A stretch of DNA of 50,774 nucleotides from Bacteroidales bacterium (lineage in GTDB: Bacteria; Bacteroidota; Bacteroidia; Bacteroidales; UBA932), in NCBI GenBank assembly GCA_017519865.1, contig JAFWRQ010000020.1:1-50774 (forward strand), read 5' to 3'. Numbering within the stretch: position 1 is the stretch's first letter; the number at the start of each line of letters is the position of its first letter. The position numbers and the translations under genes are program-made. The notes under the pieces are model-generated. The model was not told where the DNA came from. It searched no databases and saw only the letters and a program-made list of their open reading frames with translations. Below, piece after piece: positions 1 to 50,774 of this stretch.

Positions 1-912
1 GAGGAGGGCGTCGCGGCGGATGGCGTTGTAGATGTCGGGTTCGGACTCCTTGTCGAGCTTGATGACCTTGGCGTAGCATCCGCCCTCGAAGTTGAAGACT
101 CCCTCGTCGTCCCAGCCGTGCTCGTCGTCACCGATGAGGAGGCGCTTGGGGTCGGTGGAAAGGGTGGTCTTGCCGGTGCCGGACAGACCGAAGAAGATGG
201 CGGTATTCTCGCAGTTCATGTCGGTGTTGGCCGAGCAGTGCATTGCGGCGATACCCTTGAGGGGGAGGTAGTAGTTCATCATGGAGAACATACCCTTCTT
301 CATCTCACCGCCGTACCAGGTGTTGAGGATGACCTGCTCCTTGGAGGTGACGTTGAAGGCGACACAGGTATCGCTGCGGAGACCGAGCTCCTCATAGTTC
401 TCGACCTTTGCCTTGGCTGCGCAGTAAACGACGAAGTCGGGCTCCTGGTCGAACTCCTCCTGGTTCATCGGACGGATGAACATGTTGGTCACGAAGTGGG
501 CCTGCCATGCGACCTCCATGATGAAGCGGATCTTCATGCGGGTGTCCTTGTGGGTGCCGCAGAAGCCGTCGACGACGAAGAGGCGCTTGCCGGAGAGCTG
601 GTTGATGGCGCGGGCCTTGACATCGGCCCAGACAGCCTCGGACATCGGGTGGTTGTCGTTGGGATACTCGGGAGTGGTCCACCATACGGTGTCCTTGGAG
701 TTCTCGTCCATCACGATGTACTTGTCCTTGGGGGAGCGTCCGGTATAGACGCCGGTCATCACGTTGATGGCGCCGAGTTCGGTCACCTGACCCTTGTCAT
801 AGCCCTCGAGTCCGGGCTTGGTCTCCTCATTGTAGAGGACCTCGTAGGTCGGGTTGTAAAGAACCTCGGTAACACCGGTGATACCGTACTTTGATAAATC
901 CATCATTGGCAT
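1..912 (-). CDS. pckA: Phosphoenolpyruvate carboxykinase (ATP), 3' end beyond window
   Basis: ATP-dependent PEP carboxykinase, which interconverts oxaloacetate and PEP in the cytosol. Only the first 304 codons are present; the gene runs off the left edge. I chose the start at 912 because the product then begins [14 protein letters not shown], like Bacteroidales PckA; ATGs at 906 and 903 are also in frame. Visible motifs are [13 protein letters not shown] in the N-terminal domain and the kinase P-loop [11 protein letters not shown], followed by the metal-binding IGDDEHGW stretch near the window edge. The gene is divergent from recQ and has a near-consensus promoter at 959-989. Family identity is certain; only the missing C-terminus is unseen. 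Confidence 0.96.
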
Positions 913-958
913 AGTGAAATGTATTTTAAAAGTTTGACTTATTTGATTCTCTATCATG

Positions 959-989
959 CAAATTTAGTCATTTTTTATAAGAAGTCAAA
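959..989 (-). promoter_or_regulatory. Bacteroidota-type promoter of pckA
   Basis: On the minus strand, TTTG (989-986) is followed by exactly 19 bases and then TAAATTTG (966-959). This matches the Bacteroidota primary-sigma consensus TTTG-N19-TAnnTTTG perfectly. Transcription would begin near 952, giving a leader of about 40 nt before the ATG at 912. Confidence 0.8.
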
Positions 990-1000
990 GAAGAAATCGT

Positions 1001-1008
1001 TACTTTTG
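1001..1008 (+). promoter_or_regulatory. Probable -7 element for recQ
   Basis: TACTTTTG fits the TAnnTTTG -7 consensus, 44 bases before the recQ start. No clear TTTG is seen at the expected -33 distance, so this is a weaker match than the pckA promoter on the other strand. Confidence 0.5.
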
Positions 1009-1051
1009 TGTCAAAGCGCAGGCGTTTGGCGTTTTTTATCGATTTAGGTTC

Positions 1052-2992
1052 ATGACCGCTTCGGAAGTACTCAAGGAATACTGGGGATTCAACTCGTTCA
1101 GGCCCATGCAGCGCGAGATCATAGAGACCGCGCTGGACGGCCGGGACGTGCTCGCCATCCTCCCGACGGGAGGCGGCAAGTCCGTCTGCTTCCAGGTCCC
1201 GGCCCTCATGCGCGATGGCCTCGCGCTGGTCATCACCCCGCTCATCTCCCTTATGAAGGACCAGGTCCAGAACCTCAATGCCAGGGGCATCAAGGCCCTT
1301 TGCATCCATACGGGGATGAACCGGCGGGAGGTGGACCTGACCTTGAACAACGCCGCATACGGCGGATGCAAGTTCCTGTATGTCTCTCCCGAGAGGCTCA
1401 ATACTTCGCTGTTCCGTTCCTATCTCGACGTGATGGACATCAGTTTCATCGTCGTCGACGAAGCCCACTGCATCTCCCAGTGGGGTTACGATTTCCGTCC
1501 GGATTATCTGTTGATAGGCCGCCTGCGCGAGCGTGTAGCCGCCCCGGTCATCGCCCTTACGGCGACAGCGACTCCGCGCGTGGCGGAGGACATCCAGTGC
1601 AGGCTGGCGCGTCCTGAAGCCGTGCTGGCCGCGCAGCGGAGCGGCAAGCCCGTGGAGCACGGATTCACGCTCCTGAAGAGCGGCTTCGAGCGCCCCAACC
1701 TCAGCTACATAGTCCGCAGGTCGGACGACAAACTTGGACAATTGCTCAGCGTATGCAGGGGAGTGGCCGGTACCGGCATAGTGTATATGCGCAACAGGCG
1801 CAAATGCGAGGAGATCGCATCCTTCCTCAAGTCGGAGGGGCAGAGTGCCGACTATTATCACGCTGGGCTTGATCCCGGGACGCGCGCGGACAGGCAGTCG
1901 GCGTGGAAACGGGGCGACATCCGCATCATGGTGTGTACCAATGCCTTCGGTATGGGCATCGACAAGCCCGACGTCAGGTTTGTCGTGCATCTGGGTATAC
2001 CCGAGAGCCCCGAGGCTTACTTCCAGGAGGCGGGGCGGGCGGGCCGCGACGGTCTGCGCTCATTCGCAGTCCTGATCTGGAACGGCGCTGACATACGGCA
2101 CCTGCACCAACTCGAGACAGTTTCTTTCCCTTCGCTGGAGTACATCGAGGACGTTTATCAGAAACTCCACGTCTTCTTCCAGATACCTTACGACACAGGC
2201 ATTGCCCGTCAGCTCAAGTTCGATCCGGTGGCCTTTGCCAAGGCAAATGGCCTTAACGGTGCCTCGGTACATTATGCCATAAAGTATCTTGAGCGTGAGG
2301 ACCATCTCACCTTCAGCGAAGATATCGACATCGATACCCGCATCATGATTACCATCGACCGCAACGCATTGTACGATATCGACCTACCGGACCCGCGGAT
2401 GGCAGACCTGCTGGACGCGTTGATGCGCGGCTATCCCGGCATTTTCTCCTTCCCGCTTCCGGTGGACGAGGCTTCGCTTGCGGCTGTTTGCGGCGTCGGC
2501 ATCCCTCAGTTGAGGGTGCTGCTCTACAACCTGTCCCTCGAGCACGTCATAAGGTATATCCCCGCGGACCATTCCAGCGTCATCTACCTCCATCACGACC
2601 GGCTGCGCCCCGGCAATGTCGCCCTGTCTCCGGATAAATACAATATGCTCCGCGATGCCTATCATGAGCGGCTTGAGGCAATGCTGGAATATGCTTCCGA
2701 GACTGACGAATGCAGGGCACAGTTCCTGATGCGTTATTTCGGACAGGAGGAAAGCGCTCCCTGCGGCACCTGCGACGTCTGCCGCTCCGGCGCCGCCCGG
2801 CATCAGCCGGCAGACCTGCGCGCGGTGACGGAGCGCTGGCTCAGGGAGGAAATCGACTCACGTAGCGGTTCTTACACCCTTGAAGACATCCGTACAGCCT
2901 TCGAATCACGCCAGCTCGATTTCTCCCCAGACTGGCCCTCGATTCTCCGATCCCTGATCGATTCCGGCGAATTCCCTGCGCCCTTACAGTAA
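1052..2992 (+). CDS. recQ: RecQ family ATP-dependent DNA helicase
   Basis: 3'-5' DNA helicase for recombination and replication repair, 646 aa. Starts MTASEVLKEYWGFNSFRP, which contains the RecQ motif 0. Walker A TGGGKS is at residues 39-44 and the DEAH box at 136-139, followed by ISQWGYDFRP. The helicase C-terminal half has TNAFGMGIDKPDVR and QEAGRAGRDG. The RecQ zinc-binding region ends in a CGTCDVC cluster near residue 570. There is no recognisable HRDC domain after it, only about 70 residues, as in the shorter of the RecQ types found in Bacteroidales. It stands alone, facing the XRE gene across a palindrome. Confidence 0.94.
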   Translation: MTASEVLKEYWGFNSFRPMQREIIETALDGRDVLAILPTGGGKSVCFQVPALMRDGLALVITPLISLMKDQVQNLNARGIKALCIHTGMNRREVDLTLNNAAYGGCKFLYVSPERLNTSLFRSYLDVMDISFIVVDEAHCISQWGYDFRPDYLLIGRLRERVAAPVIALTATATPRVAEDIQCRLARPEAVLAAQRSGKPVEHGFTLLKSGFERPNLSYIVRRSDDKLGQLLSVCRGVAGTGIVYMRNRRKCEEIASFLKSEGQSADYYHAGLDPGTRADRQSAWKRGDIRIMVCTNAFGMGIDKPDVRFVVHLGIPESPEAYFQEAGRAGRDGLRSFAVLIWNGADIRHLHQLETVSFPSLEYIEDVYQKLHVFFQIPYDTGIARQLKFDPVAFAKANGLNGASVHYAIKYLEREDHLTFSEDIDIDTRIMITIDRNALYDIDLPDPRMADLLDALMRGYPGIFSFPLPVDEASLAAVCGVGIPQLRVLLYNLSLEHVIRYIPADHSSVIYLHHDRLRPGNVALSPDKYNMLRDAYHERLEAMLEYASETDECRAQFLMRYFGQEESAPCGTCDVCRSGAARHQPADLRAVTERWLREEIDSRSGSYTLEDIRTAFESRQLDFSPDWPSILRSLIDSGEFPAPLQ

Positions 2993-2994
2993 GG

Positions 2995-3020
2995 CCCGTG
3001 TAGTGTATACACTCCACGGG
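2995..3020. terminator. Palindrome between convergent recQ and xre
   Basis: A 13-base arm (2995-3007) is followed with no gap by its complement (3008-3020), with one mismatch. It lies 2 bases after the recQ stop and 3 bases beyond the xre stop, so it could stop transcription from both sides. There is no U-run on either side, so it is not a classic intrinsic terminator. Confidence 0.5.
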
Positions 3021-3023
3021 GAT

Positions 3024-3224
3024 TCAATCGTTCTCGTCCAGTTGGAAGATGGAGTCGGTGGGCTTGCCGAAGTATTTGGATATCTTCAGCGCCAGAACGG
3101 TGGAAGGGATATATCTGCCTGACTCAATGGAATTGATGGTGTTGCGGCTTACACCTATGGCTTCGGCCAGCTGCTGCTGGGTGATGTCCATTATCGCCCT
3201 TTCTACACGGACTGTGTTCTTCAT
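3024..3224 (-). CDS. XRE-family helix-turn-helix regulator
   Basis: Small DNA-binding protein of 66 aa that is almost entirely one Cro/CI-type HTH domain: TQQQLAEAIGVSRNTINSIE followed by SGRYIPSTVLALKISKYF. The chosen start, ATG at 3224, overlaps the stop codon of the upstream membrane gene as ATGA; an upstream in-frame start would add 12 residues but overlap that gene more. The arrangement implies translational coupling. A stand-alone XRE protein paired with a small membrane protein is common in Bacteroidota and Firmicutes; the target is probably its own promoter, which is inference. Confidence 0.85.
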   Translation of the reverse strand: MKNTVRVERAIMDITQQQLAEAIGVSRNTINSIESGRYIPSTVLALKISKYFGKPTDSIFQLDEND

Positions 3225-3703
3225 ATGTCTTGTCCCTGCTTTGAACGCCTCAGCATCCACTTGAAAACAATGTAATACAACCCAGCCGTGATGAACGGGA
3301 TCAGACCGATATAGACTTTCATCGCCCCATATATATAACTCCAGCGGGATTCACCGTATCCGAAGCGGAAGCCATGGTCCAGCGCCATGAAAACCCAGAA
3401 TGCCATGAAGAGCAAGAAATTGACGTATGCTGAGACGCCTATCGCCCTCAGACGATATTGGGAGATCATCTCATCCTCGACCTTCTCTTTCGAAAGGCAG
3501 ATCAGGAATGCGGCAGCGATAATCACGAGGTAGAACAGCATCGTCATGAAACGGCTGTTGCTGTTGACGACTGCGAACAGACGGGTTTCGTGGAAGAAAT
3601 GAAAAAGGATCTCATAGAATCCCCAGGTGAGGGGAATCAGGAGTAGAAGCCACCAACCGACCTTCTGGCAGGAGTGGGGCATGAGGATACTTTTGCTTCT
3701 CAT
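3221..3703 (-). CDS. Four-helix membrane protein paired with XRE regulator
   Basis: Unnamed inner-membrane protein, 160 aa. Hydrophobic segments lie at about residues 17-37, 52-70, 91-109 and 126-150. A conserved-looking cytosolic loop, SKEKVEDEMISQYRLRAI (71-88), sits between helices 2 and 3; I have seen this loop type in Bacteroidota membrane proteins encoded next to XRE regulators. The TGA stop overlaps the ATG of the regulator. Function unknown; it may sense a membrane signal or be the regulated cargo. No catalytic motif is visible. Confidence 0.75.
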   Translation of the reverse strand: MRSKSILMPHSCQKVGWWLLLLIPLTWGFYEILFHFFHETRLFAVVNSNSRFMTMLFYLVIIAAAFLICLSKEKVEDEMISQYRLRAIGVSAYVNFLLFMAFWVFMALDHGFRFGYGESRWSYIYGAMKVYIGLIPFITAGLYYIVFKWMLRRSKQGQDI

Positions 3704-3731
3704 AACGGATAATGATTGTCGTTTCTGATAG

Positions 3732-3739
3732 CAAAGATA
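3732..3739 (-). promoter_or_regulatory. Probable -7 element of membrane protein/xre pair
   Basis: TATCTTTG on the minus strand fits TAnnTTTG and lies about 30 bases upstream of the start at 3703. No TTTG is found at the ideal distance; one lies 23 bases further upstream. Confidence 0.5.
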
Positions 3740-3820
3740 AGTATATTTTTCAAAATGACAAGCAAACTTGGCATAATAAATATGAGGTGGATGAGCGGAG
3801 TTTGCTTACAAAAGAAGGAA

Positions 3821-4729
3821 TCAGTCGGTGATGACAAGTCCGTCGTAGGCAGGGGAGATGCCGTCCGGTAGATCCCTGTCGAACTGCCCATGAGACGGGA
3901 ATGTGTGTGACAGGTGTGTGAGCCAAGTGTGTTCCGCACCTATCCTCTGCGCAATCGCCACAGCCTCGGAGAGGCTGAAGTGAGAGTGGTGTGGATGGTA
4001 GCTTACCGTATTGAGCGTCAGATGTTTCAGGCCCTTCAGTTTGGTAAACTCCTCTTCGGGGATGCTGCTCATGTCGGTTATATATGCGATGTCTCCGAAG
4101 CGGAACCCCAGGACGGGCATCTTGCCGTGGTAGCCGCGGATGGGTATGATCTCCACACCGCCGGCGGCCAATGCTTCCGCGGTCGGGGCCTCCGCCGCCT
4201 TGACGATGTCGTTTCCGCAGGGGACTATAGAACCGTCCGGCATCTGCATGCAGTAGCCTTTCTCGTGCATCCACACCAGGTCTCCGCCCGCGACGGGCTT
4301 GACCGCGAAAGGCCTGTCATCGATGAGGTGTATGCGCCACTCCGGAGAGCCGGGATACTTGTGCTCGGCGAAGGCATAACCATACATTACCTTCAGCGTG
4401 TCAAGGACTTTCTCCTCGCAGTAGATATGTACGGCCTTGCGGTCGATGTAGTTGAGGGCACGTACGTCGTCCAAGCCTCCGGTGTGGTCCATATGATTGT
4501 GTGTCAACAGGATTGCATCCAGGTGACGGACGTCCTCGCGGAGCATCTGGGTGCGGAAATCCGGTCCCGCGTCGACCAGTATGGTGAGGCCTCCGTACTC
4601 GACGAGCGCGGCGGAGCGCAGGCGTTTGTCACGCGGGTCGTTGGAACGGCAGACCTCGCAGCGGCAGCCGATGATCGGCACGCCCTGCGACGTGCCGGTT
4701 CCCAGGAATGTCAGTTTTGCCTTGCCCAT
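3821..4729 (-). CDS. PhnP-like metallo-beta-lactamase fold hydrolase
   Basis: MBL-fold metal-dependent hydrolase, 302 aa. The metal site THNHMDH lies at residues 76-82, preceded by the strand motif LVDAGPDFR. An N-terminal CRCEVC cluster (22-27) resembles the structural zinc site of PhnP, the phosphoribosyl cyclic phosphate diesterase. Other metal ligands are plausible at IRGYHGKMP and the C-terminal LTHLSHT. No phn genes are near, so the substrate here is unknown and it is better called PhnP-like than PhnP. It is the last gene of the tamB-mtaB operon, 2 bases after mtaB. Confidence 0.88.
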   Translation of the reverse strand: MGKAKLTFLGTGTSQGVPIIGCRCEVCRSNDPRDKRLRSAALVEYGGLTILVDAGPDFRTQMLREDVRHLDAILLTHNHMDHTGGLDDVRALNYIDRKAVHIYCEEKVLDTLKVMYGYAFAEHKYPGSPEWRIHLIDDRPFAVKPVAGGDLVWMHEKGYCMQMPDGSIVPCGNDIVKAAEAPTAEALAAGGVEIIPIRGYHGKMPVLGFRFGDIAYITDMSSIPEEEFTKLKGLKHLTLNTVSYHPHHSHFSLSEAVAIAQRIGAEHTWLTHLSHTFPSHGQFDRDLPDGISPAYDGLVITD

Positions 4730-4731
4730 TA

Positions 4732-6084
4732 TCAGATGATTATGTCCGTCAGCCTTCCGACGAGCGCCTCGTCGTACGGGCGGACTATGCGAATGTAATT
4801 GCCGGTATATCCGGACATGTTGCCGTCCTTCTCCTTCGACTCGAACAGTACGCGCTCGCGTATGCCGCGGTTCTGCCTGACGAAGTCCTCGTGGAGCCTG
4901 GCGCAGAGTTCCTCAAGCGCCAGCACACGCTCGTGCTTGATCCGCTCCGTCACCTGGCCGGGCATCTTCGCGGCAGGCGTTCCTGGCCTGCGGGAGTAGG
5001 GGAATACGTGTATGAAGGCCGGGCGTATGCCGGCAATGAAGTCGTATGTTTCGCGGAAAAGTTCTTCCGTCTCGCCTGGCAGGCCCACCATCGTGTCGAT
5101 GCCGAAGAACACCTTCGGCTTGCCCGGCCCTTCCATCCGCGAGCGGATGTAGGCGATGCGGTCGGCGAAGAAAGCGGTGTCGTAGCGGCGCCCCATCGCT
5201 TTCAGCAGCGTGTCGCTGCCGGTCTGGAGCGGGATGTGGAAATGCGGCTGGAACTTTGTCCCGGACGCGATCCAGTCGACGATCTCCTCGGTGATGAGGT
5301 TCGGCTCGATCGAGGAGATGCGGTAGCGTTCGATGCCCTCGACCTTGACCAGTGCCTTAAGCAGGTCGAGGAACGACTCTCCGGTCGTGCGGCCGAAGTC
5401 GCCGGTATTCACGCCCGTCAGGACGATTTCCTTCACGCCTTCGGCGGCTATCGCCCGGGCATTGCGCACACACTCGCAGATTGGGATGTTGCGGCTCTCT
5501 CCGCGCGCATATGGTACAGTGCAGTACTTGCAGTAGTTGTTGCACCCGTCCTGCACCTTGAGGAAAGACCTCGTCCTCTCCCCGGTGCTGTACGCCCCGA
5601 AAACCTGATTAACAGCTTTGTCGGAGGGTACAGGCCCTGAAAACTGTGCCACCCTCGGCATCATAAGAGGGAGGGGCCCATCGCTTGCGATGGGAGGGGC
5701 CGAACGGAGTGAGGCGTTTTCAGGACCTGTACCCTCCGACAGGCGAGTGACAATCTCAAGGGTCTCGGGGACGACGAGGGCCTTTTCGTGGGCGCCGAAG
5801 ACGCGCACGACACCCTCGATGGCTTCAAACTCGGCTCTGTGCAGCTCGGCGCTGCAGCCGGCCACGACGATGCGCGCATCGGGATTGATGCGGTGCATCT
5901 TCCGGACAATATTGCGCGACTTGGCGTCGGACGTGCCGGTGACCGTACAGGTATTGACCAGGTAGACGTCGGCCTTCTCCTGCCACGGGACCACTTCCAG
6001 CCCCGCGGCCTTGAAGCCACGCTCGTAGGTAGAGGTCTCGGCGTAGTTGAGCTTGCAGCCGAGGGTGAGGAAGGCGATTACCAT
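4732..6084 (-). CDS. mtaB: tRNA ct6A/t6A37 methylthiotransferase MtaB
   Basis: Radical-SAM methylthiotransferase that makes ms2t6A37 in tRNAs reading ANN codons, 450 aa. The UPF0004 domain cysteines are C10, C46 and C77, the radical SAM cluster is CNNYCKYC (C181, C185, C188), and a TRAM-like tail follows. I chose the start at 6084 (MVIAFLTLGCKLNYAET); it overlaps the folB stop by 7 bases. Residues about 116-155, between the two domains, are encoded by a 119-bp palindromic element that keeps the reading frame and looks foreign to the family. TsaD, which makes the t6A substrate modification, is encoded nearby on the other strand. Confidence 0.93.
   Translation of the reverse strand: MVIAFLTLGCKLNYAETSTYERGFKAAGLEVVPWQEKADVYLVNTCTVTGTSDAKSRNIVRKMHRINPDARIVVAGCSAELHRAEFEAIEGVVRVFGAHEKALVVPETLEIVTRLSEGTGPENASLRSAPPIASDGPLPLMMPRVAQFSGPVPSDKAVNQVFGAYSTGERTRSFLKVQDGCNNYCKYCTVPYARGESRNIPICECVRNARAIAAEGVKEIVLTGVNTGDFGRTTGESFLDLLKALVKVEGIERYRISSIEPNLITEEIVDWIASGTKFQPHFHIPLQTGSDTLLKAMGRRYDTAFFADRIAYIRSRMEGPGKPKVFFGIDTMVGLPGETEELFRETYDFIAGIRPAFIHVFPYSRRPGTPAAKMPGQVTERIKHERVLALEELCARLHEDFVRQNRGIRERVLFESKEKDGNMSGYTGNYIRIVRPYDEALVGRLTDIII
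5621..5739. repeat. In-frame palindromic element inside mtaB
   Basis: Outer arms of 24 bases (5621-5644 and 5716-5739) are reverse complements with one mismatch. Inside is a perfect 8-bp hairpin, CCCATCGC-tt-GCGATGGG (5677-5694), flanked by an 8-base direct repeat GAGGGGCC (5671-5678 and 5694-5701). The element is translated within mtaB as about 40 residues with mirrored ends, SEGTGPEN and FSGPVPSD. It sits in the linker between the UPF0004 and radical SAM domains, where it could be tolerated. It resembles in concept the protein-inserted palindromic elements of Rickettsia. Confidence 0.82.
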
Positions 6085-6488
6085 TTGCGGAAAGCCATAA
6101 GTTGCTCGGCCTTGGATTCCTGAGGATAGGAGACCGTCATACGCGACCACTGACAGGCACCGCCGACAGGCGGGGTGGACTTTGACAGGCGCACCTTGAA
6201 GCGGATGAACTCGGGGAATCTCGCGGCAATGCTCTTGACAATCCTCCAGGCGACATTCTCCATCAAATTCGACGGCTTGTCCATTTCCTCGCGGATGACC
6301 TTGTAGACATCGCCGTAATCGACGGTGTCGTCAAGCCTGTCGCTCTTGGCCGCTTTCTTGTAATGGTATTCAGCCTTGAAATCCACGACGAAGAGATTGC
6401 CCTCCTCGCGCTCTTTCTCGAAACAGCCGTGGTAGGCGTGGAACTCCATCCCCGTGAGTTCGATTATGCCAATATCAGAAATACGCAT
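6078..6488 (-). CDS. folB: Dihydroneopterin aldolase
   Basis: Folate pathway enzyme that cleaves 7,8-dihydroneopterin to 6-hydroxymethyl-dihydropterin and glycolaldehyde; 136 aa from the preferred start at 6488 (MRISDIGIIELTGMEFHAYHG). An in-frame start 36 bases upstream would extend it into the preceding gene. Family marks are FHAYHGCFEKEREEGN, the DDTVDYGDVYK segment, and the LMENVA and KVRLSKSTPPVGG stretches. The C-terminus, about 20 residues past the usual end, overlaps the mtaB start. Second-to-last step before mtaB in a tightly packed operon. Confidence 0.92.
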   Translation of the reverse strand: MRISDIGIIELTGMEFHAYHGCFEKEREEGNLFVVDFKAEYHYKKAAKSDRLDDTVDYGDVYKVIREEMDKPSNLMENVAWRIVKSIAARFPEFIRFKVRLSKSTPPVGGACQWSRMTVSYPQESKAEQLMAFRKW

Positions 6489-7168
6489 GGTCTCTTTCCT
6501 ATTATGAGGTTTTCTTTCTTCCATTCAGAGACGGTCCTGGTCCGGATGAACGCATCCGGAAGAGTGATGTCGGCGGCGACACAGATGCGGGTCGAGGGCC
6601 TGCAGGTCTGGAGCAACTCCGCGAAGAACGAGTCGTTGCGGTAGGGAGTCTCTATGACTATCTGAGTCTGTTTATGTGCCTGTGAAGCCTTCTCTATGGC
6701 CTTGACGGCGTTCCTGCGCTCTTCCGTCTTGGCCGGGAGGTAACCGCAGAAAGCGAACGACTGCCCGTTCAGGCCGGAGGCCATCAGGGCGAGCATCAGC
6801 GACGACGGCCCGACCTGGGGCACGACCGTGATGCCGTGGCGGTGGCACAGGGCCACCAGCGCCGCGCCCGGGTCGGCCACGGCCGGAAGGCCCGCTTCGC
6901 TGATCAGCCCTACGTCCTGTCCGTCGTCGAACAGGGAAGCCAGAGCCTCGACTTCCTCGGGTGTAGTGTGCTCGTTGAGTTCGTGGAATTCCAGCTCGGA
7001 GATATGCCCCTTGAGACCGGCCCTCGAGAGATACCTCCTGGCGGTCCTGACCTCCTCCACGACATAACGGCGGATGCCCTGGAGCAACGCCAGGGTGGGA
7101 GCCGGGATCACCTCGGCAGGATCGTTGTCCCCGAGAGGGGAGGGTATGAGGTACAATTTTCCTTTCAT
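6464..7168 (-). CDS. RsmI-like SAM-dependent methyltransferase (tetrapyrrole methylase fold)
   Basis: 234 aa tetrapyrrole-methylase-fold protein. It begins MKGKLYLIPSPLGD and carries GLISEAGLPAVADPG, the counterpart of the SDAGTPxxxDPG loop in RsmI, which 2'-O-methylates C1402 of 16S rRNA. It is about 50 residues shorter than E. coli RsmI and lacks its C-terminal part, as is usual for the short Bacteroidales form, so an rRNA target is likely but unproven. Its start overlaps the tamB stop by 4 bases (ATGA) and its end overlaps folB, giving translational coupling. Confidence 0.85.
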   Translation of the reverse strand: MKGKLYLIPSPLGDNDPAEVIPAPTLALLQGIRRYVVEEVRTARRYLSRAGLKGHISELEFHELNEHTTPEEVEALASLFDDGQDVGLISEAGLPAVADPGAALVALCHRHGITVVPQVGPSSLMLALMASGLNGQSFAFCGYLPAKTEERRNAVKAIEKASQAHKQTQIVIETPYRNDSFFAELLQTCRPSTRICVAADITLPDAFIRTRTVSEWKKENLIIGKRPCVFLILA

Positions 7169-10100
7169 TCTGTCCTTTCCACGTTGATGACAACTTTCCC
7201 GTCTTCTTCGCGTGTAGCCTTTTCCAGCTCGCGCGCCTGGCGCTGGGCCTTGGTGGAGAACAGATCCTTGAAGAACTGTTTCAGGGTGTCGAACTCTTTC
7301 TGGTATGCCACGCCTACGCCGTTGCGCTGGGAGTTGTCGAGATAGTTGGTATACTCATCGGCCGAATGGGAGAAGAGGTTCAGCCGTACCTGGCCGGTCT
7401 TGTCCATCTTGACTTCGATGTCCAGGTCACCGACGACATCGCTGGTGTTGGATGTCATGCGCTGGCGGTTGCCGACGCTTCCGTTGACTATGACGCGGTT
7501 GTTGAACAACTGCGTGGACAGTGCGACATCGAAGATGCTCGTGCCCGTCCCGCTCTCGGCGTAGTTGAGGCCGAGGTCCAGGGGGATGTCCAGTTTCTGA
7601 AGGATATTGTTCAACTGGTTGGCCATCAAGTCTGCTACATTGGATGCCAGGAGGTTGGAGTTGTTCACGATGCCGGACTGCTCGTCCGGGAGGAAGTTGT
7701 TCGTAATGAGCAGGGCAATGAACTGTTTCTGGACCTTGTCATCGGTGCTCAGCGCACTCTCGACCCTGGACCTGGTCATCGGGTCGAGGTCGGGGACGTT
7801 GATGGAGAAGGCGAGCTGGGGATTCCGGAGCTTGTCGGTGATGCTGATGCCGCAATCGACTGTGCGGCGGGTACCGACAGACGTCGTATCGGCGATGAGG
7901 TTGGACAGTGAAGTCTTCAGGGAATACTGGGCGTCGATGGAGAGGTCGCTGTCCATTATGTCTCCGTTGAACTTTATCGAACTGCCGTTCAGCACCGTGA
8001 AGTCCTTACTGGTGATGCCCATCGCGTTGAAATGGAAGTTACCGTTGTTCAGCGTATAGTCTCCGTTGATGGTGAATATGTCTTTCGAAGGACGTACCTC
8101 GAGGGCGATGGTACCGGCACCGCGGCCGGTGAAGACGTTGCCCGTGGCCTTGTCAACTTCAAGGTTGGCCTCAACCTGGGGAGTGGCGTTGACACGGACG
8201 CGGACGTCCAGGTCGCTTTCTTCCTTGCGCGTCTCGACCAGCCGGCTCATCATGAGCTCATAAGGGTCCATGTAGATCTCGCGGACCGGCTCCTTGAAGA
8301 TCAGCAGGTCGCTGCCTCCGGCCGCCGTGACGGAATTGAGAGGTATGTGGAAACTGCCTCCCTTGACCGTAGTGGCGTCGACGTCGAGCAGCAGCGATGA
8401 GAACGGTCCGGTTATGTTCACGCGACCGCTCCCGAAGACGTTGCCGTAGAAGGCCTGTCCATCCTGTTCCCTGAGGTCTACCACCTCCATGTTCTCGAGG
8501 CGTATGCGGGTATTCATGCGGATATCGTTGAAGCGGTCATAGAGGATGCCGCCCGTGATGGTACCGCGTCCGTCGCTGCGGTCCCTGATGGAGACGTTGT
8601 CGAAATAGACTCCGGTATTGTTGATGTGGAGGGGGCCGCTGACGTAATAGGGGACATTGGTGAACGCAACCCGAAGGAGGCCGTCCTCGAGCATCATGTC
8701 TTCGCCAGAGACTTCCAGCGCCTTGGTAGGACCGTCCGCGCTGACCTGCCCGGTCAGCTTTCCGCCCATCTCGCTGAAGACGTCGGCGAGGAAGGGAGCT
8801 GCATAACCGAGGTCGAAGCCCTCGAGTCCGGCGTTGAGCCCGAGCGTCTTGTCCTTGGGAACGTAATACCCTCGTGCATCCATCACGGTAGTTCCCTCGA
8901 GGGAACTGCGCAGGGCGTAGTCGAGGAGACCGTTTTCAAGGTCCCACGAACCACCGAGGGTGACCGTACCCGCCGGGCGTCCGGCGATGAAGGTGGAGTC
9001 TGTGGAAACGTTGACCATCAGCCCGAGCTTTTCCTTGACAGGCGACGTGACCATGGCTCTTCCGTACGCTATACCCTTGACGTCCAGGTCGTTGGCCGAG
9101 ATGATGTTCGCTATGCCAAGGTCGACGTTGTTGATGCTGACCATCAATGTATCGGGCTTGTCGCGGGATACGCCGCCGTCCACCGCGAAGTTCTGGTCCC
9201 CGTTGGAAATGTTCAGCCCGACCACGCGGACGGTGCCGTCGGAGTAGTGGTAGGATGCGGGGTCGAAACGCCACTGTTCGCCTCTGAGATAGATGTTCGA
9301 AGTCAGGCTCCTGGCGTCGACCACGGGCTTGCCCGGAGTACTCCCGGAGAGATCGCCGGTGAGATAGAGTTCGCCGCGGTCTTCCGTGCCGGTCATGTTG
9401 TTGTAGTTGTAGCCCAGGCCGACGTTGTTGTCGTTGGCATAGAGCATCAGGGCGTTGTTCTTCATCCTTATCGCTGACGAGAGGGCGAGTTCGGTGCCGG
9501 TGACGGTGCAGTTAAGGGCATTATCAGCATTGTCGAGATCCAGGTTGACGCTCTTGATGTATTTGTCCTTGTAGGCAAGGCGGGGAGACGTGATGTTGCC
9601 GGTGAGCCTTCCGCCTTCGGTGATGCGCATCCTTATGGCCGTACTGTCGGCGATGTAGGCTCCCGGGGCGAGGAACGAAAGGAGGTCGCGGCTGTCATGG
9701 AAGTTGAGGGCGATGCGATAGGCTCCGCCGCCCCATTCACCGGACGGTTCCCCGAACAGCGCCCCGATCTCTTTCCTGGTCGTGATGTCCTGGATGTCCC
9801 TGGCGATGTTTCCGATACTTCTGGTACCATCGTATGTGCCGTCGAGGAAGTCCGAAGTCAACTTGATACCGTAGTTCTCTCCGCCGGAGGTGGACGTGAC
9901 GTGCAGGTCACCGATGTCGTGCATGCCGTTGGCGCTCTCGAACTGAAGGTCCTCGGCATCGATGCGCCCGACGAGGTCTCCTTGTCCGACACGCTCGAAA
10001 TTGGCATCGAGGCTGCCCAGGGACATCCTGGAAACATCCCGTTTGTCGATGTTGAGGGCGTGCAGGTCGGCATATCCGAGATAGGCGGAGAACCTGTACA

Positions 10101-11646
10101 GAGCGTTCTCCGCGGTGCTGGAAAGTGTCGCGAGACCCTGGAACATGAAACTAAGGTTGGGGTCGTTGCAGACGATGCGGCCGTCGAACGCGTTGTCCGC
10201 GAGCTTTCCGGTCGCGTTTATGCCGGAGTAGTCGTAGCCAAGGAGATTGAGCCTGTCAATGCGAAGCGAATCGATGTCGACGGCAGGGTAGCCCTTGCCG
10301 AGATTGGCTCTGATCGAGGTCTTCAGCGATACCTGATGCACGAAATCCTTGCCGATCAGCCGGCCTATGTCGAAATTGTCGGTTGTGAGTCCGCCGTTGA
10401 TCCTGATGGGTTTGTCGCTGACTATGTCCTTGACGTCGAGGTCGGCCCAGGCGGTACCGGACGAAGAGTCCAGGGTGCCGTTGACCTTAAGGTCCGCCAG
10501 GGTGCCGGAAGTACTGCCGTTGAAAACGAAAGTCTCGCCGCGTGCAAGCCCCGAGAGATCGAGGGGCTTGCCGGGTATCCACTGGCTGAGGAAGCCTCCA
10601 AGACCCTCGGTAGTGAATGTAAAGTCCTTGAGTTCGCTGTTCAGACCCATCTTCGAGATGTCGTCGAGTCCTGAGAGCGAGACGTTGGCTACGCCTCCGA
10701 AGCCCGATGTCCTGTCCTTGAAGTTGAAATTCTCCACGGTGAGCCTGTTGACCGGCCCGGAGACCCTTCCGGAAACGACATCGGCCACTATGGAGTTGTC
10801 CTTGAGGTCCGGTGCGAAGTATGACAGGGTCTTGAAAGACAGCGTGCTGCGTCCGAGCCTGCCGTCGAGGCGCACGCGGTTGACGAAGTCCGAAAAGTCC
10901 TCGGTCGTCCCCGTCATCTTGAATTCGGGGACGTGGACGTCGGACCAGGCGTCGCGGAGATGGAGGTCGGTCAGTTCCGTTACGCCGTTGCCTACTGCGG
11001 CATTGCCGCTGAGGATGCCGGCATAGCCGCTTTTCTCGCTTAGGGATATGCGGTTAGCCGTTCCGGAGATGACTCCTCCGGACATCTTCAGATCACGTCC
11101 CTCGATGCTGGCCAGAAGGTCGAGGTCGCCCCAGTCCATGCCGTATCCAGCCCTCTCAACAGTGGTGTCGGCATAGGATATCATCCTGAAATTGAAGTCG
11201 TTGACCTTGACCTTATGGATGGAGAAGATATCCTTCATGTTCTTCTCTTTCTCCTCTTCGGAAGGCGTGATGCGGAAGATGCGGGCGAGGTTGGAAGTAT
11301 AAGTCTCGCCGGGTTCGGTGACGAGGGCCAGGCGGGCGTCGTCCACCTCTGCATCCCGGATCTGGATGCCTTTCTGCGAGAGGAGGCCTTTCAGGGTGAA
11401 GCGCGCCGCGATGGCTCCGGCGCGGAACATGGTGTCCTGGGGGACATCGATGTCGCCCTGCCAGGGATGCGAGTCAATGATGGCGAGGTCCTTGATGACC
11501 ACACCGCTGAAAGGCACGAAGGTGATGTCCGAGAACTCCACCCGCCCGTCCATGTTTTTCTCAAGGGACCTGACGATGCGTCTGGCGAGCGACGTCTGTA
11601 CTGCAGGTATCTGCAGCAGCAGGACGGCGGTCAGCAGGAGCGTCAT
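7165..11646 (-). CDS. tamB: TamB-family translocation and assembly module protein
   Basis: Very large (1493 aa from the first ATG) AsmA/TamB-like protein with an N-terminal membrane anchor and a long repetitive beta-rich body. The C-terminal DUF490/TamB domain covers about residues 1150-1450. Such proteins bridge the periplasm and are implicated in outer-membrane protein insertion or phospholipid transport. The first ATG at 11646 gives a short anchor, MTLLLTAVLLLQIP. The frame stays open upstream to a TAG near 11705 and would read IKKTLKILARFLVIL with an ATC at 11691, exactly where family members usually have MKK. The true start may therefore be a non-AUG codon. Lead gene of the five-gene operon ending at the MBL hydrolase. 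Confidence 0.87.
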   Translation of the reverse strand: MTLLLTAVLLLQIPAVQTSLARRIVRSLEKNMDGRVEFSDITFVPFSGVVIKDLAIIDSHPWQGDIDVPQDTMFRAGAIAARFTLKGLLSQKGIQIRDAEVDDARLALVTEPGETYTSNLARIFRITPSEEEKEKNMKDIFSIHKVKVNDFNFRMISYADTTVERAGYGMDWGDLDLLASIEGRDLKMSGGVISGTANRISLSEKSGYAGILSGNAAVGNGVTELTDLHLRDAWSDVHVPEFKMTGTTEDFSDFVNRVRLDGRLGRSTLSFKTLSYFAPDLKDNSIVADVVSGRVSGPVNRLTVENFNFKDRTSGFGGVANVSLSGLDDISKMGLNSELKDFTFTTEGLGGFLSQWIPGKPLDLSGLARGETFVFNGSTSGTLADLKVNGTLDSSSGTAWADLDVKDIVSDKPIRINGGLTTDNFDIGRLIGKDFVHQVSLKTSIRANLGKGYPAVDIDSLRIDRLNLLGYDYSGINATGKLADNAFDGRIVCNDPNLSFMFQGLATLSSTAENALYRFSAYLGYADLHALNIDKRDVSRMSLGSLDANFERVGQGDLVGRIDAEDLQFESANGMHDIGDLHVTSTSGGENYGIKLTSDFLDGTYDGTRSIGNIARDIQDITTRKEIGALFGEPSGEWGGGAYRIALNFHDSRDLLSFLAPGAYIADSTAIRMRITEGGRLTGNITSPRLAYKDKYIKSVNLDLDNADNALNCTVTGTELALSSAIRMKNNALMLYANDNNVGLGYNYNNMTGTEDRGELYLTGDLSGSTPGKPVVDARSLTSNIYLRGEQWRFDPASYHYSDGTVRVVGLNISNGDQNFAVDGGVSRDKPDTLMVSINNVDLGIANIISANDLDVKGIAYGRAMVTSPVKEKLGLMVNVSTDSTFIAGRPAGTVTLGGSWDLENGLLDYALRSSLEGTTVMDARGYYVPKDKTLGLNAGLEGFDLGYAAPFLADVFSEMGGKLTGQVSADGPTKALEVSGEDMMLEDGLLRVAFTNVPYYVSGPLHINNTGVYFDNVSIRDRSDGRGTITGGILYDRFNDIRMNTRIRLENMEVVDLREQDGQAFYGNVFGSGRVNITGPFSSLLLDVDATTVKGGSFHIPLNSVTAAGGSDLLIFKEPVREIYMDPYELMMSRLVETRKEESDLDVRVRVNATPQVEANLEVDKATGNVFTGRGAGTIALEVRPSKDIFTINGDYTLNNGNFHFNAMGITSKDFTVLNGSSIKFNGDIMDSDLSIDAQYSLKTSLSNLIADTTSVGTRRTVDCGISITDKLRNPQLAFSINVPDLDPMTRSRVESALSTDDKVQKQFIALLITNNFLPDEQSGIVNNSNLLASNVADLMANQLNNILQKLDIPLDLGLNYAESGTGTSIFDVALSTQLFNNRVIVNGSVGNRQRMTSNTSDVVGDLDIEVKMDKTGQVRLNLFSHSADEYTNYLDNSQRNGVGVAYQKEFDTLKQFFKDLFSTKAQRQARELEKATREEDGKVVINVERTE

Positions 11647-11714
11647 CAGGATGACCAGGAACCGGGCGAGTATTTTCAGTGTCTTTTTGATAACGGTGCA
11701 GTTTTTCTAACCTA

Positions 11715-11722
11715 CAAATTTA
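11715..11722 (-). promoter_or_regulatory. Probable -7 element of tamB operon
   Basis: TAAATTTG on the minus strand matches TAnnTTTG. Transcription would begin near 11708, leaving room for a start at the ATC at 11691 or the ATG at 11646. No TTTG at the ideal -33 spacing. Confidence 0.5.
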
Positions 11723-11746
11723 GCAAATAATTCGGGTAATAATTAC

Positions 11747-11754
11747 TAACTTTG
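11747..11754 (+). promoter_or_regulatory. Probable -7 element of tsaD
   Basis: TAACTTTG fits TAnnTTTG and lies 40 bases before the tsaD start, back to back with the tamB -7 element. Confidence 0.5.
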
Positions 11755-11794
11755 CGCCGCAGATCGAAGAATTGTTGATTTAAATCGGGTTTTC

Positions 11795-12817
11795 ATGTCT
11801 GATATCATTCTCGGCATAGAGTCATCGTGCGACGACACCTCCGCAGCCGTCATCCGTGACGGTTATCTCCTCTCCAACGTCATCGCCAGCCAGGCGGTGC
11901 ACGAGTCGTTCGGAGGGGTGGTGCCGGAGCTGGCTTCGCGCGCCCACGAGCAGAACATCGTTCCTGTCGTGAGCGAGGCCCTGAGCCGGGCGGGCGTGAA
12001 GGCCGGAGACCTTACGGCCGTGGCCTTCACCCGAGGCCCGGGCCTTCTCGGCTCACTGCTTGTCGGCACCTCCTTCGCCAAGGCCCTTGCGGTCTCGCTG
12101 GACATCCCCCTTGTCATGGTAAACCATCTCCAGGGGCATGTGCTGGCAAATTTCGTCAAGGAGGAGGGCAAGGAGAACCGCCAGCCGTCGTTCCCGTATC
12201 TCTGTCTCCTTGTTTCAGGCGGCAACTCCCAGATCGTAAGGGTTGACAGCCCCCTTGACTTCGAGATCCTCGGACAGACCATCGACGATGCGGTGGGCGA
12301 AGCCTTCGACAAATGCTCCAAGATGATGGGCCTGGGCTATCCCGGAGGCCCCATCATCGACAGGCTGGCAGCCCAGGGAGACCCGGAGCGCTTCAAGTTC
12401 GCAAAACCTCACATCCCGGGACTGGACTACAGTTTCAGCGGCATCAAGACATCCCTGCTGTACTTCGTCCGTGACGAGTTGGCTAAAGACCCGGAGTTCA
12501 TGGAGAAGAACAAGGAGGATATCTGCGCTTCGTTCCAGAAGACTCTGATCGACATCCTTATGGACAAACTCATCAAGGCCGCTAAGCAGACGGGCATCAA
12601 GGAGATCACCATCGGCGGCGGAGTGTCCGCGAACAGCGGGCTGCGCAGGCGCGTCGAGGAGGAGGGCAGGAAGCGTCGCTGGAATACCTATCTCCCCGAG
12701 TTCAAGTATACTACGGACAATGCCGCGATGATAGCCATCGCCGGATACTTTCATTACCTCGCAGGCGAGCGCTGCCCGCTTGACGTCGCCCCGGTCTCCC
12801 GAATGGCCGATTTCTAG
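11795..12817 (+). CDS. tsaD: tRNA N6-adenosine threonylcarbamoyltransferase
   Basis: Transfers the threonylcarbamoyl group to A37 of ANN-decoding tRNAs, with TsaB and TsaE. 340 aa, the full family length. The N-terminal ATPase-like motif is LGIESSCDDTS. The metal-binding histidines are H111 and H115 in NHLQGHVLANF, the same spacing as in E. coli. GVVPELASRAHEQN and LVSGGNSQIV are typical. MtaB, encoded in the divergent operon, acts on the t6A product. An FAD protein follows after 11 bases, probably in one transcript. Confidence 0.97.
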   Translation: MSDIILGIESSCDDTSAAVIRDGYLLSNVIASQAVHESFGGVVPELASRAHEQNIVPVVSEALSRAGVKAGDLTAVAFTRGPGLLGSLLVGTSFAKALAVSLDIPLVMVNHLQGHVLANFVKEEGKENRQPSFPYLCLLVSGGNSQIVRVDSPLDFEILGQTIDDAVGEAFDKCSKMMGLGYPGGPIIDRLAAQGDPERFKFAKPHIPGLDYSFSGIKTSLLYFVRDELAKDPEFMEKNKEDICASFQKTLIDILMDKLIKAAKQTGIKEITIGGGVSANSGLRRRVEEEGRKRRWNTYLPEFKYTTDNAAMIAIAGYFHYLAGERCPLDVAPVSRMADF

Positions 12818-12828
12818 TTTTCCCCCCG

Positions 12829-14406
12829 ATGAAAGAGATCGAGATAGCAGTCCCTTTGGGGAAGCCGTCAGCGGACGCCGAGGCCAGGCTGAAAGCGATG
12901 GAGATGTATCCGTCGTCGACATGCGTGGTCACGCGCAGGAGCATCGACGCACGCGGGAAGGCCGTATGGCGCTACCGCGTGGAGGTCTATGGGCCTGACG
13001 AGACTTACGAGCCATACAGGCTGCCGGAACTCCTCGACGTCCACGGCGCGCCGTCCGTCGCCGTTGTCGGGGCGGGCCCTGCGGGAATGTTCGCCGCGCT
13101 GAAGCTCCTGAGCCTCGGACTCAAGCCCATAGTGCTCGAGCGCGGCAAGGACGTGCACGCCCGCAAGGCGGACATGGCACGCCTCTCCCGCGAGGGTGCA
13201 CTCGATCCGGACTCCAACTATTGCTTCGGCGAAGGCGGAGCCGGTGCTTTTTCTGACGGGAAGCTCTATACCCGCTCGTCCAAGCGCGGCGACAACCGCG
13301 AAGTCCTTTATCGCCTCGTGGAGTTCGGCGCATCTCCCGACATTCTGGTCGACGCGCATCCCCACATAGGCACCGACAAACTCCCCGCCGTGGTGGAGAA
13401 CATCCGCCACGCTGTCGTGGAGCACGGAGGGGAGTACCATTTCGGCGCCCGCGTCTGCGACTTGGCGCAGGAGGGCGACGAAGTGCGCGTCGTCACGGCC
13501 GACGGCCGGGTTTTCCGAGCCGGAGCCATAATCCTGGCAACTGGCCACTCTGCCAGGGACGTTTACGAGATGCTCGACGCCAAGGGTCTCGAACTTCAGG
13601 CCAAGGGCTTTGCCCTCGGCGTCCGCGTCGAGCATCCTCAGGCAATGATAAACGAGGCCAGGTACAAGGGCGGTTTCGTCCCGGGAATGCCGGCGGCGGA
13701 GTATTCGTTCGTGGAGCAGGTGGACGGAAGGGGAGTCTTCTCTTTCTGTATGTGTCCCGGAGGCGTCCTTGTCCCTTCCTCGACGGAGGAGGAGACAGTG
13801 GTGTTGAACGGGATGTCCAACTCTGCGCGCAATTCCCGATGGGCGGACGCCGGAGTCGTCGTCCAGATCGAGCCGGATGACGCTCCGGAGAAGTACGCCG
13901 GCGACGGCGCGTTCGCGCTGCTCAATTTCCAGAGGGACGTGGAGAGGAGTATGTATGCAGCAGTGCGCGAAGCGGCTCCGGGCGCGCATCCTTTCGCCGC
14001 TCCTGCCCAGCGGATGACCGACTTCTGCAAGGGCAGGGTATCCCGCGACCTCCCCGAGACTTCATACCATCCGGGAGTTGTGTCTGTGCCTCTCCATGAG
14101 GTCCTGCCATCTTTCGTGGCTTCCAGGCTCCAGAAGGCTTTCCCTTTGGTCGATAAGAAGATACGCGGCTATTACTCGTCGCGGGCACTGCTCCTTGGCA
14201 CGGAGTCGCGGACATCCTCGCCGGTGCGCGTCGTCCGCGATCCGGACACGCTGCAGTGCCCGGGAGCCCCGCGCATTTTCCCCTGCGGGGAAGGCGCGGG
14301 CTACTCCGGCGGCATCGTCTCCTCCGCCATCGACGGCATCCGCTGCGCCCTCGCCGCCGCTGCTCTCCTCCATCCCCGCAACCCTCAACCGCCGGTCGAG
14401 GGTTAA
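12829..14406 (+). CDS. COG2509-type FAD-dependent dehydrogenase
   Basis: Predicted soluble flavoprotein, 525 aa. The N-terminal 70 residues form a small alpha/beta domain. The Rossmann FAD site is GAGPAG (81-86), with VLERG at the end of the second strand and the conserved cofactor loop NYCFGEGGAGAFSDGKLYTR. A second FAD contact, PCGEGAGYSGGI, sits near the C-terminus. This is the widespread uncharacterised NAD(FAD)-utilising dehydrogenase family; the substrate is unknown. Placed 11 bases after tsaD in the same direction, although a functional link is not established. Confidence 0.87.
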   Translation: MKEIEIAVPLGKPSADAEARLKAMEMYPSSTCVVTRRSIDARGKAVWRYRVEVYGPDETYEPYRLPELLDVHGAPSVAVVGAGPAGMFAALKLLSLGLKPIVLERGKDVHARKADMARLSREGALDPDSNYCFGEGGAGAFSDGKLYTRSSKRGDNREVLYRLVEFGASPDILVDAHPHIGTDKLPAVVENIRHAVVEHGGEYHFGARVCDLAQEGDEVRVVTADGRVFRAGAIILATGHSARDVYEMLDAKGLELQAKGFALGVRVEHPQAMINEARYKGGFVPGMPAAEYSFVEQVDGRGVFSFCMCPGGVLVPSSTEEETVVLNGMSNSARNSRWADAGVVVQIEPDDAPEKYAGDGAFALLNFQRDVERSMYAAVREAAPGAHPFAAPAQRMTDFCKGRVSRDLPETSYHPGVVSVPLHEVLPSFVASRLQKAFPLVDKKIRGYYSSRALLLGTESRTSSPVRVVRDPDTLQCPGAPRIFPCGEGAGYSGGIVSSAIDGIRCALAAAALLHPRNPQPPVEG

Positions 14407-14413
14407 CGCCTTT

Positions 14414-15769
14414 TTACTGCGCGAGGGCAGGGAGCCCGGGATGGCCGTCTGCCGAAACGGCGCGGACGGCGAAATAGTAGTTGTCCTTGCTGAGGGGGCA
14501 GGAGAACTCCATGCGCCCTGATGCGGAATAGGGGACCGTGTCGGACAGGCCCATGGGAAGTGCCGGCAGCCACTCCGCCTGCGAAGTCTCGCGGCAGAGG
14601 ATCTGGTAAGAGACTGAGGTGTCCGGCTGTCCGCCCTTTCCGCGGATTGGGTCCCAAACCAGTATCGTGTTGTTGTCCAGGTCGTTGGCATTGGCGATCC
14701 TTGCATTGGCCGGCTTTTCAGGTGCGTTCGCCAAGCTCATCACTGCGGCCAGGTTTATCTTGATGTTGCGCACCAGGTATGGGAAATCCACATACGAGGC
14801 AAGGTCTCCGTAATCGACGCCGTCTTCCGTACGGACGTCCTGGTGAGTCCTTTCATAGTCCTCGCAATACTCGCAGACGCGCACTGCCGTGAACCCTTCC
14901 TGCTGGAAATACCTTTGGTCACCTCCCCGGCGGTAACGGTCGGAACGGTAGTTGAGGACCACCTCCTGCTCCGGGACATATATGGATGCCATCTCCTTGA
15001 TGTAACGTGCCAACTGGCGGGAGTCGGAATCTTCGCCCGTCCTGGTTTCGGAAAAGACACGGACTTTATGGTCCTCGATCAGTTCCGTGCCGCTGGCCCG
15101 GACGTTGCCTATCATATCATTGCTGAGGACGGCCTGGACCGGCCAGCCCTCCCTGCGCGCCAGGGAGGCCAGGTACCTGGAACCGTCCAGTCCCTGCTCC
15201 TCTCCGGAAACGAAGAGACACTTGACGGTCTGCTCCAACGGGATCTGCGACAGGATTCGGACCGTTTCCAGCAGGCAGGCCAGGCCGCTGCCGTCATCGT
15301 CTGCACCGGGAGCGAATGCGGTGGAGTCCATTACGTCCAGCACCCTAGTGTCTATATGTGCCATAAGGATCAGTTCCCGAGATCCGTCGGTTCCGGGCAG
15401 GGTGACCATCAGTTCCGGGACCTGAGTCACCCGGTCATACCGTCCGCCGTTCTCTCCGACGGTATAGTAAATGCGATCCACTCTTGGCTTGGGACGGCCC
15501 GGAGCGGCGTTTTGAGCCCAGCGGCCGCACTTTCTCTCCAGATAGCTGACCGCAGCACCGAGCCCTCGGTCCGGGTTCGTCTGTGTACTCAGGGTATGTC
15601 TGGTATGGAATGCGACAAGGTCGTCGATGTACGACCTTACGCTGTCGATGCTCACCTGCGCGAGCGCGCCGCTGATTGCCGGGTCTGCGGCTGTACTGTC
15701 GGTCTGGCGTGTCTGGCAGCTTGCAGCCACTACTATTGCCAATGCAAGGGGAATAAGTCTTTTCATCAT
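14414..15769 (-). CDS. M28-family zinc aminopeptidase lipoprotein
   Basis: Exported peptidase, 451 aa. The signal peptide MMKRLIPLALAIVVAAS is followed by lipobox cysteine C18. The M28 metal ligands are visible in order: LMAHIDTR (His), APGADDDGSG (bridging Asp), GEEQGLDGSRY (catalytic and ligand Glu), SNDMIGN (Asp) and a late histidine in YERTHQDVR. The last 100 residues look like a fibronectin type III-like domain. It probably releases amino acids from peptides at the cell surface or periplasm. A second methionine codon at 15766 could equally be the start. A weak TATATTCG promoter-like element lies upstream. Confidence 0.88.
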   Translation of the reverse strand: MMKRLIPLALAIVVAASCQTRQTDSTAADPAISGALAQVSIDSVRSYIDDLVAFHTRHTLSTQTNPDRGLGAAVSYLERKCGRWAQNAAPGRPKPRVDRIYYTVGENGGRYDRVTQVPELMVTLPGTDGSRELILMAHIDTRVLDVMDSTAFAPGADDDGSGLACLLETVRILSQIPLEQTVKCLFVSGEEQGLDGSRYLASLARREGWPVQAVLSNDMIGNVRASGTELIEDHKVRVFSETRTGEDSDSRQLARYIKEMASIYVPEQEVVLNYRSDRYRRGGDQRYFQQEGFTAVRVCEYCEDYERTHQDVRTEDGVDYGDLASYVDFPYLVRNIKINLAAVMSLANAPEKPANARIANANDLDNNTILVWDPIRGKGGQPDTSVSYQILCRETSQAEWLPALPMGLSDTVPYSASGRMEFSCPLSKDNYYFAVRAVSADGHPGLPALAQ

Positions 15770-15807
15770 AACGGAAAGTCAAGTCAGTCAAGTACTGCGA
15801 ATATAAC

Positions 15808-15838
15808 AAAAAAACAGGGGACTCCGAAGAGTCTCCTG
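15808..15838 (-). terminator. Intrinsic terminator of tRNA-Thr
   Basis: On the minus strand, a 10-bp stem (15838-15829 with 15824-15815, one G-U pair) with a four-base TTCG loop is followed by seven U residues (15814-15808). It begins 7 bases after the tRNA 3' end. Confidence 0.85.
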
Positions 15839-15844
15839 CGGGAG

Positions 15845-15917
15845 AGCCACTCATCAGGCTCGAACTGACGACCTGCGCGTTACGAATGCGCTGCTCTACC
15901 GACTGAGCTAAAGTGGC
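15845..15917 (-). tRNA. tRNA-Thr (anticodon CGT)
   Basis: Complete 73-nt cloverleaf on the minus strand without encoded CCA. Acceptor GCCACTT pairs with GAGTGGC, discriminator T. The D arm is GCTC/GAGC, the anticodon loop TTCGTAA gives CGT (reads ACG), the variable loop is AGGTC, and the T arm is GTCAG-TTCGAGC-CTGAT. The base of the anticodon stem has an A31-C39 mismatch where an A-U pair is expected. A terminator follows directly, so it is a single-gene unit. Confidence 0.93.
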
Positions 15918-15925
15918 TTGGACTG

Positions 15926-15959
15926 CAAATATAAGCATTTTTTCGTATTTTTGCACAAA
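15926..15959 (-). promoter_or_regulatory. Promoter of tRNA-Thr
   Basis: TATATTTG (15933-15926 on the minus strand) lies 9 bases before the mature tRNA, with a TTTG 22 bases further upstream (15959-15956). It overlaps the divergent promoter of the BaiN-like gene. Confidence 0.6.
15946..15953 (+). promoter_or_regulatory. -7 element of BaiN-like flavoprotein gene
   Basis: TATTTTTG matches TAnnTTTG 18 bases before the ATG at 15971, implying a leader of only about 10 nt. Confidence 0.5.
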
Positions 15960-15970
15960 TTGCGAAGAAT

Positions 15971-17374
15971 ATGAAATCTGAGATCATGATTGTCGGAGGC
16001 GGAGCGTCGGGGTTGATGGCAGCTTACGGCGCTGCCAAATGTCTGGTGGACAGCGGGTCCGATGCCCAGGTCACCATTCTGGAAAAGATGCCGCGTCCCG
16101 GACGCAAAATCATGATTACCGGAAAAGGTCGCTGCAATTTCACCAATGTGAAGGACTGGAATGCCTTCTCCCAGCACATCCGTACCAAGTCTAATTTCGT
16201 CAAGCCGTCATTCTACAATCTCGACAGTGAGGCGACGCTGGATTTCTTTGAGAAGAACGGCATGAAGACCGTCGTCGAGCGTGGCGACAGGGCATTTCCG
16301 GCTTCATACCACGCTTCGGATGTCGTAGACACGCTCGTGCGGGCCTGTGCAGGATACGGAGTGAAGGTCGTGACCGACTGCTCCGTTACCGGCATAGTCC
16401 GCATGCCTGACGGCTTCAAGGTCAATACTGCGGACGGGCTGGAGCATCGCTGCCGTAAGCTCATAATCGCTACGGGCGGTTTGTCGTATCCGGGTACGGG
16501 CTCGACGGGCGACGGCCTGGCGTGGGCCGGGTCCCTCGGCCACAACGTCAAGGCCTGCTTCCCGTCGCTGACCGCCCTTGTCCCGCAGGGATACAAAACC
16601 GGTGAGGTCATTTCGCGCGGGAAAGGTCACATCGACCGCGCTACACCGCTTTCGGAATTCGGCAAGTCCTTGGCAGGCATACAGTTGAAGAATATATCCC
16701 TGGGTGCTGTCATTGATGGTACCATGGTAGAAAGCGATTTCGGAGACGTCGATTTCACGGATGGCGGCATCGAGGGTCCGGTAGGATTCCAGTTAAGCCG
16801 ACGCTGTGTCAAGGCCATTATAAACGGTTCGAAGGTTTCGTTGCGCCTTGACCTCAAGCCTGGCGTTGAGGCCGCGGAGCTGGCCGCGCGCGTGAAGTCC
16901 CTCTGGGACGAAGTCGCGCGCGATCCGCGCAGCCGCGGCAAGGGCGACCGCGAGCGCTGCCGCATCCTGCTCGGAAAACTCATGCCCTGGGAGCTGATCC
17001 CTGCTTTCCTCTCAGCCCATCCGGACATCATTACGGTCAAGCGGAAGGCCGGCGTCAGGGAGACCGGCGGCCGCTACAGCGTCGGCGCCCAGCAGGCTTT
17101 CGTAAGCCTGTCAGGCATAGCCAAGTATTTGAAGGAGTGGGATTTCCCTGTAGATGGTTTCGTGGGCTACGAGCGTTGCGTAGTTACAGCAGGAGGAGTC
17201 GATACCGACGAATTGCTCCCCAAGACGATGGAGTCACGGCTCGTCCCCGGACTCTATTTCTGCGGCGAAGTCATGGATATGGATTCCGACACCGGCGGCT
17301 ACAACCTTCAGACCGCATTCAGCACCGGTTTCCTCGCCGGGCAGTCCGCAGCCAAGGCCCTGCTGACCCAATAG
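15971..17374 (+). CDS. BaiN/HI0933-family flavoprotein
   Basis: NAD(P)/FAD-dependent oxidoreductase, 467 aa. The FAD Rossmann motif GGGASG is at 9-14. The family signature RPGRKIMITGKGRCNFTN follows, then IATGGLSYPGTGSTGDG, and the C-terminal FAD contact GLYFCGEVMDMDSDTGGYNLQ. Family members include BaiN of bile-acid-dehydroxylating clostridia and proteins annotated as aminoacetone oxidase, but most are uncharacterised and the substrate cannot be read from sequence. At 467 aa it is somewhat longer than the usual 400 or so. Its 3' end is followed within 47 bases by SRP RNA. Confidence 0.88.
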   Translation: MKSEIMIVGGGASGLMAAYGAAKCLVDSGSDAQVTILEKMPRPGRKIMITGKGRCNFTNVKDWNAFSQHIRTKSNFVKPSFYNLDSEATLDFFEKNGMKTVVERGDRAFPASYHASDVVDTLVRACAGYGVKVVTDCSVTGIVRMPDGFKVNTADGLEHRCRKLIIATGGLSYPGTGSTGDGLAWAGSLGHNVKACFPSLTALVPQGYKTGEVISRGKGHIDRATPLSEFGKSLAGIQLKNISLGAVIDGTMVESDFGDVDFTDGGIEGPVGFQLSRRCVKAIINGSKVSLRLDLKPGVEAAELAARVKSLWDEVARDPRSRGKGDRERCRILLGKLMPWELIPAFLSAHPDIITVKRKAGVRETGGRYSVGAQQAFVSLSGIAKYLKEWDFPVDGFVGYERCVVTAGGVDTDELLPKTMESRLVPGLYFCGEVMDMDSDTGGYNLQTAFSTGFLAGQSAAKALLTQ

Positions 17375-17384
17375 TATCCGCATT

Positions 17385-17416
17385 TTTGCGAGAAATCCAA
17401 ATAATTGCTATCTTTG
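17385..17416 (+). promoter_or_regulatory. Promoter of SRP RNA
   Basis: TTTG (17385-17388) and TATCTTTG (17409-17416) are separated by 20 bases, close to the Bacteroidota consensus. The RNA would begin within a few bases of 17421. Confidence 0.75.
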
Positions 17417-17420
17417 CATC

Positions 17421-17517
17421 GGGAAAGTCGTACACGACCAGCTCCCTCTGAACTCCCCCAGGGCAGGAATGCAGCAAGGGTAGGAGGTCGTAGCGGTGCG
17501 ATGTACTAAGCTTTCCC
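17421..17517 (+). ncRNA. ffs: Bacterial small signal recognition particle RNA
   Basis: About 97 nt. GGGAAAG at the 5' end pairs with CTTTCCC at the 3' end. The apical S domain shows GCA-GGAA-TGC, a GGAA tetraloop closed by a short stem, flanked by CAGG on the 5' side and AGCAAGGG on the 3' side. This is the Ffh-binding internal loop arrangement. It pairs with Ffh for co-translational membrane targeting. The last stem is directly followed by seven T residues (17518-17524), so the RNA end acts as its own terminator. Confidence 0.92.
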
Positions 17518-17524
17518 TTTTTTT
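17511..17524 (+). terminator. SRP RNA 3' stem plus U-run
   Basis: The closing helix of the SRP RNA ends in CTTTCCC, followed by seven T residues. The U-run ends 9 bases before the ATG of the next gene. Confidence 0.65.
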
Positions 17525-17533
17525 ATTTCCGTC

Positions 17534-18970
17534 ATGAGATTTTTAACCACATTCGCCGTAACGGCATTAGCGGCCATTCTGCTCGCTTCCTGTCACCCTG
17601 CTTCTAACGGATATCCTACAAATCTCAAACCCCGTTTGGTCGTCCTGACCGATATCGGTCCCGCAGATGTCGAGCCCGATGATAATGAGTCGGCCGTACG
17701 CCTGTTGTCCTATGCAGACCGTTTCGAGATCGAGGCCATCTGCACTACCATAGGATGGAACTGCGACCCTTACCCTCCTGAGTGGGCTGAGTATCTCTAT
17801 CGGGTAATTGATGCCTATTCGATTGATGTAGAAAATCTTATGAAGCGTTCAGGGCAGAGCGGATTCCGAAGCCTGGAGGCAGAACGGGGGAGTCAGGAGC
17901 TGGGCTACTGGCCGAGTGCGGAGTATATCCGCGAGCGCTCGGTCCCGGGCAGCCCGCGTGCGGGCATCGGTGTCATCGGGGATGACAACGACTCGCCGGG
18001 CAGCGAACTGCTGATCCGCCTCGCGGACGAGGATGACCCGCGCCCTATCTGGGTTTGTTCCTGGGGTGGAGCGAACACCCTTGCGCAAGCGATCTGGCGC
18101 GTCCGGCAGGAACGCTCTCCCGAGGAACTCAAGGCATTTTTGAGGAAATTCCGTCTCTACACGATTACCGATCAGGATATGCACTTCAGCATGCGCATGG
18201 ACCGTTCCTATAGTTCCCATCAGTGGCTGCGGCGCGAATTCTCCGAAGACCTGATGCTGGTCTGGGACGAGAGCGCATGGCTCAACCAGAACTCCCTGGG
18301 CGTCAGGAACTGGGACAAATATGCCGAGTTGATACAGGGCCTTGGCGAGATGGGCAAAGTCTATCCTCACTATCTCTGGGGCGTTGAAGGGGACACTCCG
18401 AGTTTCCTTAATGTCATGCCTAACGGCCTTAACGACCCCGAGCATCCGGAGCAGGTCGGCTGGGGCGGATGCCATCAATTCGGCATCTCTCCCGATGGTG
18501 AGACCTATGCCTGGACCAATTGGCAGCAGCCTTTGAAAGACCTTTCCAGCAAGTACGAGCACAAATTCTATCCCGACGAGTTCAACGACTTCGCCGCCCG
18601 TATGCAATGGGCGTCAGAAGGCAGGGGCAATGTCAATCCCGAAGTACTTGTCACCGTCAATCCTTCATCCAGACCGGCTCCATCCTCATACAAGCCGGTC
18701 GAACTTAGTGCCAAGGCTGGTTCCACTCTTTCGTTCGACGCTTCCAGGTCATTCGACCCCGACGGCGACGCCCTGCGTTTCGAGTGGTGGTTCCAGGAGT
18801 TTCCTGACGGATCCGTGCTGCCCGAAATATCCTGCGCAGACTCTGCACAGGCCATAGTCGTGATTCCCGATGACGCAGCCGGTCGCCGGTTCCACCTCGT
18901 CTGCGAGGTGCACGACGACGGCCCTTTCTCCCTTGTCTCCTACCGCCGCATCATAATCACCGTCATCTAA
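17534..18970 (+). CDS. DUF1593 nucleoside-hydrolase-like lipoprotein
   Basis: Exported protein, 478 aa. Signal peptide MRFLTTFAVTALAAILLAS with lipobox cysteine C20. The DUF1593 domain (about 30-340) begins VVLTDIGPADVEPDDNES, an Asp-rich metal site like that of nucleoside hydrolases (D40, D49, D50). The C-terminal 110 residues form an Ig-like domain with SRSFDPDGDALRFEWWFQ, typical of the DUF1593 C-terminal module. Family members occur near polysaccharide-degrading genes; here the neighbours give no such hint. The role is likely glycoside or nucleoside cleavage, unproven. The start codon lies 16 bases after the SRP RNA. Confidence 0.88.
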   Translation: MRFLTTFAVTALAAILLASCHPASNGYPTNLKPRLVVLTDIGPADVEPDDNESAVRLLSYADRFEIEAICTTIGWNCDPYPPEWAEYLYRVIDAYSIDVENLMKRSGQSGFRSLEAERGSQELGYWPSAEYIRERSVPGSPRAGIGVIGDDNDSPGSELLIRLADEDDPRPIWVCSWGGANTLAQAIWRVRQERSPEELKAFLRKFRLYTITDQDMHFSMRMDRSYSSHQWLRREFSEDLMLVWDESAWLNQNSLGVRNWDKYAELIQGLGEMGKVYPHYLWGVEGDTPSFLNVMPNGLNDPEHPEQVGWGGCHQFGISPDGETYAWTNWQQPLKDLSSKYEHKFYPDEFNDFAARMQWASEGRGNVNPEVLVTVNPSSRPAPSSYKPVELSAKAGSTLSFDASRSFDPDGDALRFEWWFQEFPDGSVLPEISCADSAQAIVVIPDDAAGRRFHLVCEVHDDGPFSLVSYRRIIITVI

Positions 18971-18971
18971 T

Positions 18972-19040
18972 CATCCTTCGGGAATTTCCCGAAGGATGTG
19001 GTGGTTTTGGGGGCATCCTTCGGGATTTTCCCGAAGGATG
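18972..19040. repeat. Two identical 12-bp palindromes in tandem
   Basis: CATCCTTCGGGA and its exact complement form a hairpin at 18972-18998 (3-base loop) and again at 19014-19040 (3-base loop), 42 bases apart, each followed by TGG. They fill the gap between two convergent genes. The arrangement could serve as a bidirectional transcription stop or be a small REP-like element. No U-run follows, so it is not a textbook terminator. Confidence 0.75.
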
Positions 19041-19054
19041 TGGCATTTGGCGCG

Positions 19055-19642
19055 TTATTCGGAAGAGGGGATGGCGACGGCGGGCCAGCCGAAGTCCTTG
19101 TAGAATTTGACGGGGATCCCGTGGTCACGTACGTAATCGGCAATCGCCCTGGCCCTTGCGTGTTCCCGGACTTCGTCGTTGGACTGGGCATCGAGGAACT
19201 CCTCATAGCGGTCTCCGAAGATCTTGCGGGCAGTGGGCAGATAATCTGAACCGTCACCCACGGCGTCGAACCCTGTCACAATAAAATGTCCGTCGGCATC
19301 TTTCTTAATATGGAATTTTCCCGGGTGGCTGCCTCCGGAAACGGTCTCCAGGGTGTCTTCGTTCCGGTTATAATTGAAAACCCAGAAGTCGCCCCAGACC
19401 TGGATGTCATCGGGATCGCTGTCTTCCACTATGGTATATGAGTAGCACGGGATGGTGAACTCACCGGGAGCATAGTTGCTGCCGATTTCTGTAAGATAGC
19501 TTTCAATGGTGGTGAAGAAATTCTCGACGGGTGCGGTTTCTTCCTCCGGTACGGCAGCCGGCGCGGGCTTGCCGTTCCGGCATCCGGCCGCCAGGCACAT
19601 TACCAGTGCGGCGGATATAAGCAAAAATCCAGTTCTTTTCAT
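19055..19642 (-). CDS. Lipoprotein of unknown function
   Basis: 195 aa. I chose the start at 19642 (MKRTGFLLISAALVMCLAAGC), a lipoprotein signal peptide with lipobox cysteine C21; an upstream in-frame start would bury this signal. The mature part is acidic with short secondary-structure elements: residues 41-61 FFTTIESYLTEIG, then VWGDFWVFNYNRN, FHIKKDADGHFIVTGFD and a helical tail ending FYKDFGWPAVAI. I do not recognise a family. The DGHFIVTGFD motif suggests a single compact domain like small secreted proteins. It stands alone, with its own promoter element at 19670-19677. Confidence 0.8.
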   Translation of the reverse strand: MKRTGFLLISAALVMCLAAGCRNGKPAPAAVPEEETAPVENFFTTIESYLTEIGSNYAPGEFTIPCYSYTIVEDSDPDDIQVWGDFWVFNYNRNEDTLETVSGGSHPGKFHIKKDADGHFIVTGFDAVGDGSDYLPTARKIFGDRYEEFLDAQSNDEVREHARARAIADYVRDHGIPVKFYKDFGWPAVAIPSSE

Positions 19643-19669
19643 ATCTCGTTGCTTTTTTTGTCGCTTCTG

Positions 19670-19677
19670 CAAAGATA
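19670..19677 (-). promoter_or_regulatory. -7 element of the lipoprotein gene
   Basis: TATCTTTG on the minus strand matches TAnnTTTG and lies 28 bases before the ATG at 19642. Confidence 0.55.
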
Positions 19678-19697
19678 GCATAATATGCGGTTTTTCG

Positions 19698-19705
19698 TAT
19701 ATTTG
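19698..19705 (+). promoter_or_regulatory. -7 element of the AlkZ-like gene
   Basis: TATATTTG matches TAnnTTTG and ends 18 bases before the ATG at 19724. This supports the downstream start over one at 19685, which would lie inside the promoter. Confidence 0.55.
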
Positions 19706-19723
19706 TCTTTCCGGACAAATGCC

Positions 19724-20767
19724 ATGAACCCGATTTCCGCCAGACTCCTGAGCCAGCAGCTCATATCCCCTCAGTTCGTTTCGCCCCACGATGCGGTGGA
19801 GTGGATGGGGGCGATGCAGGCCCAGGAATACAGGATGGTCCGATGGGCGGTGGGCATGCGGACGGTAAAGCCTTCGGCAAAAGCGTTCGAAAAGGATTTC
19901 AACGAAGGCAGGATAGTCCGCACGCACCTTTTACGCACTACCTGGCAACTCGTCGCCGGAGAGGACCTGTGCTGGATGCTCGAACTTTGCCGGGACTCGG
20001 CACTACGGGGTCTCCGCGGTTGGATGAAGAGCAACGGCGTCTTTATCACTGACGCGGAGCAAGCCGTTGTCCAGCAGGTGTTTACGGATGTCTTGTCAAA
20101 GAGTCGAAGCGTCCTTAAAAGCGATTTCGCCGTTGCGCTCAAAGACCGCGGCATGGCTATGCCGGACCAGAGGCTCTCGTATCATATCCGCCTCGCGGAG
20201 TATTCGGGGATGCTGTGCAGCGGGGACCTTCTTCCCCTCAAGAAAAGTTATTCCCTGACATCCGAAAAACTGCCGGCCTGCGTGGCCATCCCCCGGGAGG
20301 AAGCCCTGGCCCTCCTGGCCAGGAAGTACTTCCGGAGCCACGGCCCCGCCACCCTCGAGGATTTCTCCTGGTGGAGCGGCCTCGGGCTCATCGAGTGCAA
20401 GAATGGGATGGATGCCCTCGGCGCGGAGCTCGTGAGAGAACGTTGGAAAGGCCTCGAGTTCTTCCTTCATGAAGGCAGCCGTACTCGCGGATTCCGCAGC
20501 GGCTGCGTGCATTTGCTCCCGCCTTACGACGAGTATCTGATAGGTTATAAGAGCCGCCATGTCGCCTTGCATCCCGACCACAGTCACCACGCCCACAACA
20601 ACAGGGGCATATTCTGGCCCGTCATCCTCCTGGACGGCGAAGTGATTGGCAACTGGAGCGCCGCCTCAGGCAAGGTTTCGACAGACCTTTTCCATCCCGG
20701 AGCCTGTTTGGACGAAGGGTCGATTCAGAAAGAGATTGACAGGTATAAAAAGTTTATTCGAGTATGA
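19724..20767 (+). CDS. AlkZ-like winged-helix DNA glycosylase family protein
   Basis: 347 aa member of the winged-helix (HTH_42) family that contains AlkZ, the glycosylase that unhooks DNA interstrand crosslinks in Streptomyces and E. coli YcaQ. The QxQ motif essential for catalysis in AlkZ is present as QAQ at 32-34. RIVRTHLLRTTWQLV is the characteristic helical segment, and PPYDEYLIGYKSR follows in the C-terminal half. Start chosen at 19724 because a promoter -7 element precedes it. Base-excision activity is a reasonable inference. The next gene overlaps by ATGA. Confidence 0.86.
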   Translation: MNPISARLLSQQLISPQFVSPHDAVEWMGAMQAQEYRMVRWAVGMRTVKPSAKAFEKDFNEGRIVRTHLLRTTWQLVAGEDLCWMLELCRDSALRGLRGWMKSNGVFITDAEQAVVQQVFTDVLSKSRSVLKSDFAVALKDRGMAMPDQRLSYHIRLAEYSGMLCSGDLLPLKKSYSLTSEKLPACVAIPREEALALLARKYFRSHGPATLEDFSWWSGLGLIECKNGMDALGAELVRERWKGLEFFLHEGSRTRGFRSGCVHLLPPYDEYLIGYKSRHVALHPDHSHHAHNNRGIFWPVILLDGEVIGNWSAASGKVSTDLFHPGACLDEGSIQKEIDRYKKFIRV

Positions 20768-21249
20768 AACAATTCTTAGGATACTTTCTCGGTTTCGCCA
20801 TCTTCATCGTCGGAATCCCTGTACTGATGTGGGTGGTTTCAGGAATGCCCACCGTTTTTGACATACCGGAAGGCAGGATGTTCATCGGCATCCTTCTCGC
20901 CCTGTCCGGACTGGCTATAAGTATCTGGAGCATAGTCCATATGCGACTCGTTGGAAAGGGCAATCCGTTCGATGCGATGGGGCACGAGGTCGCTCCCAGG
21001 ACCAAGCATCTGATGACGGAAGGACCGTACAGGTTTTCCAGAAATCCCATGCTGTCAGGGACTTATCTTTACTATATCGGCTACGTCGTGGCCTTTTGGA
21101 GCTGGTGGGCGTTGCTTGTGTTCGTGGCTGTGGCGGCGCTGATGTCGCTCCAGGTGCGTTCGGAAGAGAAGCGTCTGGAGGCCGATTTCGGCGAGGAGTA
21201 TCTGGAATACAAGAAACGCACCGGGCGTTTCATCACCTTCAAGCGGTGA
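20764..21249 (+). CDS. ICMT-like integral membrane methyltransferase
   Basis: 161 aa with hydrophobic segments at about residues 5-28, 38-62 and 97-128. The C-terminal family signature is EGPYRFSRNPM (86-96), then EEKRLEADFGEEYLEYKKRTGRF, as in isoprenylcysteine carboxyl methyltransferase and phospholipid methyltransferase relatives. A lipid or small-molecule methyl acceptor is likely but the substrate is unknown. Its ATG overlaps the stop of the AlkZ-like gene as ATGA, so the two are co-translated; no known functional link. Confidence 0.85.
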   Translation: MKQFLGYFLGFAIFIVGIPVLMWVVSGMPTVFDIPEGRMFIGILLALSGLAISIWSIVHMRLVGKGNPFDAMGHEVAPRTKHLMTEGPYRFSRNPMLSGTYLYYIGYVVAFWSWWALLVFVAVAALMSLQVRSEEKRLEADFGEEYLEYKKRTGRFITFKR

Positions 21250-21280
21250 TTTCAGACATTCCCCGACCTGGCTTCCTTCA

Positions 21281-22813
21281 TTACAATTCAGACTCCTTAA
21301 CGACTTCAGTCTGATAGGTATAGAGGTCGGCATCCTTCCAACCGTAATAGCCGATGCCGGCCTTGTCCCGGGCGCAGTGGCCCAGGAACTCTTCTGTGCT
21401 CCAGCCGGTCTCTTCCGCGACCTGCGGGAGGAAGGTGCCATGATTGGCCCCCTTGATCATATAGATTCCGTCCCGGCCGAGTTTGAATTCGTCGATGGAC
21501 TCGATCTTCTTCAGGGGCGAGAGCACGGAGACTTCGATCTCGACCCTTGGCGCTTCTCTCTTGGAGAGGGAGGGGAAGCGCGGATCGTTGAAAGCGGCGC
21601 TGCGCGCCATTTCCCTTATAGTTGCATTCAGGCTGGACTGGGAGGTGAACCGGCCGATACAGCCGCGCAGGCGTCCGTCGAGATAGAGCGTCACGAAGAC
21701 GCCGTATCCCTTGTCTTTCATTATCCCGACGGGCGAGTCGTTGCCGTCGAATTCCAGTCCGAGGACGGAATAAATCGAGGAACGCGCCGCAGCGATCATT
21801 CCGGCCTTCTCTTCGTCTGTGAAGTTGAACAGATGGTCTGGGTTGTCCATTTTGGGCGTGCCTTCCACTCTCGTGAAAACTATGGAGTTGTATCCCACGA
21901 CCCTGTCCTTGTCGCCGTAAGGGGAGTCTCCGGAGTTGCGGTACATAACGTGCTCGGCAGAGAAGCAGTTGCGTCCCTGGCCGTCCATCAAAGAGAGCAG
22001 GACGGCTATGGCGTTGGCGCCGCATGCCGCAGTATCCTGCCCCTTGAAACCCCTTCGACTGATAGACCTTAATGCTTGGAGGAATTCTTCAAGTCCACCG
22101 GAGCTAATCGTCTCTGCAAGAAAGAGGTCGGAAACCTTCGCATCCTCATAGGAAGGGTAGTGGGAGAAGTCCGAACTGATGACGAAAAGATTCTCTTCGG
22201 TGAAGTACGGCTCCAGCGTCTCGGCTATATCCTGGAGCACGCCGAGACGCTCGGTCCCGATCACGATCGGCACGACTGGCGGCACTTCCGCGAAGATCAT
22301 TTGCAGGAAGGGCAGCTGGACCTCGAGGCAATGCTCGTCTTCGTGGGCATCGCTCCTGAAAGTGAATGCGCCGCCTCCCTCCCCGATGAGTTCCTTCCCG
22401 AGGGAAACGTCGATTGGAACATTGCCCAGAGGAGTCTCCGCAAAGGAATAAAGCGTGTCCACGCTCGCGCCGGCAAACCCCACCCTGTGGCTTGGCCCGA
22501 GGAGGAATATCCTCTTGTATGAGTGCCCCCGCGGTATGCGGCTGAAGGCAGAGGCAGCCACTTCGCCGCTGAACACGTACCCCGCGTGGGGTACGATCAC
22601 AGCCTGCGGCGGCAGGCTGCCGTCATCGGAAGGATGCAGCCAATCTCCCAACATCGATCCGATCTCCTTCTCGGAGGATGGATAGAAAGAGCCGGCGACT
22701 GCCGGTCTTCTCACTTTCCGGGCTTCAGGATAACGTGACATGGGTACGGACGAAGATGAAGTGATGAATGCGACAAGCGCAATGATGATTCCAATATGAA
22801 GACGACACGGCAT
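21281..22813 (-). CDS. MEMO1-AMMECR1 fusion (AmmeMemoRadiSam proteins B and A)
   Basis: 510 aa fusion of two families. Residues about 35-310 are MEMO1-like, with PHAGYVFSG (H76), GPSHR (H109) and AACGANAI supplying the expected metal-site residues. Residues about 330-505 are AMMECR1-like, with RGCIGRF, DPRFPSLSKRE and GWKDADLYTYQTE. In many prokaryotes these two proteins occur with a radical SAM enzyme, AmrS. No such gene lies nearby. The N-terminus (1-24) is hydrophobic and may be a membrane anchor; an alternative start at 22741 (MSRYPEARK) would lack it. The reaction of the system is unknown. Confidence 0.9.
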   Translation of the reverse strand: MPCRLHIGIIIALVAFITSSSSVPMSRYPEARKVRRPAVAGSFYPSSEKEIGSMLGDWLHPSDDGSLPPQAVIVPHAGYVFSGEVAASAFSRIPRGHSYKRIFLLGPSHRVGFAGASVDTLYSFAETPLGNVPIDVSLGKELIGEGGGAFTFRSDAHEDEHCLEVQLPFLQMIFAEVPPVVPIVIGTERLGVLQDIAETLEPYFTEENLFVISSDFSHYPSYEDAKVSDLFLAETISSGGLEEFLQALRSISRRGFKGQDTAACGANAIAVLLSLMDGQGRNCFSAEHVMYRNSGDSPYGDKDRVVGYNSIVFTRVEGTPKMDNPDHLFNFTDEEKAGMIAAARSSIYSVLGLEFDGNDSPVGIMKDKGYGVFVTLYLDGRLRGCIGRFTSQSSLNATIREMARSAAFNDPRFPSLSKREAPRVEIEVSVLSPLKKIESIDEFKLGRDGIYMIKGANHGTFLPQVAEETGWSTEEFLGHCARDKAGIGYYGWKDADLYTYQTEVVKESEL

Positions 22814-22817
22814 CTGT

Positions 22818-23006
22818 TTATGATTCTGCGAATCGTTTCAATGCCTGCTCGTCCAGACGTTGGACAGTCCAGTCGGACAGGGGAGCGGCGCCGATGGCAC
22901 GATAGACCGACAGGGCGGAACGTTCCACGAAAAGGGAATGATGGATGAAGTCCAGTACGAGACCTGCTTCCTCTGGCCTGGCAGGTCGTATGGTGAAAGA
23001 TTTCAT
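22818..23006 (-). pseudogene. Internally deleted GNAT acetyltransferase remnant
   Basis: A 62-codon frame that joins the beginning of a GNAT protein (FTIRPARPEEAGLVLDFI) to the extreme end of one (ALSVYRAIGAAPLSDWTVQR then LDEQALKRFA). About 100 residues, including the acetyl-CoA-binding loop, that normally lie between are missing, so it cannot have activity. The reading frame is kept and both ends are well conserved, which suggests a recent in-frame deletion. It lies between alaX and the MEMO1 fusion in the same direction, with gaps of 14 and 4 bases. Confidence 0.75.
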
Positions 23007-23020
23007 TGCTTAGAGGTATT

Positions 23021-23494
23021 TTAGGAAGTTGTATGAACGACCTTCCATCTGACGCGCCAGCGGCCGTTCTCGAAGTCGTGGCTGAGGATCTTGAACGTGC
23101 CGATTTCCGATGTGTTCTTCACGTGGGCACCGGCGCAGGCACAGGCGTCATAATCGCCCACTCGGACAATCCTGAGCATCTCTGAGACATCTTCAGGCAA
23201 CTTGCTCAGGTCAACGATAGACGCTGCATCTGCCTTGTGGAGATACTCGACCGTGACATCCAGATTACGTGCGATGACCTCGTTGACGGCAGCCTCGATG
23301 GCAGCTATCTGCTCATCGGTGGGGGAGGCATCGAGTTCGTAGTCGCACTTGGATTTCTTGCGCTCGATATGTGCGTTGCGCGAGCGCGGGCAGCCGAACA
23401 TCCTGACCATCGTCGCATTCAAGATATGCTCCGCTGTGTGCATCGGAGGATACTCCTCCTTGTTGTGGGCATTGATAATCGGTTCGTCTTCCAT
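23021..23494 (-). CDS. Alanyl-tRNA editing protein, AlaX-like
   Basis: 157 aa. Corresponds to the second additional domain shared by alanyl- and threonyl-tRNA synthetases, which removes serine or glycine mischarged onto tRNA-Ala. The zinc-site HxxxH is HTAEH (19-23) and the second half is DYDACACAGAHVKNTSEIGTF. RNAHIERKKSKCDYEL is typical of the family. Full-length start at 23494 (MEDEPIINAHNKEEYPP); an internal ATG at residue 18 would remove a conserved stretch. Heads a minus-strand group with the GNAT remnant and the MEMO1 fusion. Confidence 0.88.
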   Translation of the reverse strand: MEDEPIINAHNKEEYPPMHTAEHILNATMVRMFGCPRSRNAHIERKKSKCDYELDASPTDEQIAAIEAAVNEVIARNLDVTVEYLHKADAASIVDLSKLPEDVSEMLRIVRVGDYDACACAGAHVKNTSEIGTFKILSHDFENGRWRVRWKVVHTTS

Positions 23495-23505
23495 TCTTTA
23501 TCTTT

Positions 23506-23577
23506 TTATGGTGCAACCCGCGAGTAATCCTTCAACTTGCATACGGAAAACTCCTCTGTCAGAACGAGCAACTCCAT
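23506..23577 (-). pseudogene. 23-codon N-terminal remnant of an ACT-domain protein
   Basis: A short frame beginning MELLVLTEEFSVCKL and ending in a stop after SRVAP. The sequence resembles the first strand of small ACT_7/COG3603 ACT-domain proteins, which start with a similar LxxxFxVCRL stretch; the rest of such a protein is absent. Lies directly upstream of alaX in the promoter-proximal leader. It could instead be a functional leader peptide, but the family resemblance favours a deletion relic. Assignment is tentative. Confidence 0.45.
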
Positions 23578-23601
23578 GGTGTCGTATTATTATGCCTACT
23601 A

Positions 23602-23609
23602 CAAAAATA
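23602..23609 (-). promoter_or_regulatory. -7 element of the alaX group
   Basis: TATTTTTG on the minus strand matches TAnnTTTG. Transcription would start near 23595, running through the 23-codon frame and into alaX. Confidence 0.5.
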
Positions 23610-23648
23610 GCAAACTAATTCAAAAATGAAAACTGTATTATTAATCTT

Positions 23649-23690
23649 GCCACGGAATGAATGCAGGGGTTTTTGCAATCATTCTGTGGC
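23649..23690 (-). terminator. Inverted repeat downstream of hut operon
   Basis: 17-base arms (23649-23665 and 23674-23690) match at 15 positions around an 8-base loop. It lies about 30 bases past the hutI stop on the minus strand. No good U-run follows, so it may be a weak or Rho-assisted terminator, or an mRNA-end stabilising hairpin. Nothing else is visible between hutI and the alaX promoter. Confidence 0.5.
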
Positions 23691-23721
23691 TGGGAAGGTC
23701 TGGATTCTGCGGCTGGGGGGA

Positions 23722-24945
23722 CTAAATTGCGAGAGGAAGGCCGCGGAGGAGCACTGTGCTGATGAAGGGGGAGCGGTATTGGTAGGCGAGACGGGTGAGG
23801 TTCCACCCAGGATGGGTGACTATGAGGTTCGCTATCTTGCCGGGGGTGACCGAACCGACCAGATGTGCGACTCCCATCGCATATGCGGAATTGAGCGTGA
23901 CGGCATTGAATGCCTGGACGGGAGTGAGGCGCATCCGGATGCAGCCGAGAGCCATCACGAAGCGCATGTCGCCGGATGGGGAGGAGCCGGGATTGTAGTC
24001 CGAGGCCAGGGCGAGCCCGAGGCCGGCGTGGATGAAATCCTTCGCCCGGCCGAAGGGGATGCCGAGGAAGAATGACGAGCCCGGCAGCATCGTAGGCATG
24101 GTCGCCGTGCCGCGAAGCGCCTCGATCTGGTCGGGGCCGCTGCGCTCGAGATGGTCTACGGACAGGGCATTATGACGCACGGCGACCTCGACGCCGCCTA
24201 TGACGGCGAGCTCGTCGGCGTGGATTTTCGGCCACAGCCCGCAGGCGGTTCCAGCCTTGAGGATACGCTCTGTATCTTCCGTGCTGAAAAATCCTTCATC
24301 GCAGAAAACATCCACATAGTCAGCGAGTTCAGCAGCTTTTGGCATCATCTCCACCACGGCGTCCACATACCCCTCGCGGGTGTATCCCCGGCCTACGGCG
24401 TGCGCGCCCAGAAAGGTCGCGCGCACCACGGCCGGGACGCTTTCCCTTATACGGCGTATAACCCGGAGCATCTTCAGTTCGTCCCCGGGGTTGAGGCCGT
24501 AGCCGCTTTTGATTTCAATGGCGCCCGTACCGACGGCGAGCACCTCGCGGACGCGCCCCATCGACTGTTCATAGAGTTCGTCCTCGGAAGTGCGGTGAAG
24601 CAGGTCGGAGGAGTTGAGGATGCCTCCGCCTCTGGCGGCTATCTCCTCGTAGGAAAGGCCCTCGATCTTGTCCAGGAATTCTCCCTCACGGCTTCCGGCA
24701 TAAACGAGGTGAGTGTGGCTGTCGCAGAATGACGGTATGACCATGCCGCCTTCCGCGTCGAGGACTTCGCCTTCAACATCGGGACAGTCTGTCATAGACC
24801 CGAAGTCCTTGATCAGTCCGTCCTCGACGCGGAGCCACGCGTCCTTGAGGACGCCGGTCTCCGACATCTCCCCGCCCTGCTTGCGCATCACGCCTTCCGG
24901 TACGATGCCGACGAGCTCTCCAATATTGATAATCAATAGTTTCAC
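23722..24945 (-). CDS. hutI: Imidazolonepropionase
   Basis: Third enzyme of histidine degradation: hydrolyses 4-imidazolone-5-propionate to N-formimino-L-glutamate. 407 aa amidohydrolase. The metal HxH is FCDSHTHLVYAG, the catalytic and substrate region LGAHAVG, the metal ligand KIHADEL, and VDHLERSG follows. The start overlaps the hutH stop by one base, so it is translated in the same operon. Ends the operon; an inverted repeat follows. Confidence 0.95.
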   Translation of the reverse strand: MKLLIINIGELVGIVPEGVMRKQGGEMSETGVLKDAWLRVEDGLIKDFGSMTDCPDVEGEVLDAEGGMVIPSFCDSHTHLVYAGSREGEFLDKIEGLSYEEIAARGGGILNSSDLLHRTSEDELYEQSMGRVREVLAVGTGAIEIKSGYGLNPGDELKMLRVIRRIRESVPAVVRATFLGAHAVGRGYTREGYVDAVVEMMPKAAELADYVDVFCDEGFFSTEDTERILKAGTACGLWPKIHADELAVIGGVEVAVRHNALSVDHLERSGPDQIEALRGTATMPTMLPGSSFFLGIPFGRAKDFIHAGLGLALASDYNPGSSPSGDMRFVMALGCIRMRLTPVQAFNAVTLNSAYAMGVAHLVGSVTPGKIANLIVTHPGWNLTRLAYQYRSPFISTVLLRGLPLAI

Positions 24946-26432
24946 TATAGATACTGCTCCTGACGGATGAATTGTACTGACTTCTCAATGAGGGGTTGCA
25001 TCACGGTGTCGTTGTCGATGAACGGCACGACCTTGCGGTAGTCTTCAAAGATCCTCTCGATGACTGGGGAGGATTTAGCCGGGCGGCGGAACTCGAGCGC
25101 CTGGGCGGCGTTGAAGAGTTCTATGGCGAGCACGGTCTCTACGTTGTCCACGATGCGGACAAGTTTGGTGGCGGAGTTGGAGCCCATGCTGACGTGGTCC
25201 TCCTGACCCTGCGACGACGGGATGGAGTCGCAGGAGGCGGGCCAGCAGAGGCCCTTGTTCTGGCTGACTATCGAGGCCGCGGTGTACTGCGGAATCATGA
25301 AGCCGCTGTTGAGCCCGGGATTGGCTACCAGGTACTTCGGCAGGCCGCGTACACCGTTTATGAGCTGGAATGTCCTGCGCTCGGATATGCTCGCCAGTTC
25401 GGACATCGCTATGGACAAGGCGTCCATAGGGATGGCGATGGGCTCGCCGTGGAAGTTGCCGGCGGAAATGACCATGTCCTCGTCCGGGAAAATGTTGGGG
25501 TTGTCCGTCGCCGAGTTGATCTCATTCTCAATCACTGACTCGACGTACATTATGTTGTCCTTTACCGCTCCGTGGACCTGGGGGATGCAGCGGAAACTGT
25601 AAGGGTCCTGGACATGCTCCTTGGGACGGTTGATCAGTTCGCTCCCCTCGAGTATTTCCATGAAGCGCTTGCCGGTCGTAATCTGTCCGCGGTGCGGGCG
25701 TATCATGTGCGTAAGCGGCAGGAACGGCTCTATGCGGCCGTCATATGCATCCAGCGACATGGCTCCGATGCGGTCCGCCCATTTGGACAGCCGTATGCTG
25801 TTGAGGATGGCCCAGACCGCGTGCGCGCTCATGAACTGGGTGCCGTTGAGCAGGGCGAGACCTTCCTTGGACTGGAGCCGGATGGGCTCCCAGCCCAATT
25901 CCTTCCAGACCTCGGCGGAAGGACGGACCTTACCTTTGTACAGCACTTCTCCCAGGCCGATGAGCGGCAGGCTGAGGTGGGCGAGCGGGGCGAGGTCGCC
26001 CGACGCGCCCAGCGAGCCCTGCTGGTAGACGACCGGCAGGATGTCCTTGTTGAACATGTCGATCAGACGCTGGACAGTGACCAACTGGGCTCCTGAATGA
26101 CCATAGGAAAGGCTCTGGGCCTTGAGAAAGAGCATCAGCTTGACAATCTCCGGCCGGACGGTCGGCCCTGCGCCGCAGGCATGGGACATCACCAGGTTGT
26201 GCTGCAGCTGCGAGAGGTCTCCCAGGGGGATGGTGACGTTATAGAGCGAACCGAATCCGGTGGTGATTCCGTAAAGTGGGCGGTCTATGTCTTCCATCTT
26301 GTCGTCCAGATACTTGCGGCACCTGATGACGGCTTCGGTGGATTCGTGGGAGAGGGCGATCTTCTCGCGGTTGTCGAGGATCTCCTTCATCCTCTCGAGG
26401 GAGAGGCGTGTCGATGAGATATAGTGTGTCAT
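24945..26432 (-). CDS. hutH: Histidine ammonia-lyase
   Basis: First enzyme of the pathway: histidine to trans-urocanate plus ammonia. 495 aa, the usual length. The prosthetic MIO group forms from A143-S144-G145 in the motif SLGASGDLAPLAHL. The catalytic tyrosine is Y54 in LYGITTGFG, and QEDHVSMGSNSATK is the C-terminal active-site loop. The start overlaps the hutU stop by 4 bases (ATGA). All key residues are present. Confidence 0.97.
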   Translation of the reverse strand: MTHYISSTRLSLERMKEILDNREKIALSHESTEAVIRCRKYLDDKMEDIDRPLYGITTGFGSLYNVTIPLGDLSQLQHNLVMSHACGAGPTVRPEIVKLMLFLKAQSLSYGHSGAQLVTVQRLIDMFNKDILPVVYQQGSLGASGDLAPLAHLSLPLIGLGEVLYKGKVRPSAEVWKELGWEPIRLQSKEGLALLNGTQFMSAHAVWAILNSIRLSKWADRIGAMSLDAYDGRIEPFLPLTHMIRPHRGQITTGKRFMEILEGSELINRPKEHVQDPYSFRCIPQVHGAVKDNIMYVESVIENEINSATDNPNIFPDEDMVISAGNFHGEPIAIPMDALSIAMSELASISERRTFQLINGVRGLPKYLVANPGLNSGFMIPQYTAASIVSQNKGLCWPASCDSIPSSQGQEDHVSMGSNSATKLVRIVDNVETVLAIELFNAAQALEFRRPAKSSPVIERIFEDYRKVVPFIDNDTVMQPLIEKSVQFIRQEQYL

Positions 26433-28450
26433 TCTGATTTAAGGATATCAAGTATGGTGTTATCGTCTGCGATGTAGGGGAGTGTGAGCCTGAGGCCCGG
26501 GGTGCGGGCCATTTCCCGTTCCGCGGCGAACCTGGCGCCCTCGTTGCGGGCCCAGGACCGGCGCGCGATGCCGTTGTTGACATCCCAGAACAGCATCTCG
26601 CGGATGTGCCGTGCGGAGTCTTCCGAACCGTCGATGACCATCCCGAAGCCGCCGTTGATGACTTCGCCCCAGCCGACTCCTCCGCCGTTGTGGATGGAGA
26701 CCCAGGTGGCGCCGCGGAAGGCGTCTCCGATGACGTTCTGCACGGCCATGTCGGCCGTGAACTGCGAGCCGTCGTAGATGTTGGAGGTCTCGCGGAAGGG
26801 GGAGTCCGTACCCGAGACATCGTGGTGGTCGCGGCCGAGGACAATGGGAGCCTTTATCTCTCCGCTGCGGATGGCGTCGTTGAAGGCGAGGGCGATCTTC
26901 GTGCGGCCCTCGCAGTCGGCATAGAGAATGCGGGCCTGGGAGCCCACCACGAGGTGGTTGCGCCCCGCCTCCTCGATCCAGCGGACGTTGTCCCGCATCT
27001 GGCCGGCTATCTCCTCAGGCGCAGTGGCGGCCATCTCCGAAAGGACCTTGACCGCCAGTTCGTCGGTCTTGGCAAGGTCCGCGGGATTCTCGCTCATGCA
27101 CACCCAGCGGAACGGCCCGAATCCGTAGTCGAAATAGAGAGGTCCCATGATGTCCTGGACGTATGAAGGATAGCGGAACGAACCGTCGGCCTTCAGCACG
27201 TCGGCTCCGGCACGTGAACTCTCCAGAAGGAAGGCATTGCCGTAGTCGAAGAAGTACATCCCTTTGTCGGAGAGCTTGTTGATGGCGGCGACGTGGCGCC
27301 TTAGCGAGGCCTGGACGGCCTCCTTGAAGCGCGCCGGATCCTCAGCCATCATTCTCTTTGACTCCTCCAGGGTGTAGCCTACGGGGTAGTAACCTCCTGC
27401 CCAGGGGTTGTGCAGGGAAGTCTGGTCGGAGCCGAGGTCGACGTGGACGCCTTCGTCGGCAAGACGCTCCCACAGGTCGACGACGTTGCCTACGTAGGCA
27501 AGCGAGACTGTCTCCTTGTCCGCTACGGCCTTGCGGATACGCGGGATGAGTTCGTCCAGGCTGTCGTGCAGTTCGTCCACCCAGCCCTGGTCGTAGCGCT
27601 TGCGTGCCGCCAGGGGATTGATCTCGGCGGTGACGCTTACCACGCCGGCTATGTTGCCAGCCTTGGGCTGGGCGCCGGACATGCCGCCGAGACCCGCGGT
27701 GACGAAAAGCATGCCGCTGCGGTCGTCTCCGCTCAGGCCCTTGGCCCTGAGTTGCTTGCGCGCAGCATTCATCACCGTGATGGTGGTGCCGTGCACGATG
27801 CCCTGAGGTCCGATGTACATATACGAACCGGCCGTCATCTGGCCGTATTGTGAAACGCCGAGGGCGTTGAAGCGCTCCCAGTCGTCAGGCTTGGAATAGT
27901 TCGGTATGACCATACCGTTGGTGACTATCACGCGCGGTGCATCCTTATGGGAAGGGAAGAGCCCCATAGGGTGACCTGAATACATCGCCAGGGTCTGCTC
28001 GTCCGTCATAGTGGCCAGGTACTGCATCGTGAGGCGGTACTGCGCCCAGTTCTGGAAGATGGCGCCGTTGCCGCCGTAGATGATGAGTTCGTGCGGATGC
28101 TGGGCTACCCTCGGGTCGAGGTTGTTCTGTATCATCGCCATTATCGCTGCGGCCTGGCGGCTGCGTGCAGGATACTCGTCGATCGGGCGGGCGTACATCT
28201 CGTATGACGGGCGGAACCGGTACATATAGATGCGGCCGTAGAGACGCAGTTCCTCGGCGAATTCTTTCGCAAGGTCTGCGTGATGCCGCTCGGGGAAATA
28301 TCTGAGCGCGTTCTTGATGGCGAGGACTTTCTGCTTTTCCGTGAGGATGTCCTTGCGCTTCGGGGCGTGGTTGACCGTGGGGTCGTAGGATCTGGCCTCG
28401 GGCAGTTCGGCAGGAATGCCGGCCAGGATCTCTTCCTGGAATGTAATCAT
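26429..28450 (-). CDS. hutU: Urocanate hydratase, long form
   Basis: Second enzyme of the pathway: urocanate to imidazolonepropionate, using tightly bound NAD+ as electrophile. 673 aa, about 120 longer than the classic bacterial enzyme and close to the size of animal UROC1, as is usual in Bacteroidales. Key stretches are IYGGNGAIFQNWAQYRLTM, MSGAQPKAGNIAG, LGSDQTSLHNPWAGGYYPVG and VSIHNGGGVGWGEVINGG. The start is directly after the ftcD stop, with no gap. Confidence 0.96.
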   Translation of the reverse strand: MITFQEEILAGIPAELPEARSYDPTVNHAPKRKDILTEKQKVLAIKNALRYFPERHHADLAKEFAEELRLYGRIYMYRFRPSYEMYARPIDEYPARSRQAAAIMAMIQNNLDPRVAQHPHELIIYGGNGAIFQNWAQYRLTMQYLATMTDEQTLAMYSGHPMGLFPSHKDAPRVIVTNGMVIPNYSKPDDWERFNALGVSQYGQMTAGSYMYIGPQGIVHGTTITVMNAARKQLRAKGLSGDDRSGMLFVTAGLGGMSGAQPKAGNIAGVVSVTAEINPLAARKRYDQGWVDELHDSLDELIPRIRKAVADKETVSLAYVGNVVDLWERLADEGVHVDLGSDQTSLHNPWAGGYYPVGYTLEESKRMMAEDPARFKEAVQASLRRHVAAINKLSDKGMYFFDYGNAFLLESSRAGADVLKADGSFRYPSYVQDIMGPLYFDYGFGPFRWVCMSENPADLAKTDELAVKVLSEMAATAPEEIAGQMRDNVRWIEEAGRNHLVVGSQARILYADCEGRTKIALAFNDAIRSGEIKAPIVLGRDHHDVSGTDSPFRETSNIYDGSQFTADMAVQNVIGDAFRGATWVSIHNGGGVGWGEVINGGFGMVIDGSEDSARHIREMLFWDVNNGIARRSWARNEGARFAAEREMARTPGLRLTLPYIADDNTILDILKSE

Positions 28451-30157
28451 TTAGCCGTCAATTGATTTGTTTACCTCTTCGAGGACTTGCTCCTGGAGAG
28501 CGGTGCCTTCGGCGACGATCTCCTCGGCGCGGGCGAGCAGCGGGGCGGCGGCGGATTTGTCCGCGAGCCCCGCGGCGTTGATACGCACGTTGAGCGCCGC
28601 TCCGCGGATGGCGGCCAGTGCGGCGAGTGCCGCAACGCCGGCATCCGACGCAGAGGCGGGATTGCCCTTGCGGGCCATCTCCAGCGCCAGGGGCAGTGCC
28701 TTGAGCGCGGCTTCCATAGTCTTGAGCGGCACCGTGGCGGCGTACAGCGTGGCCTCTTCGAGGGCCGCTGCGCGGGCCGCCTTCTCCTCGGGCGTGCCCT
28801 TCGGCAGTCCGAGGGCGTCCATTATGCGGTTGAAAGCGGCAGTGTCCTCGTCCACGAGGGCGATGAGTTCTTCCATCACCGCCTGTCCCTGCTCTGCGAC
28901 GTCGGAGAACTCTTTCCAGCGCTCGTCCCAGCCGCGCTTGTGCGCGGAGAGATTGGCGACCATAGTCGCCAGCGCGGCGCCGAATGTGCCCATGGCTGCC
29001 GACACGGAGCCGCCGCCCGGCGCGGGCGACTCCGACGCGGTCTCACGGGCGAATTCCTTGACGCCCATGCGTACAAGTCTCTCGGAGACAGCCTTTTCCG
29101 CTTCGTCTTCCATCAGGTATTCGATCACCTTCTCCTTGGGATTATATGGTCTGAGGTCGTCGAGTGACATGGACTTTACAGCAATCCTGATGATCTCCTC
29201 CTCGGAGATGCCCAGCGACCGTTGCTGCTTTTCCAGATAGTATCTTCCGGCTTCGAGAAGGACCCGCTTCGGAACCAGTCCCACGATTTCGGTCCCGGTG
29301 ACCTTGAGCCCTCTGGCTGATGCCGCCCTGCACACCTCTTCATAGGCTATATGGAGGGGAACCGCATCTATGTCGGTTATGTTCATCGACACCTGTGCGA
29401 TACCGTATTCATCAATGTACCAGCCGATTGCCTTGCATCCCTTAAGGGTGCCGGGGATCCAGATCTGGTTACCGTCCGCATCTTTCAGCAGTTTGCCGGT
29501 GAGCGAGCCGCCTTCGCGGGCCTTGCGGCCCTTCTCGCGTACGTCGAATGCCACGGCCATCGCCCTCCTGACGGAGGTGGTGTTGAGATTGAAGTTCACC
29601 GCAACGAGGAAGTTGCGTGCGCCGACGTTGGACGCGCCCGTCCTGGCGACAGTTTCGTCATAAACGCCTCCGAAATCGGGCCTCCTTTCAGGGTCGGCCA
29701 TCTTCTCCGGCAGCGCCTCGTACTCGCCGGCGCGGCAGACCGCCAGGTTCTTGCGCTCGGGCTTGAATGCCGCAGCCTCGTAGCAGTAGCAGGGTATGCC
29801 GAGCTCCCTATACATCCTTTCGGCCAGGTCCCGTGCCAGCACGGCGCATTCCTCCAGCGTGATACCCGAGACGGGGATGAGAGGAAGCACGTCCGTGGAG
29901 CCGGAGCGCGGGTGGGCGCCGTGATGCTTGCGCATGTCGATGAGTTCCTTGGCCTTCTCCGCTCCGCGGAAAGCCCCTTCCACGACTGCCCCGGGCTCGC
30001 CCACGAAGGTTATAACGGTGCGGTTCGTGGCCTGTCCGGGATCCACGTTCAGGACCTTCACCCCTTCCACTGAGGCGATGGCGCCGGCGATGGCGTCTAT
30101 TATCCTGCGGTCGCGTCCCTCGCTGTAGTTCGGGACACATTCGATGATCTGTCTCAT
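28451..30157 (-). CDS. ftcD: Glutamate formimidoyltransferase / formimido-THF cyclodeaminase
   Basis: Bifunctional enzyme, 568 aa. Residues 1 to about 300 are the formiminotransferase, beginning IIECVPNYSEGRD and including HHGAHPRSGSTDVLPLIPV. The region from about 360 is the cyclodeaminase, with SESPAPGGGSVSAAMGTFGA. Together they move the formimino group from formiminoglutamate to tetrahydrofolate and close it to 5,10-methenyl-THF with release of ammonia, giving glutamate. Same fused architecture as the animal enzyme. Located 4 bases after tdh, leading hutU, hutH and hutI. Confidence 0.95.
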   Translation of the reverse strand: MRQIIECVPNYSEGRDRRIIDAIAGAIASVEGVKVLNVDPGQATNRTVITFVGEPGAVVEGAFRGAEKAKELIDMRKHHGAHPRSGSTDVLPLIPVSGITLEECAVLARDLAERMYRELGIPCYCYEAAAFKPERKNLAVCRAGEYEALPEKMADPERRPDFGGVYDETVARTGASNVGARNFLVAVNFNLNTTSVRRAMAVAFDVREKGRKAREGGSLTGKLLKDADGNQIWIPGTLKGCKAIGWYIDEYGIAQVSMNITDIDAVPLHIAYEEVCRAASARGLKVTGTEIVGLVPKRVLLEAGRYYLEKQQRSLGISEEEIIRIAVKSMSLDDLRPYNPKEKVIEYLMEDEAEKAVSERLVRMGVKEFARETASESPAPGGGSVSAAMGTFGAALATMVANLSAHKRGWDERWKEFSDVAEQGQAVMEELIALVDEDTAAFNRIMDALGLPKGTPEEKAARAAALEEATLYAATVPLKTMEAALKALPLALEMARKGNPASASDAGVAALAALAAIRGAALNVRINAAGLADKSAAAPLLARAEEIVAEGTALQEQVLEEVNKSIDG

Positions 30158-30161
30158 GTCG

Positions 30162-31142
30162 TCAGTCTTTAATCTTGGGTGTATCTTCGATACCGAACTT
30201 GATACGGAGGTTCTTGATCATGTCGTCGACCATGGCATCCAGGTCGTAGGTGTGTGACCAGCCCCATTCCTTGCGGGCGCAGATGTCGTCCATCCGGTCA
30301 GGCCAGGAGTCCGCGATGGCCTGGCGCACCGGGTCCACCTGGTAGCGGACCTTGAGGGAAGGTATGCGCTTGCGGATGGCCGCGAAGAGTTCTTCGGGCT
30401 CGAAACTCATGGCCGCGATGTTGAATGAGTTGCGATGCTTGAGGTACTGCGGCCTGGCACGCATGATGTCCACGGCAGCCTGAAGGGCGTCGGGCATGTA
30501 CATCATGTCCATGTATGTGCCGGGGGCTATCGGGCAGATGAACTCCTCTCCCTTAACGGCGGAATAGAAAACTTCAACCGCATAGTCGGTCGTGCCGCCG
30601 CCGGGGGGAGTGGTGTAGGAAATCAGGCCGGGGAAACGCACCGAACGCGTGTCCACGCCGTATTTTGTGTAATAATAGTCACTGAGGAGTTCCGTCGCTA
30701 CCTTGGTGACGCCATACATCGATGTCGGCCTCTGGATGGTGTCCTGGGGTGTATTGTCATGCGGCGTGCTGGGGCCGAACGATCCGATGGAACTTGGGGT
30801 GAAGACTGCGCAATGCTTCTCGCGCGCTATCTCGAGGATGTTGATGAGGCCGTTCATCTGGATGTCCCAGGCGAGGAGGGGCTTGCGTTCGGCCGTGGCG
30901 GAGAGGAGTGCGGCAAGGTTGTATATGGTGTCGATGTCGTACTTGTCCACGATGTCGGCTATCTGCTGCGCCTTGGTGACGTTGGCCTCCTCGGCCGGGC
31001 CACTTGTCAGGAGTTTGCCCTTGGGCTCCGCCCCGGGTATATATCCGGCTACGGTAGTGCCTCCGGGGAGGTCGTGCCGGAGTTTCATTGTAAGCTCGGA
31101 TCCGATCTGTCCTGTGGATCCGATGACTAGGATGTTCTTCAT
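30162..31142 (-). CDS. tdh: NAD-dependent L-threonine 3-dehydrogenase, SDR type
   Basis: Short-chain dehydrogenase/epimerase-fold enzyme, 326 aa. The NAD motif is GSTGQIG near the N-terminus, and the catalytic SxY-K is SSIG with Y and K in SMYGVTK. PGLISYTTPPGGGTTDYAVE is typical of the short-chain threonine dehydrogenases of Bacteroidota and animals. It converts threonine to 2-amino-3-oxobutyrate, which Kbl, encoded divergently 97 bases away, cleaves to glycine and acetyl-CoA. The function call rests on this pairing and the signature. It is the first gene of the hut operon. Confidence 0.9.
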   Translation of the reverse strand: MKNILVIGSTGQIGSELTMKLRHDLPGGTTVAGYIPGAEPKGKLLTSGPAEEANVTKAQQIADIVDKYDIDTIYNLAALLSATAERKPLLAWDIQMNGLINILEIAREKHCAVFTPSSIGSFGPSTPHDNTPQDTIQRPTSMYGVTKVATELLSDYYYTKYGVDTRSVRFPGLISYTTPPGGGTTDYAVEVFYSAVKGEEFICPIAPGTYMDMMYMPDALQAAVDIMRARPQYLKHRNSFNIAAMSFEPEELFAAIRKRIPSLKVRYQVDPVRQAIADSWPDRMDDICARKEWGWSHTYDLDAMVDDMIKNLRIKFGIEDTPKIKD

Positions 31143-31166
31143 TATGCGGTTACTTTAAAAGCATTG

Positions 31167-31174
31167 CAAATTTA
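31167..31174 (-). promoter_or_regulatory. -7 element of tdh-hut operon
   Basis: TAAATTTG on the minus strand matches TAnnTTTG. It is one base from the -33 element of the divergent kbl promoter, so the two polymerase sites overlap. Confidence 0.55.
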
Positions 31175-31175
31175 C

Positions 31176-31204
31176 TTTGAATTATCGAAAAAATCTTAAT
31201 TTTG
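31176..31204 (+). promoter_or_regulatory. Promoter of kbl
   Basis: TTTG (31176-31179) and TAATTTTG (31197-31204) with a 17-base spacer, slightly short of the usual 19. The leader to the ATG at 31240 would be about 30 nt. Confidence 0.55.
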
Positions 31205-31239
31205 TAAGACATAATTGCAACGATTTAAAAAATTCTAAT

Positions 31240-32430
31240 ATGTACGGCAGTTTCAAAAAATTCCTGAGCGACGAGCTCGCCTCGATCGAGGCGGCAGGAT
31301 TGTACAAGAAAGAACGCAATATCGCCTCCGCGCAGTCTGCGGAAATCACCCTCGAAGACGGGTCCAAGGCGCTGAATTTCTGCGCGAACAATTATCTCGG
31401 CCTGGCGGACAACCCCCGCCTGATAGAGGCTGCGAAGAAGATGATGGACATCCGCGGCTACGGCATGTCTTCAGTACGTTTCATCTGCGGTACACAGGAT
31501 ATGCACAAGAAACTGGAGAAGGCGGTGTCCGAGTATTTCCATACCGAGGATACCATCCTCTACGCATCTTGCTTCGATGCCAACGGGGGAGTGTTCGAAC
31601 CGCTTTTCAATGCCGAGGATGCCATCATCTCCGACTCCCTCAACCACGCATCCATCATAGACGGCGTGCGCCTCTGCAAGGCCGTGCGATACCGTTATTC
31701 CAATGCTGACATGGATGACCTTGAGAACTGCCTGAAGCAGGCCCAGGCCCAGCGTCACCGCATAATCGTGACCGACGGCGTGTTCTCGATGGACGGAAAC
31801 GTAGCCCCGATGGACAGGATCTGCGACCTGGCCGAGAAATATGATGCCCTGGTGATGGTGGACGAGAGCCACTCTGCAGGTGTCGTCGGCCCTACCGGCC
31901 GTGGCGTCGCCGAGCAGTACGGCTGCTACGGCCGCATCGACATCCACACCGGTACGCTCGGCAAGGCTTTCGGCGGTGCAGTAGGTGGTTTCACCACAGG
32001 ACGCAAGGAGATCATCGACATGCTTCGCCAGCGCTCCCGCCCTTACCTGTTCTCCAACTCGCTTCCTCCTATGATCGTTGCCGCCGCCCTTGAGACTTTC
32101 AAACTCCTGTCCGAGAGCGATGCACTTCACGACAAGCTCCAGGCCAACGTAGATTATTTCCGCGACAGGATGATCGCCGCCGGATTCGACATCAAGCCCA
32201 CGCAGTCCGCCATCTGCGCTGTGATGCTCTACGACGCTCCGCTTTCGCAGCGCTTCGCCGCCAAGATGGCTGAGGAGGGGATTTTCGTTACGGGATTCTA
32301 CTATCCTGTGGTGCCTAAGGGCCAGGCGCGCATCCGCGTGCAACTCTCCGCCGCACACGAGAAGGAGCATCTGGACCGTGCAGTTGCGGCCTTCGTAAAG
32401 GTCGGCCGCGAACTCGGCGTCATCGCCTGA
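31240..32430 (+). CDS. kbl: Glycine C-acetyltransferase (2-amino-3-ketobutyrate CoA ligase)
   Basis: PLP enzyme that cleaves 2-amino-3-oxobutyrate with CoA into glycine and acetyl-CoA. 396 aa from the preferred start at 31240 (MYGSFKKFLSDELA), which matches the family length; an upstream in-frame ATG at 31177 falls in the promoter. NYLGLADNPRL, FDANGGVFEPLF, and the PLP lysine in HTGTLGKAFGGAVGG are present, with VDESHSAGVVGPTGRG as the cofactor aspartate stretch. Partner of divergent tdh. Confidence 0.95.
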   Translation: MYGSFKKFLSDELASIEAAGLYKKERNIASAQSAEITLEDGSKALNFCANNYLGLADNPRLIEAAKKMMDIRGYGMSSVRFICGTQDMHKKLEKAVSEYFHTEDTILYASCFDANGGVFEPLFNAEDAIISDSLNHASIIDGVRLCKAVRYRYSNADMDDLENCLKQAQAQRHRIIVTDGVFSMDGNVAPMDRICDLAEKYDALVMVDESHSAGVVGPTGRGVAEQYGCYGRIDIHTGTLGKAFGGAVGGFTTGRKEIIDMLRQRSRPYLFSNSLPPMIVAAALETFKLLSESDALHDKLQANVDYFRDRMIAAGFDIKPTQSAICAVMLYDAPLSQRFAAKMAEEGIFVTGFYYPVVPKGQARIRVQLSAAHEKEHLDRAVAAFVKVGRELGVIA

Positions 32431-32436
32431 TGACAG

Positions 32437-33843
32437 CTACTCCTTGGAACCTTTGTGGAACAGTTGGATGAGGATGGTGCCCAGGATGCCGGAGCAGATG
32501 GAGCCCATAAGGACCGCAATCTTGCCGGCATCGCGCATCTGCATCATCAGGTCCGCAGGCTGATCGCCGAAGGACAGCGTGTCCACGAAAATAGACATCG
32601 TGAATCCGATACCGCCCAGACAGGCGACTGCGAAGAGCATCTTCCAGGTCGCCTTGTCAGGCATTTCTCCGACCTTAAGTTTTATGGCCAGCCAGCTCGC
32701 CAGCGAGATGCCTATAGGCTTTCCAAGAAGCAGTCCGAGGAATATGCCCATGCCTGCTCCGCCTATGGCGGGATCGAACTTGAAGACGTTGAAATACGAT
32801 GGATCGGTTATCTCCACGCCGGCATTGGCAAGGGCGAAGACCGGCATGATCAGGAAATTGACCCAGGGCGAAAGGGCATGCTCCACCCGGTAGCTCATGT
32901 CCATTGAACCGCTGCAGATCTTACGCAATTCGCGAAGGTTGTGGCGCTGGGGACCGTTAGGGAATGCATCGGGTTCGATTTGCCTGTCCCAGTTGTCAAT
33001 CCTGGCATTGAATATGGTCCGTTTGTGGAAGAAATAGGCTTTGTTGTAGCGCGGTTTTACGGGTATGAGGAAGGCCATGACCACACCTGACATCGTAGCG
33101 TGTATCCCCGAGTAATAGAACAGTATCCAGACCACCACTGCCAGTGACAGATAAGGCAACATGCGCTTCTCTCCCAATGCCCTCAGTATCAGCGTGATGA
33201 TTATTACACAAAGTGCAATCGCCAGAAGCCCGAGATTGATGTCTCCTCCGTAGAACAACGCTACGACGAGAATGGCTATGAGGTCGTCGGCGATGGCAAG
33301 GGCCGTGAGGAATACTTTCAACGAAATGGGGACCTTATCCCCCAGAACCGACATTATACACACCGCGAATGCTATATCGGTGGCAGTCGGGATGCCCCAT
33401 CCGGAAGCAGCGGCCGTGTCGTGATTGATAAGGATGAATATGATGGCGGGAACCAGCACTCCGCCAAAGGCTGCGATGACGGGCAGCATGGCTTTTTTTG
33501 CCGTTGAGAGCTCTCCGTCTGCGATTTCGCGCTTGATCTCAAGACCGACCGTGAAGAAGAAAACCACCATCAGGATGTCGTTGATGAACTTCTCGATGGT
33601 CATGTCCCTCGGGAAAAGGAAGTCTATCTGACCATCCGGACTTGAGAAGTGCACCTGCATCGCCGTTTCCAGGAAATCCTTGTAAAGTACACGCGTTGCC
33701 GGAAGGTTGGCCAGCAGCATTGCAATTATGACACAGACCAGGAGCAAAACGCCTTGGAACCAGGGCGCATTGGATAGTTTCCTGGTAGAATTACCGAACC
33801 TCTTGATAGTCTTGTTCCAAGTGAAAATCGGTATGAGTCTCAT
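32437..33843 (-). CDS. nhaA: Na+/H+ antiporter NhaA
   Basis: Integral membrane exchanger for pH and sodium homeostasis, 468 aa. The essential Asp pair is in ALAIADDLIAI and the second site in GIPTATDIAFAVC. The N-terminus and a cytosolic stretch between later helices (KRTIFNARIDNWDRQIEP onward) make it about 80 residues longer than the E. coli protein, as in other Bacteroidota. The remaining sequence is a series of hydrophobic helices. Convergent with kbl, 6 bases apart, and divergent from cdd. No promoter motif is clear. Confidence 0.94.
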   Translation of the reverse strand: MRLIPIFTWNKTIKRFGNSTRKLSNAPWFQGVLLLVCVIIAMLLANLPATRVLYKDFLETAMQVHFSSPDGQIDFLFPRDMTIEKFINDILMVVFFFTVGLEIKREIADGELSTAKKAMLPVIAAFGGVLVPAIIFILINHDTAAASGWGIPTATDIAFAVCIMSVLGDKVPISLKVFLTALAIADDLIAILVVALFYGGDINLGLLAIALCVIIITLILRALGEKRMLPYLSLAVVVWILFYYSGIHATMSGVVMAFLIPVKPRYNKAYFFHKRTIFNARIDNWDRQIEPDAFPNGPQRHNLRELRKICSGSMDMSYRVEHALSPWVNFLIMPVFALANAGVEITDPSYFNVFKFDPAIGGAGMGIFLGLLLGKPIGISLASWLAIKLKVGEMPDKATWKMLFAVACLGGIGFTMSIFVDTLSFGDQPADLMMQMRDAGKIAVLMGSICSGILGTILIQLFHKGSKE

Positions 33844-33918
33844 GATTCTTCCTTATAGTTTTCTTCTTGTTAGATTTGTAAAGTTACGAAGAAAAACCGG
33901 ATTAATCAGAAAAATACT

Positions 33919-33926
33919 TATATTTG
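33919..33926 (+). promoter_or_regulatory. -7 element of cdd
   Basis: TATATTTG matches TAnnTTTG. The expected transcription start is near 33933, so the transcript would begin just before the start codon at 33948 and exclude any start at 33924. Confidence 0.55.
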
Positions 33927-33947
33927 AAAGTATCAATGCCTGTTACC

Positions 33948-34421
33948 ATGGTAAGAAAAGAACTCAGGATCGGATATGACGAGTACACATCGGTCGAGGA
34001 GATGTCCGCCGAGGACCGCGCGTTGTGCCGTGCGGCAGTGGAAGCGCTCGAGGGAGCCTATGCGCCTTATTCACATTTCCACGTAGGAGCCGCTGTACGT
34101 CTTTCCGACGGTACGCTGGTGAAGGGTGCCAACCAGGAAAACGCCGCCTATCCGTCAGGGCTCTGCGCCGAGCGGACGGCTATGTTTGCCGCCGGCGCGG
34201 CTCATCCGGACCAGGATATGGTCAGTATCGCGGTCGCCGCCAGGCAGGACGGGCGGCTCTGTTCCGAGCCGGCCGCGCCTTGCGGAGCCTGCCGCCAGGT
34301 CATGGCCCAGTATCAGACCAAGTCCGGAAAGCCCATGTCCGTGATCCTGGTAGGTGCCAACCGCATTCTGAAATTCGCACGGGTGGATGACATCCTCCCG
34401 CTTATCTTCGACAGTATCTAG
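33948..34421 (+). CDS. cdd: Cytidine deaminase
   Basis: Zinc enzyme of pyrimidine salvage: cytidine or deoxycytidine to uridine. 157 aa from the preferred start MVRKELRIGYDEYTS; ATGs at 33936 and 33924 are in frame but crowd or precede the promoter. Motifs are YAPYSHFHVGAAV, the catalytic CAERTAM with its glutamate, and PCGACRQ with two zinc cysteines. The stop TAG shares a CTAG palindrome with the stop of convergent mnmA. Confidence 0.94.
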   Translation: MVRKELRIGYDEYTSVEEMSAEDRALCRAAVEALEGAYAPYSHFHVGAAVRLSDGTLVKGANQENAAYPSGLCAERTAMFAAGAAHPDQDMVSIAVAARQDGRLCSEPAAPCGACRQVMAQYQTKSGKPMSVILVGANRILKFARVDDILPLIFDSI

Positions 34422-35803
34422 ATAACTCCCGAGCCGAGCATCTCCCCGTCAGGAGCATACCACACGGCGAACTGGCCGGGTGTGATGCCCCTCTGCGGAG
34501 CGTCGAAAAGGATGAACAGCCCGTTATCCCTTAAGATGAGCGTCGCGTCCTGAAGCGGCTGGCGGTAGCGGATGCGCACGCGATAGCGGCGCATCTCTCC
34601 TGCCTGCATCCGCAGGTCCTCGCGTATCCAGTGGATCTCCTTGGGAGCGATGCGCAGGCAGATGCGTGATAGTCCCTTGTGCCTGTGACCTTCTCCGACG
34701 TAGATGATATTACGGGAGATGTCGGTATCTATGACGAAGACGGAGTCCTTGTGGCCTCCTATGTTGAGCCCCTTGCGCTGGCCTATGGTATAGAACAGGG
34801 CGCCGTCGTGGCGACCTATGACCTTGCCGTAAGGATTATCCTTGTAACGGGTCTTCTTGACGTGGTGTTTGCCGGAACGGTAGACTTCGGTCTCGAAACT
34901 GATGGCATCGTAACGGATGGGTTTCGAGAGCCGCAGCAGGGTGGCGTCGTCGAGTGCATCGATTGCCGCAGGACTGTAGGAGTTCATTTTGATGCCCTCG
35001 GCAGATGTGGCCTTATCCTCTGATACATAGTCTGTTATGAGCTGTGGATCGGCGCTTGGGTCAGCGAGCAGCGATGCGACGGTTTCATGGATGAAGCGAT
35101 ACTGCGGATTGTCGTCATAGAATGCGTCGAATACCTCGACGACGTCCCCTTCGACGGGTTTGAGCTGCTGCTGCAGGAATACGGGAAGGTCGACCTTTCC
35201 GACGAAGCAGATGCCTTGGGAATCCTTCTTGTCGGCGGAAGGCAGGTCCGCTTCCGCGGCCAGCCGGCGGACCTCAGGCTTAGTGAGGTCCCCGATGGGG
35301 AACATGGCCTTTGCCAACTGCTCCTGGGAGAGCTGGCAAAGGAAATAACTCTGGTCCTTGTTGGGGTCGACGCCTTCAAGGATGCGGTAAACCGTTCCCT
35401 CCGGACCTTCTGTGGCCTCCTTGCGGCAATAGTGGCCAGTGGCAACCATGTCGGCGCCCATCCGTTCCGCTGCCTTCAGGAAAGCATCGAACTTTATCTC
35501 GCGGTTGCACAGGACGTCGGGGTTGGGGGTCCGTCCCTTGGAATATTCGTCGAACATATAGTCGACGACGCGCTGCCTGTACTGACTGCTCAGGTCCACG
35601 AAGTAGAAGGGGATGCCGATCTTCCTCGCAACCATTTCCGCCACGAAGCGGTCTTCCTCCCACTCACAGTCGCCGTGAAGGGTGCCCTCGGTGTCGTGCC
35701 AGTTCTGCATGAACATCGCGAAGACATCGTATCCCTGTCGCTTGAGCAGCAGGGCGGCGACGCTGGAGTCCACTCCGCCAGAGAGCCCGACACAGACTTT
35801 CAT
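34418..35803 (-). CDS. mnmA: tRNA 2-thiouridylase MnmA with large insertion
   Basis: Adds the 2-thio group to U34 of Lys, Glu and Gln tRNAs. 461 aa from the preferred start at 35803 (MKVCVGLSGGVDSSVAALLL), one base after the exonuclease stop. The PP-loop SGGVDSS is at 8-14, and the catalytic cysteines are C99 and C199 in QGICFVGK. Between VEGDVVEV and GKVIGRHDGALFYTIGQRKGL lie about 100 additional residues (225-325), where E. coli has a few. Bacteroidota versions often carry a shorter insertion here. Otherwise ordinary; all catalytic residues are intact. Confidence 0.94.
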   Translation of the reverse strand: MKVCVGLSGGVDSSVAALLLKRQGYDVFAMFMQNWHDTEGTLHGDCEWEEDRFVAEMVARKIGIPFYFVDLSSQYRQRVVDYMFDEYSKGRTPNPDVLCNREIKFDAFLKAAERMGADMVATGHYCRKEATEGPEGTVYRILEGVDPNKDQSYFLCQLSQEQLAKAMFPIGDLTKPEVRRLAAEADLPSADKKDSQGICFVGKVDLPVFLQQQLKPVEGDVVEVFDAFYDDNPQYRFIHETVASLLADPSADPQLITDYVSEDKATSAEGIKMNSYSPAAIDALDDATLLRLSKPIRYDAISFETEVYRSGKHHVKKTRYKDNPYGKVIGRHDGALFYTIGQRKGLNIGGHKDSVFVIDTDISRNIIYVGEGHRHKGLSRICLRIAPKEIHWIREDLRMQAGEMRRYRVRIRYRQPLQDATLILRDNGLFILFDAPQRGITPGQFAVWYAPDGEMLGSGVI

Positions 35804-35804
35804 A

Positions 35805-36710
35805 TCAGAAAAGCTTACCCGTCCATTTCTCGGAGAGGAGCTTGGCGGCATCGGCGACTTCATTGTCGCTGAGCGGCTTGCGCTTAGCAGCCGCGCCAGC
35901 CTTGCGCTCCTTGTCGAACTGCTCCTTGAGCAGGGCGAACTGGCGCTTGGTGTCCAGCGTGAACTCTCCGTTCATGATCCAGCTGAAATAGGACGGCTCG
36001 GTGAGATACACCTCGCGTGCGGTCTTGCCCTTATGTTTGCCGAAACTGATGACCGGCACCCGGTCATCGTTGTAGATGAGCCTGCCGGCGTAGTCGACGA
36101 CCCTTGGTCTGCCGCCTATGGCAGAGAGGGAGTCGACGTCGTTCTTGAGGTCGTCATACATGGAGAGTTGTCCCTTCAGGACCTCGTATGTGGCGACGGT
36201 GTCAGCCTCGGCTGTATGTGCGTTTTCGAAGTCGCCTCCGCAGTAGAAGCGGTACGCGGCCTTGAGGTTGCGGGGTTCCTTGAAATGGTAGATGGTCTGG
36301 ACGTCCACCATCTTCTTGTCGTGAAGGTTGACGCCGGTATCGCGGCCGAGATAGTGCCTGACGCGCTCTATCTCCTCTGCGAGCAGGGGCAGGTCGAACT
36401 TGGAGGAGTTGAATCCTGCAAGGTCGCTGTCTCCGATCCACTCCACGACTTCGTCCACGACCTCGAAGAAACGGGGGCAGTCCACCAGGTCGCTGTCCTT
36501 GACGCCGTTGACTGCGCTTGCGCTGGGAGCGATGGGCCGCTGGGTGCGGGTCTCATAGTCCCATGGCTTTATCTTCCAGGTCTTGATGCGCTGCTCCCCG
36601 TCAGGGAAGACCTTGACGAAGCTGAGTTCTATTATGCAGTCGGTTGCAATATTAAGGCCGGTGCTCTCGATGTCGAAGAAGAGCAACGGCCTGGTGAGTT
36701 TCAATTCCAT
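35805..36710 (-). CDS. DEDDh 3'-5' exonuclease (DnaQ-like)
   Basis: 301 aa. The exonuclease domain covers residues 1 to about 185: Exo I FFDIESTGLN, Exo II AGFNSSKFDLPLL, and Exo III with the catalytic His and Asp in NAHTAEADTVAT. The C-terminal 100 residues contain VISFGKHKGKTAREVY and a DUF3820-like fold, often fused to such nucleases. It probably proofreads or trims DNA or RNA; no polymerase domain is present. Located 9 bases after dnaN and 1 base before mnmA, so the three are likely co-transcribed. Confidence 0.89.
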   Translation of the reverse strand: MELKLTRPLLFFDIESTGLNIATDCIIELSFVKVFPDGEQRIKTWKIKPWDYETRTQRPIAPSASAVNGVKDSDLVDCPRFFEVVDEVVEWIGDSDLAGFNSSKFDLPLLAEEIERVRHYLGRDTGVNLHDKKMVDVQTIYHFKEPRNLKAAYRFYCGGDFENAHTAEADTVATYEVLKGQLSMYDDLKNDVDSLSAIGGRPRVVDYAGRLIYNDDRVPVISFGKHKGKTAREVYLTEPSYFSWIMNGEFTLDTKRQFALLKEQFDKERKAGAAAKRKPLSDNEVADAAKLLSEKWTGKLF

Positions 36711-36719
36711 ATCGATCGA

Positions 36720-37838
36720 TTAAATCGCCACTGGCATTATGATACCGCAGATCTTCTCGTTCTCAGCCTCTTCCTCGGCCGGGACGATGAGTGCGGCGCG
36801 GCGCGGGTCGGCGAATTTCATTACGAGGTTCTCGCAGGTCATGTTGGAAAGGATGTCCACGAGGAAGGGCGACTTGAACCCGATGGTGAGGTTGTCGCCG
36901 CTGTACTCGCAGTTGACCTTTTCGTAGGCGGTGGTGGCGAATCCGAGGTCCTGTGACGTGGTCTCGAGCTGGTCCGGCTTGAGGTCGAACTTGACGTGGT
37001 TCGAGGCTTTGTTGGCGCAGACGGCGACGCGGCGGATGGTGTTGAGGAACTGCACGCGGCCTATCTTGAGGATGTTGGAGTTGTTCTGCGGGATGACGTC
37101 GCGGTACTTGGGATACTTGCCGACGATCAGGCGGCAGACCATCATGGTCGAGCCGAACTTGAACACTACGGTGGTGGAGTCGAATGAAACCTCCACTTCC
37201 TGGATGTCCTTGCCGATGATGGACTTGAGCACGGAGGCGGGTTTCTTGTGAAGGATGAACGACAGCTTGCCCGGAGCCTTAACGTCGTCGGTGGTATAGC
37301 AGATGAGCTTATGCGAGTCGGAAGCCACCAGCGTGGTGCTGTCGGTGTCGATGTCGAAGTAGATGCCGTTCATCACGGGACGCATCTCGTCATCGGCCGT
37401 GGCATATACTGTGCCGTTGATGCCGTCGACGAGGGTCTGTGCGGGGAACACCACGGTTTGGGCGTCGTCACCGGCGCCTTTGATCTCGGGGTAGTCCTCG
37501 GCAGGGAAATAGGGGAGGACGGAATTGCCGTTCGACCAGCGGCACTCGAACGAACTGTCGCTCACGGTTTTGATCGCGATCGGCTGGTCGGGAAGGGCCT
37601 TGAGGAGGTCGATGATATGACGGGCGGGAACTGCCATGCTGCCTTCCTCGCTGGTGGAGTCGACCTCGACGTCGGTGCGGAGTGTCAGCTCGGTATCGGA
37701 GGCAGTTATCTCAAGAATGTTCCCGTTCAGTACGAAAAGGAAATTCTCCAGGATGGCGAGGGCGGACTTGGAAGGGATGGCCTTGGACACGTCCGTGATG
37801 CCTTTGAGCAGTTCTTGGCTTGATACTTTGAATTCCAT
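36720..37838 (-). CDS. dnaN: DNA polymerase III beta sliding clamp
   Basis: 372 aa, family length. Start chosen at 37838 (MEFKVSSQELLKGITDVSK) rather than the in-frame GTG at 37844. It forms a ring around DNA and tethers polymerases. Marks include FLFVLNGNILEITASDTE, VPARHIIDLLKALPD, and the end ICGIIMPVAI, matching the MPMRL-type clamp terminus. Here it heads an operon with an exonuclease and mnmA rather than lying beside dnaA, which is common in Bacteroidota. A -7 element TACATTTG is at 37864-37871. Confidence 0.96.
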   Translation of the reverse strand: MEFKVSSQELLKGITDVSKAIPSKSALAILENFLFVLNGNILEITASDTELTLRTDVEVDSTSEEGSMAVPARHIIDLLKALPDQPIAIKTVSDSSFECRWSNGNSVLPYFPAEDYPEIKGAGDDAQTVVFPAQTLVDGINGTVYATADDEMRPVMNGIYFDIDTDSTTLVASDSHKLICYTTDDVKAPGKLSFILHKKPASVLKSIIGKDIQEVEVSFDSTTVVFKFGSTMMVCRLIVGKYPKYRDVIPQNNSNILKIGRVQFLNTIRRVAVCANKASNHVKFDLKPDQLETTSQDLGFATTAYEKVNCEYSGDNLTIGFKSPFLVDILSNMTCENLVMKFADPRRAALIVPAEEEAENEKICGIIMPVAI

Positions 37839-37863
37839 ACTCACATAGTCTTTTGTTACTCCA

Positions 37864-37871
37864 CAAATGTA
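37864..37871 (-). promoter_or_regulatory. -7 element of dnaN operon
   Basis: TACATTTG on the minus strand matches TAnnTTTG and lies 26 bases before the dnaN start. Confidence 0.5.
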
Positions 37872-37921
37872 AGAATTAATCGGGAATAATTTGGCATATA
37901 TTTTGAGTTTTTACTCGGCGG

Positions 37922-37947
37922 ACGGACGAAACTGACATTTTGTCCGT
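37922..37947. promoter_or_regulatory. Inverted repeat upstream of degQ
   Basis: ACGGACGAAA-ctgaca-TTTTGTCCGT, arms of 10 with one mismatch, 41 bases before the degQ start at 37988. The core GACA-ttt-TGTC is itself a palindrome. It could be an operator for a stress regulator controlling the protease, which is inference from position and symmetry only. Confidence 0.4.
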
Positions 37948-37987
37948 TCCCGTTTGCGTGTAAATGAAACAACAAGAATATTCTAGT

Positions 37988-39478
37988 ATGAAAAAAGGTT
38001 TATTGACAGTTCTGGCGTCAGTCCTTATCAGCGGACTGACAGCCTATGCCATCGTCAGGAGCACCGCTCCCGACATGACACCGGCGCCCGTTACATCCGA
38101 CGGCGCATCCTACCGTACGGTCAATCTCGAGCAGACCGATTATCCCGATTTTACATATGCGGCGGAGTCTGCCGTCGATGCCGTCGTCTATGTGGCAGTC
38201 ACCATCAAGACCACGGTCCAGCAGCAGCAATACATCGATCCACTGGAGTTCTTCTTCGGCTATCCCGGCGGCGGATACAACCGTCAGCCACAGGAGCGTG
38301 AGCAGAGGGGCAGCGGGTCCGGAGTGATCATCCGTCCCGACGGCTACATAGTCACCAACAACCATGTCGTCAACGGCGCCACCGAAGTACAGGTTGTGCT
38401 GAACAACAACAAGACTTATGAGGCCAAGGTCATCGGCACTGACGAAGCTACCGATGTCGCCCTTATCAAGATCGAGGCTGAAGGTCTTCCTACTATTCCG
38501 TTCGCCGACTCTGACAACCTCCGTCTCGGAGAATGGGTACTCGCCATCGGCAGCCCCTACAATCTCCGCAGCACCATCACCGCCGGTATCGTCAGCGCCA
38601 AGGGCCGTTCCATGGGCGGCGCTACCGAGCAGCAGGATCCTTACGGGCGCCAGAGCCAGAGCAGCCAGCCCAAGATCAAGATCGAGTCTTTCATCCAGAC
38701 CGATGCTGTAGTCAATCCCGGCAATTCCGGAGGAGCGCTGGTTAACAAAGCCGGTGAACTCGTGGGCATTAATACCATGATATATTCCCAGACCGGTTCA
38801 TATGCAGGCTATTCCTTCGCTGTTCCTTCCAACATCGTCAGGAAGATCGTGGAGGATCTGATCGACTTCGGCTCCGTCAAGCGCGCCCGCCTGGGTGTCA
38901 CATACAGGCAGGTTACCGACGACGATCAAAAAGAATTGAAACTTTCTTCGCTCGACGGCGTATATATTGAGGAGGTTTCCGCCGGAAGCTCCGCTGACAA
39001 GGCCGGCATCAGGAAGGGCGATATCCTCGTCTCCATCGATGGCGCAAAGGTCAGCAACATGGCTTTCGTACAGGAAAAGGTCAATGGCTACCGTCCCGGC
39101 GACAAGGCTGTCCTGAGGGTTATCAGGAACGGCAATGTCAGGGACCTGGAGGTAGTCTTCCAGGGAACGACTGAAGAGACCGGAACGGTCACCGAGGACG
39201 GATCGGTCGCATTCTATGGCTCCAAACTGCGCAAGGCTCCCCAGGAGACCCTTGACAGGCTGGGACTCAAGGGCGGCGTCGAGATCGTGTCCGTCGGGGA
39301 GGGCAAACTCCTCGATGCGGGTGCATCCCAGGGCTTCATCATCCTGTATGTCAACGACCAGGCTGTCAACAGCCCCGACGAAGTTATCGAGATCGCCAAG
39401 AAGTCCAGGAGGGCAGTCTACATCGAAGGTGTGACCGCACGCGGAAAGGCTTCGTACTTCGGTTTCGGTAAGGAATAG
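37988..39478 (+). CDS. degQ: HtrA/Do-like periplasmic serine protease
   Basis: Envelope quality-control protease and chaperone, 496 aa. Start chosen at 37988 (MKKGLLTVLASVLISGL), which gives a clean signal anchor; an ATG at 37964 would add 8 polar residues. The catalytic triad is H in TNNHVV, D in EATDVALIK and S in NPGNSGGAL. Two PDZ domains follow: the first around VYIEEVSAGSSADKAGIRKG, the second, less conserved, near the C-terminus. Followed by rpoD after a strong terminator-like hairpin. Confidence 0.93.
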   Translation: MKKGLLTVLASVLISGLTAYAIVRSTAPDMTPAPVTSDGASYRTVNLEQTDYPDFTYAAESAVDAVVYVAVTIKTTVQQQQYIDPLEFFFGYPGGGYNRQPQEREQRGSGSGVIIRPDGYIVTNNHVVNGATEVQVVLNNNKTYEAKVIGTDEATDVALIKIEAEGLPTIPFADSDNLRLGEWVLAIGSPYNLRSTITAGIVSAKGRSMGGATEQQDPYGRQSQSSQPKIKIESFIQTDAVVNPGNSGGALVNKAGELVGINTMIYSQTGSYAGYSFAVPSNIVRKIVEDLIDFGSVKRARLGVTYRQVTDDDQKELKLSSLDGVYIEEVSAGSSADKAGIRKGDILVSIDGAKVSNMAFVQEKVNGYRPGDKAVLRVIRNGNVRDLEVVFQGTTEETGTVTEDGSVAFYGSKLRKAPQETLDRLGLKGGVEIVSVGEGKLLDAGASQGFIILYVNDQAVNSPDEVIEIAKKSRRAVYIEGVTARGKASYFGFGKE

Positions 39479-39498
39479 ACCCGAGAGTGAAGTCGTGC

Positions 39499-39538
39499 AA
39501 TTGTCGCGTCCCCACTTCGGGGACGCGACAATTTTTTT
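39499..39538 (+). terminator. Strong intrinsic terminator after degQ, abutting rpoD
   Basis: A perfect 15-bp stem (39499-39513 with 39519-39533), a 5-base loop, then T residues through 39538. It starts 20 bases after the degQ stop and ends only 9 bases before the rpoD ATG, so it also sits in the rpoD leader. Confidence 0.88.
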
Positions 39539-39547
39539 ATATTGAAT

Positions 39548-40408
39548 ATGAGACAGTTAAAGATCACAAAATCCATCACAAACCGCGAGAGCGCATCCCT
39601 GGACAAGTACCTCCAGGAGATCGGCCGCGAGGAGCTGGTATCCCCCGAAGAGGAAGTCGAGCTCGCCCAGCGCATCCGCCAGGGCGACCAGGTTGCCCTC
39701 GAGAAGCTCACCCGTGCCAACCTCCGCTTCGTGGTTTCCGTCGCCAAGCAGTACCAGAACCAGGGCCTCAGCCTTCCCGACCTCATCAACGAAGGCAACC
39801 TGGGACTGATCAAGGCTGCCGAGAAGTTCGATGAGACCAGGGGTTTCAAGTTCATCTCCTATGCCGTGTGGTGGATCCGTCAATCCATACTCCAGGCCCT
39901 GGCCGAGCAGTCCCGCATCGTGCGCCTTCCGCTCAACCAGGTCGGTTCGCTCAACAAGATCAACAAGGCCCTCGGCAAGTTCGAGCAGGAGAACGAGCGC
40001 CAGCCTTCCAACGAGGAGCTCGCCGAGATGATCGAGGTTCCCAAGGACAAGATAGCTGATACCCTCCGTGTGTCCGGCCGCCACGTTTCCGTGGATGCTC
40101 CGTTCGTCGAAGGCGAAGACAACAGCCTGCTGGATGTCCTGCCGAACGACGACTCCCCGTCTGCGGACCGCGGACTCGTAAGCGAGTCCCTCAGCACCGA
40201 GATCGAGCGTGCTCTCCAGATCCTCACGCCCCGCGAGCGCGAGATCATCAAGAGTTTCTTCGGCATCGGCTGCCAGGAGATGACCCTCGAGGAGATCGGA
40301 GAGCGTCTCGACCTTACCCGCGAGCGTGTGCGCCAGATCAAGGAAAAGGCCATCCGCAAGCTCAAGAAACCCAGTGCCAGCAAACTGCTGAAAACATATC
40401 TTGGCTGA
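39548..40408 (+). CDS. rpoD: Primary RNA polymerase sigma factor
   Basis: 286 aa, the short Bacteroidota housekeeping sigma lacking the long region 1.1. Starts [22 protein letters not shown]. Region 1.2 is at about 17-50, region 2 holds [27 protein letters not shown] and the [17 protein letters not shown] helix that melts the -7 element, region 3 follows, and region 4.2 is [20 protein letters not shown]. It recognises the TTTG/TAnnTTTG promoters seen throughout this window. Its stop overlaps the argS start as TGATG. A terminator hairpin stands just before the start. Confidence 0.97.
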
Positions 40409-42198
40409 TGACACCGGAATCATTCATCGCCGGAAAGGCCGTACAGGCAATCAAAGCCCTGTACAATGCTGACGTGGAGGCTTCCGCCCTCCAGGTCCAG
40501 GTCACCAGGAAGGAGTTCGAAGGCGACTTCACGCTTGTCGTATTCCCGCTCCTTAAAGTTTCGCACTCTTCACCGGACAACACCGGAAACGCCATCGGCG
40601 GCTGGTTCATGGACAATGTCCCCGAGATCAGCGGCTTCAATGTCGTCAAGGGCTTCCTTAACATCAGCCTGTCGCAGTTGTGGTGGAACGAACTGTTCTT
40701 GTCCATAGCGTCCGACCCCGGTTTCGGACTGCTTCCCTCAACAGGGAAGAATATCATGGTCGAGTTCTCCTCGCCCAACACTAATAAACCCCTCCATCTC
40801 GGTCACATCCGCAACAATCTCCTGGGTGACTCCGTGTCGCGCCTTCTCAAGGCCAGCGGCAACAACGTGATCAAGGCAACCCTCGTCAACGACAGGGGAG
40901 TCCACATCTGCAAGTCCATGTATGCTTGGCAGCAGTCCTTTGCGGGAGCCACTCCCGAGAGTACCGGCAAGAAGGGCGACCATCTCGTCGGAGACTGCTA
41001 TGTCGAGTTCAACAACATCCTGACCCGCGAGGTGAATGAGCTCGTTGCCGGAGGAATGGATCCCGAGGAGGCTAAGAAAGAAGCCCCTTGTATGAAAGCC
41101 GTGCACGAGATGCTCGTCAAATGGGAGCAGGGCGACCGTGAGGTCCGTGAACTCTGGTCGATGATGAACGGCTGGGTATTCGATGGCTTCGACCAGACAT
41201 ACAAGGCTCTGGGCATTTCCTTTGACAAGGTCTACTACGAGCACGATACTTACCTTTTGGGTAAGGAATTGGTACAGAAAGGTTTGGAGAACGGCGCATT
41301 CGTCCGTGACCCGGACGGCTCCGTCTGGTGCGACCTCACTGCCGACGGCCTGGACCGCAAGCTTGTGCTGCGCTCTGACGGTACGTCAGTGTATATCACC
41401 CAGGATCTCGGAATTGCCGAGAGGCGTTTCTCCGAGGACCATCTGGACTCCCATGTATATGTGGTGGGCGACGAGCAGAACTACCATTTCGCCGTCCTCA
41501 AGCTCATACTCAAGAAACTTGGTTTCGAGTGGGCCGACCGCATCTATCACCTGTCTTACGGCATGGTCGAACTCCCTGAGGGAAAGATGAAGTCCCGTGA
41601 GGGAACGGTTGTCGACGCCGATGACCTCATCGAGAAGATGTACGAAGAGGCGAAGGCCACATCCGAGGAGTCGGGCAAGCTCGAAGGCCTCGATGAAGAA
41701 GAAAAGGAGAAACTCTATCGCATGATAGGCCTCGCCGCCCTCAAGTACTTCATAATCAAGGTGGATCCGAAGCGCAAGATGCTGTTCAACCCCAAGGAGT
41801 CCATCGACTTCAACGGCAATACCGGTCCGTTCATCCAGTACACCCACGCCCGCATCTGCAGCATTCTCCGCAAGGCGGAGGAGCGCGGCCTGTCCTGCGT
41901 GGTATCCGACATGGCTCCCGGCGTCGAACTAAGCGCCAAGGAAGTCCGCCTCGTCAAACTTCTGAATATTTATCCCCAGAAGGTGGCGGATGCCGCCGCA
42001 GCCCTTTCTCCCGCCGTCATAGCCAACTATGCCTATGACCTCGCAAAGGAGTTTAACCAGTATTACCACGACACTCCGATCCTAAGGGAGGAGAATGCGG
42101 ACACGCTGCAGATGAGGCTCGTCCTCATCAGTACGCTGGCCACCGTCCTCTCGAGGGCTACGGACATACTCGGCTTCAGTCTTCCTGAAAGGATGTAA
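40408..42198 (+). CDS. argS: Arginyl-tRNA synthetase
   Basis: Class I synthetase that charges tRNA-Arg, 596 aa. The HIGH signature is present as HLGH in NTNKPLHLGHIRNN, and the KMSK counterpart is in GKMKSREGTVV. An N-terminal additional domain (about 1-110) and a C-terminal helical anticodon-binding domain (DALR type) flank the catalytic core. The start overlaps the rpoD stop (TGATG), and its stop TAATG overlaps the ygiQ ATG, so three genes are translationally coupled. Confidence 0.97.
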   Translation: MTPESFIAGKAVQAIKALYNADVEASALQVQVTRKEFEGDFTLVVFPLLKVSHSSPDNTGNAIGGWFMDNVPEISGFNVVKGFLNISLSQLWWNELFLSIASDPGFGLLPSTGKNIMVEFSSPNTNKPLHLGHIRNNLLGDSVSRLLKASGNNVIKATLVNDRGVHICKSMYAWQQSFAGATPESTGKKGDHLVGDCYVEFNNILTREVNELVAGGMDPEEAKKEAPCMKAVHEMLVKWEQGDREVRELWSMMNGWVFDGFDQTYKALGISFDKVYYEHDTYLLGKELVQKGLENGAFVRDPDGSVWCDLTADGLDRKLVLRSDGTSVYITQDLGIAERRFSEDHLDSHVYVVGDEQNYHFAVLKLILKKLGFEWADRIYHLSYGMVELPEGKMKSREGTVVDADDLIEKMYEEAKATSEESGKLEGLDEEEKEKLYRMIGLAALKYFIIKVDPKRKMLFNPKESIDFNGNTGPFIQYTHARICSILRKAEERGLSCVVSDMAPGVELSAKEVRLVKLLNIYPQKVADAAAALSPAVIANYAYDLAKEFNQYYHDTPILREENADTLQMRLVLISTLATVLSRATDILGFSLPERM

Positions 42199-43922
42199 TG
42201 CCTGAGAACTACATGATACCGACCTCCGTCAAGGAGGTGCAGAGACTCGGATGGGACTATATTGACGTCATCCTTTTTACGGGTGACGCTTTCGTGGACC
42301 ATCCGAGTTTCGGTTCTGCGTGCATTTCCCGGTATCTTCAGAAGTTCGGCTACCGCGTGGCGGTCGTGCCGCAGCCCAACTGGCGCGACGACCTCCGTGA
42401 CTTCAAGAAACTTGGTGCTCCGCGCCTGTATTTTGGCGTAAACTCCGGCGCAATGGATTCGATGGTGAACCATTATACTGCCGGAAAGCGGCTGCGCCAC
42501 GACGATGCATATACCCCCGACGGCAAGTTCGGGCAGCGCCCGGACTATGCAGTAACCGTCTATTCCCGTATCCTGAAGAAACTCTTTCCCGACGTTCCCG
42601 TCGTGATAGGCGGCATCGAAGCATCGCTCCGCCGCGTCACCCATTACGACTACTGGCAGGACAAGCTTTTTCCTTCAATCCTGGTGGACAGCCAGGCCGA
42701 CTGGCTCTGCTACGGGATGGGCGAGCGTCCGATGCTCGAGCTCACCAGAGCCATCGAATCCGGCCGCAACCTTCACGATATCAGGAAAATCCCGCAACTT
42801 GCCTTCCTGATGACCGGCAAATGGAAGCAGTCGGAGTCTTCGCTTGTGCTTCATTCCTTCGAGGAATGCTGCAAGGACAAGCGGGCTTTCGCCGAGAACT
42901 TCCATCTGATAGAGACGCATGCCAACATGCTGCATCCGGATACCATTATCGAACCTGTCGGGGACGGATATGTCCAGATCAACCCTCCGTATCCTCCTGC
43001 GACGGAGTCCGAGATGGACTCCTTCTGGGACCTGCCTTTCACCAAACTGCCCCATCCCCGGTACAAGGACAAACGCATCCCTGCCTACGACATGATCAAG
43101 TTCTCGATCAACACTCACAGGGGATGTTTCGGAGGGTGCAACTTCTGCACTATAGCCGCCCATCAGGGCAAGTTCATCCAATCGCGTTCCGAGGACTCCA
43201 TCTGCAAGGAAGTCAAGGGCCTGTTGTCGCTTCCAGGGTTTACGGGCAACATTTCGGACCTCGGCGCACCGACTGCCAACATGTACGGCATGGGAGGCAA
43301 GGACAAGTCCATCTGCGCCATCTGCAAGCGTAAGTCCTGCCTGTTTCCCAAGCCCTGCCGCAACCTCGACAGGTCGCACGCCAGGGTCCTGGGACTCTAT
43401 GACAAGGTCTTGTCCATCAAGGGTATCAGGCACGCATACATAGGGAGCGGCATCCGATATGACCTTTTCCTGGACGAGAACGGTTTCGTGGATGAGACAT
43501 CATATCCTTATCTGAAGGAACTTGTCCTTCGCCACACGTCCGGACGCCTCAAGGTTGCTCCGGAGCATACCGAGGACGGAGTCCTGTATTACATGGCCAA
43601 GCCGTCTTTCCGCCTTTTCGTCAAACTGAGGAAGGAGTTCGAGAAGATAACCTCCCAGGCCGGGCTCAAGACCGGCATCGTCCCGTACTTCATATCGTCG
43701 CATCCCGGATGTACGATAAAGGATATGGAAAAACTGTCCCGCAATCCCGCCCTGAAGGGCATCTGGATGGACCAGGTGCAGGATTTCATGCCCACTCCCA
43801 TGACGACCTCATCGGTCATGTTCTACACCGGACTCGACCCCAGGACCATGAAGCCGGTATTCGTAGAACGCAATCCTGAGCGCAAAAAGGCTCAGAAGTC
43901 CCTATTTTTCAAAAAAAAGTAA
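42198..43922 (+). CDS. ygiQ: YgiQ-family radical SAM protein
   Basis: UPF0313 radical SAM enzyme of unknown reaction, 574 aa. The N-terminus, YDYIDV-like GWDYIDVILFTGDAFVDHPS, is a B12-binding-like fold. The iron-sulfur motif CFGGCNFC lies near residue 310 in NTHRGCFGGCNFCTIAAHQG. The C-terminal half has HTSGRLKVAPEHTEDGVL. It is about 100 residues shorter than E. coli YgiQ, mainly lacking the C-terminal extension. Last of the rpoD-argS-ygiQ string. Confidence 0.92.
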   Translation: MPENYMIPTSVKEVQRLGWDYIDVILFTGDAFVDHPSFGSACISRYLQKFGYRVAVVPQPNWRDDLRDFKKLGAPRLYFGVNSGAMDSMVNHYTAGKRLRHDDAYTPDGKFGQRPDYAVTVYSRILKKLFPDVPVVIGGIEASLRRVTHYDYWQDKLFPSILVDSQADWLCYGMGERPMLELTRAIESGRNLHDIRKIPQLAFLMTGKWKQSESSLVLHSFEECCKDKRAFAENFHLIETHANMLHPDTIIEPVGDGYVQINPPYPPATESEMDSFWDLPFTKLPHPRYKDKRIPAYDMIKFSINTHRGCFGGCNFCTIAAHQGKFIQSRSEDSICKEVKGLLSLPGFTGNISDLGAPTANMYGMGGKDKSICAICKRKSCLFPKPCRNLDRSHARVLGLYDKVLSIKGIRHAYIGSGIRYDLFLDENGFVDETSYPYLKELVLRHTSGRLKVAPEHTEDGVLYYMAKPSFRLFVKLRKEFEKITSQAGLKTGIVPYFISSHPGCTIKDMEKLSRNPALKGIWMDQVQDFMPTPMTTSSVMFYTGLDPRTMKPVFVERNPERKKAQKSLFFKKK

Positions 43923-44011
43923 GATTGTCTTATGGACTTTCAGAAATTTCGCTTAATATTGTAGCCGGATTCCATGCTTTGGTTTTATCGGAAAAATAAT
44001 AAGCAGAGAAT

Positions 44012-44386
44012 ATGAAAATCGACACCAGAAAAAGACACGTGGTCAGTTTCGAGAACATGTCCGAGGAGCTTGCAGCCGTTTTCGCCGAGAAGTATCCCAA
44101 GGGGTTCAACGATTATCTTGCAGACCTTACAAAATATACCAAGCCCGACGGTACGCCTTTCTATGCCGTGACCGTCGAGACCCCTGATTCCATCTACCTT
44201 GTCAAGATAAAGGTCAAGACCGACGACCTCGAGGACATCGAAAGATGGCTCGAGGGCGAGGAAGAGGCCGAGACGGAGCAGGTCGCCGGCACTTCCGCCG
44301 GGTCTGGTTCCGAAGGCGAGACGCTGCCTGACGACAACATCTCGCAGTATGGAGGCGATGACGACTCTTCCGATGCTGATGCCTGA
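44012..44386 (+). CDS. Conserved Bacteroidales protein with acidic tail
   Basis: 124 aa, no named family that I recognise. Residues 1-80 form a compact domain: RHVVSFENMSEELAAVF, then KYPKGFNDYLADLTKYTKP, DGTPFYAVTVETPDSIYLVKIKV. Residues 85-124 are disordered and acidic, ending NISQYGGDDDSSDADA. Similar proteins with this two-part layout occur in other Bacteroidales genomes. Its genomic place between ygiQ and a chloride channel gives no functional clue; its tail could bind basic protein or be a degradation signal. A terminator-like hairpin follows. Confidence 0.75.
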   Translation: MKIDTRKRHVVSFENMSEELAAVFAEKYPKGFNDYLADLTKYTKPDGTPFYAVTVETPDSIYLVKIKVKTDDLEDIERWLEGEEEAETEQVAGTSAGSGSEGETLPDDNISQYGGDDDSSDADA

Positions 44387-44403
44387 TCTTTAAGGGTTTT
44401 ACG

Positions 44404-44431
44404 GTCGTCCCAATAAGGGACGGCTTTTTTT
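44404..44431 (+). terminator. Intrinsic terminator before clc
   Basis: An 8-bp stem (44404-44411 with 44417-44424, one G-U pair), loop AATAA, then seven T residues (44425-44431). It starts 17 bases after the preceding stop and ends 3 bases before the clc ATG. Confidence 0.82.
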
Positions 44432-44434
44432 GTT

Positions 44435-46198
44435 ATGAGAAGACTGCTGAACCTGTTCAAGAATCTTCAGGAGCGCAACAAACTCCTGATTCTCTCGCTG
44501 CTGGTGGGTATTGCCAGCGGTCTGGCGGCAGTCGTCCTGATGAAGCTCATCCATCTTATTCAGCAGCTGCTGGCGTCCGCCCTGGCGGGCTCCACGCACG
44601 CATTGCTCTATCTGGTGCTTCCGGGCATCGGTATGCTGGCATCGCTGCTGCTTCTGAAGTACGTGGTAAAGGACAATATCAGCCACGGCGTGACCAAGGT
44701 CCTGCTTGCCGTCTCGCAGAACGAGTCGCGGATCAAGCCGCACAACATGTGGTCCTCCATACTGACCAGTTCGGTGACCATCGGCTTCGGAGGATCCGTG
44801 GGAGCGGAGGCCCCCATCGTATATACCGGTGCAGCCATCGGCTCCAATTTCGCTCGCTTCGCCGGCATGTCGCACCGCAGCATGACCACCCTTATCGGCT
44901 GCGGTGCCGCAGGCGCCATAGCCGGCATCTTCAAGGCTCCTCTTGCCGGTGTCCTGTTCACCCTTGAGATCCTCCTGTTCAACATTTCCATGAACTCCAT
45001 GATGCCGCTGCTGCTTTCGACTGTGTCGGCTACGGTGGTTTCATATGTGTTCCTCGGGCATTCGCTGCCCTTCCAGTGTACCCTTACCCCTTTCTCGATG
45101 TGGAATATCCCTTTCTACATCCTGCTGGGACTGGTCAGCGGTGCGGTGTCGCTCTATTTCATACGTATGACGCTATGGCTTGAGGATCGTTTGGGAAAGG
45201 TTTTGAACCGTTATGCGCGCTGGGCCTGCTGTGCTGCTGCGCTGGGCCTGCTGATCTTTCTGTTCCCGCCTTTGTACGGCGAGGGGTACGACTCGCTGGG
45301 CGTCCTCCTGAACGGGGGAGTCGTCGATATGGACGGCCAGACGCCGCTCGCATTCATGCTGCACTGGCGCTGGGGTGTCCCTGTGTTCTTCCTGCTGATC
45401 CTTCTCCTGAAGGTCTTTTCCATGACCCTCACCAACGCCGGCGGGGGAGTGGGAGGAACCTTCGGTCCGACCCTGTTCGTCGGGGCCATCACCGGCTTCG
45501 TCGTGGCTCGCATCATCAATCTTGTTTTCGCCGGAGCGGACATTTCCGTCCCGGAGCAGAACTTCGTGCTCGTGGGCATGGCTGCGCTGATGGCCGGAGT
45601 CATGCAGGCACCTATGACGGCCATCTTCCTTATCGCCGAGATCACAGGCGGCTATGACCTTTTCCTTCCTTTGATCATCGCTTCGTGTTTCTCGTTCGGA
45701 TCCATCCGTCTGGTCGAGAAATACTCGATATATACCAAGCGTATCGCCCAGTCCGGCAAACTGCTCACCCACGACAATGACCAGGCGGTCCTGACCCTGC
45801 TCAAGACTTCCGACCTCGTGCGTGACAAGTACCCGAGGGTAAGCATGACCAACACTCTCGGAGAGTTCGTCGACATCATTTCCGACAGCGACGCCCAGGT
45901 TTTCCCCGTCCTCGATGCCCGTCAGCATCTCAAGGGCATCATCGAGATGGACCACGTCCGCAAGCTGATGTTCGAGTCGGACAAATACGGCACCCTCCAC
46001 GTCATGGACTTCATGGAGGCTCCTCCTGCGATCGTATTCCTTGACGAGAAGATGGAGAGCGTCATGGACAAGTTCGACCGCACCGGAGCGTGGCGCCTGC
46101 CGGCGGTCGATTCCGATATGGTGTATGTGGGCTTCCTCTCGAAGTCCCGCATCATGAACGCATACAGGACCGAACTCAAAGAAATCTCCCAAGACTGA
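44435..46198 (+). CDS. ClC-family chloride channel or H+/Cl- exchanger
   Basis: 587 aa membrane protein with about 400 residues of ClC helices followed by a tandem CBS domain region (about 450-575). The first selectivity motif is GGSVGAEAPIV, with the gating glutamate, and GGGVGGTFGPTLFVG is the second. The CBS pair (DLVRDKYPRV onward) probably binds nucleotides and adjusts activity. Channel versus exchanger cannot be told without the proton-path glutamate analysis. Its stop overlaps the tex start (TGATG). A terminator hairpin lies just upstream. Confidence 0.91.
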   Translation: MRRLLNLFKNLQERNKLLILSLLVGIASGLAAVVLMKLIHLIQQLLASALAGSTHALLYLVLPGIGMLASLLLLKYVVKDNISHGVTKVLLAVSQNESRIKPHNMWSSILTSSVTIGFGGSVGAEAPIVYTGAAIGSNFARFAGMSHRSMTTLIGCGAAGAIAGIFKAPLAGVLFTLEILLFNISMNSMMPLLLSTVSATVVSYVFLGHSLPFQCTLTPFSMWNIPFYILLGLVSGAVSLYFIRMTLWLEDRLGKVLNRYARWACCAAALGLLIFLFPPLYGEGYDSLGVLLNGGVVDMDGQTPLAFMLHWRWGVPVFFLLILLLKVFSMTLTNAGGGVGGTFGPTLFVGAITGFVVARIINLVFAGADISVPEQNFVLVGMAALMAGVMQAPMTAIFLIAEITGGYDLFLPLIIASCFSFGSIRLVEKYSIYTKRIAQSGKLLTHDNDQAVLTLLKTSDLVRDKYPRVSMTNTLGEFVDIISDSDAQVFPVLDARQHLKGIIEMDHVRKLMFESDKYGTLHVMDFMEAPPAIVFLDEKMESVMDKFDRTGAWRLPAVDSDMVYVGFLSKSRIMNAYRTELKEISQD

Positions 46199-48342
46199 TG
46201 AAAGACATATATCTCAACCACATAGCATCCCTGCTCGGGCTCAAGCCGTGGCAGGTCGAGAACTGCGTACAGATGTTCGAGGAAGGCAACACCATCCCTT
46301 TCATCAGCCGATACCGTAAAGAGAGGACGGGAGGCATGGACGATATGGAAGTCGCTTCCGTACGCCATTGGGCAGATGTCTTTACGGAGATGGAGAAGCG
46401 CAAAGGCACCGTCATAGAGACTATCGAAGGTCTGGGGAAAATGACTCCGGAACTCCGGGCAAAGATAGATGCCTGCATCAGCTCCAGCGAACTTGAAGAC
46501 CTTTATCTTCCGTACCGCCCGAAACGTCGTACCCGCGCCACGGTCGCGCGCGAGGCTGGGCTCGAGCCCCTGGCTGAACGGATGTTCGGCGTCCGGGGCG
46601 TGAACGACCCTTCCGCCGAAGCGCGCAAGTATGTGGGCGACAAGGTCGCCACGGTCGAGGACGCCCTGGCCGGGGCGAGGGACATCATCGCGGAGCGTCT
46701 CAGCGAAACCGCGTCCGTGAGGGAGACCCTGCGCGGGATCTACCGTACCCGCAGGGTGTGCTCCAAGGCCACCAAGGCCGCGCAGGGAAACCCCGAGGCA
46801 GCCAAGTACAGGAGCTATTTCAATTTCTCCATGCCAATAGCACGCATCCCGTCACATAACCTCCTCGCCATGCTCAGGGCCGAGAACGAGGGCTTCCTGA
46901 GCGTTTCCATAGACGCGGATCCCGAGAAATGCTCGAACAAGATGTATTACGATTTCTGCCAGGAGCATTCCTATCCGTCCAAGCTACTTGCCGAGCAGAT
47001 ACGCGAGGCGGTCGAGGATGCTTTCAAGCGCCTTCTGGACCCGTCGATCTCCAACGAGATACTCAAGGAAGCCAAACAGAAGGCGGATGTGGAGTCGATT
47101 GAGGTGTTCGGAGACAACCTTAAGCAGTTGCTTCTCTCTCCTCCTCTCGGCCAGAAAAGGACACTGGCCATCGACCCCGGGTTCAGGAACGGTTGCAAGA
47201 CCGTGTGCCTTGACGAACAGGGCAATCTCCTGCATCATGAGATAATATTCCCTCATCCACCTCAGAACGAGAAGGTTAAATCTATCATGGCAGTATCTTC
47301 CATGGTCGAGAAATATGGCATCGAGGCCATCGCCATCGGCAATGGTACCGCCAGCCGCGAGACGGAGGATTTCCTCAAGAAGGTCCATCTCCCGGCAGGA
47401 TGCAAGGTATGGACTGTAAGCGAGGACGGCGCATCCATCTATTCCGCCTCGGAAGTAGCCCGTCAGGAGTTCCCGGACGAGGACGTTACCGTCCGCGGGG
47501 CCGTGTCCATCGGCCGCCGCCTCATGGACCCGCTCGCCGAACTCGTCAAGATCGATCCGAAGTCGCTCGGAGTGGGGCAGTACCAGCATGACGTGGACCA
47601 GAATCTCCTTCGGGAGAAGCTTGACAATACGGTCGAAATGTGCGTCAACAGCGTCGGCGTCAATCTCAATACCGCCAGTCCCTACCTGCTGGGCTATGTG
47701 GCCGGAATCGGTCCTTCCCTTGCGGAGAAGATAGTTGCCTACAGGACCGAGTCCGGAGGCTTCAGGTCACGTGCGGAACTGTTGAAGGTCCCGCGCCTGG
47801 GTGCCAAGGCCTTCGAGCAGTGCGCCGGTTTCCTCCGTATTCCCGGAGCGGACAATCCTTTGGACAATTCAGCGGTTCACCCCGAGTGCTATCATATAGT
47901 CGACAGGATGGCGCGCGACCTTGGGGTCAGGACCGGCGAACTGGTCGGACATGCCGACCTCTGCAGCCGCATAGACCCTGCGAAATATGTCGAAGGGGAT
48001 TTCGGCCTGCCGACTGTCAACGACATCCTCAAGGAACTGGTGAAGCCGGGCCGCGACCCGCGCGAGACTGCTTCCGAATTCGAATTCTCCCAGGACGTCC
48101 ACGAACTCGAGGACCTTTTCCCAGGCATGGAACTTCCGGGCATCGTGACCAATATTACCAATTTCGGCGCTTTCGTGGACATCGGGCTCCACGAGAACGG
48201 CCTCATCCACGTCTCTCAGATGGGCGTGAAAGGGCATGTCGAACCCTCCAAGGTGCTGAAACTGCACCAGAGGATAACGGTTTCTGTGCTGGATGTGGAT
48301 ACTGAGCGCAGGAGGATCTCGCTGCGCCTGGTGGGAAACTAG
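46198..48342 (+). CDS. tex: Tex-family RNA-binding transcription accessory protein
   Basis: 714 aa. The start at 46198 (MKDIYLNHIASLLGLKPW) overlaps the clc stop. Domains in order: an N-terminal HTH region with FISRYRKERTGGMDD; YqgF-like RNase H fold from about 320, TLAIDPGFRNGCKTV; a helix-hairpin-helix pair around YVAGIGPSLAEKIVAYR and LLKVPRLGAKAFEQCAGF; and a C-terminal S1 domain PGIVTNITNFGAFVDIG. It binds nucleic acid and influences transcription in other bacteria. Convergent with the mannosyltransferase gene, whose stop overlaps in a CTAG palindrome. Confidence 0.94.
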   Translation: MKDIYLNHIASLLGLKPWQVENCVQMFEEGNTIPFISRYRKERTGGMDDMEVASVRHWADVFTEMEKRKGTVIETIEGLGKMTPELRAKIDACISSSELEDLYLPYRPKRRTRATVAREAGLEPLAERMFGVRGVNDPSAEARKYVGDKVATVEDALAGARDIIAERLSETASVRETLRGIYRTRRVCSKATKAAQGNPEAAKYRSYFNFSMPIARIPSHNLLAMLRAENEGFLSVSIDADPEKCSNKMYYDFCQEHSYPSKLLAEQIREAVEDAFKRLLDPSISNEILKEAKQKADVESIEVFGDNLKQLLLSPPLGQKRTLAIDPGFRNGCKTVCLDEQGNLLHHEIIFPHPPQNEKVKSIMAVSSMVEKYGIEAIAIGNGTASRETEDFLKKVHLPAGCKVWTVSEDGASIYSASEVARQEFPDEDVTVRGAVSIGRRLMDPLAELVKIDPKSLGVGQYQHDVDQNLLREKLDNTVEMCVNSVGVNLNTASPYLLGYVAGIGPSLAEKIVAYRTESGGFRSRAELLKVPRLGAKAFEQCAGFLRIPGADNPLDNSAVHPECYHIVDRMARDLGVRTGELVGHADLCSRIDPAKYVEGDFGLPTVNDILKELVKPGRDPRETASEFEFSQDVHELEDLFPGMELPGIVTNITNFGAFVDIGLHENGLIHVSQMGVKGHVEPSKVLKLHQRITVSVLDVDTERRRISLRLVGN

Positions 48343-49067
48343 CCTTTCCTTGGCCGGATCTTTCTGAATTTCAGTTTGATGACACCCCAGAACGCTTCTC
48401 CGAAGATGCCGCTTGACATCTTGGAGGTGCCTTCCTTGCGGTCCACGAAGATGATGGGGACTTCCTTGATCTTGAAGCCGAGCTTGTAGGTGGTGTATTT
48501 CATCTCTATCTGGAAGCCATATCCCTTCATCCTGATCTTGTCGAGGTCTATGGTCTCCAGTACCTTGCGGCGATAGCACTTGAAGCCGGCGGTGGTGTCA
48601 TAGACTTTCATGCCAAGTATGCTGCGGACGTATACGGAAGCATAGTAGGACATGATGACACGGCCGATGGGCCAGTTGATGACACTGATGCCGTTGCAAT
48701 ATCTGGAGCCGATGGACAGGTCTGCGCCTTCTTCGGCGCAGGCCTTATACAAGGAAGGAAGGTCGTCCGGGTTGTGTGAGAAGTCGGCATCCATCTCGAA
48801 TATATAGTCGTACGAGTGTTCGACCGACCACTTGAAGCCTGTGATGTAAGCCGTCCCAAGGCCGAGTTTTCCGCTCCGCTCGATCATGAAGAGCCTGTCC
48901 GGGAACTCCGCCTGAAGCCCTTTGACAATCGCTCCGGTCCCGTCGGGGGAGCCGTCCTCGATTATGAGGATATGGTATGACCCTTCCAGCGAAAAGACCT
49001 TGCGGATGATCTTTTCGATATTCTCTTTCTCGTTGTAGGTGGGGATTATGACGACTTTCCTGTCCAT
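48339..49067 (-). CDS. Polyprenol-phosphate mannosyltransferase-like GT2
   Basis: 242 aa GT-A enzyme, the size of single-domain dolichyl/polyprenyl-phosphate mannose synthases. It begins VVIIPTYNEKENI; the nucleotide and metal motif is LIIEDGSPDGT and EMDADFSHNP (DxD). GSRYCNG and the downstream TSKMSSGIFGEAFWGVI are typical. It likely transfers mannose or a similar sugar to a polyprenyl phosphate for envelope glycans. No transmembrane segments, so a peripheral membrane protein. Stop codon overlaps tex. Confidence 0.9.
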   Translation of the reverse strand: MDRKVVIIPTYNEKENIEKIIRKVFSLEGSYHILIIEDGSPDGTGAIVKGLQAEFPDRLFMIERSGKLGLGTAYITGFKWSVEHSYDYIFEMDADFSHNPDDLPSLYKACAEEGADLSIGSRYCNGISVINWPIGRVIMSYYASVYVRSILGMKVYDTTAGFKCYRRKVLETIDLDKIRMKGYGFQIEMKYTTYKLGFKIKEVPIIFVDRKEGTSKMSSGIFGEAFWGVIKLKFRKIRPRKG

Positions 49068-49100
49068 CGTTTGATCTCCTGTCTCATTGGTTAATATCTA

Positions 49101-49108
49101 CAAATATA
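49101..49108 (-). promoter_or_regulatory. -7 element of the mannosyltransferase gene
   Basis: TATATTTG on the minus strand matches TAnnTTTG, 33 bases before the start at 49067. Confidence 0.5.
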
Positions 49109-49120
49109 TGAAAAATAAGT

Positions 49121-49128
49121 TATCTTTG
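49121..49128 (+). promoter_or_regulatory. -7 element of the double-domain GT2 gene
   Basis: TATCTTTG matches TAnnTTTG, 22 bases before the ATG at 49151. Confidence 0.5.
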
Positions 49129-49150
49129 TCATTGCAAGTTTTTATTTGAC

Positions 49151-50575
49151 ATGAAAAGGATAGATTGTTTCATCTCATTCTGCTCTTCGGAAGCTGCAGC
49201 CGCTACGCAGGCCAACCTGTCAGCCGAGCCGGAAGTCTCCTCGCTTCATTTCCTCGGGGCCGGCGAGCCCCTGGCTTCCACCGCCACCCTCAAGGGCATA
49301 AGTGCAACGGCGTGCGCCGATTTTACCCTTTTGTATACAAAGCCTACCGAGCTCTCGCTTGTGCATTATGCCCTCGAGCGGATGCTCTCAGTCGCTGATG
49401 ACACCGGGGCTGCGATGGTCTATGCAGACCATTTCGCCATGACCGGCGGCGTGCTGAAGCAGGCGCCGGTCATCGACTGCCAGCCCGGTGCGCTGCGCGA
49501 CGACTTCGAATTCGGCGGAGTCCTGCTCTACAGGACTTCAGCGCTCAAGGAAGCCGTTGCGCGCATGGATGTCAATTACAGTTTCGCAGGGCTCTATGAC
49601 CTTCGTCTCAAGGTGTCGCAGAAGGGGAGTCTGGTCCATATCGGCGAGTTCCTCTATTATGAGGTCGAGACCGATCTTCGTAAATCGGGTGAAAAGCAGT
49701 TCGATTACGTGGACCCGAAGAACCGTGCTGTACAGATAGAGATGGAGCGGGCTTGTACCGAGCATCTGAAGGCCATCGGAGCTTATCTCGAACCCCGTTT
49801 CAAGCCGGTCGCTTTCGACTCCGGCGATTTCAGGTATGAGGCCTCGGTGGTCATCCCTTGCAAGAACCGCGTCCGGACCATAGGGGATGCAATCCGTTCC
49901 GCGCTGTCCCAGCGGACATCATTCCGATACAACGTGATAGTCGTGGACGACAATTCCACGGACGGTACCGTCGACGTGATCAAGGACTTCCTTGATGATC
50001 CGAGACTCATCTATATCGCCCAGGATGAGACCTGGCACGCCATCGGCGGAAACTGGAACGCTGCACTTCACCATCCCCTTTGCGGTCGTTTCGCCCTCCA
50101 GCTCGATTCGGACGATACATATTACGATGAAAATACGGTACAGAAGATGGTCGATGCCTTCCACGAGCAGAATTGCGCCATGGTGGTGGGAACCTATCGA
50201 ATGACCGATTTCGACGGCAATCCTCTGCCTCCCGGGGTGATCGACCATCGCGAATGGACTCCCGGGAACGGTCGGAACAATGCTCTCCGTATTAACGGCC
50301 TCGGGGCGCCGCGCGGATTCTATGTCCCGCTCCTCCGCGAACTCAACTTCCCGACGACCAAGTATGGTGAAGACTATGCCGTGGGCCTTCGCGTCAGCCG
50401 CGAATATCAGATAGGCAGAATTTACGATGTCCTGTACAATTGCCGCCGTTGGGAGGGTAACTCCGATGCAGCGCTTGAAATAGAGCGCGTTAACGCCAAT
50501 AATACCTATAAGGACCGCATCAGGACGTGGGAATTGCAGGCCAGGATAAGGGCAAATTCGGAGAAAAAATCGTAA
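49151..50575 (+). CDS. Two-domain family 2 glycosyltransferase
   Basis: 474 aa. Residues about 230-440 are an ordinary GT2 domain: [31 protein letters not shown], and the DxD stretch [14 protein letters not shown], with the acceptor-side [16 protein letters not shown]. Residues 1-220 look like a second, degenerate GT-A domain: [16 protein letters not shown] at the start and [14 protein letters not shown] at the position of the metal site, with no proper DxD. I recall similar tandem proteins in Bacteroidales. Probably surface or envelope glycan synthesis; substrate unknown. It directly precedes the rRNA-type promoter. Confidence 0.88.
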
Positions 50576-50580
50576 AAAAG

Positions 50581-50611
50581 TTTGGAGGTTTAAAATAATT
50601 CCGTACCTTTG
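50581..50611 (+). promoter_or_regulatory. Consensus promoter of a probable rRNA operon
   Basis: TTTG (50581-50584), exactly 19 bases, then TACCTTTG (50604-50611). This is the best promoter in the window. It begins 6 bases after the glycosyltransferase stop. Confidence 0.85.
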
Positions 50612-50774
50612 CATTCCCGCTTGACGATAACGAGCGGGATTTTTCGACCAAGTTCATTGAAAAGACTGAAGGAAGTACAAGCAAGTACCGAGAATAAATT
50701 AGAGAATCGAGAGCGTTGATTTCTTTGAATTAAGCGTCAGGACAGACTAGAGTTATAAATATTTTATACAAAGA
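50612..50774 (+). other. rRNA operon leader, truncated before 16S rRNA
   Basis: No coding frame of any length. A 7-bp hairpin (50615-50621 with 50633-50639) is followed by five T residues near the transcript start. A boxA-like TTCTTTGAA is at 50721-50729. The end, ATTTTATACAAAGA, is the type of sequence seen right before the GAAGAGTTTGATCCTGG start of 16S rRNA in Bacteroidales. The contig most likely breaks there because rRNA operons are repeated. The 16S gene itself is not in the window, so the identification is inference. Confidence 0.65.

Follow-up and report, generated by a model that had tools for sequence, protein, structure and literature searches.

A palindrome in frame within mtaB appears to be one copy of a dispersed insertion element with copy-specific arms in Bacteroidales

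The palindrome lying in frame within mtaB of this genome appears to belong to a palindromic insertion element that occurs at scattered sites and is frequent in the genus. In Bacteroidales it represents a new family of palindromic elements inserted in proteins, the distinctive features of which are arms specific to each copy and inversion of the core. We consider it likely that in-frame copies of this element persist, and that its arms exchange sequence and its core inverts via template switching. Rickettsia is the best-known source of protein-inserted palindromes. With a family that extends over a large gut genus, nature offers a whole series of in-frame insertions of a single element into housekeeping enzymes, in four frames and both orientations. 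If copies at one site are compared between species, short-range template switching may be traceable through mirrored changes of the arms and through inversions of the core, and these inversions rewrite a run of codons without a path of point mutations. The family also carries a warning for annotation, namely that linkers bearing such an element are no conserved domains.

The palindrome and its host gene

An inverted-repeat search of the window, that is, of the whole 50.8-kb stretch of DNA analysed, returned seven pairs of inverted repeats that are 16 nt or longer and lie no more than 250 bp apart, the mtaB palindrome being one of them. It spans positions 5619..5741 (123 nt, or 41 codons, in frame on the minus strand) and is built of two 26-nt arms, 96% complementary (one mismatch), with 71 nt between them. 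The initial annotation had described a 119-bp unit with 24-base arms and one mismatch; the palindrome and its mismatch were confirmed, whereas both sizes had to be corrected. The left arm, TGTCGGAGGGTACAGGCCCTGAAAAC (5619..5644), is copy-specific by comparison of own-arm with between-copy scores, and the right arm (5716..5741) is complementary to it except for the one mismatch. The conserved core, GTGCCACCCTCGGCATCATAAGAGGG (5646..5671, plus strand), contains a stem CCCTC/GAGGG, read from the sequence at 5652-5656/5667-5671, and is near-invariant in 135 copies, although this near-invariance is inflated, as the copies were chosen by patterns covering part of the core (most of the analysed copies were fetched by an exact core pattern and then filtered with a looser one). 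A perfect inner 8-bp hairpin, CCCATCGC-TT-GCGATGGG, can be read at 5677..5694 just as first described, and seven of its pairs are present in the RNAalifold consensus of seven copies from the same genome. The direct repeat noted earlier is there as well, but it is 10 bases long and not 8 (GGGAGGGGCC, at 5669..5678 on the plus strand and a second time at 5692-5701). Folding of 5619-5741 as single-stranded DNA gave -40.5 kcal/mol (z -7.8), which none of 200 shuffled sequences equalled. In a comparison of the window with Rfam, only SRP and tRNA reached the gathering score, and the element had no match.

The host ORF (4732..6150, minus strand, 472 aa including the insert) is mtaB, encoding the tRNA t6A37 methylthiotransferase (TIGR01579, E 3e-114). 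A domain search located UPF0004 at residues 26-116 and Radical_SAM at residues 198-372, and by arithmetic the insert occupies about residues 137-177, in agreement with the initial placement of the element in the linker between these two domains. It had also been proposed that the frame is kept over about 40 residues with mirrored ends, and the 41 codons indeed read as a peptide whose ends mirror each other (SEGTGPEN...FSGPVPSD). Elements of this kind are probably translated into protein; each in-gene copy would add about 35-45 residues to its host protein, with an effect that is presumably neutral or mildly harmful.

Copies in the genome, the genus and the order

The genome carrying the window (2.1 Mb, 37 contigs, 75% complete) contains further copies. 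BLASTN of the region against it gave 11 matches, namely the copy in the window, each of its two arms and eight places elsewhere, and the core common to these places is GTGCCACCCTCGGCA, followed by NNRTAAGAGGG in 8/9. The eight places are dnaX, aroK, uvrD, uvrA, an M16 peptidase gene, recR (partial), ribF (remnant) and one gap after a gpmI-like gene (so labelled from a reading of the ORF), and the host proteins are named by Pfam as uvrD, uvrA, dnaX, M16 peptidase, shikimate kinase, recR, ribF and mtaB. Full in-frame copies within genes number six (mtaB, dnaX, aroK, uvrD, uvrA and M16 peptidase). From seven copies of this genome we built a covariance model, R1, which finds nine places in it at E <=1e-6, with the ribF remnant as an extra one; the window copy, itself part of the training set, is matched at 5616-5744 (E 6.8e-32). 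A diverged R1 place that is absent from the BLASTN matches, C32:5887, holds a copy that, by our reading, probably continues an open frame whose start resembles a signal peptide.

Within the genus, R1 matched 122 of 151 genomes, the present one included, and 51 of the 63 good-quality ones; scoring was limited to 23 candidates per genome, and the copy numbers are therefore lower bounds. The idea that no other copy exists anywhere, which would have spoken against a mobile element, is thus contradicted by further copies in this and in related genomes. Many copies with the same arms had been anticipated, and of this the copies are borne out (nine R1 places, 122/151 genomes), while sameness of the arms is not, the core being common and the outer arms copy-specific. 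Across the order, R1 matched 5/247 genomes, again counting the present one, in a set apparently containing only two genomes of this genus; with a model trained on copies from one genome and with stricter filters, distant subfamilies may be missed in this count. The exact core pattern is present in at least 114 stretches of genome_contigs, and each of the 80 titles listed is that of a Bacteroidales, Bacteroidia or Rikenellaceae MAG, often with a ruminant host named and in one case with the name of a Cryptobacteroides species; going by this single name, the genus may be Cryptobacteroides. There were 0 exact core matches in viral_contigs, and a phage origin was rejected on this basis. The outer length of 135 copies has a median of 151 nt (range 100-217), their outer ends being soft. 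In isolate RGIG3675, copies of the one genome have similar G-rich arms, some of them in repeated flanks (L081, L068, L097, L099), which looks like a recent local amplification that carried the arms along.

Where copies reside was assessed for 120 of them with paired arms, genes being called by a codon-usage script with no homology involved: 53 are inside a predicted gene that reads through, four overlap a gene end and 63 are outside, many of the latter near gene ends. As most bacterial DNA is coding, yet only 53/120 copies are in genes, genes are not favoured. Both flanks have positive codon scores in 52 of the 53 in-gene copies, and whereas the flanks are mostly clearly positive, the elements themselves score between -0.24 and 0.07, as expected if this DNA did not evolve as coding sequence. 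Among the 53, four frames of the core are in use (20 MPRVA-like, 16 CATLG-like, 12 YxAEGGT-like and 5 CHPR-like); neither of the remaining two core frames occurs in these coding copies, one of the two being closed by the core's TAA. Its direction is against that of the gene in 32 copies and along it in 21, and because it occurs in genes in both orientations, excision or splicing at the RNA level seems unlikely. In-place inversion leaves the frame open in 34 of the 53, the window copy among them. As this is no more than in random segments of the same genes (547/863), flipping is not specially safe, and inversion-proof coding as a general property was rejected. The initial annotation had suggested a mobile mini-element tolerated in coding sequence; residence in genes is directly seen in these 53/120 copies, while mobility is what we infer from the dispersal and from empty sites.

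Such sites are found in genome G153, which is devoid of the element at four positions filled in G152 (taken to be one assembly with G081, since coordinates and scores coincide), namely in aroK (EALKEVLDNNRFIL), mtaB (ETLALLGVYPKEIITNEIFGAYS) and recR (QLVERLQRLKEYPDDMEVILAL) and between two convergent genes. A relative lacking the segment in mtaB, which had been sought as support for insertion, is therefore at hand. Filled sites exceed the G153 ones by 132 nt in recR, by 135 (G152), 105 (the present genome) and 126 nt (L112) in aroK, by 108 (G152) and 111 nt (the present genome) in mtaB and by 125 nt at the intergenic site, and all the coding differences are multiples of three. The same listing, in which several of the 24 rows are one site repeated via overlapping loci, holds differences of 96 and 102 for the window copy against other relatives (two rows), 168 for the ribF remnant (one site, two rows) and 198 for an unrelated gap (one row). 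At the empty sites, where flanks are about 84-97% identical, no direct target-site duplication was evident by eye. At another locus (L219, about 729-849), G152 carries the element, and G153 (L231) has there a palindrome with a similar outer arm and an unrelated interior. Genome G151 (coordinates as G130) has at C14:15061-15189 flanks 93-97% identical to both G152 and G153, and another of its regions is 70-76% identical to G152, hinting at transfer or contamination at the C14 locus.

Copy-specific arms, core orientation and template switching

The two arms of one copy fit each other better than those of other copies. The mean score of a left arm against its own right arm is 21.6, compared to 7.75 against the right arms of other copies (117 copies), and in 111/117 the own-arm score is above the between-copy 95th percentile; six copies score low on own-arm alignment, the truncated recR copy among them. 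Over the 135 copies, the information per base drops to almost nothing once the distance from the core exceeds about 28 nt, with pairing still extending outward in many of them, and the inner arm, nearer the core, shows a loose consensus.

Copies occupying the same site in different genomes, with both flanks common, form 41 pairs among 122 copies, and the core has the same orientation in 24 pairs and the opposite one in 17. These pairs share loci and are non-independent; by hand count they correspond to 21 sites, with both orientations seen at 12, and mtaB is one site with an inverted pair (the window copy and L149). The two arms of a copy are on average 0.92 identical; when arms are compared between species, the mean is 0.73 (range 0.33-1.0), the flanks being 82.4% identical. 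The pair L062/L111 illustrates both phenomena, as the arms match 24/24 within each copy, five positions differ between the species and all five are mirrored, while the core is inverted between flanks that are 89.8% identical. On the other hand, in 2/41 pairs (L134/L200 and L034/L216) the arms are identical between species, with the same internal mismatches kept in each copy, and in four further pairs the within-copy and between-species arm identities are equal, so homogenisation of the arms is not fast everywhere. Given the span of between-species identities (0.33-1.0), it may be that some pairs arose by independent insertion at a hot spot.

The likely course of events is that copies landing in tolerant spots of genes would persist if the frame is kept, and that after insertion the arms would keep exchanging sequence, most likely through switching of DNA polymerase between hairpin arms as templates. 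Such an exchange would keep the arms of a copy complementary during drift and now and then would invert the core; it may also transfer host flank to the arm on the other side. Template switching is reportedly, in one study, able to create and maintain RNA hairpins. According to PMC8604942, template switching between short inverted repeats homogenises arms and inverts spacers, also in coding DNA, which is the likeness to our case; the process described there is mutation at native repeats in yeast, whereas its substrate in our case would be an inserted element present at many places. A single process would thus explain mirrored arm change and core inversion, and we regard it as the probable cause of arm homogenisation and flips.

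A more far-reaching version, which we find rather doubtful, is that of a mobile palindrome whose arms are partly made by the target, the hairpin folding back during or after insertion and host flank being copied to the opposite arm (an inverted target duplication), with the core able to flip thereafter, so that sister species would come to encode unrelated peptides at one site. The clear case is the intergenic G152/G153 site. Its empty version contains the 13 nt of the outer left arm, CCTTTCTCCGAGG, a single time, and the filled version has them inverted at the right as well, one base shorter (12/13 nt), as expected if host flank were copied into the opposite arm. Weaker hints come from mtaB and from the recR remnant of the present genome. 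As a general rule, target-derived arms were rejected, since the empty sites of aroK and recR have no clear arm, mtaB gives a hint only, and the intergenic fit holds only for the outer part, the inner arm having its loose consensus.

A candidate transposase, other readings and known elements

The element may well be mobile in trans, possibly through a Y1 transposase. It could be a REP-like element moved by a Y1 (RAYT-type) enzyme, with the core hairpins as the recognition structure and the flips as part of single-strand transposition, a reading we hold to be possible rather than probable. The Y1 family PF01797 is present in 103/122 genomes with the element and in 7/29 without it (Fisher p 8e-10, relatedness being uncontrolled), as well as in 67/71 genomes with at least five copies, and the control family DDE_Tnp_1 leans the opposite way (39/122 vs 15/29, p 0.054). 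The Y1 protein of the present genome matches the RAYT model NF047646 (E 5.9e-9), although at 36 bits against a cut-off of 80, most Y1 matches are weak, and four element-rich genomes have no Y1 match. Moreover, R1 found no copy in 12 fetched Y1 loci (two of which, from G117 and G010, come from genomes with no R1 match) or in five further stretches of 4.0-5.4 kb around Y1 matches, and placement of the element beside Y1 genes was rejected for these 17 stretches.

Palindromes of other sequence do occur near some Y1 matches. Elsewhere in the window, two near-identical palindromes (CATCCTTCGGGAATTTCCCGAAGGATG and its copy, 18972-19040) directly follow an ORF, and the gene next to the genome's own RAYT-like gene begins with codons that contain palindromes like these (L287 3367-3435); these may be the transposase's own repeat family. 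In G065, two hairpins (L292, 1896-1963 and 2435-2510) flank a Y1 match, with identical inner parts (CCTTCGGAGA/TCTCCGAAGG) and differing outer arms, which is the theme of conserved core and copy-specific arms again.

Known REPs offer a partial parallel. According to PMC3733652, CGTC- and GTAG-tagged REPs with RAYT are hairpin repeats, some of them inside genes including uvrA, UvrD/REP helicase and other repair genes. Their units are 20-40 bp with terminal CGTC or GTAG, and the CGTC type, known in Bacteroidetes with no dedicated transposase, has an 8-9 bp stem starting with AT and a CCA tail (PMC3733652). By inspection, our element does not show this arrangement of CGTC, then an AT-starting stem, and a CCA tail and, at 123 nt, is at least three times longer; it also differs from a RAYT/REP system in that no copy flanks a Y1 gene in the 17 stretches examined.

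The closer likeness is to the Rickettsia palindromic elements (RPEs) of Ogata and co-workers, which according to PMC2229807 are palindromic units of 105-146 bp that lie between genes as well as in frame within conserved protein-coding ones, an RPE-carrying guanylate kinase being translated and active. Like them, as described there, the present element is palindromic, measures about 100-150 bp, is repeated many times and stands in frame in conserved genes that relatives have without the insert; it is set apart from these RPE descriptions by its other lineage, its copy-specific arms and the two core orientations at the same site. By analogy, it would work like RPEs, yet as a separate family. Bacterial MITEs (ERIC, Correia/NEMIS, YPAL) are, according to the same review, 100-200 bp long, give hairpin transcripts and are in some cases fused in frame to ORFs (PMC2229807). 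Our element, in contrast, has no common terminal inverted repeat, its arms differing from copy to copy. Among the papers listed in the literature searched, with subscription journals mostly outside its scope, we found no such protein-inserted palindromic family in Bacteroidales. Repeats in Porphyromonas are reportedly the subject of one study.

Apart from the Y1 transposase, it might be assumed that a structured hairpin of RNA or DNA (a terminator or regulator) is under selection, compensatory mutation keeping its arms paired and the inversions being separate insertions. Compensated change in 17 of 40 predicted pairs (seven copies) would fit, as would the 63/120 copies outside genes, many of them near gene ends. 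We nevertheless consider this unlikely, as the arms on average diverge more than the flanks (0.73 vs 0.82), unlike what slow compensatory change would give, and, within genes, the hairpin would need to be useful to unrelated hosts whichever way round it stands.

Gut bacteria carry invertons, and inverted repeats of about 25 nt around a spacer of about 70 nt, together with opposite orientations at the same sites between species, resemble what would be seen if a site-specific invertase flipped the core between inverted repeats and recoded proteins as phase variation. We find this very improbable, since the arms, i.e. the would-be recombination sites, are copy-specific and have no common recognition sequence, and the hosts in the present genome are housekeeping genes.

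That the segment is a conserved MtaB domain, or a lineage-specific insertion unrelated to mobile DNA, is almost certainly wrong: R1 does match the same linker in 8 of 30 fetched best-matching mtaB loci (and weakly and partially in a ninth), but a segment matched in 8/30 is no conserved part of MtaB, the mtaB of G153 is empty and the same DNA lies in unrelated genes and intergenic sites, so that the domain reading, which would have undone the initial annotation, is refuted. As to this linker itself, some relatives (within L148-L177) carry other insert-like peptides in it, e.g. CHAERSEAS, IPGQAGNDGS and PDRVSDYPAIPLEGVQGVK. These other types mark the linker as a tolerant spot, and their variety suggests that several repeat families may use it.
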